NCBI GenBank assembly: GCA_017398045.1
Contig: JAFQHI010000009.1
Location: forward strand, 186,001 to 250,000
Reading direction: 5' to 3'
From: Alistipes sp.
GTDB lineage: Bacteria; Bacteroidota; Bacteroidia; Bacteroidales; Rikenellaceae
DNA: 64,000 nt
Position 1 is the first letter of the stretch, and every line of letters starts with the position of its first letter. Shown here one piece after another: positions 1-64,000 of this stretch. A program made the position numbers and the translations under genes. The notes below the pieces were generated by a model. That model did no database searches, was not told where the DNA came from, and worked only from the letters and a program-made list of their open reading frames with translations.

Positions 1-562
1 CCGAAATATAGCTGTCGGCGAGGTTAAAAACGGGGCCGAAGAAGTAGTTGTTCTGGTCCACCAGGAACGAAAGCCAACTCGGGCAACTGCTCCACTCAAA
101 GAGCGGGAAGTAGAACATATCGACCACCTTACCCATCATAAAGCCGGCATACTCACCGCCAAAGTGGGCCACGGTCATCGGGGTCGAGGCCGAGAAACAG
201 AGACCGTAGAAGGCCGAATCGAGGATATTACCCACGGCACCGGCCAAAATCAACGCCAACCCCACCAACACCCCTTTGGGGGTATCCTCGCGGCGGTTGA
301 GGTAATAAATCAGGTAGGCGATACCGCACGAGGCGGCCACACGAAAGAGGCCCAAAATGAGTTTGCCCCAATCGTGCCCCCCGCCCGTCATAAGGCGCAT
401 ACCGAAGGCCGCACCCGGGTTCTCGATAAAGCGCAGCTGGAACCAATCGGGGCAGACGATGATACCTTCACCGAGGGCGAGGTGCGTTTTAATCCAAATC
501 TTAAGAGCCTGGTCGGCGATAAGCAACACGACAACCAGCCATGCAAGGTGTTTGAGTTTCAT
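1..562 (-). CDS. lspA: Lipoprotein signal peptidase (signal peptidase II), 3' end cut by window edge
   Basis: This is the inner-membrane aspartyl protease that cleaves the signal peptide of diacylglyceryl-modified prolipoproteins. The reading frame starts MKLKHLAWLVVVLLIADQ, a first membrane segment, and contains FIENPGAAFG, the VGNILDS motif with one catalytic Asp, and FNLADSYIS with the second Asp at the very edge of the window. Order and spacing fit the family. The C-terminal residues after the last motif lie outside the window. A promoter sits so close to the ATG that the message may have no leader. The window also holds lnt (35860), the last enzyme of the same lipoprotein pathway. Confidence 0.93.
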   Translation of the reverse strand, partial: MKLKHLAWLVVVLLIADQALKIWIKTHLALGEGIIVCPDWFQLRFIENPGAAFGMRLMTGGGHDWGKLILGLFRVAASCGIAYLIYYLNRREDTPKGVLVGLALILAGAVGNILDSAFYGLCFSASTPMTVAHFGGEYAGFMMGKVVDMFYFPLFEWSSCPSWLSFLVDQNNYFFGPVFNLADSYIS

Positions 563-566
563 TCCA

Positions 567-597
567 CAAAAATAGGGTAAAATGTGAAAAGATACAA
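567..597 (-). promoter_or_regulatory. Predicted Bacteroidetes promoter of lspA
   Basis: On the minus strand TTG (597-595), a 20-bp spacer and TATTTTTG (574-567) match the TTTG/TAnnTTTG consensus of the primary sigma factor in Bacteroidetes. The -7 box ends only 4 nt before the lspA ATG, so the predicted start point falls on or next to the start codon. Confidence 0.65.
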
Positions 598-639
598 CAA
601 TCGTGGCGACTTTACACCGCGAGCGGTTGCATCGCGCGG

Positions 640-3138
640 CTAAAAGTCGAAATGGAGGCTGGCGTTAATCGAGAAATTTTGCGGTTTATGGCCATCGGGA
701 CGCGCACCGCGGTGCGAGAGTCGCCAGATGAAATCGACGCGCAGCAGGCGGAAGATGTTCTCGACACCGAAGCCCGCCTCGAAGTAGGGTTTGGCAACCG
801 AACTCATGCCCGCAGGGAAGAGCAGGGAGGCCTCGGTGGCGGCCAACGAACCATCGTTCTTTTCCGAAAGATTGCCCCATACGCCCTTGGCTACCAGCAC
901 CTCGCGCAGTTTAAGCCGCTTGAGCAGCGGAATCTTGCCCAACAACGCCCCACCGAAGTGATGCTCATAGAAGCAGGCCACCCATCGATCGGAGGCAAAC
1001 TCGTAGTAGTCCATGCACGAGAAGGCATAGGGGTCGTAGAAGTAGGTGCCGTTACCCTCGTGCAACTTCAGCAGCGGATAGGGCAGGCGACCCCAGATTT
1101 TACCCGCCTGAATCAGGATTTCGGAGCGACCCATCGGAGGCAGTTCGGGACGGAAGAAAATCGAGCCGTCGATGCGGTAATATTCGGGGCTTCTGGGCAG
1201 GAGTCCCTTCAGACCGGCCGTTGCGCTGAGGGTCAGAATCGGGTAATCCGACCCGAGCGAATTTTTATCGAAGGCCGTGCGGTAAATCTTCTCATTTTTC
1301 GACAACCGAATACCCACCGAAAGCGAGGCATCATCCACCGACTCAATGGGTTGCGGAAGCTCACCGGAGCGCACCATCGGGACATAACGATTGCTGTAGA
1401 TGCGACGCATCTGCCCCGTGAGGAAGGTACTGACGCCGTGAATCCACTCGTGTTCGTACTGCACCTCGCCACGGTCCACCATCGAAAGTCGCTGGTCGCC
1501 ACGCGAGAAAATCGACGAGAGGATGTTGCTCTCGGTGAGGGCATTGGCACCCGCACCGAGCTGCATCACATCGTGCGCACCCTTCAGCGTAAGTTTGCGC
1601 GTGAGGCGACGACTGAGCGAAAACTCCACGCCTCCGCCACCCTTCCAGCGTTCATCCTTCGTGCCGTAGGCCGCGTAGGCCGAGAAGCGCACACGACGGC
1701 TGAATTGGGTGGTCGTGCGACCGCCCAACTGGGGACGGAAGCCCTCCAAATCGTTGAACGAAGCGAGTTTATAGTAGGGGCCGATACCGATATATTTCGT
1801 GTTGTAGTGACCCACGATAAACATATTGATTATCGTGTAGATGTTGCGATAGAGGGGTGCCTGCTGAATCGAATCGACCATGTGGTAGATATTCCTCTCG
1901 CGCTCCGAGAGGGCGTAGGGACGCACCTTGTCCCAATAGGCATCCTCCTTGGTCTCCTCGCGGGCCTCGACATAGACATTGTTGTCCATCGCCAGCACCT
2001 CACGCGGAATCTCGACCCCGACACGGGAATTGCTGTACGACACCTCGCGTGTGCCGATAAACGAATTGAGTTTCGACGAGTCGCGCATGGCAATCGTAAA
2101 TTCGGCCTGCACACGGTCACGACGACGCATCCAATGCAGGGAATCGACCGGTTCGTTTTCGTTCTCAAGCACGAGGTGCTTAATCCAGTTGATGTTCGAA
2201 CGGCGCGGCAGACGGGCCGTCACATTCTTCAGGGCGTAACTCTCGGCATCGATGTGCATCTCACCATCCAAGACGGGGGTCGAAAGCCCCTTCGGGTGGA
2301 AGCGAATCTTGTAGCTCTTGCGCCCCTCGATATCGAGGCTGTCGATGAGGAAATAGTTGTAGAACATCCGCCCGCCATCGGCCAGGGGTGAGGCAAAGCG
2401 GACATTGAAAATATCGATGAAGTTGTGGTAAAAATTGACATTGCCGGGCATCTGTCCCGTAAATTGGGCCACCGAGAAGCTGTCCTCGACACCCGACACG
2501 CGGTTTGCGCGAATCACCTCGCGTTCGACCGAAGGCGAGAGGGAGTGGTAGTAGTCGGCCTTCGTCTCGGAAATCATTGCCGGCAGGTATCTGCGACCGG
2601 TGAGGGCCGACGTATCGACATACTCGAAGATGAAGCCGAAGTTGCGTTGCATACGCTTGTTCTTGAACTCCTCCTTGATGTTCGTCAGCCCCAGTTCCAT
2701 CTTCGTATAGGTCTCGGTCGTATAGCTTTCGAAATGGTCGGGATTGTTCCGTTTTTTGCGCTCGATGACGCGGTCCAAAATCGGGAAGGCGGGGTTTTCG
2801 CCCGGGGTAACCACCACCTGGTCGATGGCAAAATCGGCCGTCTTGAGGCGGAACGTAAATTCGGTATAGGCACTCCGTTTCACGGCCCGCTCGTCGGTCA
2901 CGAAGCCCATCATCATCACCTGCAACGTATCGACCGCCTCGCGTGTTTCGAGCGAGAAGAGGCCCTCTTCGTCGGTCATCATGCCGACCGTGGTCCCCTT
3001 AAAGACCACCGAGGCAAACTCCAGCGGATTGCCCTCCGAGTCGGTCACACGACCACGCACACGGGTCGATTGTGCCACGGCCGAAAGGCTGAAGCAGAGG
3101 AATAAAAGGAAAATTATGGTGCGAAAACTCTTTTTCAT
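640..3138 (-). CDS. DUF5686 / carboxypeptidase-regulatory-like outer-membrane protein
   Basis: An 832-residue exported protein of unknown function. It has a signal peptide (MKKSFRTIIFLLFLCFSLSAVAQ), then a carboxypeptidase-D-regulatory-like beta-sandwich at about residues 25-110 (RVRGRVTDSEGNPLEFASVV), then a long DUF5686 region that ends in Phe (ASLHFDF), as is usual for outer-membrane barrels. I chose the ATG at 3138 because it begins the signal peptide and lies just below a good promoter; upstream in-frame starts would carry coding sequence through that promoter. Family members are common in Bacteroidetes; a surface or transport role is inferred only. Confidence 0.85.
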   Translation of the reverse strand: MKKSFRTIIFLLFLCFSLSAVAQSTRVRGRVTDSEGNPLEFASVVFKGTTVGMMTDEEGLFSLETREAVDTLQVMMMGFVTDERAVKRSAYTEFTFRLKTADFAIDQVVVTPGENPAFPILDRVIERKKRNNPDHFESYTTETYTKMELGLTNIKEEFKNKRMQRNFGFIFEYVDTSALTGRRYLPAMISETKADYYHSLSPSVEREVIRANRVSGVEDSFSVAQFTGQMPGNVNFYHNFIDIFNVRFASPLADGGRMFYNYFLIDSLDIEGRKSYKIRFHPKGLSTPVLDGEMHIDAESYALKNVTARLPRRSNINWIKHLVLENENEPVDSLHWMRRRDRVQAEFTIAMRDSSKLNSFIGTREVSYSNSRVGVEIPREVLAMDNNVYVEAREETKEDAYWDKVRPYALSERERNIYHMVDSIQQAPLYRNIYTIINMFIVGHYNTKYIGIGPYYKLASFNDLEGFRPQLGGRTTTQFSRRVRFSAYAAYGTKDERWKGGGGVEFSLSRRLTRKLTLKGAHDVMQLGAGANALTESNILSSIFSRGDQRLSMVDRGEVQYEHEWIHGVSTFLTGQMRRIYSNRYVPMVRSGELPQPIESVDDASLSVGIRLSKNEKIYRTAFDKNSLGSDYPILTLSATAGLKGLLPRSPEYYRIDGSIFFRPELPPMGRSEILIQAGKIWGRLPYPLLKLHEGNGTYFYDPYAFSCMDYYEFASDRWVACFYEHHFGGALLGKIPLLKRLKLREVLVAKGVWGNLSEKNDGSLAATEASLLFPAGMSSVAKPYFEAGFGVENIFRLLRVDFIWRLSHRGARPDGHKPQNFSINASLHFDF

Positions 3139-3151
3139 GACGATAACAGAG

Positions 3152-3182
3152 CAAAGGTCTTGAAAAAATCGCAGAACTACAA
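3152..3182 (-). promoter_or_regulatory. Predicted promoter of the DUF5686 gene
   Basis: Minus strand TTG (3182-3180), 20-bp spacer, GACCTTTG (3159-3152), one mismatch from TAnnTTTG. It supports the ATG at 3138 as the start. Confidence 0.5.
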
Positions 3183-3224
3183 CCTTTTCATACCAAAAAG
3201 AACAATAAAGGACCAAGATTGACA

Positions 3225-3556
3225 AGAGGAAAGAGCAAAGAGGAGAGAGGAAAAGATATAAAGATATTAAAGGGATTAAAGGGATTAAAGAGATTAAAGA
3301 TTTTAATGAGAGCCTGTCCTTAATCTCATTAATCTCATTAATCTCTTTAATTTCATTAATATCCTTTAGCTCCCTTTAGCCCCCTTAAGCTCCCTTATGC
3401 AACCTTAAGCCCCCTTAAGCAACCTTTAGCTCCCTTAAGCCCCCTTTAGCTCCCATAAGCAACCTTAAGCCCCCTTAAGCCCCCTTAAGCCCCCTTAAGG
3501 CACCTTAAGGCACCTTATAAAACTTTCTCGCCCTTTTCGCCTTTTCGCCTTTCGTT
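3225..3556. repeat. Composite intergenic repeat element 1 (purine arm, 9-bp repeats, sixteen 10-bp CTTAAG repeats)
   Basis: The gap of about 490 bases between two leftward genes is almost wholly low-complexity repeat. In order: a purine arm (3225-3255, AGAGGAAAGAGCAAAGAGG type); 9-bp units GATTAAAGG facing inverted units ATTAATCTC (3256-3360), which can fold on each other; sixteen 10-bp units with consensus CCCCTTAAGC in strict register at 3361-3520; and TCGCCCTTTTCGCC-type units (3523-3556). No gene is seen inside. Confidence 0.9.
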
Positions 3557-3577
3557 CTGTCTCGGTATAAAAAAGCA

Positions 3578-3606
3578 GGCTGATGCGCAAACCTTACGCA
3601 TCAGCC
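3578..3606 (-). terminator. Intrinsic terminator of the 3627-4043 lipoprotein gene
   Basis: A 10-bp stem GGCTGATGCG / CGCATCAGCC with a 9-nt loop is followed on the minus strand by TGCTTTTTTAT. Confidence 0.8.
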
Positions 3607-3626
3607 CCATAACGAAACAAAACGAA

Positions 3627-4043
3627 TTACTCGTAACGCTCGAAATAAATCGTTGCCTGAATCATGCAATCATACTCTTCGTCATATTCCTCTTCATAGA
3701 GAACCAACGACGAAGCGGTCAGCTGTTTAATCACGGCACTACCCTCGTAACCATCCTCCGACATAAAAAGTGTGTTGCCCGATACGCGGTACGTAAAATT
3801 CTCATAAACATATCCGTCCTCTTTGATGTAGCCCGTACCATCTTCGTTGAAACCCCAGACGTACTCACCGTAAGCGTACTCGTCGTCGATGTCAGTCTCT
3901 CCGTCTTCAACATAGACCTCCTTAACAATCGACCACTCTCCGATAATGTCGGACGGATTGCCAACACCCCCATCATCGTCACCGCAAGCGGTCATCGTGC
4001 AGCACAGCAATGCCGCAAAAGCAAAATAGAAAAATTTTTTCAT
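3627..4043 (-). CDS. Small acidic lipoprotein, lipocalin-like (hypothetical)
   Basis: A 138-residue protein with a lipoprotein signal peptide; the lipobox ends at Cys20 (TMTAC), followed by an acidic GDDDGG linker. The body resembles the lipocalin-like lipoproteins common in Bacteroidales (GEWSIVKEVYVEDGE, a GTGYI turn, alternating beta strands), a family used here only by resemblance. The protein is strongly acidic. It is a single-gene unit with its own terminator. Function is unknown; an envelope location is likely from the lipobox. Confidence 0.7.
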   Translation of the reverse strand: MKKFFYFAFAALLCCTMTACGDDDGGVGNPSDIIGEWSIVKEVYVEDGETDIDDEYAYGEYVWGFNEDGTGYIKEDGYVYENFTYRVSGNTLFMSEDGYEGSAVIKQLTASSLVLYEEEYDEEYDCMIQATIYFERYE

Positions 4044-4392
4044 GGTTTATATGCCATTTTGTGCCGTAGCGACCCCGATGCGGCGGTTTGGGTAAAAAGA
4101 AAGTGTGGAGCCGAATCGTCTATCTGTGTAGAGGTTCTGGAACACCTTGAATCAAATAAACAATACCCCACACCCGTATTGGAGCATGGGGCAAAAATGC
4201 AGCCACGAACGATACCAATACCGAGTGATGAGTGTGATTGCTCTCCCTGATTCAATGAAATTTTCCAGATTTCTACACAAGAATAAAAGCGATTACACTT
4301 TCATCAAAAAATAGGTTGCAAATCCTCGCGGATTGCACGACAAAATTACACTTTATTTTCCGTTCGACAAACAAAACGTGTAAAAAATGTAC
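4044..4392. other. Intergenic stretch with nothing recognised
   Basis: About 350 bases between the divergent lipoprotein and thioredoxin genes. It is more AT-rich than the genes. Short open frames here have no recognisable product, and I see no RNA gene or strong hairpin. It presumably holds the promoter of the leftward lipoprotein, which I could not place. Confidence 0.5.
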
Positions 4393-4400
4393 TATTTTTG
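4393..4400 (+). promoter_or_regulatory. Predicted -7 box of the thioredoxin gene
   Basis: TATTTTTG matches TAnnTTTG exactly, 18 nt before the ATG. No clear -33 element is seen. Its position argues against an in-frame TTG at 4398 as the start. Confidence 0.45.
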
Positions 4401-4418
4401 CGAAAACAACCGATAGCT

Positions 4419-4835
4419 ATGAAACGACTGATTCTCCTTTTGATTGCAATTGTAGGCCTCACCGTAACGAAGGTCGGGGCGCAGGTACACTGGGTCGAGG
4501 GTTCGACCGACGAGGTGCGCGAGTTGGCCATGAAGAGCGATAAGTTGGTCTTTATCGACCTCTATGCCGATTGGTGCGGCCCCTGCCAGATGATGAACAA
4601 CCGTGTCTTTACGCGCAAGGAGGTGGGGGAATTTTTCGCCCGACATTTCGTAGCCGCAAAATACAACATCGAGCGACCCACGGGGCGCAAACTGATGCAG
4701 CTCTACGGCAAAGGCTCTATTCCGTTGTATCTGATTTTCAACACCGAAGGCGAATTGCTCGGCTCGATTCTGGGGGCCTACCCCGCCGAGGAGTTTTTGC
4801 GCCACCTCGAACAAATTGTGAAGAGGAAAGAGTAA
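4419..4835 (+). CDS. Periplasmic thioredoxin-like protein
   Basis: A 138-residue exported protein. Signal peptide MKRLILLLIAIVGLTVTKVGA is followed by a thioredoxin fold with the active site WCGPC (Cys53, Cys56) and the cis-Pro region GSIPLYLIF. It probably reduces or oxidises disulfides in the envelope; the substrate is unknown. The gene runs straight into a composite repeat element: its last codons (KRKE) are already part of the purine arm. It converges with rlmN. Confidence 0.85.
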   Translation: MKRLILLLIAIVGLTVTKVGAQVHWVEGSTDEVRELAMKSDKLVFIDLYADWCGPCQMMNNRVFTRKEVGEFFARHFVAAKYNIERPTGRKLMQLYGKGSIPLYLIFNTEGELLGSILGAYPAEEFLRHLEQIVKRKE

Positions 4836-4979
4836 AGAGCGAAGAGCAAAGACCTGAAGGATAATAACGAAATTAAGGAGATTAAGGAAGCCTTTAATCT
4901 CCTTAAAATCTTTAATTTCTTTAATCTCTTTTTAATCTCTTTCCTCTTCGCTCTTCGCTCTTCGCTCTTTGCTCTTTCG
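4820..4979. repeat. Composite intergenic repeat element 2 (inverted purine/pyrimidine arms)
   Basis: Left arm (4820-4852) is AAGAGGAAAGAGTAAAGAGC-like; right arm (4938-4979) is its inverted counterpart, CCTCTTCGCTCTTCGCTC-like. Between them lie a hairpin of GATTAAGG units and further TTAATCTCT units. The element overlaps the 3' ends of both convergent genes and encodes the last residues of each. Confidence 0.85.
4873..4906. terminator. Convergent terminator hairpin inside element 2
   Basis: TTAAGGAGATTAAGG pairs with CCTTTAATCTCCTTAA around a 3-nt loop with one bulge. It lies between thioredoxin and rlmN and could stop transcription from both sides. Confidence 0.55.
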
Positions 4980-5988
4980 TGGATAGCAATCCACAAGCGG
5001 CCTGAATATCCTCGCCACGCGAGGCTCGGATGGTGGTCTGGATGCCACGTGCCGTGAGCGTATCGCGGAAACGGAGCATCGCCTCGTCATCGGGCGAGAA
5101 GTAGGGCGAGTCGGGAATTTTATGGAATCGGATGAGGTTGATACGGCACTTGATGCCATCCAACAGGCGGCTTAATTCGCGGATGTGGCGCGGAGAATCG
5201 TTCAGGCCGCTCATCACGATATACTCAAACGAGACCCTTCGCTGGTGCGTGAAGTCGTATTCGCGCAGGATGTCGGCCAGCTCATGAATCGGATAGGCCC
5301 CCTCAATCGGCATAATCGCCTTACGCTCCTCGCGGAAGGGGTTGTGCAGGCTGACGGCCAGATGCACCTTCGTACTATCGAGGAAACGACGCAGGTTGCT
5401 CACCACACCGGCCGTCGAAACGGTAACGCGCGTGGGCGACCAGCCGAAGCCCCACTCCGAGGTGATAATCTCCAGCGCACGCAACACCTCATCGAGGTTG
5501 TCGAGCGGCTCTCCCATGCCCATAAAGACCACGTTGGTGAGCTTGTCGCGCTCGGGCAACGAGACCAGCTGATTCAAAATCTCGGCAGCGGTGAGATTGT
5601 GTTGCAGCCCTTGTCGTCCGGTGGCGCAGAACTTACACCCCATGCGACACCCCGCCTGCGAAGATACGCAAAGCGTAGCACGCTCACCGTCAGGAATATA
5701 AGCAGCCTCCACGTAGTGACCCTGCAAGGTCTTGTAGAGGTATTTTTTCGTACCGTCCTTCGACACCGAAACCCGCACCGGAGCCGACAATACGGTGGCG
5801 AATCGCTCGGCCAGCAACGTGCGATTTTTGAGCGAGAGGTCGCTCATGAGCGACGGTTCCTCCACGTGCCGCTGATAGAGCCAGCGTGCCACCTGTTTGG
5901 CGGCAAAACGGGGCATTCCCAATTCGGCACACACGGCGGCCAATTCCGCCGGATTTTTTCCGTATAGAGGCTCTTTCTGGGTTGTCAT
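4921..5988 (-). CDS. rlmN: 23S rRNA (adenine2503-C2)/tRNA (adenine37-C2) methyltransferase, radical SAM
   Basis: Cytoplasmic radical SAM enzyme that methylates C2 of A2503 in 23S rRNA and A37 in some tRNAs. The iron-sulfur motif CRMGCKFC gives Cys114, Cys118 and Cys121; the methyl-carrying Cys near the C-terminus is Cys332 in AACGLLS. Also seen are VFMGMGEPLDN and TVSTAGV. The 355-residue length is usual. The tail after residue 338 (KEQRAKSEERRGKRLKRD) is the translated repeat arm of element 2, giving a very basic end of non-homologous origin. Start is the ATG before TTQKEPLYG, 26 nt below a -7 box. Confidence 0.97.
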   Translation of the reverse strand: MTTQKEPLYGKNPAELAAVCAELGMPRFAAKQVARWLYQRHVEEPSLMSDLSLKNRTLLAERFATVLSAPVRVSVSKDGTKKYLYKTLQGHYVEAAYIPDGERATLCVSSQAGCRMGCKFCATGRQGLQHNLTAAEILNQLVSLPERDKLTNVVFMGMGEPLDNLDEVLRALEIITSEWGFGWSPTRVTVSTAGVVSNLRRFLDSTKVHLAVSLHNPFREERKAIMPIEGAYPIHELADILREYDFTHQRRVSFEYIVMSGLNDSPRHIRELSRLLDGIKCRINLIRFHKIPDSPYFSPDDEAMLRFRDTLTARGIQTTIRASRGEDIQAACGLLSTKEQRAKSEERRGKRLKRD

Positions 5989-6014
5989 GACTCTGATTTT
6001 GGGCTTCCGAGGGA

Positions 6015-6022
6015 CAAATTTA
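6015..6022 (-). promoter_or_regulatory. Predicted -7 box of rlmN
   Basis: Minus strand TAAATTTG matches TAnnTTTG, 26 nt before the rlmN ATG. The -33 element is weak. Confidence 0.45.
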
Positions 6023-6076
6023 GCTATTTTTTGAAGATTTTTCGGAGCGGATGATACAATTTTAATTTTTTCTCTT

Positions 6077-6084
6077 TATATTTG
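6077..6084 (+). promoter_or_regulatory. Predicted -7 box of the tonB-type gene
   Basis: TATATTTG matches TAnnTTTG in the divergent rlmN/tonB gap. It implies a leader of about 70 nt; no clear -33 element is seen. Confidence 0.45.
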
Positions 6085-6159
6085 TGGTGCATTGGATACG
6101 TATGGCCATGCCATGCGTGTCGTTTGTTGTGGAAATAACAATTAAAAAACTACAATAGA

Positions 6160-6843
6160 ATGGAGATTAAAAAGAGTCCCAAAGCAGACCTTCAGAACAA
6201 GCGAGGTCTTTTGCTGGAGATTGGTTTGGCCGTAGCCCTGGCCATCGTAATCGGTGCCTTTGCATGGACGCCGAAAGAGCACCGTATCGAGCAAGTCGAT
6301 TTGAACTACGCCATCGTAGAGGAGGAGATTACCGAGATTACGCGTCAGGACCAGAAGCCTCCCGAGCCGCCGAAGAAGGTGGAGGTGAAGGTGATTGCCG
6401 ACCTGCTGCAGGTGGTAACCAACGACACGAAGATTGAGACGGCCATGACCTTCGACGAGTTCGACGAGGATGCCGAGGTATTCCAGGAGGTAGAGGTAGT
6501 CGAGGAGGAGATCGTGGACGACGAGCCGTTCCTCATCGTAGAGACCATGCCGACGTTCCAGGGTGGTGACCTCAACACGTTCCGTAACTGGGTTCAGTCG
6601 AACGTGCGTTTCCCGCAGATTGCCCTCGAGAACGGTATCCAGGGTACGGTGGTTCTCTCGTTTGTGATTGAGAAGGACGGTTCGCTGACCAACATCCAGG
6701 TACTCCGCACGCCCGACCGCTCGCTGTCGGAGGAGGCAACCCGCGTATTGTCGAAGTCGCCGAAGTGGACGCCCGGTAAGCAGCGTAACCAGGTGGTACG
6801 TGTAAAGTACAACCTGCCGGTAGTATTCCGCGTACAGAACTAA
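6160..6843 (+). CDS. tonB: TonB-family energy transducer
   Basis: A 227-residue inner-membrane protein with one N-terminal anchor (LLLEIGLAVALAIVIGAFAW), a Pro/Lys stretch (DQKPPEPPKKVEVKV), an acidic spacer (EFDEDAEVFQEVEVVEEEI) and a C-terminal TonB domain (FPQIALENGIQGTVVLSFVI ... SPKWTPGKQRNQVVRVKYNLPVVFRV). It would couple ExbBD proton flow to outer-membrane transporters such as the SusC protein at 51296. No exbB or exbD is adjacent. It is transcribed alone and ends at a strong terminator. Confidence 0.9.
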   Translation: MEIKKSPKADLQNKRGLLLEIGLAVALAIVIGAFAWTPKEHRIEQVDLNYAIVEEEITEITRQDQKPPEPPKKVEVKVIADLLQVVTNDTKIETAMTFDEFDEDAEVFQEVEVVEEEIVDDEPFLIVETMPTFQGGDLNTFRNWVQSNVRFPQIALENGIQGTVVLSFVIEKDGSLTNIQVLRTPDRSLSEEATRVLSKSPKWTPGKQRNQVVRVKYNLPVVFRVQN

Positions 6844-6868
6844 TCGCCCTACGGGCAAACACAAAATA

Positions 6869-6903
6869 AAGGGTATCTGCCGCGAGGGAGATACCCTTTT
6901 TGT
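6869..6903 (+). terminator. Intrinsic terminator after tonB
   Basis: AAGGGTATCT pairs with AGATACCCTT around a short GC-rich loop, followed by a T run. Confidence 0.85.
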
Positions 6904-6954
6904 GGGGAAAAGGGGCGGTAAGCAAGAGCCGCCATTAACGCTAAAGAGAGCAAT

Positions 6955-8121
6955 TTGGAAAGAGCAGTATTAGTCGCCGTCATCCGCGACAATCAAGAGC
7001 CGCGCCAGGCCGAAGAGTTCCTGGACGAGCTGGAATTTCTGGCCGAGACGGCCGACATCGAGACGGTGCGTCGCTTCACGCAACGCCTGCCGCAACCCTC
7101 CTCGCGCATCTACGTGGGGCCGGGTAAGTTGCAAGAGATTGCCGACTATTGCAAGGAGCAGGAGATTGACGTGGTGATTTTCGACGACGAGCTGAACCCC
7201 TCGCAGACGCGCAACATCGAGCAGGCAATGCCGTGCCGCATCCTGGACCGCACACGCCTGATTCTCGACATCTTCCTTTCACGCGCCCAGACGGCCTATG
7301 CCAAGACGCAGGTGCAGCTGGCCAACTACGAATACCTCCTGCCCCGCTTGAGCGGTATGTGGACCCACCTGGAGCGTCAGCGCGGTGGTACGGGTACGCG
7401 CGGTGGTGCCGGTGAGCGTGAGATTGAGACCGACCGTCGCCAGATTCGCAACCGCATCTCGAAGCTGAAGGAGGATTTGAAGAAAATCGACAAGCAGATG
7501 GCCGTGCAGCGTTCGAACCGCGGGTCGATGGTGCGTGTCGCACTGGTCGGCTATACGAATGTCGGTAAATCGACCCTCATGAATCTGATTTCGAAGAGCG
7601 AGGTCTTTGCCGAAAACAAACTCTTCGCCACACTCGATACGACCGTGAGAAAGGTGGTCTTCGACAACCTCCCGTTCCTACTCTCGGACACGGTAGGTTT
7701 TATCCGCAAGCTCCCCACCGAGCTGATTGAGTCGTTCAAATCGACCCTCGACGAAGTGCGCGAGGCCGACCTGCTGATTCATGTGGTCGATATTTCGCAC
7801 CCCCAATTCGAGGACCACATCGCCGTCGTGAAGCAGACCTTGCAGGAGATTGGGGCAGGCGACAAACCGGTCTATTTGGTCTTCAACAAGATTGATGCCT
7901 ATACCTATATAGAAAAAGAGCCGGATGATTTGACCCCCTCAACGCGCGAGAACCTCTCGTTGGAGGAGCTGAAGAAGAGTTGGATTGCCAAGGCAAACAC
8001 CCCCTGCATCTTCCTCTCGGCCATCGAGAAGCTCAACATCGAAAAATTCCGCACCGACCTCTACGGCATGGTGCGCGAGATTCACGCCGGACGTTATCCG
8101 TTTAACAACTTCCTCTATTAG
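6955..8121 (+). CDS. hflX: GTPase HflX
   Basis: Ribosome-associated GTPase that splits stalled or heat-damaged 70S ribosomes. The N-terminal HflX domain (LERAVLVAVIRDNQ ... RIYVGPGKLQEIADY) is followed by a coiled linker with the typical GGTGTRGGAGEREIETDRR, then the G domain: G1 GYTNVGKST, G3 DTVGFI, G4 NKID. There is no in-frame ATG upstream before a stop, so the start is probably the TTG at 6955; ATT at 6934 is a weaker option. The 388-residue length is ordinary. Confidence 0.93.
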   Translation: MERAVLVAVIRDNQEPRQAEEFLDELEFLAETADIETVRRFTQRLPQPSSRIYVGPGKLQEIADYCKEQEIDVVIFDDELNPSQTRNIEQAMPCRILDRTRLILDIFLSRAQTAYAKTQVQLANYEYLLPRLSGMWTHLERQRGGTGTRGGAGEREIETDRRQIRNRISKLKEDLKKIDKQMAVQRSNRGSMVRVALVGYTNVGKSTLMNLISKSEVFAENKLFATLDTTVRKVVFDNLPFLLSDTVGFIRKLPTELIESFKSTLDEVREADLLIHVVDISHPQFEDHIAVVKQTLQEIGAGDKPVYLVFNKIDAYTYIEKEPDDLTPSTRENLSLEELKKSWIAKANTPCIFLSAIEKLNIEKFRTDLYGMVREIHAGRYPFNNFLY

Positions 8122-8145
8122 CGAACCCATAAACCGTATAAGACT

Positions 8146-8799
8146 ATGAAAATCAACATTCTCTCGGAGCAGAACTCGGTTTTGAACTCCTTCCTGTCGG
8201 AGATTCGTGACCGCCGGATTCAACAGGACCCGATGCGTTTTCGTCGCAACTTGGAGCGCATTGGCGAGGTCACGGCCTACGAGATTTCGAAGACGCTCGA
8301 TTTTTCACCCCGCACCGTAGAGACCCCGCTCGGCGAGGCCATCGTACAGCAGATTGACGATGATGTGGTGATTGCCACCATCCTGCGTGCCGGCCTGCCG
8401 TTCCACCAAGGTTTTCTGAACTACTTCGACCACGCCCGCAACGCCTTTGTTTCGGCCTATCGCAAAAACCACAAGGATGGTTCGTTCACGGTCAAGGTGG
8501 AGTACATCTCGTGCGGTGAGTTGGAGGGCAAGACGTTGCTGCTCGTTGACCCGATGTTGGCCACCGGACAGTCGCTCGTCTTGGCCTACGAAGCGATGTG
8601 TGAGCGTTGCGGTACGCCGGCCAAGCTGCACGTGGCGGCCGTGATTGCCTCGGAGCAGGGTGTGGATTACGTGAAGAGCTACCTGCCGAAGGATACGACC
8701 CTCTGGGCCGGAGCCGTGGATGAGGAGCTGACCTCGAAGTTCTACATCGTGCCGGGTCTGGGCGATGCCGGTGATTTGGCCTTTGGCGAGAAGATTTAA
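8146..8799 (+). CDS. upp: Uracil phosphoribosyltransferase
   Basis: Salvage enzyme making UMP from uracil and PRPP. The 217-residue protein has the PRPP-binding loop LLLVDPMLATGQS and the uracil-site region ATILRAGLPFHQGFLNYF, with the C-terminal VPGLGDAGDLAFGE that is diagnostic of Upp. It follows hflX by 24 nt with no terminator, so the two may be cotranscribed. Confidence 0.96.
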   Translation: MKINILSEQNSVLNSFLSEIRDRRIQQDPMRFRRNLERIGEVTAYEISKTLDFSPRTVETPLGEAIVQQIDDDVVIATILRAGLPFHQGFLNYFDHARNAFVSAYRKNHKDGSFTVKVEYISCGELEGKTLLLVDPMLATGQSLVLAYEAMCERCGTPAKLHVAAVIASEQGVDYVKSYLPKDTTLWAGAVDEELTSKFYIVPGLGDAGDLAFGEKI

Positions 8800-8841
8800 C
8801 CGCCCGACACACAACCCGTTTAACCCCGAAAAAAAACCATC

Positions 8842-10674
8842 GTGGCAAAAAAACTGCGCTTTTTACTCCTGACATGGCTATCGACCCTTCTCCTGATGGC
8901 CCTGCAAAAACCGATATTTTTGGCTTGGTATGCCGAGCAGGCGGCCGAGTATCGTTTCGCGGAGTATTTGCAGGTCATCGGACATGGCCTGCTGCTCGAC
9001 TCGACCATGGCCGGATACATCACGGCTGTGCCGATTCTCTTCACCCTCATCACCCTCTGGACCGGTATTTCGGAGCGTGTGGGACGATGGATGATGAAGG
9101 GCTATTTCATCCTGATGGCCATCGCCGCGGCGACTATTTTTGCCGTCGATTTGGGGCTTTACGGCTATTGGGGATTCCGCCTCGACTCCACGATTTTGAT
9201 TTACCTCTCCGACCCCAAGGGGGCGATGGCAAGCATCGATTTGCCCCTCTTCTTGAAGCAGTCGGCCGTAGCCATCGCCTATGGTGCGCTGCTTGTCTGG
9301 GTATGGATGAAGGTGGCCAATCTGTTTGACGGAGAGCGACTTCCGTGGCGAAAAGCACTCCTTTGGACGCCCGTTGTACTGCTCCTCACGGGACTTGATT
9401 TTCTCTCGATTCGCGGTGGCGTAGGCCCCTCTGTGGCCAACGTCTCGAAGGTCTGCTTCTCCTCGAAGCTCTTCCTGAATCACGCCGCCACGAACCCCAT
9501 CTTTTCGTTCCTCTCGACCATCGGCAAGCAGGCCGACTATGCTGCGGAATACCCCTTCTATGAGGCGGACGTACTGGCCGAGCAGTTCGAGGCCATTCGT
9601 GGCAACCGCCCCGGCACCATGCCGGCCGATACACTCCTGACGACGACGCGACCCAACATCCTCTTTGTGATTTTGGAGGGATTCGGTTCGACCGTCATGG
9701 AGGCTGACGAAGGGGGCGAAGCGGTGGCACCGACGCTCAACCGACTGAAGGAGGAGGGCGTCTATTTCTCGCACCTGTATGCCAACTCGTTCCGCACCGA
9801 CCGCGGTCAGGTGGCGATTTTGAGCGGTTTTCCGGCGCAGACGCGCATTTCGCTCATGAAACTCACGCCCAAATGTTTGGAGCTTCCCTCGATTGCCCGC
9901 TCGTTGGTGCGTGAGGGGTACCGCACCCACTTCACCTATGGTGGCGATATCAACTTCACCAATCAATCCTCCTATATGTACGCCACGGGCTGGGAGGAGC
10001 TGTATTGGCAAAACGAGATGTCGTTCGATGCCCCCACCTCGAAATGGGGTTACGACGACCGCGTGGTGTGCCGCGACTTAACCGAGCGAGTGATTCGGAT
10101 GTCGGAGGAGGGGCGACCCTTCCTGGCGGGTTGGCTGACCCTCTCGAGTCACGAACCCTTCGAGGTGCCGTTTGAGAAGTTCGAGGATAAGATTGCCAAC
10201 TCGATGGCCTTCACGGACGATTGTCTGGGCGAGATGGTCGAGCAGCTCAAGGCCTCCAAGGCGTGGGAGAACCTGCTCCTGGTGGTGGTTCCCGACCACG
10301 GCATGGGTAACTTCCGTCGTGGCACCTGGAGCGAGACCGAAATTCACCGTATCCCAATGATATGGGCCGGAGGAGCGGTCAAAGAGCCGAAGGTGGTGGA
10401 GGCCTATGGTTCCCAGATTGATATTGCCGCCACGCTGCTGGCACAGCTCGGCATCGACCACAGCGACTTCGACTACTCGAAAGATATGCTCGATGCCTCG
10501 CTACCGAAATTCGGCTACTACGCCTACAACGAGGGCTTTGTCGTGGTCGATGAGCGGGGTGAATCGGGTTGGGATGCCCCTTCGGACCGCACCACCGAGG
10601 ATGCTTTGGAGGAGCATCTTGTATGGGGACGCACCCTCCTGCAACAGACCTACGAAGATATTGCCCGCCGATAA
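8842..10674 (+). CDS. LTA-synthase-family membrane sulfatase-fold enzyme
   Basis: A 610-residue inner-membrane protein. About five N-terminal membrane helices (from LRFLLLTWLSTLLLMALQ) are followed by a periplasmic alkaline-phosphatase-fold domain. The nucleophile Thr lies in NSFRTDRGQ, a metal-ligand Glu in LEGFGS, and metal ligands in VVPDHGMG. In Firmicutes the family polymerises glycerol phosphate; in Gram-negative bacteria related enzymes transfer phosphoglycerol or phosphoethanolamine to glycans or lipids. The acceptor cannot be told here. The start is GTG at 8842. It lies 42 nt after upp. Confidence 0.85.
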   Translation: MAKKLRFLLLTWLSTLLLMALQKPIFLAWYAEQAAEYRFAEYLQVIGHGLLLDSTMAGYITAVPILFTLITLWTGISERVGRWMMKGYFILMAIAAATIFAVDLGLYGYWGFRLDSTILIYLSDPKGAMASIDLPLFLKQSAVAIAYGALLVWVWMKVANLFDGERLPWRKALLWTPVVLLLTGLDFLSIRGGVGPSVANVSKVCFSSKLFLNHAATNPIFSFLSTIGKQADYAAEYPFYEADVLAEQFEAIRGNRPGTMPADTLLTTTRPNILFVILEGFGSTVMEADEGGEAVAPTLNRLKEEGVYFSHLYANSFRTDRGQVAILSGFPAQTRISLMKLTPKCLELPSIARSLVREGYRTHFTYGGDINFTNQSSYMYATGWEELYWQNEMSFDAPTSKWGYDDRVVCRDLTERVIRMSEEGRPFLAGWLTLSSHEPFEVPFEKFEDKIANSMAFTDDCLGEMVEQLKASKAWENLLLVVVPDHGMGNFRRGTWSETEIHRIPMIWAGGAVKEPKVVEAYGSQIDIAATLLAQLGIDHSDFDYSKDMLDASLPKFGYYAYNEGFVVVDERGESGWDAPSDRTTEDALEEHLVWGRTLLQQTYEDIARR

Positions 10675-10697
10675 GGGCTAATACCTGCTTTTAGGGA

Positions 10698-10728
10698 TTG
10701 ACAACAAGGGGGAGATAGATTACTTTTG
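10698..10728 (+). promoter_or_regulatory. Predicted promoter of the hemerythrin/LuxR regulator
   Basis: TTG (10698-10700), 20-bp spacer, TACTTTTG (10721-10728), exact consensus. The -7 box ends 18 nt before the ATG at 10747, so a TTG start inside the box is unlikely. Confidence 0.65.
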
Positions 10729-10746
10729 CCACATAAAGCGATTCTG

Positions 10747-11685
10747 ATGCACTACTTGACACACTACACGAGCGAATACCGCATGAGCGAGCTGGTCACG
10801 CAGCACTATGCCGTGCTGCAAATCATGAGCCGTTTCGACATTCCGCTCGGCTTTGGCGATAAGACGATTGGCGAGGTCTGTGCCGACCATCAGGTCGATG
10901 CCGCCACCTTCCTCGCCGTGGTCAATCTGCTGCTCGATGGTGGCGTGAAAGCACCTGCAATCGAGCAGCTCTCGGTGGCTACGCTGACCCAATACCTGAA
11001 GAACTCGCACCGCTATTTTCTCGATTTCCGCCTCCCCTCGATTCGACGCAAACTCATCGAGGCGGTCGATTGCTCATTGAGCGATGTTTCGTTCGCCATC
11101 ATGCGCTACTACGACGAGTATGTGGCCGAGGTGCAGAAACACATGGCCTACGAGGAGCAAACGGTCTTCCCCTATGTGGAGTCGCTGCTCGAACACCGAC
11201 CCCAGAACGACTACTCGATAGCGATTTTCCGCAGCCTGCACGACAAGGTGGCCGAACACTTGCGCGAGTTGAAACAAATCATCATCAAATACTATCCGGC
11301 CAACAGCTCGGACGAGCTGAATGATGCCCTGTTCGACATCTTCACGTGCGAACAGGAGCTGACCTCGCACAACCGCGTAGAGGACGAACTCTACGTACCG
11401 GCCATCGAGGAGTTGGCCGCCCGCGTGGAGCAGAGTCCGAAAGCGCAAGGTGAGCAGGAGACGCTCAGCGCACGCGAAAAAGAGATTATCGTTTGCGTGG
11501 TGAAAGGATTGACAAACAAGGAGATAGCCGACGAATTATGTATCTCGACCCACACCGTGATTACCCACCGTCGCAACATCGCCTCGAAGCTCCAAATCCA
11601 CTCGGCCGCCGGTCTGACGATTTATGCCATCGTCAATAAGTTGGTCGAGCTGTCGGAGATTAAGGAGACGATTAGTCGGGAGTAA
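10747..11685 (+). CDS. ScdA_N-like / hemerythrin / LuxR-HTH regulator
   Basis: A 312-residue cytoplasmic protein. Residues 17-60 resemble the ScdA N-terminal domain of RIC iron-repair proteins but lack the Cys-Cys motif (DIPLGFGDK instead). Residues about 85-225 form a hemerythrin-like four-helix domain with two HxxxE motifs, HMAYE (132-136) and HNRVE (208-212), plus His88, His165 and His171. Residues 239-301 are a LuxR-type helix-turn-helix (LSAREKEIIVCVVKGLTNKE). The architecture suggests a non-heme di-iron sensor of oxygen, NO or peroxide that binds DNA. The signal and targets are unknown. It has its own promoter and no partner gene nearby. Confidence 0.82.
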   Translation: MHYLTHYTSEYRMSELVTQHYAVLQIMSRFDIPLGFGDKTIGEVCADHQVDAATFLAVVNLLLDGGVKAPAIEQLSVATLTQYLKNSHRYFLDFRLPSIRRKLIEAVDCSLSDVSFAIMRYYDEYVAEVQKHMAYEEQTVFPYVESLLEHRPQNDYSIAIFRSLHDKVAEHLRELKQIIIKYYPANSSDELNDALFDIFTCEQELTSHNRVEDELYVPAIEELAARVEQSPKAQGEQETLSAREKEIIVCVVKGLTNKEIADELCISTHTVITHRRNIASKLQIHSAAGLTIYAIVNKLVELSEIKETISRE

Positions 11686-11691
11686 CAAGGA

Positions 11692-11804
11692 GGCCTCTAA
11701 AAAGGTGATTTTTGCGTTACGCTCGTTCTCGAAATCCTCACATACTTTAGTATGTTGCGGTTTTTCGTACTTCGCAAGCCTGAAAATCCCACTTTTTATA
11801 GACC
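11692..11804. repeat. Imperfect palindrome of about 110 bp (possible miniature repeat)
   Basis: The sequence is symmetrical about 11747.5: CATAC-TTTA-GTATG at the centre (11741-11754), with outer arms CTCTAAAAAGGTGATTTTT and CTATAAAAAGTGGGATTTTC (reverse complement of the right side) in exact register. The middle arms are partly mismatched. It lies directly after the regulator's stop. I see no second copy in this window. Confidence 0.7.
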
Positions 11805-11822
11805 TTCTTCGGGTTTGAAGTC

Positions 11823-11851
11823 AAAGTCGCAAAAAAAATGCGACTTTTTTT
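11823..11851 (+). terminator. Intrinsic terminator
   Basis: AAAGTCGCA pairs with TGCGACTTT around an A-rich loop and runs into TTTTTTTATTTTTT. It follows the hemerythrin/LuxR regulator and the palindrome. Confidence 0.85.
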
Positions 11852-11905
11852 ATTTTTTCGATGCAGTATTTTGTACCATCGCCCGTTTAATAGCTAAAAA
11901 ACAAC

Positions 11906-11913
11906 TATCTTTG
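11906..11913 (+). promoter_or_regulatory. Predicted -7 box of the lipoprotein/radical SAM operon
   Basis: TATCTTTG matches TAnnTTTG exactly, 21 nt before the first ATG and after a terminator, so the three-gene operon starts here. The -33 element is unclear. Confidence 0.5.
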
Positions 11914-11934
11914 TAAAACCCAAGCTTCAAGCCT

Positions 11935-12375
11935 ATGAAGACAAAATTACAACGACTGACCCACTATTTGATGGCCATGCTCTTCGGCCTGTTGGGTTTT
12001 TCGGCCTGCTCGGAGGATGAGGAGGATGAACCGATCTATATGTACGGCACACCTACGGCCGACTACATCGTGAAGGGTACGGTGACTGACGAGGCAGGGA
12101 ATCCGATTATGGGTATCAATATTTACCCGTCAGGCACCCTTACTCCGGCTAAAACCGATGCCGAGGGGCGTTTTAAGACCGATACCCTCTCTTATGTCGG
12201 GCCCTATATCTTTGTTGATCCGGATGGGGATGCCAATGGCGGTCGCTTTGAGACCGATACGCTTTATTACAATGACTTTAAGAGTACGAAAGTCGGCGAG
12301 AGCAAGCATACTTGGCACATGGGAGTCTTCGAGTTGGAGGCTGAGGTAAAACTGAAAAAGGAGGTAAAAGAGTAA
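11935..12375 (+). CDS. Radical SAM-associated putative lipoprotein, copy 1
   Basis: A 146-residue lipoprotein: signal peptide ending LLGFSAC (Cys25), an acidic linker (SEDEEDEP), the signature MYGTPTADYIVKGTVTDEAG, a carboxypeptidase-regulatory-like beta domain, then DPDGDANGGRFETDTL and a Lys-rich end (KLKKEVKE). It is paralogous to the next gene, sharing MYGxPTADYIVKGxVTDEAG, DxDGxANGGxF and GVFEL. From memory this matches the NCBI 'radical SAM-associated putative lipoprotein' (TIGR04134-type) family, always found beside a dedicated radical SAM enzyme. It is the likely substrate; no Cys remains besides the lipobox, so any modified residue must be another type. Confidence 0.8.
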   Translation: MKTKLQRLTHYLMAMLFGLLGFSACSEDEEDEPIYMYGTPTADYIVKGTVTDEAGNPIMGINIYPSGTLTPAKTDAEGRFKTDTLSYVGPYIFVDPDGDANGGRFETDTLYYNDFKSTKVGESKHTWHMGVFELEAEVKLKKEVKE

Positions 12376-12378
12376 GTT

Positions 12379-12858
12379 ATGAAACAAGCTAAATCACGCT
12401 ACACGAAATGCCTGCAATGGGTTATCGGTTCGCTCCTGGGACTCTTGGGCTTCTCGGGTTGTGAAGATGGAATCTTTGGTAAGGATGAACCAATGGATAT
12501 GTATGGTGTCCCCACGGCCGACTACATCGTGAAGGGATCGGTGACCGACGAGGCGGGGAATCCGATCGAGGGATTGCTGGTGACCCCCTATCTCCATTAT
12601 GGCACGTTCGCTCCGTCGCAATATCCCACAACAACCACCGAAAAGGACGGAACTTTCAAACTCGATACGCTCAAAGGAATGGGAATACCTCCGATTGTGG
12701 TGGCGGATTCGGACGGGGAGGCCAATGGTGGTCATTTTATTCCCGATACCCTCACCATGAAGGAGTTTGAGCAGATTAAGCTCAAAGATGGTAAAGGAGC
12801 ATGGTACAATGGAGTCTTCGAACTGAAGGCTGACATCAAACTCAAAAAGGAGAAGTAG
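12379..12858 (+). CDS. Radical SAM-associated putative lipoprotein, copy 2
   Basis: A 159-residue paralogue of the preceding lipoprotein, 3 nt downstream of it. Signal peptide ends LLGFSGC (Cys28); a short GIFGKDEP linker precedes MDMYGVPTADYIVKGSVTDE. It keeps the AGNPIEG turn, DSDGEANGGHF, and GVFELKADIKLKKEK. It differs mainly by a longer loop after the first strand pair (PYLHYGTFAPSQYPTTTT). Two adjacent divergent copies suggest tandem duplication of the presumed substrate. The stop codon abuts the ATG of the radical SAM gene. Confidence 0.8.
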   Translation: MKQAKSRYTKCLQWVIGSLLGLLGFSGCEDGIFGKDEPMDMYGVPTADYIVKGSVTDEAGNPIEGLLVTPYLHYGTFAPSQYPTTTTEKDGTFKLDTLKGMGIPPIVVADSDGEANGGHFIPDTLTMKEFEQIKLKDGKGAWYNGVFELKADIKLKKEK

Positions 12859-13926
12859 ATGGGGGAGCTGTCCCTGCGCCGACGCTTGGCACTCGAACTT
12901 TGGCGGATCGAGGAGCGTAGAGTGGCGCGCGAACATCCCCTCCGCCAACTCTTTTGGGAGTGTACGCTGCGCTGCAACCTCCATTGTCGCCACTGCGGTA
13001 GCGACTGTAAGCAGGAGGCTGCCCGGCCGGATATGCCCCTCGCGGACTTCCTTGGCGTGTTGGACAACATCGCCTCCCACACCGATCCCCACAAGGTTTT
13101 TGTCATCATCACGGGTGGTGAGCCGTTGATGCGCCCTGACCTGGAGGCGTGTGGCCGTGCCATCTACGAGAAGGGCTTCCCGTGGGGCATGGTGACCAAC
13201 GGCCTGGCGATGACCGAGGCGCGTTTTCGCCGACTCCTGGCCGCCGGCATGCACTCGGCTACGGTGAGCCTCGACGGCCTGGAGGAGGATCACAACTTTA
13301 TGCGCGGGCATGGGCGTAGCTTTGAGCGTGCTGTGGCTGCGATTCGCATGATGGCGCAAACACCCGATTTCCTCTTTGATGTGGTGACCTGTTGCAACCG
13401 CCGTAACATCGATCGGCTGGATGAGGTCAAGGAGCTTTTGATCGGCCTCGGTGTGAAGCGTTGGCGAATCTTCACGGTCTTCCCCGTGGGGCGTGCGGCG
13501 CAAGATCCCGCGTTGCAACTCACCAACGAGGAGTTCCGCCGTTTGATGGAGTATATCAAGCAGACGCGCGAGGAGGGTCGTATCCGTGTTGATTATGGAT
13601 GTGAAGGCTTCCTGGGACGTTACGAAGGGGAGGTGCGCAACCGCTTCTACGGCTGTCGGGCAGGTATCTCGGTAGGGTCGGTGCTGGCCGATGGCTCGAT
13701 TTCGGCTTGCGCCAGCATTCGCGCCGACTACCACCAGGGCAATATCTACAAGGACGACTTTTGGGAGGTATGGCAGACACGCTTCGAGAAGTTCCGCAAC
13801 CGCGCGTGGATGCGCACGGGCCAATGTGCCGACTGCTCCTTCTTCCGCTACTGTCAGGGCAACGGTATGCACCTGCGCGATGGTGACGGGAGGTTGCTCC
13901 TCTGCCACCTCGAAAGGCTGAAATAA
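12859..13926 (+). CDS. Radical SAM/SPASM enzyme of the rSAM/lipoprotein system
   Basis: A 355-residue cytoplasmic enzyme. The SAM cluster motif is C39-NLH-C43-RH-C46 within FWECTLRCNLHCRHCGSDC, with extra Cys35 and Cys50; GGEP is at 86-89. The C-terminal SPASM region has Cys266, Cys284, Cys323, Cys326, Cys332 and Cys349 (GQCADCSFFRYC), which would bind one or two auxiliary clusters. The FWECTLRCNLHCRHC block fits the TIGR04133-type family named for its lipoprotein neighbour. Start is ATG at 12859, immediately after the lipoprotein stop and with AAGGAG just upstream. The reaction is not known. Confidence 0.85.
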   Translation: MGELSLRRRLALELWRIEERRVAREHPLRQLFWECTLRCNLHCRHCGSDCKQEAARPDMPLADFLGVLDNIASHTDPHKVFVIITGGEPLMRPDLEACGRAIYEKGFPWGMVTNGLAMTEARFRRLLAAGMHSATVSLDGLEEDHNFMRGHGRSFERAVAAIRMMAQTPDFLFDVVTCCNRRNIDRLDEVKELLIGLGVKRWRIFTVFPVGRAAQDPALQLTNEEFRRLMEYIKQTREEGRIRVDYGCEGFLGRYEGEVRNRFYGCRAGISVGSVLADGSISACASIRADYHQGNIYKDDFWEVWQTRFEKFRNRAWMRTGQCADCSFFRYCQGNGMHLRDGDGRLLLCHLERLK

Positions 13927-13944
13927 AAAAGCGGAAAGAGCGAA

Positions 13945-14032
13945 GAGATAACTTTGCGATTAAGGCGAGCGCACACGCTTGCGTGATGCCGAGCCGGAGC
14001 AAAGTCAAGCCACCGAAGGTGGGTTAAAGAGC
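13945..14032 (+). repeat. 88-bp structured repeat, copy A
   Basis: Identical to 38771-38858 except for one base (C/G after GGCGAG). It contains possible stems ACTTTGC/GCAAAGT, CACG-CTTG-CGTG and CCACC-GAA-GGTGG (14010-14022). A degenerate inverted fragment is at 60163-60200. Confidence 0.9.
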
Positions 14033-14066
14033 GAAGATTTTTAGAGAAAATAAGCTGCGACACAAT

Positions 14067-14110
14067 AAAAGAGCGTCATCCTTCGCCAAAGGCTCAGGAT
14101 GACGCTCTTC
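14067..14110. terminator. Bidirectional terminator between radical SAM and DUF3467 genes
   Basis: A perfect 12-bp stem, GAGCGTCATCCT (14071-14082) with AGGATGACGCTC (14096-14107), flanked by AAAA on the left and TTCGTT on the right. Confidence 0.75.
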
Positions 14111-14197
14111 GTTAATCTCGTTAAACTCCTTAAAATCTTTAATCTCTTTATCTTATCTCTCCTCTTCGCTCTTTCCTCTTTCCTCTCTCCTCTTTGT

Positions 14198-14503
14198 TTA
14201 CGCTTCGCCCATTTTGGGGCCGGCACTCGGGGTGGAAATCGGCGTAGGGATTTCGATTTTACCCATCGTGGTTTCGTAGCGGGCAATATTCTCTTGCAGG
14301 GTACGCAACAGCCGCTTGGCGTGTTCGGGCGTGAGGACGATGCGACTCTTCACACGCGCCTTCTGCATACCGGGCATCACGGTTGCAAAGTCGATGACAA
14401 ACTCCGAGGTGGAGTGGTTAATCAGTGCAAAATTCGAGTAGATACCTTCGGCAACCTGCTCGTCGAGTTGAATCTCCAACCCTGTCTGTTTTACTTCTGC
14501 CAT
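14198..14503 (-). CDS. DUF3467 domain protein
   Basis: A 101-residue cytoplasmic protein of unknown function, typical of the family in length. Seen are IQLDEQVAEGIYSNFALINHS, an FVIDFATVMPG block, RIVLTPEHAKRLLRTLQENI and a Pro-rich tail (PTPISTPSAG). The start is the ATG before AEVKQTG at 14503; an upstream in-frame TTG lies next to the promoter and is unlikely. It converges with the radical SAM gene. Confidence 0.88.
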   Translation of the reverse strand: MAEVKQTGLEIQLDEQVAEGIYSNFALINHSTSEFVIDFATVMPGMQKARVKSRIVLTPEHAKRLLRTLQENIARYETTMGKIEIPTPISTPSAGPKMGEA

Positions 14504-14526
14504 AGCTTTCGGATTGTTTGACAAGG

Positions 14527-14534
14527 CAAAATTA
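14527..14534 (-). promoter_or_regulatory. Predicted -7 box of the DUF3467 gene
   Basis: Minus strand TAATTTTG, exact TAnnTTTG, 23 nt before the ATG. Confidence 0.45.
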
Positions 14535-14632
14535 GCCGTTCAACGGTTGCGGTCTGCAACTTTGGTTCCAAAGTTTTCGATAATTTATCAACATCTTTCG
14601 CATTTAACACCTCGGATGCCACCATTTTTTCC

Positions 14633-14640
14633 TATCTTTG
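14633..14640 (+). promoter_or_regulatory. Predicted -7 box of the LysE-family gene
   Basis: TATCTTTG, exact TAnnTTTG, 31 nt before the ATG at 14672; divergent from the DUF3467 promoter. Confidence 0.45.
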
Positions 14641-14671
14641 CCTTGTTAAACCCACTTTAGCCCTTCGAAGT

Positions 14672-15346
14672 ATGACGGTCACATTCATAGAGGTTCTACT
14701 GCGCGGCCTGCTGGTCGGCATTGCAGCATCGATTACGGTCGGTCCCGTGGCGGTGTTATGCATCCAACGCACCCTCTCGAAGAGCCGCCGTTCGGGCATC
14801 ATCTCGGGCATCGGTGTTGCCGCTGCCGATACCATCATGGCCATCGTGGCACTGCTCTTTTACTCGATGCTCGAGTACCAGATTCAGCAGTACGATACCT
14901 TGCTTCGCGTCATTGGCGGCATCTTTGTGGTGGTGGTCGGCGTCTATGTCTTTTCGCAGAACCCCGTACCGCAGATTCGTCGCAACCGTGCCGGTCGCTC
15001 CTCGCTGTGGCAGGATTTCGCCTCGATTTTCGGCCTCACGATTGCCAACTTCATCATGGTGATTCCCTACATCCTCGCCTTCTTTGCCGTCTTCGAGATT
15101 TCGTCGAGCGACATCACGGGCAGCGGAGTAGCGGGATTCATGCGCGCACTGCTCACCCTCGGAGGCTTCTTTGGCGGAGCCGTGGCCTGGTGGACCTTCC
15201 TGGCCTTTGTCATCAACCTCTTCCGCCGACGTTTCCGCCCGCGCCATATGCTGACCATTAACCATGTGGCAGGCCTTTTGATTGGTCTGCTCGGTATCTA
15301 TACCATATTATCCACCTTTTTCGATATTTTCCCCGATGTCCACTAA
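14672..15346 (+). CDS. LysE/RhtB-family exporter
   Basis: A 224-residue inner-membrane protein with about six helices. The N-terminal LRGLLVGIAASITVGPVAVLC carries the GPV signature of LysE-type amino-acid exporters, followed by SKSRRSGIISGIGVAAAD. The exported amino acid cannot be told. It overlaps the start of cmk by 11 nt, so the two are translationally coupled. Confidence 0.85.
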   Translation: MTVTFIEVLLRGLLVGIAASITVGPVAVLCIQRTLSKSRRSGIISGIGVAAADTIMAIVALLFYSMLEYQIQQYDTLLRVIGGIFVVVVGVYVFSQNPVPQIRRNRAGRSSLWQDFASIFGLTIANFIMVIPYILAFFAVFEISSSDITGSGVAGFMRALLTLGGFFGGAVAWWTFLAFVINLFRRRFRPRHMLTINHVAGLLIGLLGIYTILSTFFDIFPDVH

Positions 15347-16040
15347 ACCCCATAAAATCATCATCGCCATCGACGGCTACTCGTCGTGTGGCAAGAGTAC
15401 CTTCGCCAAGGCCATTGCCGCCCGCCTGGGCTATATCTTTATCGACACGGGTGCGATGTATCGCGCCGTCACGCTCTACGCGCTCGAACACGGAGCCATC
15501 CGCTCGGGCATCGTCGATGAGGAGGAGGTGGTACGCCTGCTGAAGGAGATTCAGATTACCTTCCGCTTCAACCCCGAGCGCGGCGCAAGCGACATCTATG
15601 TCAATGGAGACCGTGTCGAGGGCAAGATTCGCACCATCGAGGTTTCGAACTGCGTAAGTGCCGTGAGTGCCATTGCCGAGGTGCGCGAGATGCTCGTTCG
15701 GATGCAGCAGGAGATGGGCCGCCGGAAGGGCGTAGTGATGGATGGCCGCGACATCGGTACGGTCGTATTCCCCGATGCCGAGCTGAAGATTTTCATGACC
15801 GCCGACCCGAAGGTACGCGCACAACGTCGTTACGACGAGCTGACGGCCAAGGGCGACAAGGTCTCCTTGGAGGAGATTGAGCAGAATGTCCGCGACCGCG
15901 ACTATCAGGATATGCACCGCGCCATCTCGCCCCTGCGTCAGGCCGAGGATGCCATCGTGCTGGACAACTCGCAGATGACCGTCGAGGAGCAGATGACCTG
16001 GGTCATGGAGCAGATTGAGCAGCGCACAGTGACTATCTAA
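15336..16040 (+). CDS. cmk: Cytidylate kinase
   Basis: Phosphorylates CMP and dCMP. The 234-residue protein has the P-loop GYSSCGKSTFAKAI, FIDTGAMYRAVTL, and DGRDIGTVVFPDAELKIFMTA with the typical CMP-binding Arg/Asp. The ATG at 15336 lies inside the end of the exporter gene; upstream in-frame starts would extend the overlap and add membrane-like residues, so I rejected them. Confidence 0.96.
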   Translation: MSTKPHKIIIAIDGYSSCGKSTFAKAIAARLGYIFIDTGAMYRAVTLYALEHGAIRSGIVDEEEVVRLLKEIQITFRFNPERGASDIYVNGDRVEGKIRTIEVSNCVSAVSAIAEVREMLVRMQQEMGRRKGVVMDGRDIGTVVFPDAELKIFMTADPKVRAQRRYDELTAKGDKVSLEEIEQNVRDRDYQDMHRAISPLRQAEDAIVLDNSQMTVEEQMTWVMEQIEQRTVTI

Positions 16041-16115
16041 TCATCTGCCCTTTGCTAAAGCCGAGTTCTGTGAGTGATTTGCGCTCCGAGTTTTACTTAA
16101 CGATAACCCCGAACA

Positions 16116-17321
16116 ATGATGAAGAACTTCAAAAAACTCTTGTTGGCAGGCTTGCTTCTCTTGGTATGTACCGCTTGTGACGCCCCGGAGTACTACGAAT
16201 ATCAGTGTAAGGTCTATGATCCGAGTGGTCGGGTAGCAGTCTACAATCAATCGCAGAACTTCATCTTTGCCGTACCCTCACGCAGCGAGTGCCGACAGAT
16301 CGAGGTTGGAGGTAACCGTTTTATCGAGGTGCGTTTTTCGGACGGTCGCGAGGGCTATGTCGAGGCGCACCAGCTCTACCGCACCGAGGGTAAATCGTTC
16401 CCCGAGAATCTAAAAAATAGCGACAACAAGGCGGGAAAATCAATCGGCCTTGCGGTGGCTCAAATGATTGATTCCGACCTACACTATAAGCTCCTCCAAC
16501 CAGCGTGGCGTTATTCGATAATGGCGGCACTCGCGCTGACTCTACTCCTTACCTTAGTCTTCTATGGGACTAAAAACCGCTGGGGAGTCCTCCTTTCGGG
16601 TGCTGTGGCGATGGTGATGGAGGTGTTGTGCATCTTGTCGTGGTGCGGTGTTCAGCCCGTGGTAGATGTCGAGTTGCTTGATTTTCTCAGAACCCATATC
16701 TTCCTGATCGACCTTTTAATTTGGGTTGCTGTAGTCATCATGGGGCTGATGTACTATGCGGCTCTGATTGTGGGTGTGGTTGCCATCCCGCTTATGATTG
16801 GACTCACGCTTGCTCCATCGCAGAAGCTACGCTACCTGCACATAGCAAGCGGAGTGGTGGTAGTACTCGGATTCCTTCTGATGTGGTGGAGTGGCTTTGA
16901 ATCCCCGGCTACAGCCGAGTCGATGTTCATTGCTTTGGGCATTGCCTTTGCAATTACCGTGGTAGGTGTTGTGCAGGGGCTTGCGTCCGGCAATTTTGCC
17001 AATCTGTTCAGCCTCCTGCTTCCTGTACTCTATCTTGTGGCGATGGTCGCTGCATTCAGTTTGCTGGGTGTCTTCTTGTCCTTGTTGGGTATTGTGTTGA
17101 TAATCCTTCTGATCGAGGGCTTTATGGGCGTATCTCCCGGGGCTGGTGGTGGCAGCCGTAACGGTGGTGGCTCGTCGGGTGGCTCCGATAGTGGAGTCGA
17201 TTGGCGCACAAACGATGAATATGGCTCGCAGATTAACCTGCGTAGCCGTGGTGGTGGCTACGCCGATGATCAATATGGTGGGCAGTGGCGCAGAGATGGT
17301 GGCTCTTGGCATAGAGATTAA
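16116..17321 (+). CDS. Unrecognised lipobox protein with SH3-like domain, multiple membrane helices and Gly-rich tail
   Basis: A 401-residue protein I cannot assign. It begins with a lipoprotein-type signal (LLLVCTAC, Cys21), then a small extracytoplasmic SH3b-like region (about 32-90: VYDPSGRVAVYNQ ... RFSDGREGYVEAHQLY). About eight hydrophobic segments follow (roughly 130-325), and a Gly/Ser/Arg-rich tail (GAGGGSRNGGGSSGGSD ... GGYADDQYGGQWRRDGG). Lipobox plus polytopic membrane body is an unusual pairing. Codon use is less GC-rich than its neighbours. It stands between cmk and ispH without clear functional link. Confidence 0.65.
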   Translation: MMKNFKKLLLAGLLLLVCTACDAPEYYEYQCKVYDPSGRVAVYNQSQNFIFAVPSRSECRQIEVGGNRFIEVRFSDGREGYVEAHQLYRTEGKSFPENLKNSDNKAGKSIGLAVAQMIDSDLHYKLLQPAWRYSIMAALALTLLLTLVFYGTKNRWGVLLSGAVAMVMEVLCILSWCGVQPVVDVELLDFLRTHIFLIDLLIWVAVVIMGLMYYAALIVGVVAIPLMIGLTLAPSQKLRYLHIASGVVVVLGFLLMWWSGFESPATAESMFIALGIAFAITVVGVVQGLASGNFANLFSLLLPVLYLVAMVAAFSLLGVFLSLLGIVLIILLIEGFMGVSPGAGGGSRNGGGSSGGSDSGVDWRTNDEYGSQINLRSRGGGYADDQYGGQWRRDGGSWHRD

Positions 17322-17342
17322 TCAAATATTGAAAGTTGACGG

Positions 17343-18212
17343 ATGCAGATCGAGATCGACGATAAATCGGGTTTTTGCTTTGGCGTAGTTCGCGCCATCA
17401 CCGAGGCCGAGAAGGCCTTGGAACGGGGTGGCACGGTCTATTCGCTGGGCGATATTGTCCACAATCGGATGGAGGTGCAACGCCTCGAGGAGTTGGGACT
17501 GCGGACCATCACGCATGCCGATATGGAGCAGCTGGGTGGTGCGCGTCTCTTTATCCGCGCCCACGGAGAACCTCCGACCACCTACACCAAGGCCCGCTCG
17601 TTGGATATCGAGCTGATTGACGCCACCTGTCCGGTGGTGGCACGCCTGCAACGCCGTGTTGTGGAGGCCTACGAAGAGATGGCTCCGCTAGGCGGCCAGG
17701 TGGTGATTCTGGGCAAACGGGGCCATGCCGAGGTGGTAGGCCTTACGGGGCAGGTCGAGGACCGCGCCATCGTCATCGAAAACGAGGCCGATTTGGAGCA
17801 GATTGACTTCTCGCGCCCGATTTACCTCCTCTCGCAAACGACCCAATCCATCGCCCTGTTCAACCGATTGGGCGAGGAGATGATGCGCCGCGCCAAGCAC
17901 CCCGAGCAGGTGAAAATCGTCGATACGATTTGCCGCCAGGTCTCGGGACGCGAGCAACACCTCATGGAGTTTGCCGCCCGCTTCGATGTGGTGATTTTTG
18001 TCTGCGGACGCAAATCTTCCAACGGCAAAGTCCTCTACGAGGTGTGCCGACGAGCCAACCCCCGCACCTACAACATCGAGGAGGCCCGCGAGTTGGACCC
18101 CGCCTGGATGGAAGGGGCGCAATCGGTCGGCATCTGCGGAGCCACCTCCACCCCCAAATGGCTGATGGAGGAGGTTGCCGAAGCGATTCAAAATTCAAAA
18201 TTTAGAATTTAG
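17343..18212 (+). CDS. ispH: 4-hydroxy-3-methylbut-2-enyl diphosphate reductase
   Basis: Last enzyme of the MEP isoprenoid pathway, a [4Fe-4S] protein making IPP and DMAPP. The cluster ligands are Cys12 (SGFCFGV), Cys96 (DATCPVV) and Cys197 (DTICRQ), the same numbering as in E. coli. GDIVHNRMEV, QTTQS and STPKWLMEEV are also present. The 289-residue length is normal, but the last residues (NSKFRI) are encoded by the AT-rich repeat block of element 4. Confidence 0.97.
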   Translation: MQIEIDDKSGFCFGVVRAITEAEKALERGGTVYSLGDIVHNRMEVQRLEELGLRTITHADMEQLGGARLFIRAHGEPPTTYTKARSLDIELIDATCPVVARLQRRVVEAYEEMAPLGGQVVILGKRGHAEVVGLTGQVEDRAIVIENEADLEQIDFSRPIYLLSQTTQSIALFNRLGEEMMRRAKHPEQVKIVDTICRQVSGREQHLMEFAARFDVVIFVCGRKSSNGKVLYEVCRRANPRTYNIEEARELDPAWMEGAQSVGICGATSTPKWLMEEVAEAIQNSKFRI

Positions 18213-18333
18213 AATTCAAAATTAAGAATTAAGAATTAAGAATGGAGGGGTAGGAAGCCTCGTTAATTTCGTTAATTTCGTTAATTTCGTTAATTTCGTT
18301 AATTTCGTTAATATCTTTAATCTCGTTAATATC
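18186..18333. repeat. Composite intergenic repeat element 4 (AT-rich block and eight 9-bp units)
   Basis: An AT-rich block of AATTCAAAATTTAGAATT type (18186-18243) overlaps the end of ispH. It is followed by eight 9-bp units in register at 18262-18333: five perfect GTTAATTTC, then GTTAATATC, TTTAATCTC and GTTAATATC. The array ends 12 nt before the next ATG. Confidence 0.9.
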
Positions 18334-18345
18334 ATTTCCGAAATC

Positions 18346-18825
18346 ATGAAATACCTGGTTCGTTCGCTGAAATATTTTGTCGCTTTATGCGTTCTATGTG
18401 TGGTACTGATGGGGCTGATGCTCCTGACCGGCACGTCGCAACTGACGGCCGAGGAGACCCTCTACCTGATGTTCCACTCCGACCGCTTCCTGCTGCTCGG
18501 CATCGCGATTGTCGTATTGGCCGCCACCTACCCCCGCTTCGGCTTTATCCGTAAGCGTGTGGAGGGTGACATGGAGCAACATCGCACGCAAATCGAGAAT
18601 GCCTTCCGCGGAGCCGGATTCCGCCTCGTAAAGGAGGAGGATGGCGTGCTTTACTTCCGTGGCGACGGCTTTTTCAAACGCCTCACGCTCCTCTTCGAGG
18701 ACGAAATTTGCGTGTCGCAATACGGGCAGTGGATTGAGTTGGAGGGTATCCGACGCGGTGTCGTGCGGGCATGGTATCTGCTCGATTCGTACCTTGAAAT
18801 GGTCAAACGAGATGAGAAAAAGTAG
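18346..18825 (+). CDS. Hypothetical protein with two membrane helices
   Basis: A 159-residue protein, family not recognised. Two N-terminal membrane segments (YFVALCVLCVVLMGLMLL and FLLLGIAIVVLAATY) are followed by a basic stretch and a mixed alpha/beta soluble domain (AFRGAGFRLVKEEDGVLYFR ... ICVSQYGQWIELEGI). The gene overlaps the protease gene by 14 nt, so coupling is likely. The 9-bp tandem array lies where its translation initiation region should be. Confidence 0.65.
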   Translation: MKYLVRSLKYFVALCVLCVVLMGLMLLTGTSQLTAEETLYLMFHSDRFLLLGIAIVVLAATYPRFGFIRKRVEGDMEQHRTQIENAFRGAGFRLVKEEDGVLYFRGDGFFKRLTLLFEDEICVSQYGQWIELEGIRRGVVRAWYLLDSYLEMVKRDEKK

Positions 18826-20470
18826 CTACAACTATCTGGGTGCAGCGGCTGCGCTGATGCTCTTGGCCGGTGGCTTTATCTACGGCCACAAGGAGGATTT
18901 CGGCTTGGGTCGCAACATGGAGCTGGCGGTCAATATGATGCGCGAGCTTTCGCTCAACTATGTCGATTCGGTCGATACGGACAAACTCATGGAGGGAGCG
19001 GCTGCCGGTATGGTGCGCAACCTCGACCCCTACACGGAATTCATCCCCGAAAAGGAGGTCTCGGAGTTCGAAATGCTCACCACGGGCAAATATGGCGGTA
19101 TCGGTTCGCTGATTCGCCAGAAGGGCGATTACGTCATCATCGCCCAACCCTACGAGGGGTCGCCGGCCGACAAGGCAGGGTTGAAAATCGGTGACCGCAT
19201 CCTCTCCATCGGCAACGACTCGGCCAAGGGGTTCACCACCGAGCAGGTCTCCGCACGCCTTAAGGGCGAGCCGAACACGGCCGTACAGCTCACCATCGAG
19301 CGATTGGACGGCACGAAACACGAGCTGCAAATCATGCGCGAAAGAATCACCATTCCGGCCATCTCCTACTCGGGCTGGGTGGCCGATGGGGTGGGTTACA
19401 TCCGCCACGACGACTTCACGGACAGCTGTGCAACCGAGCTGCGTGCCGCGATTGAAAAACTCAAAAAGGAGGGCGAACTGCACTCCCTCATCCTCGACTA
19501 CCGTGGCAATGGCGGCGGCTTCATGCAGGAGGCCGTGAAGATTGTTTCGCTCTTCACGCCGCGTGGCACGGAGGTCGTCCGCACGAAGGGTCGCAACGAG
19601 GAGAAGAGCTACAAGACCACCACCGACCCGGTCTATCCCGACTTAAGGTTGGTACTGCTCGTCAATGGCGGCTCGGCCTCCGCATCGGAGATTGTGGCCG
19701 GCTCGTTGCAGGATTTGGACCGTGCCGTCCTGGTAGGTCAGCGCACGCTGGGCAAAGGGTTGGTGCAGACCACCCTGCCGCTCGGCTACAACGCCATGCT
19801 GAAACTCACCACGGCAAAATACTACATCCCCTCGGGACGTTGCATCCAGGAGGTGGATTACTCGCAGTCGCAGCAGGGCGAGGTGCATAACATCCCCGAC
19901 TCGCTGATTCGCGAATACACCACCCGTGGCGGTCGCAAGGTCTATGACGGTGGCGGCATCATGCCCGACGTGAAGCTCGAACCGCAATACATCAGCCGCT
20001 TTGCCGCCACGCTCTATGGTCTGGGATTCATCGACGACTTTGGCGATGACTACATTCGTCGCAACGGCTATCAACCAATCGACAGCAAGAGTTTCCGCAT
20101 CACGGATCAGGATTTCGAGGATTTTGTCCGCTTCATGGAGGGCAAAGAGGTCCCCTACGAATCGGAGACCCGTCAGGCGTTGGAGCTGATTAAGCGGGCG
20201 GCCAAAAACGACCGTTTCACCGCCATCGAGCAGCAAATCGAGCAAATCGAGGCCGAGCTGAAGGATGACACGAAGACCAACCTCGAGACCTACCGCGAGG
20301 AGGTGAGCGATGCCCTCACCAGCGATTTGGTATTGCGCCACGCCTACCAGCGCGGTGTGACCGAAAATTCGTTGCAGAAGGACCGCGAGCTGAAACGCGC
20401 CCTCGAACTGCTGGCCGACACGACCGAATATGACCGCATCCTCCGCGAACAGGATACGGCCCGTAAATAG
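18812..20470 (+). CDS. C-terminal processing peptidase, S41 family
   Basis: A 552-residue exported serine protease of the CtpA/Prc type. Signal anchor NYLGAAAALMLLAGGFIYG, then a helical S41 N-terminal region, a PDZ domain (about 85-165: YGGIGSLIRQKGDYVIIAQP ... GLKIGDRILSIGN), and the catalytic core with the Ser in NGGSASASEIVAG (about 289) and Lys in RTLGKGLVQ (about 315). It trims C-termini of envelope proteins. A C-terminal extension of about 150 residues follows, which many Bacteroidetes homologues have. I chose the ATG at 18812 because upstream sequence is the overlapping gene. Confidence 0.92.
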   Translation: MRKSSYNYLGAAAALMLLAGGFIYGHKEDFGLGRNMELAVNMMRELSLNYVDSVDTDKLMEGAAAGMVRNLDPYTEFIPEKEVSEFEMLTTGKYGGIGSLIRQKGDYVIIAQPYEGSPADKAGLKIGDRILSIGNDSAKGFTTEQVSARLKGEPNTAVQLTIERLDGTKHELQIMRERITIPAISYSGWVADGVGYIRHDDFTDSCATELRAAIEKLKKEGELHSLILDYRGNGGGFMQEAVKIVSLFTPRGTEVVRTKGRNEEKSYKTTTDPVYPDLRLVLLVNGGSASASEIVAGSLQDLDRAVLVGQRTLGKGLVQTTLPLGYNAMLKLTTAKYYIPSGRCIQEVDYSQSQQGEVHNIPDSLIREYTTRGGRKVYDGGGIMPDVKLEPQYISRFAATLYGLGFIDDFGDDYIRRNGYQPIDSKSFRITDQDFEDFVRFMEGKEVPYESETRQALELIKRAAKNDRFTAIEQQIEQIEAELKDDTKTNLETYREEVSDALTSDLVLRHAYQRGVTENSLQKDRELKRALELLADTTEYDRILREQDTARK

Positions 20471-20505
20471 CCCCCGAAACTCCACTCGAAAAACACCAAA
20501 AAAAG

Positions 20506-21687
20506 ATGAAACTTCGTAAATGGCTCTCGTTTCGTAACCGCGTCGTACTGATTGTGGTGGGTGTCTTGTTGGGTGGTATATCGCTCCTCTATACGAACGA
20601 CATGGCGCGTCGTCTGAAGGAGAAGGAGCAACACGATGTGGCTCTCTGGGCCCACGCCATGGAGCGATTGAACCGCGATGTGTTGAGTGGTACGATTATG
20701 GTGCAGGACCCGTTGGTCGATGACCTGATTTCGAGCAACAACAACATCCCCTTCATCATCACGAACGAGAACCTGGAGGTCATCTCTTCGCACCTGATAC
20801 CCGAGGAGATTATCGACCACCCGGACCGCCTGCGCCGTCAAATCGACAAATTCACCGAGGAGAACACCCCGCGTCAGGTACGTTTCAGCTGGACGAACCG
20901 CCACTACCACATCATCTTTTACGGCAAATCGGCCCTGCTGAAGAGCCTCTACTACTACCCCTACGTGCAGATTACGGTCATCGCCGTCTTTATCCTGATG
21001 GCCTTCATCGCCTTCCGCTCCTCGAAGCTCGACGAGCAGAACCGCGTCTGGATTGGTCTTGCCAAGGAGACGGCCCACCAGCTTGGTACGCCCACCTCAT
21101 CGCTCCTGGGTTGGATTGAGTATCTGCGCCAGCAGGATATCGACCAGACAGCCGTCGAGGAGATGAACAAGGACCTCGCCCACCTGATGAAGATTGTGGA
21201 CCGCTTCTCGAAAATCGGCTCCGAAACCCCGCTCACACCGGCCAACATCAACGAGGTGGTAGGCGGCTCGGTGATGTATTTCCGCAAGCGTATTCCGCGC
21301 AACGTGACCCTCGACTACAACGGCCTGGCCATCGCTCCCGTACAGGCGGCCATCAACACGGCCCTCTTCGAGTGGGTGGTGGAGAATCTGATGAAAAACG
21401 CCCTCGATGCATTGCAGGGCCATGGCGCGATTTCGGTCAGCATCCACTCGGACGAAAAGCACGTCACGGTCGATGTCAAGGATACGGGCAAGGGCATCGC
21501 CAAAGGCAATTGGAATCGCATCTTCGAGCCGGGCTTTACGACCAAGACACGCGGCTGGGGCCTCGGATTGTCGCTCTCGCGTCGCATCATCGAGGAGTAC
21601 CACGCCGGCAAAATCTTTGTGGCCGAGTCCGAGTTGGGCAAAGGCACCACCTTCCGTATCATCCTCAAACGCTCATTTGAAGGATGA
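20506..21687 (+). CDS. Membrane sensor histidine kinase
   Basis: A 393-residue kinase: N-terminal helix (VVLIVVGVLLGGISLLY), a periplasmic sensor region of about 130 residues, a second helix (VIAVFILMAFIAF), then a dimerisation helix with the phospho-acceptor His191 in KETAHQLGTPTSS and a HATPase domain (N box NALDAL, G1 DTGKGI, G2 WGLGLSLSRRI). The H-box reads AHQLGTP rather than the common SHELRTP, as in a Bacteroidetes subgroup. No response regulator is adjacent, so the partner is unknown. It overlaps the next gene by 4 nt. Confidence 0.88.
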   Translation: MKLRKWLSFRNRVVLIVVGVLLGGISLLYTNDMARRLKEKEQHDVALWAHAMERLNRDVLSGTIMVQDPLVDDLISSNNNIPFIITNENLEVISSHLIPEEIIDHPDRLRRQIDKFTEENTPRQVRFSWTNRHYHIIFYGKSALLKSLYYYPYVQITVIAVFILMAFIAFRSSKLDEQNRVWIGLAKETAHQLGTPTSSLLGWIEYLRQQDIDQTAVEEMNKDLAHLMKIVDRFSKIGSETPLTPANINEVVGGSVMYFRKRIPRNVTLDYNGLAIAPVQAAINTALFEWVVENLMKNALDALQGHGAISVSIHSDEKHVTVDVKDTGKGIAKGNWNRIFEPGFTTKTRGWGLGLSLSRRIIEEYHAGKIFVAESELGKGTTFRIILKRSFEG

Positions 21688-22658
21688 GCCACCTGATTCC
21701 ATACCGCATCGAAAAGCCTTTGGCCACGCAGCCCAAGGCTGAAGCATCACCTCCCGCCACGAGCGACTCGCTTGCGGTGGATTCGCTCACGACGGATACT
21801 CTCGCGGTGGATTCACTTGCGATGGATTCGTTGCAACTCGTTGAGCCGACCCCCGCATCGCCTGCACACATCTTCTGGAGCGACCTCAACGCCACGGAGC
21901 AACCCTCGACGCGCTATCGTGAGGTCAGCCCCGAGGAGCTGTTCGGCACGGAGTCGGTACAGGCCGAGATGCCCTTTTTGGAGCCACGCCACACCTCACC
22001 CATTGCCACCGGTCCGTTTGGTCTGCTGACGCTGGCCATCCTCCTGTTCTACTGCCTGATGCTCTACCAGCACCTGGGCGATGCCACGCTGCTCATCAGC
22101 CGTGTGACACGCGAACGCGCCACCGGAGAGCGACTCTCCGAAGATGCGAATGGTGGTTACAGCCACTTCCTGACCCTCACGACCACCCTCGGGTTGTTGT
22201 TGCTCGGTGTGGTGACGATGCGCCTCACCGCCCCCATGTTACACCTTACGCCACTCGCCGCCTGGCCCGAAACGGGAGCCTTCATCGGTGCGTTGGGCGT
22301 GGCTGTCGCCTTGTGTGGCGTAACGCTCTACCAGCTCATCGTCTGTGCCGTGGCGGGTCGCATCACCTATACACAGCACCTTTTCGAGCAGCTCTTCCTC
22401 CTCAAACGCACCTTTTTTGCCCTCCTTACCCTCATAGCCACCCCCTTTACTCTGCTGTGGCTGCTCACCCCTGCCGATACGGGTACTATTTGGTTTTGGG
22501 TGATAATCATCGAGTTGGTTCTATCCCTTATTCTCTACCTGCAAGAGACCCTTTCGCTCTTTATTTCAAAAAAAATTTCAATTTTGCATTGGTTTTTGTA
22601 CCTTTGCGGCGTGGAAATCTTCCCCCTCTCCCTTTTGATACTGTGGGTTGTAAGATAA
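21684..22658 (+). CDS. DUF4271 membrane protein
   Basis: A 324-residue protein. The N-terminal 120 residues are hydrophilic and include a DSLAV-type repeat (about residues 28-52: SLAVDSLTTDTLAVDSL). Membrane helices follow (LLTLAILLFYCLMLYQ, TLGLLLLGVVTM, and five more). DUF4271 proteins in Bacteroidetes usually sit beside a hemD-like gene, as here. Function is unknown. The ATG overlaps the kinase stop (ATGA). Confidence 0.8.
   Translation: MSHLIPYRIEKPLATQPKAEASPPATSDSLAVDSLTTDTLAVDSLAMDSLQLVEPTPASPAHIFWSDLNATEQPSTRYREVSPEELFGTESVQAEMPFLEPRHTSPIATGPFGLLTLAILLFYCLMLYQHLGDATLLISRVTRERATGERLSEDANGGYSHFLTLTTTLGLLLLGVVTMRLTAPMLHLTPLAAWPETGAFIGALGVAVALCGVTLYQLIVCAVAGRITYTQHLFEQLFLLKRTFFALLTLIATPFTLLWLLTPADTGTIWFWVIIIELVLSLILYLQETLSLFISKKISILHWFLYLCGVEIFPLSLLILWVVR
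22599..22606 (+). promoter_or_regulatory. Possible internal -7 box for the hemD-like gene
   Basis: TACCTTTG lies in an AT-rich patch near the end of the DUF4271 gene, 87 nt before the GTG start of the next gene. No -33 at proper spacing, so weak. Confidence 0.25.
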
Positions 22659-22693
22659 TCCGCCTAATTGATAGCAAATAAAGATTCGAAAAC

Positions 22694-23554
22694 GTGAAGA
22701 GAATATTGGTCTCGCAGCCGAAACCGGCCGTTCCTGAAAAGTCGCCCTTTAACGAAGTCGCTCAAAAACACCGAGTTGAAATAGGCTACAAGCCCTTTAT
22801 CCGAGTCGTAGGTGTCAGTCTGAAGGAGTTCCGCTCCCAGCGCATCGAAATCCTCGACCACACGGCCGTCATCTTCACTTCGCGCTCCACCGTCGATAGC
22901 TTCTTTCACATCTGTGAGGAGGCCCGTATCACCGTTCCCGAGACGATGAAATACATCTGCCAGACGGAGGCCGTAGCACTCTATCTGCAAAAATACATCG
23001 TCTATCGCAAGCGTAAGATTTCGTTTGCCGACGGGTCGTTCACCTCGCTTGTCGAGCAAATCGTCAAGCACAAGGAGGAGAAGTTCCTCCTCGCCCTGAG
23101 CGAACCGCACAAGCCCGAGCTGCCCGAGACGCTCAAGACCCTCAAGCTGTCGGTGGACCCCGTGATTCTTTCGCGCACGGTGGCTGCCGACCTCGACGAT
23201 GTGAATCTCTCGGAGATGGGTCTGCTGGCCCTCTATTCGCCCTCGGACGTAAAGGCCCTTGTCGAGAAATTCGGCACCGAGGGCCTGCCTCCGATTGCCG
23301 TCTTTGGTGCCGGCACGTTGCGTGCCGCTTTCGATGCCGGCCTCACGGTGGTAGCCAACGCCCCCACCCCCGAAGCCCCCTCGATGGTGAAGGCCATCGA
23401 CCTCTATCTGCAAAAGGTGGCCAAAGGCGAGGAGATTATCCCCGTCGAGCCGGTAGAGGATAGCCAAAAGGAGGAGTTCATCCGCACCCAACAGCACAAG
23501 CTGGCCAAGAAGAGCCGCACGCGCCGCGTCGCAGCGACGAGTGCCACGAAATAG
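22694..23554 (+). CDS. Uroporphyrinogen-III synthase family protein
   Basis: A 286-residue protein of the HemD fold: KRILVSQPKP, AVIFTSRSTVDSFF, LLALYSPSDVKALVEKF and AVFGAGTLRAAFDAG match the two-domain HemD pattern. In Bacteroidetes this branch sits with DUF4271, away from other heme genes, and the C-terminus carries a long basic tail (HKLAKKSRTRRVAATSATK) not needed for catalysis. Whether it makes uroporphyrinogen III is uncertain. The start is GTG at 22694. Confidence 0.8.
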   Translation: MKRILVSQPKPAVPEKSPFNEVAQKHRVEIGYKPFIRVVGVSLKEFRSQRIEILDHTAVIFTSRSTVDSFFHICEEARITVPETMKYICQTEAVALYLQKYIVYRKRKISFADGSFTSLVEQIVKHKEEKFLLALSEPHKPELPETLKTLKLSVDPVILSRTVAADLDDVNLSEMGLLALYSPSDVKALVEKFGTEGLPPIAVFGAGTLRAAFDAGLTVVANAPTPEAPSMVKAIDLYLQKVAKGEEIIPVEPVEDSQKEEFIRTQQHKLAKKSRTRRVAATSATK

Positions 23555-23579
23555 TCGCCGCTAAATCGACCCTACCGCC

Positions 23580-23951
23580 ATGCCCGACAGGAGGCTTTCC
23601 CGTTCCGAACGGCTCCGCACGCTGGGAGCCATCCGCCGTCTTTTCACGGAGGGCGAGTCGGGTTTTGTCTATCCCTTTCGCTATATGTGGTATGTGGAGA
23701 GCGACCTCGAGCCTTCGGTCGAGGTGCTGTTTTCTGTCCCCAAGAAGTACCACAAACGGGCCAACAAGCGCAACCTGCTACGTCGTCGCACGAAGGAGAG
23801 CTACCGCCTGCAAAAGGAGTTGCTGACGCTCCATGTCGGTAATCGCAACCTCGATTTGGCCCTTGTCTATTCGGCCCGCGAAGTGTTACCCTCGAAAAAA
23901 ATCAGCCATGCCCTCCGCCGGATTCTGGAGTCGATTGCTCAACAGTTGTAA
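23580..23951 (+). CDS. rnpA: Ribonuclease P protein component
   Basis: Protein subunit of RNase P, which matures tRNA 5' ends. The 123-residue basic protein has the family signature [18 protein letters not shown] and the N-terminal [20 protein letters not shown]. It overlaps yidD by 44 nt, the usual gene pairing, although rpmH and dnaA are not here. Confidence 0.95.
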
Positions 23952-24168
23952 GCGCATCTGCGCCTGGCCGCTCATCGTGCTGGTACGCTTCTACCAGCTC
24001 TGTATCTCCCCCCTCACACCCCCTTCGTGTCGTTACACACCCACCTGCTCGCAGTATGCGCTGGAGGCGTTACGCAAATATGGCCCGCTGAAAGGGGGTT
24101 GGCTTACGCTGAAACGATTGGCCCGTTGCCACCCCTGGGGCGGTAGCGGTTACGACCCTGTCCCCTAA
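23908..24168 (+). CDS. yidD: Membrane protein insertion efficiency factor YidD
   Basis: An 86-residue protein that aids YidC-dependent insertion. The core [38 protein letters not shown] is the family signature (Cys residues and YTPTCS), ending [14 protein letters not shown] took the ATG at 23908 inside rnpA; a slightly later start is possible. Confidence 0.92.
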
Positions 24169-24191
24169 CCCATACGGCTCCCCTTTTGACG

Positions 24192-25655
24192 ATGTCGCTC
24201 GACGCGCTCTATAAACGGTTGCAAGCAGTTCCCATGTTGAAAATCACGCTGTGTGTCATGGGAGGCATCCTGCTGCATCGCTACCTCGAGCTTCCCGTAA
24301 TCGGCCTGATAGCCCTCTTTGTTGTGGCCGGGCTGGGGAGCATCCTCTATCAACGTGTTGCCTGCTATGTGGTGGCCCTTCTCGCGGCCGGCTACCTGCT
24401 GGCCACCTGGCACGCAACACCCGAATTGCCTCCCCGCGAGCGGGAACTGAAAATGGTCATCAATGTGCTGGATGACGGTGTCCGTCGTCCGCGTACCCAC
24501 CGCTTCGAAGCGCGGCTGAAGCAGTGGTGCGAGCCGACCGACTCGGTTTGGCACCCCTCCAGTGGCCGACTATGGCTCTATAGCGATACGCTCCGTGTGC
24601 TTCGCGGAGGAGAGCGTCTTTTGGTTGAAGGGCGCATCGACCCCTTTGCGGAAGATACCGCCTCGTGGGCGCGACAACTGTGGTATAAAGGCTATCTCGG
24701 TCGTTGTTACCTCAACCCCCACCTCGACACACAACCGCTGGAGGGCGGGAGCGCGAGCCTCCATCTTCGGGCAACTCGTGCGCTTGATGAACGGTTGCAA
24801 CACCGCACGGATGATGCTGCCGCCCTGATTCACGCCATGACAGTCGGCAACCGCAACCTCATCTCATCCACCCTGCGTGCCACCTATGCCCGAAGCGGTT
24901 TTTCGCACCTGATGGCTCTCTCGGGACTGCACGTCGGGATGCTTTTTCTGCTTATCAACCTCGTGCTGTGGTGGCTGCCTCTCTTTCATCGGGGGCATCG
25001 CCTGAAACACCTGCTGGCCATCGGAGCCGTGTGGCTGTTTGTGGCGGTGGCCGGCTTCCCGATTAGTGCCATTCGTGCCGCGGTGATGTGTACGCTCCTG
25101 CAATGGGCTTTGTTCAGCTCTGCCCCCTATCGGTCGGTGAACAGTTGGGCGGCAGCAGCCCTGCTACTGCTCCTCTACGAACCCAATTGGCTCTTCGACA
25201 TCAGCTACCAGCTCTCGTTTTTAGCCGTCGGGGCCATCCTGTTGGTCGGACTACCCCTCTGCCAACAGGTGCGGGGCCGTTATCGGCTGTTGAACTATTT
25301 GAGCGATGCCTTCCTTATCTCGATTGTCGCATCGCTTGCCACCATGCCGTTGGCGGCCTACCGCTTCGGAGTATGGCCCTTGGCTGGCATCGTGATGAAT
25401 CCGATAGCGATATTTGTGGCGACGATTGTCGTGGCGTGCGGTGTGCTGCTCTTGCTCCTGCCGCCCCTTGCGCCCCTCCTGCGCCCCCTGACCCTGATGG
25501 CGGCCGACTGGGTGAACCAACTATCGGCAAAGGTCGCCTCGATGACGGCACTTGTGGTTGACTTTCGCCCTTCGGGGCTGCTCGTTACGGCAATTTACCT
25601 CATTTTTCTGCTTCTCATCCTGCTGTTGTGGTGTCGGGACGCAAAAAAAATGTAA
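24192..25655 (+). CDS. ComEC/Rec2-family DNA-uptake membrane protein
   Basis: A 487-residue inner-membrane protein with the ComEC layout: two N-terminal helices, an extracytoplasmic DUF4131/OB-like region (about 90-200), then the competence domain with HLMALSGLHVGML and FPISAIRAAVMCTL and about eight more helices. It would form the channel for single-stranded DNA. It lacks the C-terminal metallo-beta-lactamase domain of longer ComEC proteins, as is common in Bacteroidetes. The stop codon overlaps a -7 box for the next gene. Confidence 0.88.
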   Translation: MSLDALYKRLQAVPMLKITLCVMGGILLHRYLELPVIGLIALFVVAGLGSILYQRVACYVVALLAAGYLLATWHATPELPPRERELKMVINVLDDGVRRPRTHRFEARLKQWCEPTDSVWHPSSGRLWLYSDTLRVLRGGERLLVEGRIDPFAEDTASWARQLWYKGYLGRCYLNPHLDTQPLEGGSASLHLRATRALDERLQHRTDDAAALIHAMTVGNRNLISSTLRATYARSGFSHLMALSGLHVGMLFLLINLVLWWLPLFHRGHRLKHLLAIGAVWLFVAVAGFPISAIRAAVMCTLLQWALFSSAPYRSVNSWAAAALLLLLYEPNWLFDISYQLSFLAVGAILLVGLPLCQQVRGRYRLLNYLSDAFLISIVASLATMPLAAYRFGVWPLAGIVMNPIAIFVATIVVACGVLLLLLPPLAPLLRPLTLMAADWVNQLSAKVASMTALVVDFRPSGLLVTAIYLIFLLLILLLWCRDAKKM

Positions 25656-25660
25656 ATTTG
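25653..25660 (+). promoter_or_regulatory. Predicted -7 box of the THUMP-like methyltransferase gene
   Basis: TAAATTTG, exact TAnnTTTG, beginning with the comEC stop codon and ending 6 nt before the ATG. No -33 at the right spacing. Confidence 0.35.
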
Positions 25661-25666
25661 TAGCGT

Positions 25667-26815
25667 ATGCTCACCCACGAAGAATATATCCTGCTTTGCA
25701 GCGACGAGGTTCGTCAGGCGATTCACCAAAATCGCACACGCGATGTGCTGGCCGTAGCGATGGATAGCTCGATACCCCACGCCCGTCTGGTGGCCACGCA
25801 GCTCAAATACCTCGACCGCGCCCGCACGAAACTCCCCTCCTATGCCGAGGCGGAGTGCATCCTGCCACCGCGTGCCTTCGAACAGGCCTCGAGCGAGCGA
25901 TGTGCCGCCCACAAACCGCTCTGCGGCGAGCGGGTGCTGGACCTCACGTGCGGGTTGGGAGTCGATGCCCGCGCCCTGGCCACGCGCTTTCGCGAGGTGG
26001 TCACCCTGGAGCGTAACGAGGTGTTGGCCGAGTTAACTCGCGAGAATTTCCGTCGGCTCGGCATCAACAACGTCACGGTCCTGACGACCGATGCCGAAAG
26101 TTATGTACAGCACTGCACCGAGCGTTTCGATTGGGTCTATGCCGACCCCGACCGCCGCTCGTCGGAGGGCAAAAAGCTGGTGCGGTTGGAGGATTGTTCG
26201 CCCGATGTGGTGAAGTTGATGCCCCACTTACAACGATTATCCCCGCGCTTATGCCTGAAAAATTCGCCCCTTTTCGATGTGGATGAGGCACGCAGAATCT
26301 TCCCCGATTGTGCCGTGGAGGTCGTCTCGCTCGGTGGAGAGTGCAAGGAGGTGCTGATTTCGGTGGGCGAAGGGATAGCCCCGCGCCTCACGGCAACGGC
26401 TATCGACCTGGGGAGCTACACCGCGACCGACAACGGACCGATTACACCCCCCGAACACTTCACACCCGCACGCTATCGCTACCTTATTCAGGCCGATGTC
26501 GCACTGCAAAAGGCACGATTGGTGCGCCGTCACCTGCAAGGCGTAGGCGATGTGTGGAGCGAAAACGGCTACGGCTTTGCCACCGAGGAGCCACAGGGGG
26601 TCTTGGGGCGCAGCTATGCCATCGAGCGCATCGAACCCTACAACCCCAAGGCCTTGAAACGCGCCCTGAAAGGGCATCGGGCCGAGCTGCTCAAACACGA
26701 CTTCCCCTTTTCGATTGAGGAGTTGCGTCGTCGCTTGGGCGTGGTGGCGGGTGATGAATTTCGCCTCGCCTTCACAAAAATCGAAGATTCGTATTGGACA
26801 ATTTGGTTAAAATAA
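25667..26815 (+). CDS. SAM-dependent methyltransferase with C-terminal THUMP-like domain
   Basis: A 382-residue cytoplasmic protein. N-terminal helices are followed by a Rossmann methyltransferase core: motif I VLDLTCGLGVDA, acidic residue in VVTLERNE, and the motif-IV-like VYADPDRRSSEGKK. The C-terminal third (RYRYLIQADVALQKARLVRR ... FRLAFTKIEDSYWTIW) fits the THUMP-like domain seen after this core. The substrate is not known; an RNA substrate is an inference from the THUMP-like part. Confidence 0.78.
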   Translation: MLTHEEYILLCSDEVRQAIHQNRTRDVLAVAMDSSIPHARLVATQLKYLDRARTKLPSYAEAECILPPRAFEQASSERCAAHKPLCGERVLDLTCGLGVDARALATRFREVVTLERNEVLAELTRENFRRLGINNVTVLTTDAESYVQHCTERFDWVYADPDRRSSEGKKLVRLEDCSPDVVKLMPHLQRLSPRLCLKNSPLFDVDEARRIFPDCAVEVVSLGGECKEVLISVGEGIAPRLTATAIDLGSYTATDNGPITPPEHFTPARYRYLIQADVALQKARLVRRHLQGVGDVWSENGYGFATEEPQGVLGRSYAIERIEPYNPKALKRALKGHRAELLKHDFPFSIEELRRRLGVVAGDEFRLAFTKIEDSYWTIWLK

Positions 26816-26824
26816 GTAGCTTTG
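26794..26824 (+). promoter_or_regulatory. Predicted promoter of the YihY-family gene
   Basis: TTG (26794-26796), 20-bp spacer, TAGCTTTG (26817-26824), within the end of the methyltransferase gene and 22 nt before the ATG. Confidence 0.55.
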
Positions 26825-26846
26825 TCAAAAGCGAACCCCGAAAGCT

Positions 26847-28148
26847 ATGAAACTGAACAAACTTTACACGTTTTTCACCGAGACGGTTTTCCTGCGCGAT
26901 GACAAGAGTTGGGAGAACCCCCTGACACGGATGTGTATCCGCATCTACAAACTCCTGTTCTACATGGTGCGCGGTATGCTGAACCACGGCACGCTGGTAC
27001 GCTCGGCCGCAATGACCTACTACACGATTACCTCGCTCGTGCCGATTGTGGCCGTGGCCTTTGCCCTGGTGAAGGGATTTGGCCTGGCCGACACGATGGT
27101 TTCGTCGCTCTACGGGCTGTTTCCGCAATATCCCGAGGTGATTGACTACATCGTTTCGTTTGCCGAAAATGCCTTGGCCCGCACACAAGGCGGTGTGATG
27201 GCTTCGGTCGCTTTGGTGATGCTCTTCTGGTCGATTATCCAGCTCTTCAGCTCGATTGAGAGTGCCTTCAACAACATCTGGGAGGTCAAGACTTCGCGCA
27301 GCATTGCCCGCCAATGGAGCGACTACCTGGCCGTCACGCTCATCGTGCCGATTCTCTGGATTGTGGCCTACGCCATGGGTAGCCATCTGGACAACGTGTT
27401 GCAGGATACGTGGTATTTCAGCGCACTCTCGCGCCTGCTGTCGATGGTGCTTATGTGGCTCATGTTTACGCTCCTGTACCTGATTATCCCCAATGCAAAG
27501 GTGAAATTCATGAGCGCACTGACGGCCGGTATAGTGGCCGGTACGGTTTTCCTGCTCTTCCAATGGGGTTATGTCTATCTGCAAAAGTCGATGACCTCGT
27601 ACAACGCCATCTATGGTAGTTTTGCCGCCCTGCCGCTGTTCCTTTTGTGGGTGCAGGTCTCGTGGCAGATTCTGCTCATTGGCGGCGAGTTGTCGTTTGC
27701 CTTCCAAAACATCACCCGTTTCGGTGAGGAGCATGAGTGGCAACGCATCAGCTACGACCAGCGTCGCAAGGTGATGTTGGCCTCGATGCTCATCATCGTG
27801 CGTCGCTTCCGCGAAGAGGGTGGCCCGATGTCGGGAGCCGAAATCAGCAACATCTTAAACCTGCCGACCCGCATCATCAACGATGTGCTGTTCCAGCTGA
27901 CCCGCTCGGGACAACTCATCGATGCCCGACCCAACGAGGATGCCCGCGAGGCGGCCTATGCACCGGCCTACGATATCTCGCGCATGACCCTCTACGGGGT
28001 GCTGGCAGCCGTTGAAAACCACGGTGATAACCCCCTCATCTTCGAGGAGGGAAGCGACCTGAAGCGGGTCGAAGAGCTTCTTGAGGGCATCAAAAGCGAT
28101 TCGCTCGCCTCGCCCCGTAACATTCCCTTAATCGAACTTATCCGATGA
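26847..28148 (+). CDS. YihY/BrkB-family inner-membrane protein
   Basis: A 433-residue protein with six or so membrane helices in the YihY core: AAMTYYTITSLVPIVAVAFA, FNNIWEVKTSRSIARQWSDY, YLIIPNAKVKFMSALTAGIVA and YNAIYGSFAALPLFLLWVQV. It was once called RNase BN by mistake; the real function is unknown. A cytoplasmic C-terminal region of about 120 residues (ISNILNLPTRIINDVLFQLTRSGQL) looks like a winged helix. It overlaps the next gene by 4 nt. Confidence 0.88.
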   Translation: MKLNKLYTFFTETVFLRDDKSWENPLTRMCIRIYKLLFYMVRGMLNHGTLVRSAAMTYYTITSLVPIVAVAFALVKGFGLADTMVSSLYGLFPQYPEVIDYIVSFAENALARTQGGVMASVALVMLFWSIIQLFSSIESAFNNIWEVKTSRSIARQWSDYLAVTLIVPILWIVAYAMGSHLDNVLQDTWYFSALSRLLSMVLMWLMFTLLYLIIPNAKVKFMSALTAGIVAGTVFLLFQWGYVYLQKSMTSYNAIYGSFAALPLFLLWVQVSWQILLIGGELSFAFQNITRFGEEHEWQRISYDQRRKVMLASMLIIVRRFREEGGPMSGAEISNILNLPTRIINDVLFQLTRSGQLIDARPNEDAREAAYAPAYDISRMTLYGVLAAVENHGDNPLIFEEGSDLKRVEELLEGIKSDSLASPRNIPLIELIR

Positions 28149-28927
28149 TTCGTCGCATTGTATTGATTGGTAGCGGCAATGTAGCCGAGAGCCTCGCGCA
28201 AGCCATCGCTGCGTGTGAAGAGGTGGAGCTGCAGCAACTCTACGCCCGCAATCCGCAACGCGGTGCAGAGGTGGCCGCGATGGTGGGATGCCCCCACACG
28301 GCTGACCCTGCGGAGTTGAACCGCGAGGCCGACCTCTACCTGATTTCGGTCAGCGACCGCGCCGTGGAGGAGGTGGCGCACACGCTTCCGATTCCACCTT
28401 CGGCCATCGTTGCCCATACGGCCGGCAGTGTGTCGCTCGATGCACTGAAACCCTATCCGCACCGCGCCATCTGCTACCCCTTCCAGGGTTTTTCGGTGGG
28501 TCGCAAGGCCGATTTTAGCCGGATTCCGCTCTTTTTGGAGGGGACCGAGGAGGACGATATGCACCGCTTGGAGCAGTTTGCCCGCCTTTTGAGCAGTCAG
28601 GTCTATGAGGCTGACTCGGCGCGTCGCAAAAAAATACACCTCGCGGGAGTCATTGCCAACAACTTTGTCAATCAGCTCTACGCCACGGCCACCGACCTCT
28701 TGGCCGAGTCGGGGCTGGGTTACGAGGTCTTAAAGCCGCTGATTGAAGAGACCACCATGAAGGCACTCGATGCTTCGCACCCCGCCCGGGTGCAGACCGG
28801 ACCCGCCAAGCGAGGCGATCGGGCAACCCAGCAGGGCCATCTTGCGCTGCTCGAGGGCAAGGGGCAATTACAACAGATTTACGAACTTTTAAGCCAACTG
28901 ATATGGGAAACTTCAAAGAAGATATAG
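28145..28927 (+). CDS. Rossmann/DUF2520 dehydrogenase-like protein
   Basis: A 260-residue cytoplasmic protein. The N-terminal NAD(P)-binding domain has IVLIGSGNVAESLAQAI, and the C-terminal helical DUF2520 domain includes GVIANNFVNQLYATATDLLAE. It resembles pyrroline-5-carboxylate reductase, but the substrate is unknown. It overlaps yihY (ATGA) and, by 25 nt, the following phosphatase gene, so all three form one operon. Confidence 0.85.
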   Translation: MIRRIVLIGSGNVAESLAQAIAACEEVELQQLYARNPQRGAEVAAMVGCPHTADPAELNREADLYLISVSDRAVEEVAHTLPIPPSAIVAHTAGSVSLDALKPYPHRAICYPFQGFSVGRKADFSRIPLFLEGTEEDDMHRLEQFARLLSSQVYEADSARRKKIHLAGVIANNFVNQLYATATDLLAESGLGYEVLKPLIEETTMKALDASHPARVQTGPAKRGDRATQQGHLALLEGKGQLQQIYELLSQLIWETSKKI

Positions 28928-29448
28928 CCCGCATCGAAGCGATGATTTTCGATGTGGATGGTGTGATGACCGATGGTCGCATCATCCCCACCGCCGAGGG
29001 CGATTTTATCCGCTGCTACAACTGCAAGGATGGCTACGCGCTGGCCTACGCCATTCGCCACGGTTACCGTGTCTGTGTCATCACGGGCGGCTACGGCAAG
29101 ATTCTGGAGCGCAGACTGCGGATGCTCGGCATGCAGGACTTCTACATTGACTGCATGGACAAGATTTCGACCCTGCGCGAGTATATGAAAAAGTACAACC
29201 TGAACCCCGAAAATGTCCTCTACATGGGCGACGATATTCCCGACCTGGAGTGTATGCGCGAGGTGGGTATGCCGGTCTGTCCGGCCGATTCGGCAGCCGA
29301 GGTGATTGAGTGTTCGCGCTATGTCTCGGAGTTCGAGGGTGGCCGTGGTGCCGTGCGCGACATCGTGGAGCAGGTACTGCGCGCCCGTGGTGATTGGGCC
29401 AAGAGTTCAGAAGGAGTGACCCCATCATCGCTCGTAGCATCACGATAA
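28903..29448 (+). CDS. kdsC: KdsC-type HAD phosphatase (KDO 8-phosphate phosphatase)
   Basis: A 181-residue cytosolic HAD enzyme without cap, removing phosphate from KDO-8-P for lipopolysaccharide core. Motif I is AMIFDVDGVMTDG (Asp17, Asp19), motif II VITGG, and motif IV YMGDDIPDLECMREVG. The C-terminal GGRGAVRDIVEQVL is typical of KdsC. It ends the operon before a strong terminator. Confidence 0.87.
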   Translation: MGNFKEDIARIEAMIFDVDGVMTDGRIIPTAEGDFIRCYNCKDGYALAYAIRHGYRVCVITGGYGKILERRLRMLGMQDFYIDCMDKISTLREYMKKYNLNPENVLYMGDDIPDLECMREVGMPVCPADSAAEVIECSRYVSEFEGGRGAVRDIVEQVLRARGDWAKSSEGVTPSSLVASR

Positions 29449-29469
29449 ACAGACAAAATTTTTGACTAT

Positions 29470-29507
29470 TAGTGAGAGCCATAGGGTTGGTTCTCACTAT
29501 TTTTTTT
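29470..29507 (+). terminator. Intrinsic terminator after kdsC
   Basis: AGTGAGAGCC pairs with GGTTCTCACT (one mismatch), followed by ATTTTTTTT. Confidence 0.85.
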
Positions 29508-29535
29508 GATATTTCACCTCTTTTGACTATCTTGC
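29505..29535 (+). promoter_or_regulatory. Predicted promoter of the AT-rich acidic gene
   Basis: TTTG (29505-29508), 19-bp spacer, TATCTTGC (29528-29535), one mismatch to TAnnTTTG. Confidence 0.5.
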
Positions 29536-29553
29536 ATAACTAACATAAATACT

Positions 29554-30306
29554 ATGAATGCCAAGTACGATTTCAAAACAGACGAGAACGGATATCTACC
29601 GTTGATTCAAATCCGAATGATGCAGGTAATAATGGAGGCTTTTGACAGCATGGTTCCGTTAAATGTTGATTTATTTGAGCATATCAAGGGTTTGGACGAA
29701 GACGGGTTGTTTTCAGTGATTGAAAACGAACTTGAAATGGAAATTGACAAAGATAAAAGGTGTTCGGTTCGTACGCCTAATGACATCATAAATCTGATGG
29801 CAGACATTATGTCTGAAGATCAAATAAGAGTGTATTACATGAAGATATCACTTATCAATCTACGAAGAAAGAGGGATGAGCGCATGGAAGATGGGTTGGA
29901 TACAGAAGATATTGATGATGCCATTATGGATCTTGAAATGGAATTGATGGTTGAGGAGAACGACGAGGCAAAAGCAATATATACTGAAATGATGAAAATG
30001 TTCGATGATGATAGCGAAGAGTCCGGTGATGATTATGACGAGGAGGAGAGTGATGAGGAATATGAAAGATATTTCCGTCAATCTCTCAATAATATCGCCC
30101 AGACTTTGAGCGTTGAACAAATCGTATATATGTGGAATGAGGGTATAGAACTCAATACCCTTGATGAGAATGACCTGTTTATATACAAGGAAGTGTTGGC
30201 CATACACGGCGTGTCAGTATCTGAAATGGAGGATTCAGATGCAATTGATAGAAGATTGAAGATACAATATGATGTTGAGAAGAATCTGATATGTTGTATA
30301 GAGTAA
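29554..30306 (+). CDS. Hypothetical acidic protein, AT-rich gene, weak acyl-carrier-like N-terminal region
   Basis: A 250-residue soluble protein with no family I recognise. The gene is clearly AT-richer than its surroundings and uses different codons, which suggests transfer. Residues about 36-90 (FEHIKGLDEDGLFSVIENEL ... VRTPNDIINLMADIM) have the helix rhythm of an acyl carrier protein, with GLDEDGL where the carrier Ser (GxDSL) would be, so a carrier role is doubtful. A very acidic middle follows (DDDSEESGDDYDEEESDEE). It is a single-gene unit between two terminators. Confidence 0.6.
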   Translation: MNAKYDFKTDENGYLPLIQIRMMQVIMEAFDSMVPLNVDLFEHIKGLDEDGLFSVIENELEMEIDKDKRCSVRTPNDIINLMADIMSEDQIRVYYMKISLINLRRKRDERMEDGLDTEDIDDAIMDLEMELMVEENDEAKAIYTEMMKMFDDDSEESGDDYDEEESDEEYERYFRQSLNNIAQTLSVEQIVYMWNEGIELNTLDENDLFIYKEVLAIHGVSVSEMEDSDAIDRRLKIQYDVEKNLICCIE

Positions 30307-30371
30307 TTTGAACCGTTACATCCGAATCGCAATTGCGCCGAAATGACTTATCAATTGCCATAACAGATTAC

Positions 30372-30414
30372 AAAAAGAGCGTGTCCAAAAAACTTGTTGG
30401 ACACGCTCTTTTTA
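30372..30414. terminator. Bidirectional terminator
   Basis: AAAAGAGCGTGTCC pairs with GGACACGCTCTTTT; A run on the left, T run on the right. It serves the acidic gene and the convergent fucP operon. Confidence 0.88.
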
Positions 30415-30430
30415 TTGTATCGGCTTACCA

Positions 30431-31735
30431 CTACTCTTTTGCCGTACTCCAACCGTAGTACATCACGACGAGGAAGCAAACGAGCGGCAGGATGAACGAC
30501 AGATTCACGGCGGGCCAGCCCATGAGCGTACCGCAGTCGATAATCATCGCCTGCACGGGAGGCAGTACCGAGCCACCCAAAATAGCCATAATCAGACCGG
30601 CAGCACCGAATTTGGCATCCTCACCCATACCCTCGAGGGCAATACCGTAGATGGTGGGGAACATGAGCGACATACAGGCCGAAACAGCCACCAGGCAGTA
30701 AAGACCCACGCGACCGTCAATGGCAATCACACCCGCCGTAGCGACCGTGGCGGCAATGGCCAGGAAGAACAACAGACGGCCCGGGTTGATATATTTCAAC
30801 AGGTAGGTGCAGACAAAGCGCGACGAGCAGAAAATCACCATGGCAATGATGTTATACTGTTGCGAAAGCACCTCGGCAGCCTTCTCGGCCATGCCCTCGG
30901 CCATAAAGACGCGCGTGCCGTACTGAATGATGAAGGTCCAGCACATGATTTGCGCACCTACGTAGGCAAATTGGGCAATCACACCGTTGCGATAACGCTT
31001 CTGCGCAAAGATGCGCTTCAGGGTCGGCAGCAGGCCGTCCTGCTTCGACGACTCCTGTACCTTGGGCATACGTGCCAACCAAATGACGAGGAACATTGCC
31101 GTAATCACGGCACCGATAATCAGGTAGGGGGTAATCAGGACCTGCAAATCGGCCTGCTTCATCGCCTCAAACTCCGCCTCACCGAGCGTGGCACGACCGA
31201 CCGTGTCGAGCGGGTTGAGCTTCGCCTGGATGAAGTTCATCGCCACATACATACCCAAGAGAGAACCCATCGGGTTGAAGGCCTGCGCCAGATTCAGACG
31301 GCGCGTAGCGGTCGCCTCCGAACCCATCGAGAGGATGTAGGGGTTGGCACTCGTCTCGAGGAACGAAAGACCGCACGTAAGGATAAAATAGGCCAAAAGG
31401 AAGGGGTAGTAGCTGCCCGTCATCTTCGCGGGGAAGAAGAGGAAAGCTCCCACGGCATAGAGGCCGAGACCCATCAGAATACCCGCCTTGTAGGAGTAGC
31501 GACGGATAAACATGGCGGCCGGAAAGGCCATGGCGAAGTAGCCGCCATAGAAGGCCACCTGCACCAGCGCGCCATCCGTGACGCTCATGCGGAAAATCTT
31601 CGAGAAGGCCTTCACCATCGGATTCGTGATGTCGTTGGCAAAGCCCCAAAGGGCAAAGCACGAGGTAATCAAAATGAAGGGAACGAGGTAGTTCACCCCG
31701 TTGTGCTTCAAAATGGATTCTTTCAGTTTGTTCAT
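30431..31735 (-). CDS. fucP: FucP-type sugar:H+ symporter (MFS)
   Basis: A 434-residue inner-membrane transporter with 12 helices. LITSCFALWGFANDITNPMV and the Asn/Asp-rich start are the FucP signature, along with SFLETSANPYIL. FucP proteins import L-fucose or related sugars. No fucose isomerase, kinase or aldolase is nearby, so the substrate is open. It is the last gene of the leftward operon 35701-30431. Confidence 0.9.
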   Translation of the reverse strand: MNKLKESILKHNGVNYLVPFILITSCFALWGFANDITNPMVKAFSKIFRMSVTDGALVQVAFYGGYFAMAFPAAMFIRRYSYKAGILMGLGLYAVGAFLFFPAKMTGSYYPFLLAYFILTCGLSFLETSANPYILSMGSEATATRRLNLAQAFNPMGSLLGMYVAMNFIQAKLNPLDTVGRATLGEAEFEAMKQADLQVLITPYLIIGAVITAMFLVIWLARMPKVQESSKQDGLLPTLKRIFAQKRYRNGVIAQFAYVGAQIMCWTFIIQYGTRVFMAEGMAEKAAEVLSQQYNIIAMVIFCSSRFVCTYLLKYINPGRLLFFLAIAATVATAGVIAIDGRVGLYCLVAVSACMSLMFPTIYGIALEGMGEDAKFGAAGLIMAILGGSVLPPVQAMIIDCGTLMGWPAVNLSFILPLVCFLVVMYYGWSTAKE

Positions 31736-31756
31736 AGGTTTGTTATAGTTTGGTTT

Positions 31757-32248
31757 TTATTCGTTTTCACTCACCAGGTCGGCCACCACGGCCTCCGTAT
31801 AGCGCACCACATCCTGCGGGGCGAGTTTGAGCTGCAAGCCACGCACACCGGCCGAGATATAGATATACGAAAAGGCTTCGCACGTGGCGTGCAGGAAGGT
31901 CGGAAAGCGTTTTTTCATCCCGATGGGGGTGCAACCGCCGCGTATGTATCCGGTCGTGGGCAGCAGCTCCTTCATCGGAATCAGCTGCGCACTCTTGTTT
32001 CCCGACAAGCGGGCCGCCTTCTTCAAATCGACCTCCTTATCGCCCGGGATGACACAGACAAAATGGCCGTTGCGGTCGCCTCGCAATACAAGCGTCTTAA
32101 AGACCTGCTCGATGGGTTCGCCCAGCTCTTCGGCTACGTGTGTCGCGGCCAAATCGTTCTCATCAACCGTGTAGGGAATCAGTTCGTAGCTGATGCCGGC
32201 ACGGTCCAAGAGGCGGGCAGCGTTGGTCTTCTCTAACTTTTTGGCCAT
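31757..32248 (-). CDS. ybaK: Cys-tRNA(Pro)/Cys-tRNA(Cys) deacylase YbaK family
   Basis: A 163-residue editing enzyme that hydrolyses mischarged Cys-tRNA(Pro). KTNAARLLDRAGISYELIPY, VFKTLVLRGD, IPGDKEVDLKKAARLSGNKS and GYIRGGCTPIGMKKRFPTF are YbaK hallmarks. The ATG at 32248 shares one base with the stop of the upstream MFS gene (TAATG), so coupling is likely. Its place inside a transport/URO-D operon is unexplained. Confidence 0.93.
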   Translation of the reverse strand: MAKKLEKTNAARLLDRAGISYELIPYTVDENDLAATHVAEELGEPIEQVFKTLVLRGDRNGHFVCVIPGDKEVDLKKAARLSGNKSAQLIPMKELLPTTGYIRGGCTPIGMKKRFPTFLHATCEAFSYIYISAGVRGLQLKLAPQDVVRYTEAVVADLVSENE

Positions 32249-33519
32249 TACTCGAGCGTCTTTTTCGGCAGGAAAAGTTGCAGGCAACCCCACGCCACGA
32301 GGTAGGCCAGACCGGCCATCATGAAGACCACGAAGTAGCTTCCCGTCAGCTCCAGCACGTTACCCACGGCCGAAGCGGCCAGCACACCGCCAATCGAACC
32401 CGTAAAACCGGCCAACGAGGTCATCGTTGCCACGCGGTTCTTGGGATAGTAGTCCGAAACGAGCGTATAGATGTTCGAGGCCCAACCCTGATGGGCAAAG
32501 CAGGCCAACGAGATGATGGCTATCGAGGCCCAAAGGCTGTTCACCTCGGGAATCAAAATCACCGGCACGACCAGCAGGGCGCAGGTTAAGAGGGCCGCCT
32601 TACGCGAGAAGGCCACCGACCGCCCCACACGAATGAGTTTCGAGGAGAGGTAGCCTCCGAAGATGCCGCCAAACGAGGAGAAGGTGTAAATCACAATGAG
32701 CGGCAAGACCATCTGCTGGATATTCACGCCGTAGCTCTTCTCCATAAAATCGGGTGTCCAGAAGAGGAAGAACCACCACACCCAGTCGCAGACAAAACGC
32801 GAGAGGGTGATACCGATGGTGGCACGCTGGGTCAGCAAGGCACGCCAATCGACCTTCTCCTCCACCGCCTGCGTATCGGCCTGCGTATCATCCTGCTCGA
32901 TGTAGGCCAACTCGGCTGCCGTCAGTCGCTTCGATTGACGCGGCAGGCGATAGACCAAGAGCCAGGCCACCATCCAGATAAAGCCCAGCGCACCGGTCAC
33001 GATGAAGGCAATCTGCCAGCCGTAGGTCACCGTGAGGAAGGTAACGATAATCGGGGCAACCACGGCTCCGATGTTACTGCCCGAATTGAAGATACCCGTA
33101 GCCAAGGCGCGTTCTTTCTTGGGGAACCACTCGGCCGTAGCCTTGATGGCGGCAGGGAAGTTGGCACTTTCACCCAGGCCGAGGAAGAAACGGGCCAGAC
33201 CGAAGCCCACGGCTCCGCGTGCCGCAGCGTGGAAACAGCCGGCAATCGACCACAGGGCAATGGCCACGGCATACGAAAGGCGCGTACCGAAGCGGTCGAT
33301 GAGTCGTCCTACGACCAACAGACCGATGGCATAGGCGGCCTGGAAGGCCGAAACGATGTAACCGTAGGCCGCCTCCGAGAGGTGAATCTCATCGGCAATG
33401 ACCGGCTTCAACATACCCAGCACCTGACGGTCGATGTAGTTGATGGTCGTGGCAAAGAACAACAGAGCGACCACCGTCCAACGGTAGGCACCCACCTTTT
33501 GCGAATTATTTAACGACAT
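32248..33519 (-). CDS. MFS transporter, hexuronate/anion-cation symporter type
   Basis: A 423-residue inner-membrane protein with 12 helices. NYIDRQVLGMLKPVIADEIHLSEA and AYGYIVSAFQAAYAIGLLVVGRLIDRFGTR match the ExuT/ACS branch, as do FFLGLGESANFPAAIKATAEWFP and GIFNSGSNIGAVVAP. That branch imports hexuronates, hexonates and other organic anions. The ATG at 33519 overlaps the URO-D gene's stop by 10 nt. Confidence 0.88.
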   Translation of the reverse strand: MSLNNSQKVGAYRWTVVALLFFATTINYIDRQVLGMLKPVIADEIHLSEAAYGYIVSAFQAAYAIGLLVVGRLIDRFGTRLSYAVAIALWSIAGCFHAAARGAVGFGLARFFLGLGESANFPAAIKATAEWFPKKERALATGIFNSGSNIGAVVAPIIVTFLTVTYGWQIAFIVTGALGFIWMVAWLLVYRLPRQSKRLTAAELAYIEQDDTQADTQAVEEKVDWRALLTQRATIGITLSRFVCDWVWWFFLFWTPDFMEKSYGVNIQQMVLPLIVIYTFSSFGGIFGGYLSSKLIRVGRSVAFSRKAALLTCALLVVPVILIPEVNSLWASIAIISLACFAHQGWASNIYTLVSDYYPKNRVATMTSLAGFTGSIGGVLAASAVGNVLELTGSYFVVFMMAGLAYLVAWGCLQLFLPKKTLE

Positions 33520-34643
33520 ATCTCGTGAATTTTGCGGTAAATCTCCGCCTGCTCCTCCGGAGTCTCGGCGTAGGTGACAACGATGAGTTTCATGCCCGGC
33601 TTCCAGAGCTGCTGCACCTTCTCCTCCACAAGCTCTACGTCGCCGACGATGCGGGCGTTGAGCACCGCGCCCGTGCCGGCGAAGGCATCGGCGAAGCCCT
33701 CGGTGGGGTTGGCTCCCGGGTCGGTAGCGAGCGAGAAGGCTCCATCGGCCATGCGAAGGCCCCCGATGCGGGCAATCTCCTGTTTCTTCTGCGACCAATT
33801 ACCGCACGAATGGAAGACGGCACCACCAAAGCGGTCGCCCACGCGCTGCATGGCAGGCACGCAGAGCGGGAAGTAGAGGTCGTCGGAGAGCATCGTCACC
33901 GTATCATCGCTCATGCCCAAACCATCGAACATACGGCTCGACGCAAAGCCGTGACCCGGCTTTACGAGGGCATCACCAATCAGGCGACGCTGTGCCTCGG
34001 TAAAGTCAATCAAGAGGTCGGCCGTGCGCTCCATGGCGGTCGTGATGGAATCGGGGTCGAGCATCAAATCCAGGTAGAAAGAGTTCGAGTCGATGATGTT
34101 GCTCAACGTATTGAGGGGCGACTGCACATCGCAATACGACATCGGAATCTCGCCCTTCGTCTTGTCGAGGAAGTATTCGACCATCTCGAGCGTATGGCGA
34201 CCAATGGCCGTCTCGGCCACGGGCTTAAAGGGGGCAGCCACCAAATCGGCCGTGGTCATGAATTTGCCATCCACGGCCGGAGCCTGCCCCTTCTCCCAGC
34301 GGTAATCGAACCCATAGGCGGCCGCCACCGTACCCAGGCCATACCACGGCTCGAGGAAGTTCGGCACATCGGCCTCAAACTGCATCGAGGCATCGAGCGC
34401 ACCGAGCTGCCAGGCAAGCGAAAGTTGCCTGTCGCGGCAATCCTCGGCAAAGACCTCCTTGACGCGCATACGGCGATAGACCAAAACCCCTTCGTCGGCC
34501 TCCCAGAAGGCCTTGCAACGGGCATCGAGTTTGGCAGCGTAGTCGGCATAACGGGCGCGGTCAAACTTTTCGGGAGCAATCGGCTCCACCTTCGTGGCCT
34601 GCGAATCGGCCAACGAGGTGTTGAATGTATCTTTTTTAGCCAT
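33510..34643 (-). CDS. URO-D superfamily protein 2
   Basis: A 377-residue cytoplasmic protein with a uroporphyrinogen-decarboxylase-like barrel (ADVPNFLEPWYGLGTVAAAYG, SYCDVQSPLNTLSNII, VFHSCGNWS, KPGHGFASSRMFDGLGMSDD). HSC at 278-280 matches the first part of the zinc-binding HxC...C motif of corrinoid-dependent methyltransferases (MtaA/MtbA type), but I do not see the expected later Cys. It is not a heme-pathway HemE. It lies 2 nt after URO-D 1 and overlaps the transporter. Confidence 0.75.
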   Translation of the reverse strand: MAKKDTFNTSLADSQATKVEPIAPEKFDRARYADYAAKLDARCKAFWEADEGVLVYRRMRVKEVFAEDCRDRQLSLAWQLGALDASMQFEADVPNFLEPWYGLGTVAAAYGFDYRWEKGQAPAVDGKFMTTADLVAAPFKPVAETAIGRHTLEMVEYFLDKTKGEIPMSYCDVQSPLNTLSNIIDSNSFYLDLMLDPDSITTAMERTADLLIDFTEAQRRLIGDALVKPGHGFASSRMFDGLGMSDDTVTMLSDDLYFPLCVPAMQRVGDRFGGAVFHSCGNWSQKKQEIARIGGLRMADGAFSLATDPGANPTEGFADAFAGTGAVLNARIVGDVELVEEKVQQLWKPGMKLIVVTYAETPEEQAEIYRKIHEICR

Positions 34644-34645
34644 AC

Positions 34646-35701
34646 CTATTTCGTTTTCAACTCTTCAGCTATTTTGTAGATTTCTTTGACTCTTTCGTCC
34701 GTCACCGTGTCGTCCATATTGACGCAGCAAATGCCGGTTTTGTAGAGGTCGCCCGAGGCGGCTACGCGCGAGGCGATGATTTCGCGCAGCTCCTCCGACG
34801 AGTAACCGCCAATCTCCGCCGGATTAAGGCGCAACGAGAAGAAGGTCTCGGGCAACATCTCGCGCAGGGCCTTCACATCGCCACCCCACCCCAGGTCGAG
34901 GAACGACAGGTTTTTGATTTGGGCGAATTGTGCCGCATGACGGTGGGGGTCACGGCCGCAATAGTGGATGCCATAGGGTTGGTATTTTTCGCTCCAGGCA
35001 ATATCTATCGGCAGCAACTGCTCCTCGTAATCGAACTCCGAAATCATCGTGTGCGTACATTCCGAATGGAGGTAGAGCGGCTCATCCAGCAGGCGGGCGA
35101 TGCGGTTGACCGAAATAGAGGTCGTCCCCGTCTCACTGCGGATGTAGCTGAAGAATCGCTCCACCACGCGGCCGATTTGGGCAAAGTAGGCCTTCGTAGC
35201 CTCGGGGTCGAGCATCATATCCATCAAAATCCCCTCGCCCTTCACATCGAGGGCCAGGTTCAACACACCACCCCAATTGATATCGCCCGTCACGTAGCCA
35301 TATTTGGCCTTAAGCTGCTCGATAAGGCGCACAAGTCGCTTGAAGGCGGGCGAGCGGAAGGGGGCCTCTTCGTCGATGGTAAGCTCTTCGCGGTGGGCGC
35401 AGATGACCTGCGGAGCAGTATTGGCACCGTATTCGATGGTGCATCCCAGCATCTCGGACAGCAGGTAACCCGCAGCCAGATGCACAGCTCCGATTTCGGG
35501 ACGCTCCTCGGCATGGTGTTGCCCCAAGCCGCAATCCCCAAAACGCTCGTAGAGCGTCTTTTCCATGAGCTGCTCATCGCTCACACGACGACGCGGGTCA
35601 TAAAAGAAATCTTCGTCAAAGACAATTCCGACGTGCTTGTTCCACCACGAGGGGTGAAAAACGACATCAACGGGCAGTGGGGTCGAGCAGAGTTTTTTCA
35701 T
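34646..35701 (-). CDS. URO-D superfamily protein 1 (possible zinc methyltransferase)
   Basis: A 351-residue cytoplasmic protein of the same superfamily as its neighbour. It has YGIHYCGRDPHRHAAQF with HYC at 246-248 and a CC pair at 325-326 near the C-terminus, so a full HxC...C zinc motif of methyltransferases is possible. Other blocks: FHPSWWNKHVGIVFDEDFFY and GDINWGGVLNLALDVKGEG. No corrinoid protein is nearby. It is the first gene of the operon. The start is the ATG before KKLCSTPL; a further 12 upstream residues are possible but unlikely. Confidence 0.75.
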   Translation of the reverse strand: MKKLCSTPLPVDVVFHPSWWNKHVGIVFDEDFFYDPRRRVSDEQLMEKTLYERFGDCGLGQHHAEERPEIGAVHLAAGYLLSEMLGCTIEYGANTAPQVICAHREELTIDEEAPFRSPAFKRLVRLIEQLKAKYGYVTGDINWGGVLNLALDVKGEGILMDMMLDPEATKAYFAQIGRVVERFFSYIRSETGTTSISVNRIARLLDEPLYLHSECTHTMISEFDYEEQLLPIDIAWSEKYQPYGIHYCGRDPHRHAAQFAQIKNLSFLDLGWGGDVKALREMLPETFFSLRLNPAEIGGYSSEELREIIASRVAASGDLYKTGICCVNMDDTVTDERVKEIYKIAEELKTK

Positions 35702-35846
35702 GGTTTTCGTAGTTTTAGCGGGCGTAGAGCCATCCAAATTGGTGCTAATTTACTAAAAAAATGGCAAAGCACCGCATCTTTTCCGAGGAAAGGTGTATCG
35801 GCAAGCAATTTTCAATGAAAATTGCGGTTATTTCTTTTTCTTTGAC

Positions 35847-35854
35847 TACATTTG
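35847..35854 (+). promoter_or_regulatory. Predicted -7 box of lnt
   Basis: TACATTTG, exact TAnnTTTG, with TTG 22 bp upstream (35822-35824). It ends 5 nt before the lnt ATG, implying a leaderless or nearly leaderless message. Confidence 0.5.
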
Positions 35855-35859
35855 TGGCT

Positions 35860-37443
35860 ATGAAGCGTGATTTGGCCCTTATACTTTTGTCGGTGGTACT
35901 GCTCGCAGTGGGATGGCTCGGTGTGTCGGGACTCCCGCTTCTTATCGCCCTTGTACCGCTGCTTATCATGAGCCGCGAGGCAGAGGACTCGCGCCGCGGT
36001 TGGTGGGGGCTGTTTTTCAAGGCTGCACTGACCTTTGTGCTGTGGAATGCAGCCACCATCTGGTGGATTTGGAACGCCACCCCCGTAGGGCCAATTGCCG
36101 CCACCCTCTTCTCGACCTTCTACAACATGGTAGCCTTCATGCTCTACCACACGGTCTCGAAAAAGGCCCCCAAAGCGTTGGCCTACACGACCCTCGTGGC
36201 GGCCTGGATAGCGACCGAGTATTGGTACATGAACGGGGATTTCTCGTGGCCGTGGCTCACCCTCGGCAACGGTTTTTCACACGACATTTGGGCCGTGCAG
36301 TGGTATGAATGGACCGGCGTTTTAGGCGGTTCGCTGTGGGTTCTGGTGGTGAATCTGCTCCTCTTTGAGGCTTACGAAACACGCACCAAACGCAAGCTCA
36401 CGACGGCCTTTATCGGCATCCTGCTCCCCATCGTCGTTTCACTTCTCATGTGGGTCGGTTACCAAGAGCCTGCGGCCGGCAAGGTCAAGGTGAGTGCCAT
36501 CCAGCCCAACATCGACTGCTACGAAAAGTTCGCCAATACGGACGAATACCAAATCCAAAACATCTTTGAACTGTTGGAGGAGGTCCCCGAGGGGGTCGAT
36601 TTCATCCTCCTGCCCGAGACAGCCATGCCGGGCTACTATTGGGAGCCGTCGCTCTCGGAGATGATTCATGACGAGGAGGCCGCATTGTGGCAACAAGTGC
36701 GCGAAAAGTTGCGCGAAAAACACCCCGAAGCGATGCTCCTCACGGGTGCCAACACCCGCCGTTACTACGCCCCCGGGCTGGAGAGCGAAACGGCCCGACA
36801 AATCGGACGGGGCGGCTACGGAGCTTACGATAACTTCAATACGGCCGTGGGGCTGGACACCACCTCGCGCGTTCAACTGCACCACAAAGGCAAACTCGTC
36901 ATCGGTGTGGAGAACACCCCTACGTGGGTCTTCCGCCTGATGGATTTTCTGGTCATCGACCTCGGAGGCGTGGTGGGTCAAATCGGCATGGGCAAGCATG
37001 GCTCTGCGTTTGACCACCGCGGGGTGAAAATCGGCCCTGCCATCTGCTACGAGGGGGTCTATGGCGAGTTCTTCGGCGATCATGTGCGCCGTGGTGCGGA
37101 GCTGATGGCCATCCTCACAAACGATGGCTGGTGGGGCGATACGCCCGGCTACAAGCACCTCTTCACCCTCTCGCGGCTGCGTGCCATCGAACACCGTCGT
37201 TCGGTCATCCGCTCGGCCAACACGGGTCGTTCGGGCTTTATCTCGGCACGCGGTGAGGTGAGTTCGACACTGGGCTGGGAGGAGCGTGGCGTGCTGACCG
37301 AGGAGGTTGCCCTCAACCGCGAAAAGAGTTTTTATACCCTGCATGGCGATTTGCTGGGGCGCGTAGCCACCTACCTGCTGTTGCTGTGCCTGCTCTACTA
37401 TGTCGCCTACCGCGTCAAACGACGCAACTATTTAGTGAACTAA
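35860..37443 (+). CDS. lnt: Apolipoprotein N-acyltransferase
   Basis: Inner-membrane enzyme adding the third acyl chain to lipoproteins. The 527-residue protein has six or so N-terminal helices, a nitrilase-like periplasmic domain and a last helix (YLLLLCLLYYVAYRV). The catalytic triad is Glu253 (LLPETAMPG), Lys343 (HHKGKLVIG) and Cys396 (AICYEGVYGE). I chose the ATG before KRDLALILLS because earlier in-frame ATGs overlap the promoter. It diverges from the URO-D operon. Confidence 0.93.
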   Translation: MKRDLALILLSVVLLAVGWLGVSGLPLLIALVPLLIMSREAEDSRRGWWGLFFKAALTFVLWNAATIWWIWNATPVGPIAATLFSTFYNMVAFMLYHTVSKKAPKALAYTTLVAAWIATEYWYMNGDFSWPWLTLGNGFSHDIWAVQWYEWTGVLGGSLWVLVVNLLLFEAYETRTKRKLTTAFIGILLPIVVSLLMWVGYQEPAAGKVKVSAIQPNIDCYEKFANTDEYQIQNIFELLEEVPEGVDFILLPETAMPGYYWEPSLSEMIHDEEAALWQQVREKLREKHPEAMLLTGANTRRYYAPGLESETARQIGRGGYGAYDNFNTAVGLDTTSRVQLHHKGKLVIGVENTPTWVFRLMDFLVIDLGGVVGQIGMGKHGSAFDHRGVKIGPAICYEGVYGEFFGDHVRRGAELMAILTNDGWWGDTPGYKHLFTLSRLRAIEHRRSVIRSANTGRSGFISARGEVSSTLGWEERGVLTEEVALNREKSFYTLHGDLLGRVATYLLLLCLLYYVAYRVKRRNYLVN

Positions 37444-37463
37444 TCCCGTACCTATCATACATT

Positions 37464-38753
37464 ATGAATTACACCCAAACACTCGAATTTCTGTTCCAAC
37501 AACTCCCGGCCTTTGAGCAGAAGGGGGTATCGGCCTACAAGCCGGGCTTGGAACGTATCAGCGAGTTTTGCCGTGTGCTGGGCAATCCGCAACGCAACTT
37601 TTTCACGATTCATGTGGCCGGCACGAACGGCAAAGGGTCGGTGTCGCACCTCCTGGCTTCGATTTTGGAGCAGGCGGGCTATCGCACCGGACTCTTCACC
37701 TCGCCCCACCTGCAAGACTTCCGCGAACGTATCCGCGTTGATGGCGAGATGATTCCGAAGCAGAAGGTGGTCAATTTCGTCGATAAGCACCGCGAAAAGA
37801 TGTGCGAGCTGAAGCTCTCCTTCTTCGAAATGACCGCAGCCCTGGCTTTCGACTACTTCGCCCAAAGCGACGTGGAGGTGGCCGTGATTGAGACCGGTCT
37901 CGGAGGTCGTCTCGATGCCACGAACGTGATTCTTCCGGTGGTGAGCATCATCACCAACATCGGACTGGAGCATACCGCCCTGCTGGGTGACACGCTTCCG
38001 AAGATTGCCGCCGAGAAGGGAGGCATCATCAAGAAGAGTATTCCGGTTGTGGTGGGCGAAAAGGATGACCGCTGGAGCGAGGTGATTGAGGAGATAGCCA
38101 CGCGAAATCGTTCGCGCGTGATTTATGCCGAGCAGGAGTTCCTCTGCGAGGAGCAGCACGACGAGGAGGGCGCACAACGCCTTTCGTTGCGTCGCCTGCG
38201 CGATAAGTATCTCTACGACGTACAACTCGACCTGATGGGTCACTACCAGCGCAAGAATGTCGTGACGGCTGCCGCAGTGGCGGACTACCTCCACGAATCG
38301 ACCCCGCTGACCATCTCGCGTCGCGCCTTTATCGAGGGGTTGCGCACCGCCTCGAAGGAGACCTCGCTGATGGGTCGCTGGCAAAAGCTGGGTGAGAATC
38401 CGCTGATCATTTGCGACACGGGCCACAACGCCCACGGCATTCGCTACGTGAGCGAACAGATTGCCGCCACGCCCCACGAAAAGCTCTACTGCGTAGTGGG
38501 TTTTGTGAAGGATAAGGACCTGGAGCATATCCTGCCCCTGTTGCCGAAAGAGGCGCACTACCTCTTCACGGCCGCCCAAACCGAGCGTGCCGTACCGGCC
38601 GCAGAGCTTTGCCAAAAAGCGGCCTCGTTCGGCCTTCAGGGTGAGGTGGTCGAGGATGTCAAGGAGGCGGTGAAACGCGCCTGCGAGTTGGCCTCTGCTG
38701 AAGACCTGATTTTCATCGGCGGCAGCACCTATGTCGTCGGCGAAGCGATGTAA
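37464..38753 (+). CDS. folC: Folylpolyglutamate synthase / dihydrofolate synthase
   Basis: Adds glutamate to dihydropteroate and folates. The 429-residue protein has the Mur-ligase-like P-loop HVAGTNGKGSVSHLL, FTSPHLQDFRERIRVDG, ETGLGGRLDATNVI and ICDTGHNAHG. The ATG before NYTQTLEF lies 20 nt after lnt. The gene ends in composite element 5. Confidence 0.96.
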   Translation: MNYTQTLEFLFQQLPAFEQKGVSAYKPGLERISEFCRVLGNPQRNFFTIHVAGTNGKGSVSHLLASILEQAGYRTGLFTSPHLQDFRERIRVDGEMIPKQKVVNFVDKHREKMCELKLSFFEMTAALAFDYFAQSDVEVAVIETGLGGRLDATNVILPVVSIITNIGLEHTALLGDTLPKIAAEKGGIIKKSIPVVVGEKDDRWSEVIEEIATRNRSRVIYAEQEFLCEEQHDEEGAQRLSLRRLRDKYLYDVQLDLMGHYQRKNVVTAAAVADYLHESTPLTISRRAFIEGLRTASKETSLMGRWQKLGENPLIICDTGHNAHGIRYVSEQIAATPHEKLYCVVGFVKDKDLEHILPLLPKEAHYLFTAAQTERAVPAAELCQKAASFGLQGEVVEDVKEAVKRACELASAEDLIFIGGSTYVVGEAM

Positions 38754-38756
38754 TAA

Positions 38757-38972
38757 GAGCAAAGAGGCAAGAGATAACTTTGCGATTAAGGCGAGGGCAC
38801 ACGCTTGCGTGATGCCGAGCCGGAGCAAAGTCAAGCCACCGAAGGTGGGTTAAAGAGCAAAGAGCAAAGAGAGTTGAAAGTTGAGAGTTAAAACCCTTAG
38901 TCACCTTTAGCCTCCTTTAGTTTCCTTTCTCGCCCTTCTCGCCTTTCACGCCCTTCTCGCCCTTCTTGTAAG
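38757..38972. repeat. Composite intergenic repeat element 5 with an 88-bp unit
   Basis: Between convergent folC and lrp. Order: purine arm, 88-bp unit (38771-38858), second purine arm (AAAGAGCAAAGAGCAAAGAG), CCTTTAGC-type 10-bp units (about 38892-38925) and TCGCCCTTC-type units (about 38926-38966). Confidence 0.88.
38771..38858 (+). repeat. 88-bp structured repeat, copy B
   Basis: One base different from 13945-14032 over 88 bp. The CCACC-GAA-GGTGG hairpin is at 38836-38848. Both copies lie just after a rightward gene and in the same orientation to it. Confidence 0.9.
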
Positions 38973-38979
38973 CCCTAAC

Positions 38980-39020
38980 AAAAGAGCCTGTCTAACAAGA
39001 TTAGACAGGCTCTTTTCTTT
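38980..39020. terminator. Bidirectional terminator between folC and lrp
   Basis: AAAAGAGCCTGTCTAA pairs perfectly with TTAGACAGGCTCTTTT around CAAGA. Confidence 0.9.
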
Positions 39021-39036
39021 ATCAGCAACAGACGAT

Positions 39037-39537
39037 TTACCGTTTCTTGGTCGGCAGGTCGTCGATAAACTCCACAGCCAGCGGACGACGGAAAACCTCG
39101 CGCAGCGAAATGATGGTCTCCGTGGCCGAGATACCGGGGATGCACAGCACCTTGTCATAGACCGTGTGCATCAGATGCTCGTTATCGAGGCAATAGAGTT
39201 TGACCTGGATACTGCCCTTACCGGTGATGAAGTGAGCCTCCACGATTTCGGGAATCTCCTGCAACTCGTCAATCACCTGCTGCAACTGCTGCGGGTCCTT
39301 GAGCGAAATGTTGATATGGGCGCAGACATCGAAGCCCAACATCTTGGGATTCACCACCATATAGCTACCCTGAATCACACCGGCCTCGGTGAGTTTGTGA
39401 ATACGCTGGTGGATGGCGGCACCCGAAATACCACACTCGCGGGCAATCTCCAGGAAGGGCATACGGGCATTCTTCACCAAGTACTTCAGAATTTTGCGAT
39501 CAATCGCGTCCAAGCTAATTGTCTTCATAGGTTTCAT
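39037..39537 (-). CDS. Lrp/AsnC-family regulator
   Basis: A 166-residue DNA-binding protein with an N-terminal winged helix (SLDAIDRKILKYLVKNARMP, then HQRIHKLTEAGVIQG) and a C-terminal RAM domain that binds amino acids (HFITGKGSIQVKLYCLDNEH). It is read after kbl, 33 nt downstream of it, so a glycine/threonine-related control of kbl is plausible. Start could be this ATG or one three codons later. Confidence 0.92.
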   Translation of the reverse strand: MKPMKTISLDAIDRKILKYLVKNARMPFLEIARECGISGAAIHQRIHKLTEAGVIQGSYMVVNPKMLGFDVCAHINISLKDPQQLQQVIDELQEIPEIVEAHFITGKGSIQVKLYCLDNEHLMHTVYDKVLCIPGISATETIISLREVFRRPLAVEFIDDLPTKKR

Positions 39538-39570
39538 GAGTTTGAGGGATTTTAGGGATTGTGTGTGTCG

Positions 39571-40758
39571 TTATTTAAGGACGCCCAGCTCTTTACCCAC
39601 CTTGACAAAGGCCGCAATGCAGCGGTCGAGGTGTTCGCGCTCGTGGCCGGCCGAAACCTGTACACGAATGCGGGCCTGACCCTTCGGAACAACGGGGTAG
39701 TAGAAGCCCGTCACGAAGACACCCTCCTCCTGCAACTTGGCGGCCATATCCTGCGAGAGCTTGGCATCGTAGAGCATCACGGCACAGATGGCCGACTGTG
39801 TAGGCTTGATATCGAAACCGGCGGCCATCATCTTCGTGCGGAAATACTCCACATTCTCCACCAGCTTATCGTGCAGCGCATCGCTCTCCTCCAACATCTT
39901 GAACATCTCGATACCGGCACCTACGACGGCAGGGGGCAGCGAGTTCGAGAAGAGGTAGGGGCGCGAACGCTGGCGCAACATATCGATAATCTCCTTCTTG
40001 CCCGTCGTGAAGCCACCCACGGCACCACCAAAGGCCTTGCCGAGCGTACCGGTCAAAATCTCCACCTTACCGCGCAGGTCGTACAGCTCCGTGATACCGC
40101 GACCCGTCTTGCCGAGGACACCTGCCGAGTGGCACTCATCGACCATCACCATGGCATCGTACTTCTCGGCCAGCTCGACAATCTTATCCAGCGGGGCGGC
40201 GTTGCCGTCCATCGAGAAGACACCATCGGTGCAGATGATGCGGAAACGCTGTGCCTGGGCCTTCTTAAGGCACTCTTCGAGGTCGGCCATATCGGCATTG
40301 GCATAACGATAGCGCACCGCCTTGCAGAGGCGCACACCGTCGATAATCGAGGCGTGGTTCAGCGCATCCGAAATGATGGCATCCTGCTCCGTGAAGAGCG
40401 GCTCGAAGACACCGCCGTTGGCATCGAAGCAGGCGGCATAGAGAATCGTATCCTCCGTGCCGAAGTAGTTCGAAATGGCCTTCTCAAGCTCCTTGTGCAT
40501 ATCCTGGCAGCCGCAGATAAAACGCACGGACGACATACCGTAGCCGCGCTCGTCCATGGCACGCTTGGCAGCCTCCACCAGACGCTTGTTATCCGAAAGA
40601 CCCAGGTAGTTATTGGCGCAGAAGTTCAGCACCTTGCGGCCTGCCACTTCAATCTCGGCACGTTGCGGCGAGCAAATCACGCGTTCGGTTTTGTAGAGAC
40701 CTGCGGCACGGATTTCGTCCAATTCGTGCTGCAAATGAGCTTGCATTTTTGTGTACAT
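39571..40758 (-). CDS. kbl: Glycine C-acetyltransferase (2-amino-3-ketobutyrate CoA ligase)
   Basis: PLP enzyme that cleaves 2-amino-3-ketobutyrate to glycine and acetyl-CoA in threonine breakdown. The 395-residue protein has LNFCANNYLGLSDN, DGVFSMDGNAAPL, VDECHSAGVLG and the PLP Lys in TGTLGKAFGG. Threonine dehydrogenase (tdh) is not adjacent. The ATG at 40758 is preferred to a TTG two codons before. Confidence 0.95.
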   Translation of the reverse strand: MYTKMQAHLQHELDEIRAAGLYKTERVICSPQRAEIEVAGRKVLNFCANNYLGLSDNKRLVEAAKRAMDERGYGMSSVRFICGCQDMHKELEKAISNYFGTEDTILYAACFDANGGVFEPLFTEQDAIISDALNHASIIDGVRLCKAVRYRYANADMADLEECLKKAQAQRFRIICTDGVFSMDGNAAPLDKIVELAEKYDAMVMVDECHSAGVLGKTGRGITELYDLRGKVEILTGTLGKAFGGAVGGFTTGKKEIIDMLRQRSRPYLFSNSLPPAVVGAGIEMFKMLEESDALHDKLVENVEYFRTKMMAAGFDIKPTQSAICAVMLYDAKLSQDMAAKLQEEGVFVTGFYYPVVPKGQARIRVQVSAGHEREHLDRCIAAFVKVGKELGVLK

Positions 40759-40836
40759 AGACAACTAAATTGAGATGGTTTGTGGATTTTCTATCAAATT
40801 GTTAGCAAATATAACAACAAAGTTTTTAATTTCCAC

Positions 40837-40844
40837 TATATTTG
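40837..40844 (+). promoter_or_regulatory. Predicted -7 box of galE
   Basis: TATATTTG, exact TAnnTTTG, 34 nt before the ATG. No clear -33. Confidence 0.45.
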
Positions 40845-40878
40845 CGGTAGAATTAAACATTTTTCCGTCAATTTACTC

Positions 40879-41910
40879 ATGAAGAAACAGTGCGTATTGG
40901 TCAGCGGAGGTGCCGGATACATCGGCTCGCACACGACCGTGGAACTTATCGAGGCAGGCTATGATGTAGTGATTGCCGACAATTTGTCAAACAGCGATAT
41001 GGGTGCCGTAGAGGGTGTCCGCAAGATTACGGGCGTAGAGGTTCCCTTCGTCGAGGTCGATTGCTGCGACAAGGAGCGATTGGCCAAGGAGTTGTTCGAA
41101 AAGTACGAGTTCGACTCGGTGATTCACTTTGCCGCCTACAAGGCTGTGGGCGAGTCGGTGCAGAAGCCGTTGGAGTACTACCGCAACAACCTTACCTCGC
41201 TGATGAACATCATCGAGCTGATGCGCACCTACGGCCGTCACAACATCGTCTTCTCGTCGTCGTGTACGGTCTATGGCGAGCCGGACAAGCAGCCCGTAAC
41301 GGAGCTTACACCCCGCAAGCCGGCCACCTCGCCCTACGGCAATACGAAGACCATGTGCGAGGATATCCTGCGCGACTCGGTGCGTGCCTATGGCGATTTG
41401 AAGGGTATCGCGCTGCGCTACTTCAACCCCATCGGAGCGCACCCCACGGCTCTCATCGGTGAGCTGCCGCGCGGTGTGCCGCAGAACCTTGTTCCCTTCG
41501 TGACGCAGACCGCCGCCGGCATCCGCGAGTGCCTCTCGGTTTTCGGCAACGACTACCCCACCCCCGACGGTTCGAACATCCGCGACTATATCGATGTGGT
41601 GGATTTGGCACGCGCTCATGTCGTGGCCATTACCCGCATGATTGAGGGCAAGAACAAGCAGGATTACGAGGTCTTCAATGTCGGCACGGGCAACGGTGTT
41701 TCGGTGCTGGAGCTGGTGCGCCGCTTCGAGGAGGCCAACGGTTTGAAACTCAACTACAAGATTGCCGACCGCCGCGAGGGCGACATCATCGCCATCTGGG
41801 CCGACCCGACCCTGGCGAACGAGGAGCTGGGCTGGAAGGCTACGCGCAACCTCGACGACACGCTCCGCTCGGCCTGGGCCTGGGAGAAGCACGTGAGAGG
41901 CATCGAATAG
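40879..41910 (+). CDS. galE: UDP-glucose 4-epimerase
   Basis: Short-chain dehydrogenase-fold enzyme interconverting UDP-glucose and UDP-galactose. The 343-residue protein has the NAD site VSGGAGYIGSHT, the catalytic SSSCTVYG and YGNTK (YxxxK), and LRYFNPIGAHP. The ATG before KKQCVLVSGG lies just below an AT-rich promoter region that rules out earlier starts. Confidence 0.96.
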   Translation: MKKQCVLVSGGAGYIGSHTTVELIEAGYDVVIADNLSNSDMGAVEGVRKITGVEVPFVEVDCCDKERLAKELFEKYEFDSVIHFAAYKAVGESVQKPLEYYRNNLTSLMNIIELMRTYGRHNIVFSSSCTVYGEPDKQPVTELTPRKPATSPYGNTKTMCEDILRDSVRAYGDLKGIALRYFNPIGAHPTALIGELPRGVPQNLVPFVTQTAAGIRECLSVFGNDYPTPDGSNIRDYIDVVDLARAHVVAITRMIEGKNKQDYEVFNVGTGNGVSVLELVRRFEEANGLKLNYKIADRREGDIIAIWADPTLANEELGWKATRNLDDTLRSAWAWEKHVRGIE

Positions 41911-42086
41911 AATTCAGAATTTAGAATGTAGAATTCAAAATTAGGGGGGGGTATTACCTTAAGCAACCCTACATCTCGGCCGTCCGGCTGCAAAAAGCAA
42001 ACAAAAGAGCGAGAAGGTATCCCCTTCCCGCTCTTTAACTTTTACAAATACCGAATTCTACATTTTGAATGCTAAATTCTACATTT
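41908..42086. repeat. Composite intergenic repeat element 6 (AT-rich blocks, G8 tract, terminator)
   Basis: Two AT-rich blocks (41908-41943 and 42049-42086, AATTCAGAATTTAGAATG and GAATTCTACATTTTGAAT types) are inverted relative to each other. Between them lie a run of eight G (41944-41951), a short CTTAAGCAACC unit and a terminator. Confidence 0.8.
42003..42040. terminator. Bidirectional terminator between galE and the sigma operon
   Basis: AAAGAGCGAGAAGG pairs with CCCTTCCCGCTCTTT with small mismatches, flanked by A and T runs. Confidence 0.75.
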
Positions 42087-42449
42087 TTATTTGCGGAGTT
42101 TGCGCTCGATGAAGAGTTCGATAATCAGGAACAAAGCACCGCCGAGCATCATACCGCCCACAAGCATTATTTCCGGCGTATCGCCAAAGGGACCTTCGGG
42201 AAGTTGTCCTATCCAAAACGACTGCAAAAAGCCGACACCGACACCGAGTAAAATACTGCCGATACGCATCAGCCACCACATCGTCTGTTTCAGTGAATCC
42301 ACCTGCGGTGCAGCCTTACCCAGATACTCCACCAAATCCTGTCCCTCGAGCTTCTGCAACGCCTTCAGACGCTCGTAACGAGTCAGCGACAATTCAAGAA
42401 TTTTATAAATCGCCACAGCGATAATCAACGTAAAGAGTACAAACCACAT
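42087..42449 (-). CDS. Small membrane protein, DUF6249-like
   Basis: A 120-residue protein: N-terminal helix (MWFVLFTLIIAVAIYKIL), a cytoplasmic helical stretch (RYERLKALQKLEGQDLVEYL), then two helices (MRIGSILLGVGVGFLQSFWI and IMLVGGMMLGGALFLIIELF). It resembles the DUF6249 proteins that follow ECF sigma genes in Bacteroidetes, an assignment from memory. It is separated from the sigma pair by repeat element 7. Confidence 0.6.
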   Translation of the reverse strand: MWFVLFTLIIAVAIYKILELSLTRYERLKALQKLEGQDLVEYLGKAAPQVDSLKQTMWWLMRIGSILLGVGVGFLQSFWIGQLPEGPFGDTPEIMLVGGMMLGGALFLIIELFIERKLRK

Positions 42450-42548
42450 AATTATTTAGTTTTTAAGGTTTTACTTTTGTTTTCTCATTTCTTGCGCTAC
42501 CGGTTTTGCGTTCAATGGGTTAGACTGCAAAGTGTGAAAAAGGTTACA

Positions 42549-42693
42549 AAAAAGAGGAAAAAGCCAAGAGCGAAGAGGAAAGAGTTGAAAGGCGCGAAGG
42601 GCGATAAGGGCAATTAAAGGCAGCTAAAGGAAATCCCTTAAGTAACCTTAAGCACCCTTAAGGAACTTTAAGAAACCTTTTCCTCTTTCCTCT
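42549..42693. repeat. Composite intergenic repeat element 7
   Basis: Purine arm, GAAAGGCGCGAAGGGCGATAAGG units, AATTAAAGG and CAGCTAAAGG units, then CCCTTAAG 10-bp units and an inverted pyrimidine arm. Nearly the same sequence recurs at 43603-43740. It overlaps the last codon of the 110-residue protein. Confidence 0.88.
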
Positions 42694-43024
42694 ACTCCGG
42701 AATTCCCCATTTTCGGCACAGCCAGCGTTGCAACTCGTAGAGCAGGTAGCAGACTCCGAGGAGCATAATACCCATCTCGTCGTGGGGCGTAATGACCGTC
42801 TGCGACGAGCGCACCATCATATAAACACCGAGGGCGATAAGCGCGACAATCGCCACCACCACGGGGGCGAAGAAGAGACGGCGTTCACGACGGAGCATCC
42901 GCTCCTGCTCACGCCTCACCTCGCGCATGATTTTCTCGGTCATAAAGGCCGGCTCGTAGGGCTGCTTTCGAGCCTGCACCACACGGCGCAACTCGCTGTC
43001 GCTTATTGTTTTTCGGTTATCCAT
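42692..43024 (-). CDS. Two-helix membrane protein following the ECF sigma factor (possible anti-sigma)
   Basis: A 110-residue protein: cytoplasmic N-terminal segment of about 50 residues, basic and helical (MTEKIMREVRREQERMLRRE), then two membrane helices (FAPVVVAIVALIALGVYMM and EMGIMLLGVCYLLYELQRW). Overlap with the sigma gene by 22 nt and the helix-then-membrane layout suggest a sigma-binding partner, but no anti-sigma motif is visible. The ATG at 43024 is preferred because earlier starts stay within the sigma gene. Confidence 0.55.
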   Translation of the reverse strand: MDNRKTISDSELRRVVQARKQPYEPAFMTEKIMREVRREQERMLRRERRLFFAPVVVAIVALIALGVYMMVRSSQTVITPHDEMGIMLLGVCYLLYELQRWLCRKWGIPE

Positions 43025-43551
43025 ACTCCTAATTTTTTGCGGATTCGGTGCAGGCGCACCTTCGTATTGCTTTCGGTGAGCGAGAGGATTTCGCCACACT
43101 CGCTCAAGGGGCGGTTTTCGTAGTAGTGGAGCTGTATCAACGCCCGCTCCTCGGCCTCGAGGCGGTCGAGAGCCGCTCGAAGAGCCTGCTCCTGCGCCTC
43201 GTCAAGCTCCGTCAGCTCCCCCTCATCCGGCACCTCGGGCAGGCGTTCCGCGCGGCCGAAGTCGAAGAGCGCGAAGCGGCGTTGTCGGCGTTTTACGGCC
43301 GTGAGTGCCGTGTTGCAGGCGATGCGGTAGAGCCAGGTCGAGAAGGCACTGCGCGAGCCATAGCTCGCAAGGTGCGTATAAGCCTTGAGGAAGATATCCT
43401 GCGTCAGCTCCTCGGCCTCCTCCCGCTGTCCCACAATGCCGACGACAAGGGCAAAAATCGGGCGGCTGTACCGCTCGACTAATGGGGCAAAGGACTCGGC
43501 ATCGCCCTCCAACACTTTGCGAATCAATCGCTGCTCGTCGTGGTGTGTCAT
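43003..43551 (-). CDS. ECF RNA polymerase sigma factor
   Basis: A 182-residue sigma-70-family factor. Region 2 is FAPLVERYSRPIFALVVGIV with REEAEELTQDIFLKAYTHL and the -10 contact helix SAFSTWLYRIACNTAL. Region 4 is LIQLHYYENRPLSECGEI and TESNTKVRLHRIRKKL. Targets are unknown. It is the first gene of a leftward unit with two small membrane proteins. Confidence 0.92.
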   Translation of the reverse strand: MTHHDEQRLIRKVLEGDAESFAPLVERYSRPIFALVVGIVGQREEAEELTQDIFLKAYTHLASYGSRSAFSTWLYRIACNTALTAVKRRQRRFALFDFGRAERLPEVPDEGELTELDEAQEQALRAALDRLEAEERALIQLHYYENRPLSECGEILSLTESNTKVRLHRIRKKLGVWITEKQ

Positions 43552-43586
43552 CTATCGGATTAGACCACCAAATGGCCGTTTGGTTA

Positions 43587-43594
43587 CAAAAATA
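43587..43594 (-). promoter_or_regulatory. Predicted -7 box of the ECF sigma gene
   Basis: Minus strand TATTTTTG, exact TAnnTTTG, 35 nt before the ATG. The -33 region would lie in repeat element 8. Confidence 0.45.
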
Positions 43595-43602
43595 GTAAAA
43601 AT

Positions 43603-43799
43603 AAAGAGGAAAGAGCAAAGAGCGAAGAGGAAAGTGCTGAAAGGCGCGAAGGGTGATAAGGGCGATAAGGGCAATTAAAGGAAAATCCCTTAAGTAACCT
43701 TAAGCACCCTTAAGGCACTTTAAGAAACCTTTTCCTCTTCGCTCTTTGCTCTTTCCTCTTTGCTCTTTGCTCTTTGCTCTCTCCTCTTTCCTCTTTCTT
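43603..43799. repeat. Composite intergenic repeat element 8
   Basis: Fills the divergent gap of about 390 bases between the sigma gene and rplY. It repeats element 7 with one extra GATAAGGGC unit and without the CAGCTAAAGG unit, and has a longer pyrimidine arm (CCTCTTTGCTCTTTGCTC type, 43734-43799). No gene is seen in the gap apart from the rplY leader. Confidence 0.88.
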
Positions 43800-43820
43800 A
43801 CTCATTCTTTATCAAATAAT

Positions 43821-43851
43821 TTTGAATTTTCGATTCTTCGTTGTACTTTTG
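43821..43851 (+). promoter_or_regulatory. Predicted promoter of rplY
   Basis: TTTG (43821-43824), 19-bp spacer, TACTTTTG (43844-43851). This is the best consensus match in the window. Confidence 0.7.
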
Positions 43852-43861
43852 CACTCCCAAA

Positions 43862-43930
43862 CAGACGGAACAGGGGTGCGATTCGTGGAAATCGTACTGA
43901 AAACCGTCGGTGGTTTAACTTTTTTAAACA
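43862..43930 (+). promoter_or_regulatory. Structured 5' leader of rplY
   Basis: The leader of about 85 nt can fold: GACGG (43864-43868) with CCGTC (43904-43908) enclosing CGATT (43879-43883) with AATCG (43890-43894). A second hairpin GTTTAA/TTAAAC (43913-43929) precedes ATTTTC. Autoregulation by L25 is possible but not shown. Confidence 0.4.
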
Positions 43931-43942
43931 TTTTCATACACT

Positions 43943-44515
43943 ATGAAAACTATCGTTGTAAATGCCGTTGAGCGTAACGACTTCGGCAAGAAGGCAGCCA
44001 AGGCTGTTCGTCGCGAGGGTATGGTACCCTGCGTTTTGTGTGGTAATGGCGAGAGCGTAAACTTCTCGATTGATCCCCGCGAGATTAAGGCGCTGATCTA
44101 CACGCCCAATTCGTACATCGTTGAGTTCCACTTCGGTGAGAAGGTTGAGAAGGCCGTAATGCGTGAGGTACAGTGGCACCCCGTTCGCGAGGAGCTGCTC
44201 CACGTTGAGTTCTTCCGCATCGCTGACGGCAAGCCCGTATCGGTAGCCGTTCCCGTTCGTCTGACCGGTAACGCCGAGGGTGTAAAGGTCGGTGGTAAGC
44301 TCGTACTGTCGGCTCGCAAGGTGACCGTAAGCGCACTTGCCGAGAACCTGCCCGATGAGATTGTTGTTGATGTAACGACGCTGGGTCTGGGTAAGACGAT
44401 TTTCGTTGGCGACCTGTCGGTTGAGAACCTGAAGTTCGTGACGCCCGCTACGACCGCTGTCTGCGCTGTGCGCATGACCCGTGCCGCTCGTGGTGCCGCT
44501 GCCGCCGAGAAATAG
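43943..44515 (+). CDS. rplY: 50S ribosomal protein L25 (TL5/Ctc type)
   Basis: Binds 5S rRNA in the central protuberance. The 190-residue protein has the L25 N-terminal domain (VNAVERNDFGKKAAKAVRRE, VPCVLCGNGESVNFSI) and the C-terminal TL5/Ctc domain (VPVRLTGNAEGVKVGGKLV, LPDEIVVDVTTLGLGKTIFV) with an Ala-rich end. It is read with pth, 12 nt downstream, the usual pairing. Confidence 0.96.
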   Translation: MKTIVVNAVERNDFGKKAAKAVRREGMVPCVLCGNGESVNFSIDPREIKALIYTPNSYIVEFHFGEKVEKAVMREVQWHPVREELLHVEFFRIADGKPVSVAVPVRLTGNAEGVKVGGKLVLSARKVTVSALAENLPDEIVVDVTTLGLGKTIFVGDLSVENLKFVTPATTAVCAVRMTRAARGAAAAEK

Positions 44516-44527
44516 TCGTAGCGCAGC

Positions 44528-45091
44528 ATGAAATACCTCATTGTTGGATTGGGAAACATCGGCTCGGAGTATGCCGATACCCGTCACAACATTGGATTCA
44601 GTGTGTTGGATGCCCTTGCCGGGGCGTCCAACACTTCGTTTTCGACAGTCCGCTACGGCGACATGGCCACCCTGCGTCATCGCGGTCGCACGGTGCTTCT
44701 CTTGAAGCCCTCGACCTACATGAACCTCTCGGGCAAGGCCGTGCGCTACTGGATGGAGCAGGAGAAAATCAAACCCGAAAACCTGCTCGTCATCTCGGAC
44801 GACATCGCCATCCCGTTTGGTCAGCTGCGCCTGCGTCCGCAAGGGTCGGCCGGTGGTCACAACGGCCTGAAGAACATTGCCGAGCTGTTAGGCACGGAGG
44901 CCTTTGCCCGTATGCGCTTCGGTGTGGGGGGCGACTTCCCGCGCGGCCATCAGGTCGATTATGTGCTGGGCAAGTGGTCGGACGAGGAGCAGAAAGCCCT
45001 CCCCGAGCGGCTGAAACTCTTCGGCGATGCGATCCTCTCGTTCGTTGCGGTCGGTTGTCAGATGACGATGAACAACTTCAACAAGAAATAA
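44528..45091 (+). CDS. pth: Peptidyl-tRNA hydrolase
   Basis: Releases tRNA from peptidyl-tRNA that has dropped off ribosomes. The 187-residue protein has LIVGLGNIGSEYADTRHNIGF with the catalytic His, KPSTYMNLSGKAV, ISDDIAIPFGQLRLRPQGSAGGHNGLKNI and RMRFGVGG. It follows rplY directly and ends in a strong terminator. Confidence 0.97.
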   Translation: MKYLIVGLGNIGSEYADTRHNIGFSVLDALAGASNTSFSTVRYGDMATLRHRGRTVLLLKPSTYMNLSGKAVRYWMEQEKIKPENLLVISDDIAIPFGQLRLRPQGSAGGHNGLKNIAELLGTEAFARMRFGVGGDFPRGHQVDYVLGKWSDEEQKALPERLKLFGDAILSFVAVGCQMTMNNFNKK

Positions 45092-45122
45092 AAAGAGTTG
45101 CCGTTGGGCAACTCTTTTTTTA
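45091..45122 (+). terminator. Intrinsic terminator after pth
   Basis: AAAAGAGTTGCC pairs with GGCAACTCTTTT around GTTG and is followed by TTTTTAT. Confidence 0.92.
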
Positions 45123-45135
45123 TAAGCGGTTCGGC

Positions 45136-45167
45136 CTTGATAATCTTACGAAAAATTCGTACCTTTG
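45136..45167 (+). promoter_or_regulatory. Predicted promoter of the hybrid two-component sensor
   Basis: CTTG (45136-45139), 20-bp spacer, TACCTTTG (45160-45167). It ends 24 nt before the ATG at 45192. Confidence 0.6.
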
Positions 45168-45191
45168 GTCAATATAGCCGAGGATAATTCT

Positions 45192-48100
45192 ATGAGATGC
45201 ATTTGGGCTTTGTGGAGCGTTTTGATGCTGTTGCTGCCGATTCAACGAATGGCGGCACAGTCGGCACTGCGCGTGCAAAACTACTCGCACGAACTCTCCG
45301 AACACATGGTGACCGACATCGACCAGGACGCTCGGGGATTTCTCTGGTTTTCGACCTGGAACGGCCTGCACCGTTTTGACGGCCACACCTTCAAAAACTA
45401 CAAGACCTACCCGGGTGAGGCGTGCGTCATGGCCAGCAACCGCATCCTCGAAATCATCATCGGACAAAGTGGCATCATCTATTGCCGCGACCAGGAGCGC
45501 AACATCTATCTCTTCGACCCTACGCGGGAGCGTTTCTTCCATCTGCCGCTCGAAACTGTTGGCGACAAAGCATCGAAACCGGCCTTTCACCTGCTCTCGA
45601 CCTTCGAAAACGGGACGACGATATTGGTCTCCCGCGACCGCGTGATGCAAATCGACGAGACCACGCTCGACATCGAACAAGGCGTAGGTTTTCGCACCCG
45701 CTGGTTTTCGCAGGGCGATGAGCCGCTGGGCATCTCGAAGATGGTCACGGTCTTGGAGAGTGAAGAGGGCGAAATCTGTCTCGTAGGCGATAAGAAACTC
45801 TTTATCGGCGAACGCGAGGTGGGGATGCCGGAGGGAACCGAAATCATATCGGCCACCCGCTTCGGCAACCGACTCTGCCTGCTTACCAACCAAAGACAAC
45901 TGCTCTTCGTCTCAACCAAAAGTGGCGCGATAGAGTGGGTCATGATGCCCGAGCAGATTGAGACGGCCGATTTTGTTCTGACCCTCGACACGGAGCGCAT
46001 CGCCATCGCCACCCACCACGGAGCCTGGCTCTACACCCCCTGGAATCACCATTTCCTCCACATCGACCTCTCCGTATCAGGCTCACCGGACAGCCACGTA
46101 TCGAACTTTCACCTCGACTCGCGCAAGCAACTCTGGATTCACACCTACGGCAACGGTGTGGTGCGCTACGATTTGAATCGGGGGACGATGCAATATCTCC
46201 AGACCCCCAAAGAGGATATCCCAAGCACCTCGGCCGACAGCGTACCCTTCTGTTTCGAGGATTTGAACGGCACCTTCTGGGTGCTGCCAAGAGGGGGAAC
46301 GCTCGGCTATTTCGACTACGAAACGCATCGGCTTGAGACCTACCATACCGACCCGTCACTCCCCGAGACACGCTTTACGCCGACCATCCTGTTCCACTTC
46401 GTGGACCGGCAGGGCAATCTGTGGTACACCGGCACTTCGGGCCTTTATCGCGCCACATTACGGCCTGACGATGTGCGCTACCGCACGCTGGATGCCGAAC
46501 ACGAAACCCGCGCCCTGATGACCGACAGCCACAATCGGCTGTGGGTGGCCACCAAAGGCGGTTATGTGCGCATCTTCAACAGCGACCTCTCGCTGCTCGG
46601 CTATTTGGGCCACGATGGTGCGATTCACAAAACGCAGACCCCCTTTTTGGGCAACGTCTATCGAATCATCGAGACCAAAAACGGTGAGTTGTGGATGGGT
46701 ACCCGCCTGCGCGGATTGTTTCATCTGCGCCCCGATGGGGAGCATCGCTACCACATCACCTCCTACCGACACGACCCGACTGACCCCTTCAGCTTGAGCG
46801 GAGACAGCATCTTTGACCTGCTTATCGACAGCCGTAACCGCCTCTGGATAGGCACCTGGGACGGCGGCATCAACCTTTTGCAATACGATGCCTCTCATCG
46901 GGCGCGTTTCCTACACGCAGGCAACTATTTCAGCCACTACCCGATGGATGTCGGAGCCAATATTCGCGCCCTCAAAGAGCAGGACGATGTGCTGATGATT
47001 GGTTCGTTTAGCAGCCTGATTACCTTTCCGCTTGACTTCACGGATGGCGACAGCGTCCGCTTCTACATCAACCGTATGCGTCCCGAAGATTCATCCTCAC
47101 TGCCGGCCAACGATATCCACTCGATTTTCACCGACAGCCAGGGCGACTCATACGTCATGAGCTTCACGGGCGGCATCAGTCGCATCCTCTCGCCTACGCT
47201 ACTCACCGACACGTTACGCTTTCGCACCTTCAGCAGCAAAGATGGTCTGCGGTCGGAGCTTACACACACCATGCGTGAAGACCGACACGGCAAGCTGTGG
47301 ATTATAACCGAAAACTCCATCAACCGTTTCAACCCCGAAACCGAGTCCTTCGAATCCTACGGCGAGCGACAGCGCATCTACACCGAGGCCTATCCGACCT
47401 TCCTCGGCAACGACCTGATTGTCGGCACCAACGGCGGCATCGCGCTCATCCGAACCGACCAACCCCATAAAAGCGGCTATGTGCCACCCATCGGCTTCTC
47501 CGCACTCCGCATCCAAAGCACGAATGAGGAGTTTGCCATCGACCACCTGCAGCAGATTACCCTACAACCGCACCAGCGCGATATCCAACTATACTTCTCC
47601 GCCCTCGACTTTGCCGCTCCGGAGGCCATCAACTATGCCTACCGCATGAATGGCGTCGAGCGCAATTGGAACATGGCCCACGGCAAGCAGGTGGCCAACT
47701 ACACCAACCTGCCCCACGGTGATTATCAATTTCAGGTCTATTCAACCAACGCAGACGGCGTATGGACCGACAACCTCCGCACCTTGAATATCCATGTCGT
47801 GCCGACCTTCTTCGAAACACCATGGGCCAGGTTGCTGCTGCTGGTCGGCATCATCGGCATCATCCTCATTGCCCTTACCATCCACCTCCACATCTACCGC
47901 CTCAGAAGCCGCATCGATGCCGAACAGCACCTCACCGATATCAAACTCGGTTTCTTCACCGACGTGTCGCACGAACTGCGCACGCCATTAACCCTGATTG
48001 CATCGCCCGTTGATGAGGTGCTGGAACATGAGCCGCTGAGCGAAAAGGCACGCCGACACTTGCGCATCGTGCAGCACAACACGCAACGTATGTTGCGACT

Positions 48101-49487
48101 CATCAACCAGATTTTAGATTTCCGCAAGCTCGAAAGCGGCAAGATGAAGCTCCTCATCGAGGAGGTGGAACTCTACCCCTTCCTGCAACAGATGACCGAG
48201 CATTTCCGTCTCATGGCCGAGCGCAACCGCCATGACTATACGGTCTGCCTGCCCGAGCAGGGAATTACGGGATGGCTGGACCGCAACAAGGTGGAGAAAA
48301 TCTGCCTCAATCTGCTCTCCAACGCCTTCAAATATACCCCCGAAGGGCGCGGTATTCTGTTTGAGGCCTCCATTGAGGAGGATATGCTGACCATTGTCGT
48401 TTCGGATGAAGGTGTCGGCATCGACCCCAAAATGAACGACCGACTCTTCCGTCGCTTCGAGAACATCGTGGGGGCAACCAACTTCCCCTCGTCGGGTATC
48501 GGCCTTTCGCTTGTCAAGGAGCTGATAGATTTGATGGAGGGAAGCATCGAGGTCGAAAGTACCCCGAACGTAGGCTCCTGCTTCACGGTCCACCTGCCGA
48601 TTCTTCGCAACCATTACAGCCGTCTTTCGCACACCGAGTTCCTGCTCGACGACCAGAAAGAGGCCCAGAGCCACCTCCCCGTCAGCAGCATCGCCATCCC
48701 CGAGGAGAACAACAAACAGACCATTCTCGTGGTGGAGGACAACAACGAACTGCGCCTCCTATTGAACGATATGCTCTCGCCGGAGTACAACGTGGCAACG
48801 GCCCAAAATGGCGTCGAGGGTTTGGAGCAATGTCGCGCACTGCTCCCCGATTTGGTATTGACCGATGTCATGATGCCGAAAATGGATGGTCTGGAGATGA
48901 TTGCGCACCTGAAAAACGACCGCGAACTGTGTCACCTGCCCATCATCATCCTTACGGCCCGCGAATCTATCGAGGAGCGCATCCATGGGCTGGAGCAGGG
49001 CATCGACGACTACATCACCAAGCCATTTGTCGGTTCGCTGCTCAAGGCCCGCGTGCGCAACCTGATGGAGCATTACCGCCAACAGCGCGAACGCTATCTC
49101 TCGCAGCTCACCGCTCCGCAGCAAGACACCGAGCGGATGGCGGCCTCCGAACAACACCTGCTCTCGCACGATGAAAACTTCATGCAACAGCTCATGGCCC
49201 TCATCGAAGAGCAGATGGACAACACGGAGATGAGCATCGAGGACTTTGCCCGCGCACTCAACATGGCCCATTCGACCTTCTACAACAAGGTTAAGTCGCT
49301 GTTGGGCATCACCCCTGTCGAATTTATCCGCGAAATGCGCCTCAAGCGGGGTGCGCAACTCCTCGCCGAGGGTAGCTACGATATCTCGACCGTAAGTTAT
49401 ATGGTCGGCTTCTCCGACCCGCGCTACTTCAGCAAGTGCTTCAAAAAACGCTTCGGCGTCTCCCCCTCACAGTATAAACCGCAATAA
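45192..49487 (+). CDS. Hybrid two-component system sensor/regulator (PUL regulator)
   Basis: A 1431-residue one-piece signalling protein. Signal peptide (CIWALWSVLMLLLPIQRMAA); two seven-bladed propellers of regulator repeats (DARGFLWFSTWNGLHRF at the start); Y_Y_Y domain (about 800-870); one membrane helix (about 875-900); HisKA with FFTDVSHELRTPLTL (His about 927); HATPase; receiver domain from about 1177 (ILVVEDNNELR, phospho-Asp in LVLTDVMMPKMDG); and an AraC-type HTH to the end (MAHSTFYNKVKSLLGITP ... GFSDPRYFSKCFKKRFG). Such proteins bind an oligosaccharide in the periplasm and switch on the neighbouring susCD genes; here the ligand is probably pectin-derived. Confidence 0.95.
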   Translation: MRCIWALWSVLMLLLPIQRMAAQSALRVQNYSHELSEHMVTDIDQDARGFLWFSTWNGLHRFDGHTFKNYKTYPGEACVMASNRILEIIIGQSGIIYCRDQERNIYLFDPTRERFFHLPLETVGDKASKPAFHLLSTFENGTTILVSRDRVMQIDETTLDIEQGVGFRTRWFSQGDEPLGISKMVTVLESEEGEICLVGDKKLFIGEREVGMPEGTEIISATRFGNRLCLLTNQRQLLFVSTKSGAIEWVMMPEQIETADFVLTLDTERIAIATHHGAWLYTPWNHHFLHIDLSVSGSPDSHVSNFHLDSRKQLWIHTYGNGVVRYDLNRGTMQYLQTPKEDIPSTSADSVPFCFEDLNGTFWVLPRGGTLGYFDYETHRLETYHTDPSLPETRFTPTILFHFVDRQGNLWYTGTSGLYRATLRPDDVRYRTLDAEHETRALMTDSHNRLWVATKGGYVRIFNSDLSLLGYLGHDGAIHKTQTPFLGNVYRIIETKNGELWMGTRLRGLFHLRPDGEHRYHITSYRHDPTDPFSLSGDSIFDLLIDSRNRLWIGTWDGGINLLQYDASHRARFLHAGNYFSHYPMDVGANIRALKEQDDVLMIGSFSSLITFPLDFTDGDSVRFYINRMRPEDSSSLPANDIHSIFTDSQGDSYVMSFTGGISRILSPTLLTDTLRFRTFSSKDGLRSELTHTMREDRHGKLWIITENSINRFNPETESFESYGERQRIYTEAYPTFLGNDLIVGTNGGIALIRTDQPHKSGYVPPIGFSALRIQSTNEEFAIDHLQQITLQPHQRDIQLYFSALDFAAPEAINYAYRMNGVERNWNMAHGKQVANYTNLPHGDYQFQVYSTNADGVWTDNLRTLNIHVVPTFFETPWARLLLLVGIIGIILIALTIHLHIYRLRSRIDAEQHLTDIKLGFFTDVSHELRTPLTLIASPVDEVLEHEPLSEKARRHLRIVQHNTQRMLRLINQILDFRKLESGKMKLLIEEVELYPFLQQMTEHFRLMAERNRHDYTVCLPEQGITGWLDRNKVEKICLNLLSNAFKYTPEGRGILFEASIEEDMLTIVVSDEGVGIDPKMNDRLFRRFENIVGATNFPSSGIGLSLVKELIDLMEGSIEVESTPNVGSCFTVHLPILRNHYSRLSHTEFLLDDQKEAQSHLPVSSIAIPEENNKQTILVVEDNNELRLLLNDMLSPEYNVATAQNGVEGLEQCRALLPDLVLTDVMMPKMDGLEMIAHLKNDRELCHLPIIILTARESIEERIHGLEQGIDDYITKPFVGSLLKARVRNLMEHYRQQRERYLSQLTAPQQDTERMAASEQHLLSHDENFMQQLMALIEEQMDNTEMSIEDFARALNMAHSTFYNKVKSLLGITPVEFIREMRLKRGAQLLAEGSYDISTVSYMVGFSDPRYFSKCFKKRFGVSPSQYKPQ

Positions 49488-49500
49488 CGGCCCGACAAGC

Positions 49501-49623
49501 AGGGGTAGCCAAAGGGGGCTGCCAAAGACTTCTAAAGGAGATTAAAGGTTGCTAAAGGGAGTTCGCTTAAGGAACTTTAAGCCCCCTTAAGTACCCTTAA
49601 GCACCCTTATTATTACCCCCCCC
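49501..49623. repeat. Composite intergenic repeat element 9
   Basis: Between convergent sensor and susD genes: units of CTAAAGG/ATTAAAGG type on the left and inverted CCCTTAAG 10-bp units on the right, ending in a run of eight C (49616-49623). The usual purine/pyrimidine arms are missing. Confidence 0.8.
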
Positions 49624-49639
49624 ACGCGCTCTTCTTCGC

Positions 49640-49678
49640 ACTAAAAAACAATTCCGGCCGAGACAAGCTCGGCCGGAA
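49640..49678 (-). terminator. Intrinsic terminator of the susCD operon
   Basis: TTCCGGCCGAG (49652-49662) pairs perfectly with CTCGGCCGGAA (49668-49678); on the minus strand it runs into TTGTTTTTTAG. Confidence 0.9.
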
Positions 49679-49736
49679 ACGCACCAATTACTAAAAACTA
49701 ACTACTATAAACCTATCTCCTGGTCAAAGAGATTTC

Positions 49737-51275
49737 TTAATTATAGTTCGGGTTCTGCTTCAGATTCGGGTTCGCGCTAATCTGCTGTCCCGGAATCGGA
49801 TAAATACCGCGCCACTCGGGCGTAACGGTCTTCTTATACGACCAGGTCGAGTTGAAATAGCTGCCGAAGCGAATCATGTCGGGACGACGCTTGCCCTCCC
49901 AGATGAACTCGTTAGCACGCTCACGCTCGATATTCTCCAGCGTCAGCTCGCTCAGCGTCCAATCATCCAGCTCGCTGCGGTTGCGCACCTGGTTTACCAA
50001 ATCGAGAGCCGTATCGAGGTTCTGACCCAGACGTACAAGGGCCTCGGCCTTCATCAGCAGCACGTGCGAATAACGCTCTACGATGTAATCGTTGTTACCA
50101 TCCGAACCTGCAAACGAAGCACCAATCGGCGTATATTTCAATACGCGGTAACCCTCTTTATTCTCGGCAGCGATGAAGTCCTTAATCGTCGTCAGCACGA
50201 GCTGCTGGCCGGCGTGGTCGGGGTCCATAATCGGCGTGCCATCGAGATAGAACTGCGGACCGTACTCCAACAGCTCGAGACGCTCGTCACCCTCCTCATA
50301 GCGATTCAGGGCCGTATCGTCGAAGCAGTAACCGCAAGCGGGGGCAAACGGCAGGTTGTACTTCTGCTGGTCGGTAGCGTGCTGGGCATAGAGGATAAAC
50401 TGGTTGCCATCCACACCCTTCGACTTATCGACCGAGATAGCCGTGATAACCTCCTTCGTCTTACCCTCCATATCGGCACGGAAGCAGTCGCCTACGCGCT
50501 CCTCAAGCGCAAAGGCACCGGTGTTGATAATGGCATCGCACAAATCGACAACCTCTTTCCAATAGGCCGTACCAGAGTAAACCTCACCATTGAGGTAAAC
50601 AAAGGCCAGAGCAGCCTGGGCCGACTCCTTCGTAAAGCGGGGATAATACGACGCATCCACATCCTTCACCGACGGCAGGTCGGCAATAGCGGCCTTGAAC
50701 TCCTCAACGACAAACTTAAAGACATCGGCACGCGGGCTGGTTGCCGGCAGATTGGTCGTCGAAATGCGGGCGTCGGTGCAGATAGGCACGTTGCCGAAGC
50801 AGTCCATGGCGTAGTAGTACTGGTAGGCACGCAGTGCGCGAACCTCGGCGATAACACCCTTCAACTGCTCCTTCAAAGGCGAAGCCTCAAAGGTTTCGAT
50901 AAGCGAGTTGTCCAAACCGATACCCGGGAAGATGCAGTTCCACAGACCATTCAAACGGTCGTTGAAGGGAACCACTTCGTGGCGCATCATCTGATTTACA
51001 TTCTCATCGAGCCAACCACCGTTCGAACGACCCGGACACATCAGCTCATCGGTACCATACTCGGCCGAACGCCATCCGTCACCACCGGCCTGGAACATAC
51101 GGGCAAAATAGTTGTATGCGCCGGCAACCGACGATACGGCCTCCTCCTCGTTCTGGAAGAACGAATCGGGAGTCAGACGGCCATAGAGTTCCTCGTCAAG
51201 ATTCGTACAGCTCGGAATCAGCAGCGCAACGCTTCCAAGCACGAGGAGTCCTTTCAAGATATTTTTGGTTTTCAT
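49737..51275 (-). CDS. SusD/RagB-family surface glycan-binding lipoprotein
   Basis: A 512-residue lipoprotein on the cell surface that caps the SusC channel and binds glycan. The lipobox is LLIPSC (Cys23). The SusD pattern is clear: tetratricopeptide-like helices (AEVRALRAYQYYYAMDCFGN), GLDNSLIETF, and the C-terminal ERANEFIWEGKRRPDMIRFG and IYPIPGQQISANPNLKQNP. It lies 20 nt after the SusC gene. The sensor and pectin methylesterase nearby suggest pectin fragments as ligand. Confidence 0.95.
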   Translation of the reverse strand: MKTKNILKGLLVLGSVALLIPSCTNLDEELYGRLTPDSFFQNEEEAVSSVAGAYNYFARMFQAGGDGWRSAEYGTDELMCPGRSNGGWLDENVNQMMRHEVVPFNDRLNGLWNCIFPGIGLDNSLIETFEASPLKEQLKGVIAEVRALRAYQYYYAMDCFGNVPICTDARISTTNLPATSPRADVFKFVVEEFKAAIADLPSVKDVDASYYPRFTKESAQAALAFVYLNGEVYSGTAYWKEVVDLCDAIINTGAFALEERVGDCFRADMEGKTKEVITAISVDKSKGVDGNQFILYAQHATDQQKYNLPFAPACGYCFDDTALNRYEEGDERLELLEYGPQFYLDGTPIMDPDHAGQQLVLTTIKDFIAAENKEGYRVLKYTPIGASFAGSDGNNDYIVERYSHVLLMKAEALVRLGQNLDTALDLVNQVRNRSELDDWTLSELTLENIERERANEFIWEGKRRPDMIRFGSYFNSTWSYKKTVTPEWRGIYPIPGQQISANPNLKQNPNYN

Positions 51276-51295
51276 ATGCTTCTTTACTTTTAGTG

Positions 51296-54200
51296 TTAGA
51301 ACGAGAGGTTAATACCCAAAGTGAAGGTACGAGCCTTGGGATAGCTCAGATAGTCAATGCCCAGCGGAGCGACACCGTTACCCGTTACATCGGTGTTCAC
51401 CTCGGGGTCGAGACCCGAGTAACCCGTGATAACGAAGAGGTTCTGTGCCGAGAAATAGACATGAGCGCGCTTCAGACGCAAAGCCGGAATAGCAAAATCA
51501 TAACCCAGCGTCAGAGCATCCATACGGAAGTACGAGCCATCCTCAATGAAGCGCGACGAGAAGAGCTTGGCCTCGCCCGGACCTACGCCCGACGAAAGGG
51601 CATCCTTCAGGACATTTCGACCCGGAAGGTTGGTCAGGTACATCAGGTTGTTGGCCGTGTTGTTGTACACGTCGTTGCCCTGGCTACCGCGGAAGTTCAT
51701 CGAGAGCGTCCACTTCTTATACTGCAACTGCGTCGAAAGACCATAGGTGAAGTCGGGCTGTGCGCAACCGATTACCTGATTTACGGCGTTGCCATTCTCA
51801 TCCACCTCGAACATCTCCTTACCATTAGCATCCACACCGATAAACTTCTTACCGTAGAAGGTACCCAGTGCCTCACCCGGCAGAATCATCTGTGCATACT
51901 GACCCGAGAGACCGGGACCGTTACAGGGAGCCGACCAGAAGTTCTCACCCGACCACGAACCGTTCGAAAGGCTGATGACCTTGTTGTGGTTGTGGGCCAG
52001 GTTGAGGTTAGCCGTCCACGAGAAGTCCTTCTTGCGCAACACATCAAAGCCTACCTGCACCTCGATACCGTTGTTCATCACCGAACCTACGTTGGCCGTC
52101 TGCTTCGTGATATACGACGGAGCCGGAACAGCTACGCTGAGCAGCAGGTCGTCCGTGCGCTTGTGATATACATCGATGCTACCGTGAATCTTACCATCGA
52201 GGAAGCCGAAGTCGAAACCTACGTTGTACTGCGTCGTCTCCTCCCACTTCAGGTCGGGGTTGGCATACTGCTGCGGCAGGACAATCGTAATGACGTTGCC
52301 ACCAATGAGGTACTTGTTGGTCGAGGCACCCAGCGTGCTGAGCGAGTTGTAGTTACCAATCTCCTGGCTACCCGTGATACCCCAGCTGGCACGCAGCTTG
52401 GCATAGGTCAGCACGTTGTTCTTGAAGAACTCCTCCTCCGACAGACGCCACGAAGCGGCTACCGACGGGAAGAGACCCCACTTGCTATCGGCACCGAAAC
52501 GGCTCGAACCGTCGTCGCGCAACGTAGCCGTTACGAGGTACTTGTCGTCATAATTCCAATTGATGCGACCGTAGAACGAGATGAGCTTGTTGCTCTGGGC
52601 CCAGCTCGACGGCGTGTGAATGGTCGAGGCGGCCGAGATGTTGTACCACTGGAACTCATCCGAGAGGAAGCCGGCAGCCGAGGTATTCACACCCTCGTTC
52701 CAGAAATACTGGTACGAGTAACCGGCCATGGCGTCGATGTGATGCTTGCCGAAGCTCTGGTTGTACTTGAGCATCAACTCCATCAGCTTCGACCAATCCT
52801 CCATCTTCTGGATGTTCACGAAACCGCTGTCACCCTCACCCAGCAGGTTCGACTTCGGGATGTAGGAGTTACGGCTCAGGTCGTTGTTCGTGTAGCCAAA
52901 GTTGGCCTCGAACGAAAGCGGACCCCAGAAGTTGTAATTCACGTTCAGGTTACCGATAAAACGCTTCGTCTTGCGCTCATCCTTCAACTCCTCGATGTAG
53001 GAGCGGGGATTCACACGGTACGGACGGCTATCTACGAAATCGCCCGTCTCGTCGTAAATCGGATAGGTGGGGTTGAATACATAGGCCTCATAGAGGACGT
53101 TACTACCGAACTCCGAGCCTACGGTACTCGACGTGGCAGCCTGGTCGGCGTGAATCTCACCATAGTTTACATTCAGACGGAACTTCAGTTTGTCGTCCAA
53201 TGCACTGTGGTTGATGTTCATGCGGGCATTGTACTTCTCGATGCCCGAACCATCAATAACACCCTGCTGGTCGCCATAACCCAACGATGCACGATAGCTC
53301 GTCTTCTCACCACCATAGGTGAAGGCGGCGTAATGCTCCTGCGAGATGGCGGTGCGGAAAATCTCATCCTGCCAATCCGTGTTGAAGCCCTTGTCGTCGA
53401 GCGGACGGCCCAACTCCTGAACAGCGGTACGATACTCGTCGGCCGAGAGGACGTCGAGCGTGTTGGCTACCTTCGAGACACCGATTTTATAACCATAGTC
53501 GAACGACTGCGTACCCTTCTTACCCTGCTTCGTGGTGATAATCACAACACCATTGGCACCACGGCTACCATAGATGGCCGTTGCCGAAGCATCCTTCAGG
53601 ACGTTAATCGACTCGATATCGTTCGGGTTGATGGCATCGAGCGGGTTCACAGCCTCCTGGTCGAAGTTATCGTGCTGATAGGTCTTAATGCTCGACTTGC
53701 TTACACCGGCCGCTGCATCGATAGGCACACCATCAATTACATAAAGCGGCTCGTTCGAAGCGGTAATCGACGTACCACCACGCACGCGAATCGTGTTGGA
53801 AGCACCCGGCTTACCCGAGTTTTGCGATACGTTCACACCGGCAAAAGCACCCTGCATCATCGACTGTGCATTCAGGCCGCTACCGACTTTGAACTGATCG
53901 CTCGTGATTTGCGACACGGCACCGGTCAAATCCGATTTTTTCATCGTACCATAACCGATTACCACTACATCGTCGAGTTGCATACTCGACGAGTTAAGTA
54001 CGAAATCAACGGTTGTCTGGCCGGGAGCCACGGCCTGCGAAACGGTTTCGTAACCGATAAACGAAACCTGAAGCACGGCATCCTTCGGTACGTTAAGCGA
54101 GTAGGTACCGTCGGCGGCAGTCGTTGTACCCGTCGTCGTGCCATCGACGATTACACTGGCACCGATAATCGGCTCACCGGCCGAATCTTTCACCGTTCCT

Positions 54201-54322
54201 GTCACCTTTGACTGGGCGAATGCAAACGCGGAGATGCCCAAGAAAGCCACGACGAGCGTGAGTTTCCGAGCAAATGCCGAGAATGCGCCTTGAGTAGCGT
54301 TGTTTTTCATCATTCTTGTCAT
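51296..54322 (-). CDS. SusC/RagA-family TonB-dependent outer-membrane transporter
   Basis: A 1008-residue transporter that imports oligosaccharides with energy from TonB. Signal peptide ending AFAFAQ; carboxypeptidase-regulatory-like domain (about 37-115, VTGTVKDSAGEPIIGASVIV); plug with DDVVVIGYGTMKKSDLTGAV and IRVRGGTSITASNEPLYVIDGVP; large beta-barrel ending in Phe (FTLGINLSF). Start could be this ATG or one of two ATGs three and four codons later. It is cotranscribed with susD. Confidence 0.95.
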   Translation of the reverse strand: MTRMMKNNATQGAFSAFARKLTLVVAFLGISAFAFAQSKVTGTVKDSAGEPIIGASVIVDGTTTGTTTAADGTYSLNVPKDAVLQVSFIGYETVSQAVAPGQTTVDFVLNSSSMQLDDVVVIGYGTMKKSDLTGAVSQITSDQFKVGSGLNAQSMMQGAFAGVNVSQNSGKPGASNTIRVRGGTSITASNEPLYVIDGVPIDAAAGVSKSSIKTYQHDNFDQEAVNPLDAINPNDIESINVLKDASATAIYGSRGANGVVIITTKQGKKGTQSFDYGYKIGVSKVANTLDVLSADEYRTAVQELGRPLDDKGFNTDWQDEIFRTAISQEHYAAFTYGGEKTSYRASLGYGDQQGVIDGSGIEKYNARMNINHSALDDKLKFRLNVNYGEIHADQAATSSTVGSEFGSNVLYEAYVFNPTYPIYDETGDFVDSRPYRVNPRSYIEELKDERKTKRFIGNLNVNYNFWGPLSFEANFGYTNNDLSRNSYIPKSNLLGEGDSGFVNIQKMEDWSKLMELMLKYNQSFGKHHIDAMAGYSYQYFWNEGVNTSAAGFLSDEFQWYNISAASTIHTPSSWAQSNKLISFYGRINWNYDDKYLVTATLRDDGSSRFGADSKWGLFPSVAASWRLSEEEFFKNNVLTYAKLRASWGITGSQEIGNYNSLSTLGASTNKYLIGGNVITIVLPQQYANPDLKWEETTQYNVGFDFGFLDGKIHGSIDVYHKRTDDLLLSVAVPAPSYITKQTANVGSVMNNGIEVQVGFDVLRKKDFSWTANLNLAHNHNKVISLSNGSWSGENFWSAPCNGPGLSGQYAQMILPGEALGTFYGKKFIGVDANGKEMFEVDENGNAVNQVIGCAQPDFTYGLSTQLQYKKWTLSMNFRGSQGNDVYNNTANNLMYLTNLPGRNVLKDALSSGVGPGEAKLFSSRFIEDGSYFRMDALTLGYDFAIPALRLKRAHVYFSAQNLFVITGYSGLDPEVNTDVTGNGVAPLGIDYLSYPKARTFTLGINLSF

Positions 54323-54494
54323 TTTGGGTTAGACATGTTGGTTGTTTTGTTAAGTTTGTTGTAGGTTGTTTTTTATAGGTTTCTCGCTCGTTTGGGTTAT
54401 TGTGTAGTACAAATTTCCTCATTCCGGCACGTTTTGATGTGGTATTTTTCTCATTGTAGGTGGAAAAATTCACATTTTTGCGCCCCAATGCCCT

Positions 54495-55523
54495 TTAGTG
54501 CCAATTTTTGGGATGGCAACCGAAGACCACCTCGGGGGTATAGCGTGCCGCCTCCTCTTTGCTTAAGGCTCGCAGGCCGACCCATCCGATGCGCTCCGTC
54601 ATATCGGCTCCCTCGCCGCGATTGCGATACTCGTAGAGGTGCAAATCGGGACTCGTCGGGGCATAAGGCATATTCCACGGCAACCAACCCATGGGATGAA
54701 CCTCTTTCGAGAGTTTTGAGCGCAAGATGGTCACCTTCGGATAGTTGTGCCACGGACGTCCCAGGGCGTAGGGCTGACCGTCATCCCCCTCCTGGGGCGA
54801 GTTGGTGCGATAGGTAAAGCGGCAACGATGGAAGATAAAGCCATAGGGCTGCTCCTTGGAGGTCGAGGGGGCCGTGATCCAACCACCGCCGTAACTGCTA
54901 ATCTCGCAACGATGGAAATAGCCGATGCCACCGCCATAGATATAATCGGTACGCCCCACCACCAGGCACTTATCGAAATAGGTATGCTTGCCGCTGGTCC
55001 ACATATAAATCGTATCCTGGTAGCCCAGCAGGTTGCAATCGTAGAAAATCGTGCGGTTGCCGCAGATGGTCACCGCCAGGGCCTGACCACCCGGGCCGGC
55101 CGTATTCTGCACCGTAAGATGCTCCAGACGGCAATTGTCGGCCATGAGCGTGAGCGTAGCCGAGGTGCGCACCAGCATCGGGTCGTAGTTCCACTTGCGC
55201 CACAACCAGCGGGGCAACTGCCCGCGCGTCTCGGGGCTGGGGCCGTTGTACATACAGTAGCTGATAATGGTGCGGTTACGCCCCTCTCCGCGCAACGTGA
55301 TGTTGGGTTTCGTGGCATGGATGATGAGCTTCTCCTCATCGTAAAGCCCCGCCTTGATAAGAATCGTATAACGCTCGGTGCTGTTGTCGGGGACTGCATT
55401 GATAGCCGCTTGCAGCGAACGAAAATCGGCCGAGCCGTCTTGTGCCACCACAAAGGTACGTTCGGCCGCCTGAACGACAGAAAGCGCGGCCGAAAAGAGG
55501 AACAGGAAGAACAGTTTTTTCAT
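54495..55523 (-). CDS. Pectin methylesterase (carbohydrate esterase family 8)
   Basis: A 342-residue exported enzyme removing methyl esters from homogalacturonan. Signal peptide (KLFFLFLFSAALSVVQAA), then a right-handed beta-helix. Active-site blocks are GGQALAVTICGNRTIFYDC, LLGYQDTIYM with one Asp, VVGRTDYIYGGG (the VDFIFG block with the second Asp kept) and ALGRPW with the Arg. All key residues seem present. It lies 172 bases upstream of susC on the same strand. No pectate lyase or GH28 gene is in the window. Confidence 0.9.
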   Translation of the reverse strand: MKKLFFLFLFSAALSVVQAAERTFVVAQDGSADFRSLQAAINAVPDNSTERYTILIKAGLYDEEKLIIHATKPNITLRGEGRNRTIISYCMYNGPSPETRGQLPRWLWRKWNYDPMLVRTSATLTLMADNCRLEHLTVQNTAGPGGQALAVTICGNRTIFYDCNLLGYQDTIYMWTSGKHTYFDKCLVVGRTDYIYGGGIGYFHRCEISSYGGGWITAPSTSKEQPYGFIFHRCRFTYRTNSPQEGDDGQPYALGRPWHNYPKVTILRSKLSKEVHPMGWLPWNMPYAPTSPDLHLYEYRNRGEGADMTERIGWVGLRALSKEEAARYTPEVVFGCHPKNWH

Positions 55524-55650
55524 GGTCGATAATTTTTAAGGTGCTTATTCGGAGGCGTGCCTGACACCTACGACGCATACAGGATAGCCTCGCAAACAAA
55601 GTTGCTCAAAAATTGGGGGTTGCGTGTGGAAATTTTCGTATGATAGGGGT

Positions 55651-55689
55651 AAAAAATCGGTTGCACCCCTTTTTAGGGATGCAACCGAC
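55651..55689 (-). terminator. Intrinsic terminator of the S4-domain gene
   Basis: CGGTTGCA-CCC and GGG-TGCAACCG form a long stem; on the minus strand it runs into ATTTTTTACC. Confidence 0.85.
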
Positions 55690-55718
55690 CTTTTTCAGCT
55701 CCTATAAATAAGAGGTGG

Positions 55719-56117
55719 CTACTCATCCTCCTCCGCGTAGAAGAAGCCCTCCATGAGCGAGTCCAATTCGCGGCGTTCCTTCTTCGTGGGGCGACCCGTA
55801 CCTCGGTCACGGAAGACAAAAATCGTTTCGCGCGGCACGTTGAGTTTGGCCTTCTCCTCCTCGGGGGTGATATCGAGGCAATATTGGGGGACATTCTTCG
55901 CCCCCTGGCGGCTCGAAACCAAATCGAGTACCTTATATTGATAGGTAACCGCCTGACGACGCACCGAAATGCGGTCGCCGATTTTCACCTCACGCGAAGG
56001 TTTGGCATAGGCATCATTGACCATCACGCGGTTGTTGCGGATGGCATCGGCGGCATCACTACGTGTCTTAAAGACGCGCACCGCCCACAGGTATTTATCC
56101 AATCGAATATCGTCCAT
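55719..56117 (-). CDS. S4-domain RNA-binding protein, Hsp15 type
   Basis: A 132-residue protein related to the heat-shock protein Hsp15, which rescues 50S subunits holding peptidyl-tRNA. The S4 domain is at the start (IRLDKYLWAVRVFKTRSDAA, then RVMVNDAYAKPSREVKIGD), with a Lys-rich C-terminal part (GTGRPTKKERRELDSLM). It sits 45 nt after ftsW, where murG is usual; a run of nine G (56133-56141) lies between them. Confidence 0.88.
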   Translation of the reverse strand: MDDIRLDKYLWAVRVFKTRSDAADAIRNNRVMVNDAYAKPSREVKIGDRISVRRQAVTYQYKVLDLVSSRQGAKNVPQYCLDITPEEEKAKLNVPRETIFVFRDRGTGRPTKKERRELDSLMEGFFYAEEDE

Positions 56118-56162
56118 AGTTCACTTTTTTTCGGGGGGGGGTCTCTGCCTGCTCATGCAGGA

Positions 56163-57419
56163 TTATTCCAACATACTTTCACTCTTGGGTCGGAGGTGGG
56201 AGTGCTCCTCGTTCTGGCGGCTCACGCTGAGAATCATTCCCAGCGCAATGGCCGTAAAGAGGGTCGAAGAGCCACCGCGCGAGATGAGGGGCAACGTCTG
56301 CCCCGTCTCGGGAATCAGGTTCACCGTGACCATGATGTGCAGCAGGGCCTGACAGGTTATCATCAGCGCCAACCCCAACACCAACAGTCCCGGGTAGGCC
56401 GTACCGCACCGTCGGAAAATCTCGATAGCGCGGAAGAATATCCACAGATAGAGCATCATCAGCGCAAGACCCAGCAACAGACCGTACTCCTCAACAAAGA
56501 AGGCAAAGGCGTAGTCGCTCTCGGGGTGAATCATCTCGACACGGATGGCACTCTGCCCGGCCCCGACACCCAGCACACCACCGTTATGAATCGCTATCAT
56601 GGAGCGTTCGGTGTCGGTCAAATCCTCGATTGGCTTCGTATCTTGCGGCAGCACCCAAAGTTTCACCCAGGTCGAGAGGCGACCCTCGGCCGTCTCACCG
56701 CGTCCGAGGTTCAAGGCCATCAGCAGGAAGAAGCCCACCAATGCCCAACCAATGAGTTTCATCAATTCGCTCCCGCGCACGCGCCCCACAAGCATCATGA
56801 CCCACGTCGCCAGGAACAAGAGGGCCGCCGACGAGGTGTGGGCCGGCAAAATCACGGCACAAGCCGCCACGACCGGCAGCAGAATCGGATAGGTGCCTTC
56901 GCGCCAGATGCGTCGCTGGATGCGGTCGGTACGCCAGGTCCAGAAACGCCACGAGGGGACGATGCAAATCTTATCAATCTTGGTTTGGCGTGCCGCCAAC
57001 TGCATGGCCAGGAACATCACCGTAGCCACCTTCAACGCCTCGGAGGGCTGAAATTGGAAGGGGCCGAGCGGAATCCAACGCGCTGCGCCATTGGTCGTAT
57101 GGCCCAGGAAATAGACCGCCAAAGTCAGCAACAGACTCAAATAATAGACCCAGCGCGAAGTGGCATGATAGAACGAGCTGTTGAGCCGCTGCACCAGCAC
57201 CATCACTCCCAGACTAAGGAAGAGAATGAGCAACTGCTGACGCAGGAAGTGGGCTGTGGTGCGTACCGTGTGGGCATCATAGGCCATCTTGGCGGTCGAG
57301 GAATAGACCACCAGAACCGACACCACGGCCAGCACGGCCACAATGACCCACAGCACCCTGTCGCCCGTAAAATAGCGGCGGCGGGGCTGCTCGTCGGTTG
57401 TATGGGTTGCACTTGCCAT
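56163..57419 (-). CDS. ftsW: Lipid II glycan polymerase FtsW (SEDS family)
   Basis: Septal peptidoglycan polymerase, partner of FtsI. The 418-residue protein has ten helices, starting TGDRVLWVIVAVLAVVSVLVVYSS. Diagnostic blocks are GAARWIPLGPFQFQPSEALK, the essential Asp region IHPESDYAFAFFVEEYGLLLG and VTVNLIPETGQTLPLISRGGSS. I took the ATG before ASATHTTDEQPRRR; an earlier in-frame ATG at 57470 would overlap murD by 22 nt and is also possible. Confidence 0.93.
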   Translation of the reverse strand: MASATHTTDEQPRRRYFTGDRVLWVIVAVLAVVSVLVVYSSTAKMAYDAHTVRTTAHFLRQQLLILFLSLGVMVLVQRLNSSFYHATSRWVYYLSLLLTLAVYFLGHTTNGAARWIPLGPFQFQPSEALKVATVMFLAMQLAARQTKIDKICIVPSWRFWTWRTDRIQRRIWREGTYPILLPVVAACAVILPAHTSSAALLFLATWVMMLVGRVRGSELMKLIGWALVGFFLLMALNLGRGETAEGRLSTWVKLWVLPQDTKPIEDLTDTERSMIAIHNGGVLGVGAGQSAIRVEMIHPESDYAFAFFVEEYGLLLGLALMMLYLWIFFRAIEIFRRCGTAYPGLLVLGLALMITCQALLHIMVTVNLIPETGQTLPLISRGGSSTLFTAIALGMILSVSRQNEEHSHLRPKSESMLE

Positions 57420-57448
57420 CCCGTTCTCGTTGGTTTGTTCGTCTTGAT

Positions 57449-58792
57449 TTATACATGCTCCATGACCCACTGCTTGAACAGCTCGCCACGGTTTTCGTAG
57501 TTCTTAAAGAGGTCAAAGCTGGCACAAGCGGGCGACAACAGCACCACATCGCCCTCACGCGCCGCCTTTCGGGCCGCCTGCATCGCCTCATCGAGCGAGG
57601 CGGTCGAGACCACCGTCGGCACAACGCCCATAAAGTCGCGCAGGAGCTTCTCGTTGTCCAACCCCATGCAGACGAGCGTATGCACCTTCTCGCGCACAAA
57701 CGGCATCAACGGGGCGTAATCGTTGCCCTTATCCGTACCGCCCGCAATCCACACCACGGGGCGTGTCATGCTCTCCAGCGCGTACCATACCGAATCGACA
57801 TTGGTCGCCTTCGAGTCGTTTATCCACAGCACCCCATCGGCCTCCTTGACCGGTTCGAGGCGATGCTCCACGGGCGAGAAGGCATAAATCGACTGTTCCA
57901 CCACCTCGGCCGGCACACCCGCCGCCAAGGTCGCCAAAGCGGCCGCCATGGCGTTGTAGCAGTTGTGAAGTCCCTTGAGTTGCATCCGCTCCGTGTCGAG
58001 TGTCAGAGCCTTGTCGCCCAGCCGTACCCGACAACACTTGCCGTCGAAACGGCCACCCTCCGTTGCGGCCGATTCCGCAGCCGTGAAGGGGAGCAGGCGG
58101 GCCTTCAGCGCATATTTCGACAACTCGCCACCAATCACCTTATCATCGCCCGAGAAGATGAAGAAATCCTCGGCACGCTGATTCTGCGTGATGCGCATCT
58201 TCGAATCGACATAGTGCTGGAAGCAGTGGTCGTAACGGTCGAGGTGGTCGGGCGTGATGTTCATCAATAGGCCGATGTGCGCCCCGAAGCGGAACATTCC
58301 GTCGAGCTGGAAGGAGCTTAACTCCAACACATACCAATCGTACTGCCCCGTAGCGACCGAGTAGGCGAAGCTCTCGCCGATGTTTCCTCCAAGCGCCACA
58401 TTCATCCCGGCATCGCACATGATGCGGTAGATGAGCGACGTGGTGGTCGTCTTGCCATTCGAGCCGGTGATGCAGATGCAGCGTGCATCGCCCATATACC
58501 GCCCCGCGAACTCCATCTCCGAAATGACGGGGATGCCTCGCTCACGAATCTTGCGCACGATGGGGGCCGAGTCGGGAATACCGGGCGACTTGACCACCTC
58601 GTCGGCCATGAGGATGCGCTCCTCGTCGTGGCTCCCCTCCTCGTAGGGGACACCCCACTCCTCCAATTTAAGTTTATACCGCTCGGCAATCGAGCCACGG
58701 TCCGAGAGGAAGACCTCGAAGCCCTCCTTTTTAGCCAGGATGGCCGAACCATAGCCGCTGATGCCGCCACCCAATACAACCAATCGTTTCAT
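57449..58792 (-). CDS. murD: UDP-N-acetylmuramoyl-L-alanine--D-glutamate ligase
   Basis: Adds D-glutamate to the muropeptide precursor. The 447-residue protein has the MurD N-terminal VVLGGGISGYGSAILAKKEG, P-loop ITGSNGKTTTTSLI, LGGNIGESFA, ELSSFQLD, and HRLEPV ... DSKATNVDSVWYALE. It lies 3 nt after mraY. Confidence 0.97.
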   Translation of the reverse strand: MKRLVVLGGGISGYGSAILAKKEGFEVFLSDRGSIAERYKLKLEEWGVPYEEGSHDEERILMADEVVKSPGIPDSAPIVRKIRERGIPVISEMEFAGRYMGDARCICITGSNGKTTTTSLIYRIMCDAGMNVALGGNIGESFAYSVATGQYDWYVLELSSFQLDGMFRFGAHIGLLMNITPDHLDRYDHCFQHYVDSKMRITQNQRAEDFFIFSGDDKVIGGELSKYALKARLLPFTAAESAATEGGRFDGKCCRVRLGDKALTLDTERMQLKGLHNCYNAMAAALATLAAGVPAEVVEQSIYAFSPVEHRLEPVKEADGVLWINDSKATNVDSVWYALESMTRPVVWIAGGTDKGNDYAPLMPFVREKVHTLVCMGLDNEKLLRDFMGVVPTVVSTASLDEAMQAARKAAREGDVVLLSPACASFDLFKNYENRGELFKQWVMEHV

Positions 58793-58795
58793 CTT

Positions 58796-60025
58796 TTAGC
58801 GAATCTTAAGGGTTACAAGCGTAATGGCCGCCAGAAGCAGCGAGATAATCCAGAAGCGGATGACAATCTTCGTCTCGAAGATGTTCTTCTTCTGGTAGTG
58901 GTGGTGCAGGGGCGACATGAGGAAGATGCGACGACCCTCGCCATATTTGCGTTTCGTGTATTTGAAATAGCCCACCTGCAACATGACCGAACAGCTCTCC
59001 ACGAGGAAGATACCGCACAGGATGGGCAACAACAGCTCCTTGCGGATGCAGAGGGCAAAGACGGCTATCACACCGCCAATCGAGAGCGAACCCGTATCGC
59101 CCATGAAGATTTGAGCCGGGAAGGAGTTGTACCACAAAAAGCCGACCAAGGCACCCGCCATGGCCGAGGCAAAGACCACCAACTCACCGCTGTCGGGGAT
59201 GTACATGATGTTGAGGTAGTCGGCATAGACGATGTGACCCGAAAGGTAGGCCAAGACACCCAACACCACCACAATCGGCACCGAGACACCCGTCACCAGA
59301 CCATCCAAGCCATCCGTGAGGTTGGCACCATTCGAAACGGCCGTCACGACAAAAATGGCCACCAGAACGTATAACAGCCAGGCCAGCAGATCGTTCCCGC
59401 CCGTAAACCAACCGTAATCCAACTCGTTGTTTTTGAAGAAGGGGATGGTGGTTTTCGTCGTCTTCACGTTGTCGGGCTGCTGCAGGGTCACCTCCTCGCT
59501 CGGATAGCTCTGCTCGACCACCTCAACCGTAGCGGCAGGCAGCTCCTCGCGCACCACAATATCCGACGAGAACCACATCGTCGTACCCACAATCAGGCCC
59601 AGGCCCACCTGTCCCACAATCTTGAATTTGCCCTGCAAACCCTCCTTGTGGTGGCGGAAAACCTTGATGTAATCGTCCAAACCGCCAATGAGGCCCAGCC
59701 AGATGGTCGAGACAATCATGAGCTGGATATAGACATTATCCAGACGGCCAAACAGCAGGGTCGGCACCAAAATCGAGAGCAGGATAATCACACCGCCCAT
59801 GGTCGGTGTACCACGCTTTTGGAGCTGACCCTCCAGCCCCAGGTCGCGAATCTCCTCGCCAATCTGCTTGCGACGCAAAAAGTCGATAATCGCTCGGCCG
59901 AAGATGATGCCGATGAGCAGCGCAACGATAATCGCGGCAGCCGAACGAAACGAAATGTACTGAAAGACTCCCGAACCGGGGAGGTTGTAGGCTTCGTCCA
60001 AATACTTAAACAAGTGGTAAAACAT
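58796..60025 (-). CDS. mraY: Phospho-N-acetylmuramoyl-pentapeptide transferase
   Basis: Inner-membrane enzyme that makes lipid I. The 409-residue protein has ten helices, the typical [55 protein letters not shown] and [12 protein letters not shown], and the [12 protein letters not shown] loop. A Bacteroidetes-type insertion with a hydrophilic loop is at about 175-215. The ATG follows repeat element 10 directly; TGAATTTG on the minus strand, 4 nt before the ATG, may act as a -7 box. Confidence 0.96.
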
Positions 60026-60030
60026 AGTAC

Positions 60031-60206
60031 AAATTCAAAATTTAGCATTCAAAATTCAAAATTAGGGGGGCTAAGGGGAGTTAAGGGTTGCTAAAGGAAA
60101 CTAAAGGCAGCTCAAGTTTTTCAACTCTCTTTCCTCTTCGCTCTTCGCTCTTTGCTCTTTCCTCTTTAACCTGCCTTCGGCAGCTTGACTTTGCTCTTTC
60201 CTCTTA
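60031..60206. repeat. Composite intergenic repeat element 10, inside the division/wall cluster
   Basis: Separates murE from mraY on the same strand. Order on the plus strand: AT-rich block (60031-60064), GGCTAAGGGGAGTTAAGGG-type units (60065-60118), pyrimidine arm (60126-60166), then an inverted fragment of the 88-bp unit and another pyrimidine stretch. Confidence 0.85.
60163..60200 (-). repeat. Degenerate inverted fragment of the 88-bp repeat, copy C
   Basis: On the minus strand this matches the last third of the 88-bp unit (AGCAAAGTCAAGC ... GGTTAAAGAG). The hairpin is CTGCC-GAA-GGCAG (60171-60183) instead of CCACC-GAA-GGTGG: two base pairs are swapped on both sides, so pairing is kept. 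Confidence 0.8.
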
Positions 60207-61649
60207 TTCAAAGGCTTTTCGCAGCTCTTCGTGGTCGTCGAAGGGGTGCTTTTCGTCGCCGATGATTTGGTAATTTTCGTGTCCCTTGCCGGCCACCAGC
60301 ACCACATCGCCCCGCTTCGAGAGCATCACAGCCGTGCGAATAGCCGCTGCGCGGTCCGTGATGCGCAGGTAACGCGCTCCTGACGGAACGCCCCGTTCCA
60401 TCTCATCCAAAATCGCCTCGGGGTCCTCATGGCGTGGGTTGTCGGAGGTGAGAATCGTTGTCGTGGCATAGGCCGTGGCGATACGGGCCATCTCGGGACG
60501 CTTCTCGCGGTCGCGGTTGCCTCCGCAACCACACACCACCACCAGCGCACCACTGCCGGACTGTATCTCCTGAATCGTCTGCAAGACATTTTCCAGCGCA
60601 TCGGGCGTGTGGGCATAATCCACCACCCCGATGACCCCGCTCGCAGAGCGAATACACTCGAATCGCCCGCTCACAGCCGACAACAACGACATGGCGGTCA
60701 GCACCTCCTCGGCCTGAAAACCAAGCTCCACGACCGTGGCATAGACCACCAGCAGGTTCGAGGCGTTGAAACGTCCCGTAAGCGAGGTCCACAGCTCACG
60801 TCCGTTGATTTGGAGCAACATCCCATCGAGGTGCATCTCCGTAATCATCGCCCGATAGTCGGCCATCGAACGCAGCGAGTAGTACTTCACGCGAGCGCGT
60901 GTGTTCTGCACCATCACACTGCCGTTTCTGTCGTCGCTGTTCGTCACCACGAAAGCCTCCTTCGGAAGGGCATCGAAGAAGGCCTTTTTAGCCTTCAGGT
61001 ACTCGGCAAAGGTTTTGTGGTAATCGAGGTGGTCGTGCGTGAGGTTCGAAAAGAGACCGCCGGCAAACGACAATCCGTGGGTACGCTTCTGCACTATGGC
61101 GTGCGACGAACACTCCATGAAGCAGTAGTCACACCCCACATCGACCATCTCGCGCAACATTTTGTTCAGGCGAATCGTATCGGGGGTGGTGTGGGTCGAG
61201 GGAATCTCGCGGTCATCGACCTTATAGACCACCGTCGAAATCAACCCCGCACGGTAGCCCAACTTGCGCACCAGCTCATAGAGCAGCGTGGCGGTCGTCG
61301 TCTTGCCGTTCGTGCCGGTGATGCCGACCAATTTCAGTTCGCGGCTCGGATAATCGTAAAAGGCGGCCGCCATCTCGGCCATCGCCCGCTCGCTATCCTC
61401 CACCACGATATAGGCCACCTCGGGATGTATCTCCTCGGGCAACACCTGACACACCACCGCTACGGCACCTCGCTCCTCGGCCATCGGGATAAAGCGATGG
61501 CCATCCATCGCCGTACCGCGCACGGCAAAGAAACAACTGCCCGTCGTCACCTGACGCGAATCGTAGCACAAATCGTCGATTTGCACCTCCTCGGCTCCGG
61601 CACGTGTCACCACCTGCACCTTGCGTAACAAGGTTGAAATGCTCTTCAT
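60204..61649 (-). CDS. murE: UDP-N-acetylmuramoyl-tripeptide ligase, meso-DAP type
   Basis: Adds the third amino acid of the stem peptide. The 481-residue protein has the P-loop GTNGKTT (112-118), STVVYKVDDREIPSTHTTPD, ECSSHAIVQKRTHG and VVDYAHTPDALENVLQTI. The specificity motif is TSDNPRHEDP; DNPR indicates meso-diaminopimelate rather than lysine. It lies 12 nt after ftsI and ends at repeat element 10. Confidence 0.97.
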   Translation of the reverse strand: MKSISTLLRKVQVVTRAGAEEVQIDDLCYDSRQVTTGSCFFAVRGTAMDGHRFIPMAEERGAVAVVCQVLPEEIHPEVAYIVVEDSERAMAEMAAAFYDYPSRELKLVGITGTNGKTTTATLLYELVRKLGYRAGLISTVVYKVDDREIPSTHTTPDTIRLNKMLREMVDVGCDYCFMECSSHAIVQKRTHGLSFAGGLFSNLTHDHLDYHKTFAEYLKAKKAFFDALPKEAFVVTNSDDRNGSVMVQNTRARVKYYSLRSMADYRAMITEMHLDGMLLQINGRELWTSLTGRFNASNLLVVYATVVELGFQAEEVLTAMSLLSAVSGRFECIRSASGVIGVVDYAHTPDALENVLQTIQEIQSGSGALVVVCGCGGNRDREKRPEMARIATAYATTTILTSDNPRHEDPEAILDEMERGVPSGARYLRITDRAAAIRTAVMLSKRGDVVLVAGKGHENYQIIGDEKHPFDDHEELRKAFE

Positions 61650-61661
61650 CTTCTATCGTTG

Positions 61662-63929
61662 TTATCTTCGTAATCGTATCAACACGGCACCACCACCGCG
61701 AATCGGCTGCCCGGGGGCAATCGACTGCTCGCGCACGGCACCGCTTCCCTCTACCTGAACCTGCAAGCCGCATTGTTCAAGCACAAAGAGGGCATCTTTC
61801 AGCCCCATGCCCCTTACATCGGGCATGAGGCCCCTCTCGAGGCTCATTCGCTCGATGTGCAGCTGCTCCAGCGAATCGACCGAAGCGTGTCCCCAACCGC
61901 GACGCTCGTCGGCCTGCACCTCGTCGAAGAGTTGCTCACCCACCGCACGCATCTGGCGCACAGAGCCACCTTTGAGGGTGGTGGGGCGATGTTGCTGCCC
62001 CTCGTCCCGCAACTCCGAAGCCCACGCCTCGTCGCGTGCATAGAGGTAATCGACCACCCGCTTTACGACCGGACCGGCCAACGAAGCTCCATAGTAGGCC
62101 TTGCCGGCCTGCTGCTTGGTGCGAATCGTTGTCAAAACCGTATAGCGGGGGTTCTCGGCCGGGAAGTAGGCCACCATCGAACCGAGGTAGTGTCCCGCCT
62201 CGCCCGAGGTAATCTGTGCCGTACCGGTCTTGGCCGCTACACGCAGGCGGGTCGTATCGCTGAAGAAGGCGGCAGCCGTACCCGTCTTGGCCACCTCCTC
62301 GAGGCAGTCGCGCACGATGGCCAGCGTCTCATCCGAACAAATCTCGTCGCGAAGCGTATGGGTCTCGAATCGCGCCACGGTTCGTTCGCCCTGGCGGAGT
62401 TCTCTGACCAGCACGGGGGCTATCTTCTTACCGCCGTTGGCAATGGCGTTATAGAAGGTGAGCATCTGCATCGGGGTCAGCTGCACACGGTAGCCGTAGG
62501 ACATCTTGACCAGCATGATACCCGGGTCGGGAACCTTCCAATCGGTTGTCACGGAGGGTTTGCGCTCACCGAGCGAATCCAACCCTGTGGTCTCGCCCAA
62601 CCCCAGCACCTTGTGCAGGTGGTCGCTGTATTGCTGTTTTTTGCCCGTCTGCCCGTAATACTCCCAGACGGCCTTGGCAAAATAGACATTCGACGAACCG
62701 GCCACGGCCCGTTTCAGGGCAATTTCGTGGTCGCCACGGTGCGAGTCGCGGATGTTCTCGGCCGGACCCACCTTCACGGGATTGCCGTCGTGAGTCTCGT
62801 ATAGCTTCTCGGGCGACATCTTGGCATCGTCCAAGAGGGTCAGCACGGTGGCCAACTTAAAGGTTGAACCCGGCTCCATGGAGTAACCCAGCGCATAGTT
62901 TTCGCGCTCCAGGAACTTGCCGTCGGAGGTGCGCCCCAGGTTGGCCATGGCCAAAATCTCGCCCGTGCGACTCTCCATCACAAGGGTGGTACCCCACGTG
63001 GCATTCTGCTTTTCGAGCTGGGCGCGAAGGGCGCGGTCGGCCACATCCTGGAGGTTCAAATCGAGCGTTGTCACCACCTGCAACCCATCCACCGCATCCC
63101 GATGTTCGGCCTCGGCCACGCGGGTCGAGAAGCCACGGGCAATGCGCTGACGCACCGAGAAGCCGTTTTCGCCCTTCAGTTGCTCGTTGTATAACAACTC
63201 AAGGCCGTAGTTGCCGGCCGTACCGGTGCGACCAATCAGACGACGCGCCAAATCGCCCTGCGGATAGATGCGACGGTCATACTCGTCGAGCGAGTAGGTG
63301 ACGCCCATGTTGTAGTTGAGAATCGGGTAGCGACGCAACACCTCCCACTCTCCGTAATCGACATCGCGGGGCAGAATCTTGGTCGGGCGGTGGTTGCGCA
63401 GTGTGTCACGCACCGTTTCGGTCACCTTCGCGCGACCCGTCATCAGGTCCAACAACAACAGCAAGACCCCCTCGTCCTCGCGGTAGTAGGTCGTATCGCG
63501 CGGCTCACCCAAGCGGTAACGACGGGCCGAGTCGCGTTTCGAACGCAACAGCCGGCGATACTGCTCCACGCTACGGTCACCGAAGTAGGCCGCAAGGAGT
63601 TTGGCCAGCGAGTCGGCCTGCGTAAGGAAGGTCTCCTCGTCGGCAAAGCCCTCCGAGGCGAAGTCGAAACGGGGCTGATAGCGGAATATCGAGGTGGCCA
63701 ACGGCTCTCCGTCACGTGCCAGAATCGACCCGCGCTGGGCATAGACCGTATCGGGCAGGAAGATGCGGGTCGAGAGTCGGCGGGCATTATGGCGGGTCTC
63801 GGGGGCCAGGAACTGCACATAACACAGACGCACCAGCACCACGGCCACCACCACGATAAAGACGAGGTAGAGGCCGCGCACGCGCATCAGGATGTCGCTC
63901 TTAATCCGGGAAGGTTCCTGCTGTGCCAT
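61662..63929 (-). CDS. ftsI: Septal penicillin-binding protein with PASTA domain (FtsI-like transpeptidase)
   Basis: Septal DD-transpeptidase, class B PBP. The 755-residue protein has an N-terminal membrane anchor (LYLVFIVVVAVVLVRLCYVQ), a PBP dimer domain, then the transpeptidase with SxxK in EPGSTFK (Ser about 354), SxN in AGSSNVYF (about 411) and KTG in AAKTGTAQ (about 567). A PASTA domain ends the protein (MPDVRGMGLKDALFVLEQCG). It lies 3 nt from the ftsL-like gene. Confidence 0.96.
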   Translation of the reverse strand: MAQQEPSRIKSDILMRVRGLYLVFIVVVAVVLVRLCYVQFLAPETRHNARRLSTRIFLPDTVYAQRGSILARDGEPLATSIFRYQPRFDFASEGFADEETFLTQADSLAKLLAAYFGDRSVEQYRRLLRSKRDSARRYRLGEPRDTTYYREDEGVLLLLLDLMTGRAKVTETVRDTLRNHRPTKILPRDVDYGEWEVLRRYPILNYNMGVTYSLDEYDRRIYPQGDLARRLIGRTGTAGNYGLELLYNEQLKGENGFSVRQRIARGFSTRVAEAEHRDAVDGLQVVTTLDLNLQDVADRALRAQLEKQNATWGTTLVMESRTGEILAMANLGRTSDGKFLERENYALGYSMEPGSTFKLATVLTLLDDAKMSPEKLYETHDGNPVKVGPAENIRDSHRGDHEIALKRAVAGSSNVYFAKAVWEYYGQTGKKQQYSDHLHKVLGLGETTGLDSLGERKPSVTTDWKVPDPGIMLVKMSYGYRVQLTPMQMLTFYNAIANGGKKIAPVLVRELRQGERTVARFETHTLRDEICSDETLAIVRDCLEEVAKTGTAAAFFSDTTRLRVAAKTGTAQITSGEAGHYLGSMVAYFPAENPRYTVLTTIRTKQQAGKAYYGASLAGPVVKRVVDYLYARDEAWASELRDEGQQHRPTTLKGGSVRQMRAVGEQLFDEVQADERRGWGHASVDSLEQLHIERMSLERGLMPDVRGMGLKDALFVLEQCGLQVQVEGSGAVREQSIAPGQPIRGGGAVLIRLRR

Positions 63930-63932
63930 CTC

Positions 63933-64000
63933 TTAACGAATGATTTGTCCCGGCGTGGCGGGGTCCTTCAGGACAATGCCGCGTTGCTCCAACTCCTTGC
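63933..64000 (-). CDS. ftsL: FtsL-like division protein, C-terminal end only
   Basis: The window edge cuts this gene. The visible frame is KELEQRGIVLKDPATPGQII plus Arg and a stop. Position just before ftsI and the short basic/polar tail fit the FtsL-like proteins of Bacteroidetes, but the sequence seen is too short to prove it. Confidence 0.6.
   Translation of the reverse strand, partial: KELEQRGIVLKDPATPGQIIR

What the first reader, a model, noticed from the sequence alone, without database searches (positions are those of the whole stretch)
13945..14032. 88-bp structured repeat with a covarying hairpin in a third copy
Copies at 13945-14032 and 38771-38858 differ by one base in 88. A third, inverted and partial copy (60163-60200) keeps the hairpin but changes two base pairs on both sides: CCACC-GAA-GGTGG becomes CTGCC-GAA-GGCAG. 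Compensatory change implies that the fold, in RNA or single-stranded DNA, matters. The unit also has ACTTTGC/GCAAAGT and CACG-CTTG-CGTG pairings, so it may form a small multi-arm structure like a REP/MITE unit or a small RNA.
Basis: seen in the sequence. Interest (0 to 1): 0.75.

Follow-up and report, generated by a model that had tools for sequence, protein, structure and literature searches.

The report
Folding DNA repeat of gut Bacteroidales
The 88-base repeat belongs to a large family of short DNA elements in gut bacteria whose shape is preserved while the letters change, and which appear to move between genes and, in some relatives, sit right at gene promoters; what moves them is unknown.

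Summary
The two 88-nt copies differ at one base, the predicted bulge; the third keeps the hairpin with two compensated pairs. That third copy is a truncated member of a second subfamily, found in full at four other sites.

The genome holds 22 units at 21 intergenic sites plus two partial ones. A covariance model finds the family in 149 of 180 genus genomes; a second, partly circular one in 56 of 295 of the order but 2 of 296 across the phylum, own included. Covariation is strong: 20 of 26 pairs change on both sides, 403 cells against 116 in shuffles. No Rfam family matches. Orthologous empty sites show gain or loss of whole units. In three sister genomes 53 of 76 sampled sites begin with a Bacteroidetes -7 promoter box, and 51 of those 53 face a start codon.

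Best reading: a non-autonomous, REP-like mobile repeat acting as a folded single strand, mobilised in trans. Pfam Y1_Tnp finds no transposase in this genome, but can miss divergent RAYTs. The mobiliser is unidentified.

The parts
13945..14032 (+). unit, copy 1 (type A), between a radical-SAM/SPASM gene ending at 13926 (+) and a DUF3467 gene (-)
   Evidence: neighbours
13951..13957 (+). stem P1, 5' strand (ACTTTGC)
   Evidence: RNA fold; pair counts
13999..14005 (+). stem P1, 3' strand (GCAAAGT)
13964..13973 (+). inner stem P2, 5' side GGC-GA-G-(bulge)-GCA; the bulge at 13970 is the only base that differs between copies 1 and 2
13987..13995 (+). inner stem P2, 3' side TGC-C-GA-GCC; with the 5' side gives the tandem C-GA-G
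14007..14025 (+). second arm P3: AA-g-CCACC-GAA-GGTGG-g-TT
38771..38858 (+). unit, copy 2 (type A, one difference), between a Mur-ligase-domain (FolC-like, name recalled) gene ending at 38753 (+) and an AsnC/Lrp-type regulator (-)
60162..60196 (-). truncated unit of type B (part of P1 and the whole second arm), beside the end of a Mur-ligase gene (-)
13926..13947 (+). flanking AAAGAG-type heptads, left of copy 1
60127..60161 (-). heptad array beside the truncated unit

Best explanation
It is a unit of a non-autonomous, dispersed, REP-like repeat family that is concentrated in Bacteroidales. Shown: it is multicopy and intergenic, has a covarying two-arm fold, can stand in tandem arrays, and whole units are present or absent at orthologous sites. 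Inferred: one strand (the one written here) folds as single-stranded DNA, for instance during replication or recombination, and is the substrate of an enzyme supplied in trans; selection on that substrate keeps the stems, the tandem C-GA-G and the GNA and CTTG/TTTA loops. In this genome nearly all units sit in AAAGAG heptad arrays; in a sister group many sit at the -7 promoter box of genes.
For: Covariation: 20 of 26 pairs, 403 two-sided cells against 116.1 in shuffles and at most 91 with slid partners; 14 of 26 on the first alignment. 22 units at 21 sites, 8 identical 85-mers at separate sites. Empty sites: G027 lacks the unit exactly at 13945-14032 and has one on the other side of the same gap and one at the heptads near window 3240, where this genome has none. 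Unit ends are sharp while neighbouring heptads vary. None of 21, 76 and 114 sites overlaps a called gene by more than 45 nt. Strand: the written strand folds better as DNA than its complement (-18.0 against -13.5 kcal/mol); G.T cells 80 against A.C 32; GNA loops in 75 of 136 resolved second arms against 10% in shuffled tails. No sense preference between co-directional genes in own (8 to 5) and A3 (20 to 19) sites.
Against: No mobilising enzyme is identified: Pfam Y1_Tnp 0 in own genome, 1 of 101 in the genus. No target-site duplication is shown: in 43 of 76 sites with anchors the two flanking repeats agree no better within a site than between sites, except at position 4; over all flanks the mean shared string is 4.40 against 3.73 with flanks exchanged. 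No replication-strand bias in G105 (5 to 7 of 12 listed units, by hand). Orthologous presence/absence can be loss instead of gain. The G.T excess is biased by alignment to an RNA model, and RNA would give it too. One of five units does not prefer the fold as RNA.
Confidence: 0.55

Rival explanations
1. It is the REP of a RAYT (TnpA_REP). Bacteroidetes subclass 2.6 RAYTs are reported to be flanked by atypical secondary structures with copies elsewhere; this may be that family, with the RAYT lost here or too divergent to see.
For: PMC6006769 (passages and one section). In G401 a RAYT (NCBIfam REP_Tyr_transpos, 66.1 bits, cut-off 80) lies about 920 nt from a unit. Pfam scores that gene only 20.5 bits against a cut-off of 23, so could miss such genes.
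Against: Y1_Tnp in 0 of 1 own and 1 of 101 genus genomes, that one IS200-like by eye and without a unit in its 3.4-kb locus. The G401 RAYT has another gene between it and the unit and is the only one in 20 order-level stretches. No RAYT motif in 935,217 of 1,883,277 bases of the main contig of G106, which has 48 matches in the genome. No GTAG foot in the consensus.
Confidence: 0.2
2. No transposase is needed: units are copied between heptad arrays by recombination or gene conversion, and the fold is kept for another reason or helps strand exchange.
For: 21 of 22 own units have AAAGAG-type heptads on the left; heptad arrays without a unit exist.
Against: Identity stops at the unit ends while flanking heptads vary; the promoter form in G106, G002 and G047 is not in heptads.
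Confidence: 0.13
3. It acts as RNA: a 3'-UTR element, terminator or small RNA.
For: Stable RNA fold in four of five units tested, G.U-type cells in excess. Both full window copies lie just after a stop codon in a convergent gap; A3 sites favour convergent over divergent gaps, 34 to 6.
Against: No sense preference in co-directional gaps of own and A3 sites, and in A4 the folded strand is mostly antisense to the gene it precedes (++ 4, -- 24, -+ 38). No Rfam match at gathering score in the window and no match up to E 5 overlapping a unit in six loci.
Confidence: 0.1

Closest known systems
REP/REPIN (BIME) repeats with RAYT/TnpA_REP (PMC2817692, PMC3733652: search listings; PMC6006769: passages and one section)
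   Same: short, multicopy, extragenic, folded, lineage-specific, without coding capacity
   Different: two arms and about 73-90 nt, no GTAG foot in the consensus, no Y1_Tnp found in this genome
Atypical secondary structures beside Bacteroidetes RAYT subclass 2.6 (PMC6006769)
   Same: Bacteroidetes, folded, copies elsewhere in the genome
   Different: sequences are in figures and supplements that I could not see; identity with this family is untested
BrickBuilt MITE of Porphyromonas gingivalis (PMC4596501, passages)
   Same: Bacteroidales, intergenic, tandem repeats inside
   Different: 23-nt minisatellite and terminal inverted repeats like ISPg1/ISPg9; found only in P. gingivalis by its authors
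Heptameric short tandem repeats of cyanobacteria and others (recalled; PMC4692102: listing)
   Same: heptad arrays between genes
   Different: heptads here are the setting; the folded unit is separate

Membership tests
REP/REPIN | many extragenic copies | tested here: met
   22 units at 21 sites; no called gene overlapped by more than 45 nt
REP/REPIN | conserved foldback with compensated pairs | tested here: met
REP/REPIN | GTAG (or similar) tetranucleotide at the foot of a 20-40 nt hairpin | tested here: not met
   consensus and rows have no such foot; the unit is 73-90 nt with two arms
REP/REPIN | cognate RAYT in the genome, flanked by copies | tested here: inconclusive
   negative; power limited; one RAYT near a unit in another genus
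MITE | terminal inverted repeats shared with an autonomous IS | tested here: inconclusive
   by eye the ends share only TAAC/GTTA; 960 ORFs beside units, no transposase seen among the 25 largest clusters printed
MITE | target-site duplication | tested here: inconclusive
   7-mers AAAGNNN on both sides in several lineages, not better matched within than between sites
small RNA | discrete transcript | not testable with these tools
   no expression data; orientation, Rfam
integron attC site | single imperfect hairpin with RYYYAAC/GTTRRRY ends in cassette arrays beside an integrase (recalled) | not tested
   considered by eye only: two arms, mostly dispersed single units

The most novel reading that the evidence does not exclude
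A mobile folded element aimed at promoters. One widespread form inserts at the host's -7 box (TAnnTTTG): the first half of its main stem is that box, and its apical hairpin supplies a TTTG at about -33. It would recognise its target by base pairing within its own fold and take over the upstream half of the promoter, without a Y1 transposase. The unit in this window would belong to a branch that instead sits in heptad arrays.
Probability: 0.2. Interest if true: 0.88.

Novelty: new variant of a known kind. Interest (0 to 1): 0.62.

Why it matters
Bacteroidales are a main group of gut bacteria (general knowledge), and this family is spread through the intergenic DNA of many of them, in three sister genomes preferentially at start-proximal promoters. 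If mobile, it is a source of promoter rewiring and tandem-array polymorphism, and it poses a testable question: which enzyme moves a folded strand where no RAYT is seen. It also supplies a covariance model for a family for which I found no Rfam match.

Tried and rejected
Mobiliser: Pfam Y1_Tnp gave 0 in own genome and one gene in 101 genomes, with no unit in its locus. A motif scan of all 482 held loci (3,316,850 bases) gave one RAYT, in G401, seen in three overlapping loci, and three phosphofructokinase-like ORFs that match the motif by chance (by eye). Mother element: 960 ORFs from loci around units clustered; the 25 largest clusters, all that I printed, show no transposase by eye. Replication-strand bias: none in G105 (12 listed of 17 matches), GC skew too noisy in G106. 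Carriage: no match in plasmids for type A; 0 and 1 exact matches in viral contigs; four phage records with partial matches to the promoter form. Target duplication: not shown. Gene calls: the longest-ORF calls and a first codon model chose antisense frames in places; their strand counts were dropped and replaced, after retraining and a check. Papers: searches listed nothing that I recognised as this family; open-licence full texts only, two of ten searches unused, no supplements. One search was for the GCGAAGC hairpin.

Left out of counts: identical rows; 33 of 76 sites without an anchor; 148 of 284 second arms and 57 of 284 apexes not resolved; repeated flanks. A1 is 40 units that I picked. 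Model R2 was built from matches that include 29 order-level loci found with R1, so one search is partly circular. The A4 stretches (31 of G106, 19 of G002, 10 of G047) were picked from the printed part, not from all matches.

Full report
Observation. The two 88-nt copies differ at position 26 only, which the fold places as a single bulged base. The third copy is identical over 35 nt to a full type-B unit present at four other sites (L009/L017, L012, L013, L015). It begins at GAGCAAAG, a string that also occurs in the flanking heptads (GAGCAAAGAG), so a deletion between these short repeats explains the truncation (inference).

Copies. BLAST in the own genome gives 22 units at 21 sites: 11 of type A, 4 of type B, 2 diverged, and 5 with an extra hairpin module of about 74 nt between GCAA and AGTC; two partial units come on top. 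An exact 20-nt core pattern gives 98 stretches in genome contigs; the 80 that were listed are all titled Alistipes or Rikenellaceae MAGs except one Bacteroidaceae. No call names the organism of the window.

Fold and covariation. Arm 1 has P1, an asymmetric loop GATTAA/GNA, a short stem, tandem C-GA-G, a one-base bulge, GCA/TGC and a variable hairpin; arm 2 (P3) has a three-base loop. On 40 units that I chose from BLAST hits, 14 of 26 pairs change on both sides, 101 cells against 29.7 in shuffles; the measure of further pair types was reached by 86 of 500 shuffles. On 124 matches (107 distinct) it is 20 of 26 pairs and 403 cells against 116.1, with 0 of 500 shuffles reaching any of five measures and at most 91 cells with slid partners. 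The second alignment is fitted to the model, and relatedness inflates such counts; the slid controls argue against that as the sole cause. No Rfam family reaches its gathering score in the window, and none up to E 5 overlaps a unit in six loci.

Strand and molecule. As DNA the written strand folds at -18.0 and its complement at -13.5 kcal/mol; for type B -19.0 and -13.9. In paired cells G.T outnumber A.C, 80 to 32, with a bias toward G.U from the model. GNA loops close 75 of 136 resolved second arms against 10% in shuffled tails; central apexes are mostly C(TT)G (78) and T(TT)A (57) of 227 resolved. GCGAAGC-class DNA mini-hairpins are known as extraordinarily stable (PMC10527192, passages); that GNA loops and tandem G.A favour DNA over RNA is recalled. 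This fits single-stranded DNA without proving it.

Mobility. Against relative G027 (81-96% identical in the compared flanking genes) the unit at 13945-14032 is absent, while G027 carries a unit on the other side of the same gap and one at the heptads near window 3240. The genes on either side of the second window copy are not adjacent in any of the six relatives searched (drafts, two of them with both genes on one contig about 85-100 kb apart). Own units are alike up to their ends, whereas flanking heptads vary. Tandem units occur: G038 with an 88-nt period, G106 and G002 with about 73 nt. Whether differences are gains or losses is not settled.

Distribution. Plain DNA search: 29 of 101 genus genomes. 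Model R1: 149 of 180 in the genus, 38 of 295 in the order. Model R2, partly circular: 56 of 295 in the order, 37 of 184 genera, and 2 of 296 across the phylum, one being the own genome.

Promoter form. From G106, G002 and G047 I took 60 stretches around printed matches; they give 96 matches at 76 sites. At 53 of 76 the left end carries CAAANNTA, the reverse complement of the sigma-ABfr -7 box TAnnTTTG (consensus in PMC7366714, passages); chance is about 5% per 30-nt window. Of these 53, 51 face the start codon of the left gene, against 13 of the other 23. 26 of 53 have CAAA (TTTG on the other strand) 20-23 nt on, 20 of them at exactly 20. For one such gene, 17 of 18 relatives that show no unit upstream have a native TAnnTTTG there (my count by eye), and a nineteenth, G007, carries units. 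For a second gene the box lies in the last 60 nt upstream in 18 of 30 genomes, the unit-bearing one included, which is weaker. In the own genome 0 of 16 tested sites has the box, and in A3 2 of 114, so this does not describe the window's units directly.

Orientation. With retrained gene calls no unit overlaps a called gene by more than 45 nt. Left/right neighbour strands in unit orientation: own ++ 8, -- 5, +- 5, -+ 2, incomplete 1 (21 sites); A3 ++ 20, -- 19, +- 34, -+ 6, incomplete 35 (114); A4 -+ 38, -- 24, +- 7, ++ 4, incomplete 3 (76). Co-directional contexts in own and A3 show no clear sense preference; pooled over all three sets ++ 32 and -- 48, p 0.09.

Enzyme. Pfam Y1_Tnp: 0 in the own genome (91.5% complete), 1 of 101 in the genus, IS200-like by eye and without a unit in its locus. 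A RAYT in G401 lies about 920 nt from a unit with a gene between them; NCBIfam gives it 66.1 bits (cut-off 80) and Pfam 20.5 (cut-off 23). The Pfam negative is therefore weaker than it looks. PMC6006769 reports mostly Bacteroidetes RAYTs (subclass 2.6) flanked by atypical structures with copies elsewhere; whether these are this family I could not check.

Verdict. A real, order-wide, structure-conserved dispersed repeat that behaves like a REP but lacks one tested hallmark and leaves another open. The mobile single-strand mechanism is the best reading (0.55); its enzyme and target rule remain open.

Noticed in passing
window 3343-3557, 4881-4977, 14099-14195, 18250-18346, 43721-43803, 60066-60167: Intergenic minisatellites with units of 7 (AAAGAGC type), 9 (TTAATCTCG type) and 10 nt (CCTTAAGCCC type), several in one gap. 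Heptads differ between lineages (AAAGTTG, AAAGGTG, AAAGCAG) and often flank the unit.
   Followed up: partly
L443 9740-10402 (-), G401: A RAYT-like gene carrying an internal ELHSPDNSN amino-acid repeat that lowers its Pfam score below the cut-off.
   Followed up: partly
L231, L232, L253: Units appear to lie inside reading frames that look like type I restriction specificity genes (by eye; not tested).
   Followed up: no
L013 and L115: The locus around one type-B unit is 96.3% identical over about 3.1 kb to another MAG (RGIG2949), more than G027 is at most compared loci: horizontal transfer or mis-binning.
   Followed up: no
window 38753-39037: The gap holding the second copy separates genes that are not neighbours in six relatives, so a rearrangement breakpoint coincides with the unit.
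   Followed up: partly
window 42537-42693 and 43589-43745: A 157-nt direct repeat, 85% identical, with heptads.
   Followed up: no
L109, L112, L122, L154 and others of the A3 set: In several MAGs the same core stands inside another dispersed repeat (GTCATTCTGAACG... to ...GAACTCAAGAATC), so the core module occurs in several outer frames.
   Followed up: no
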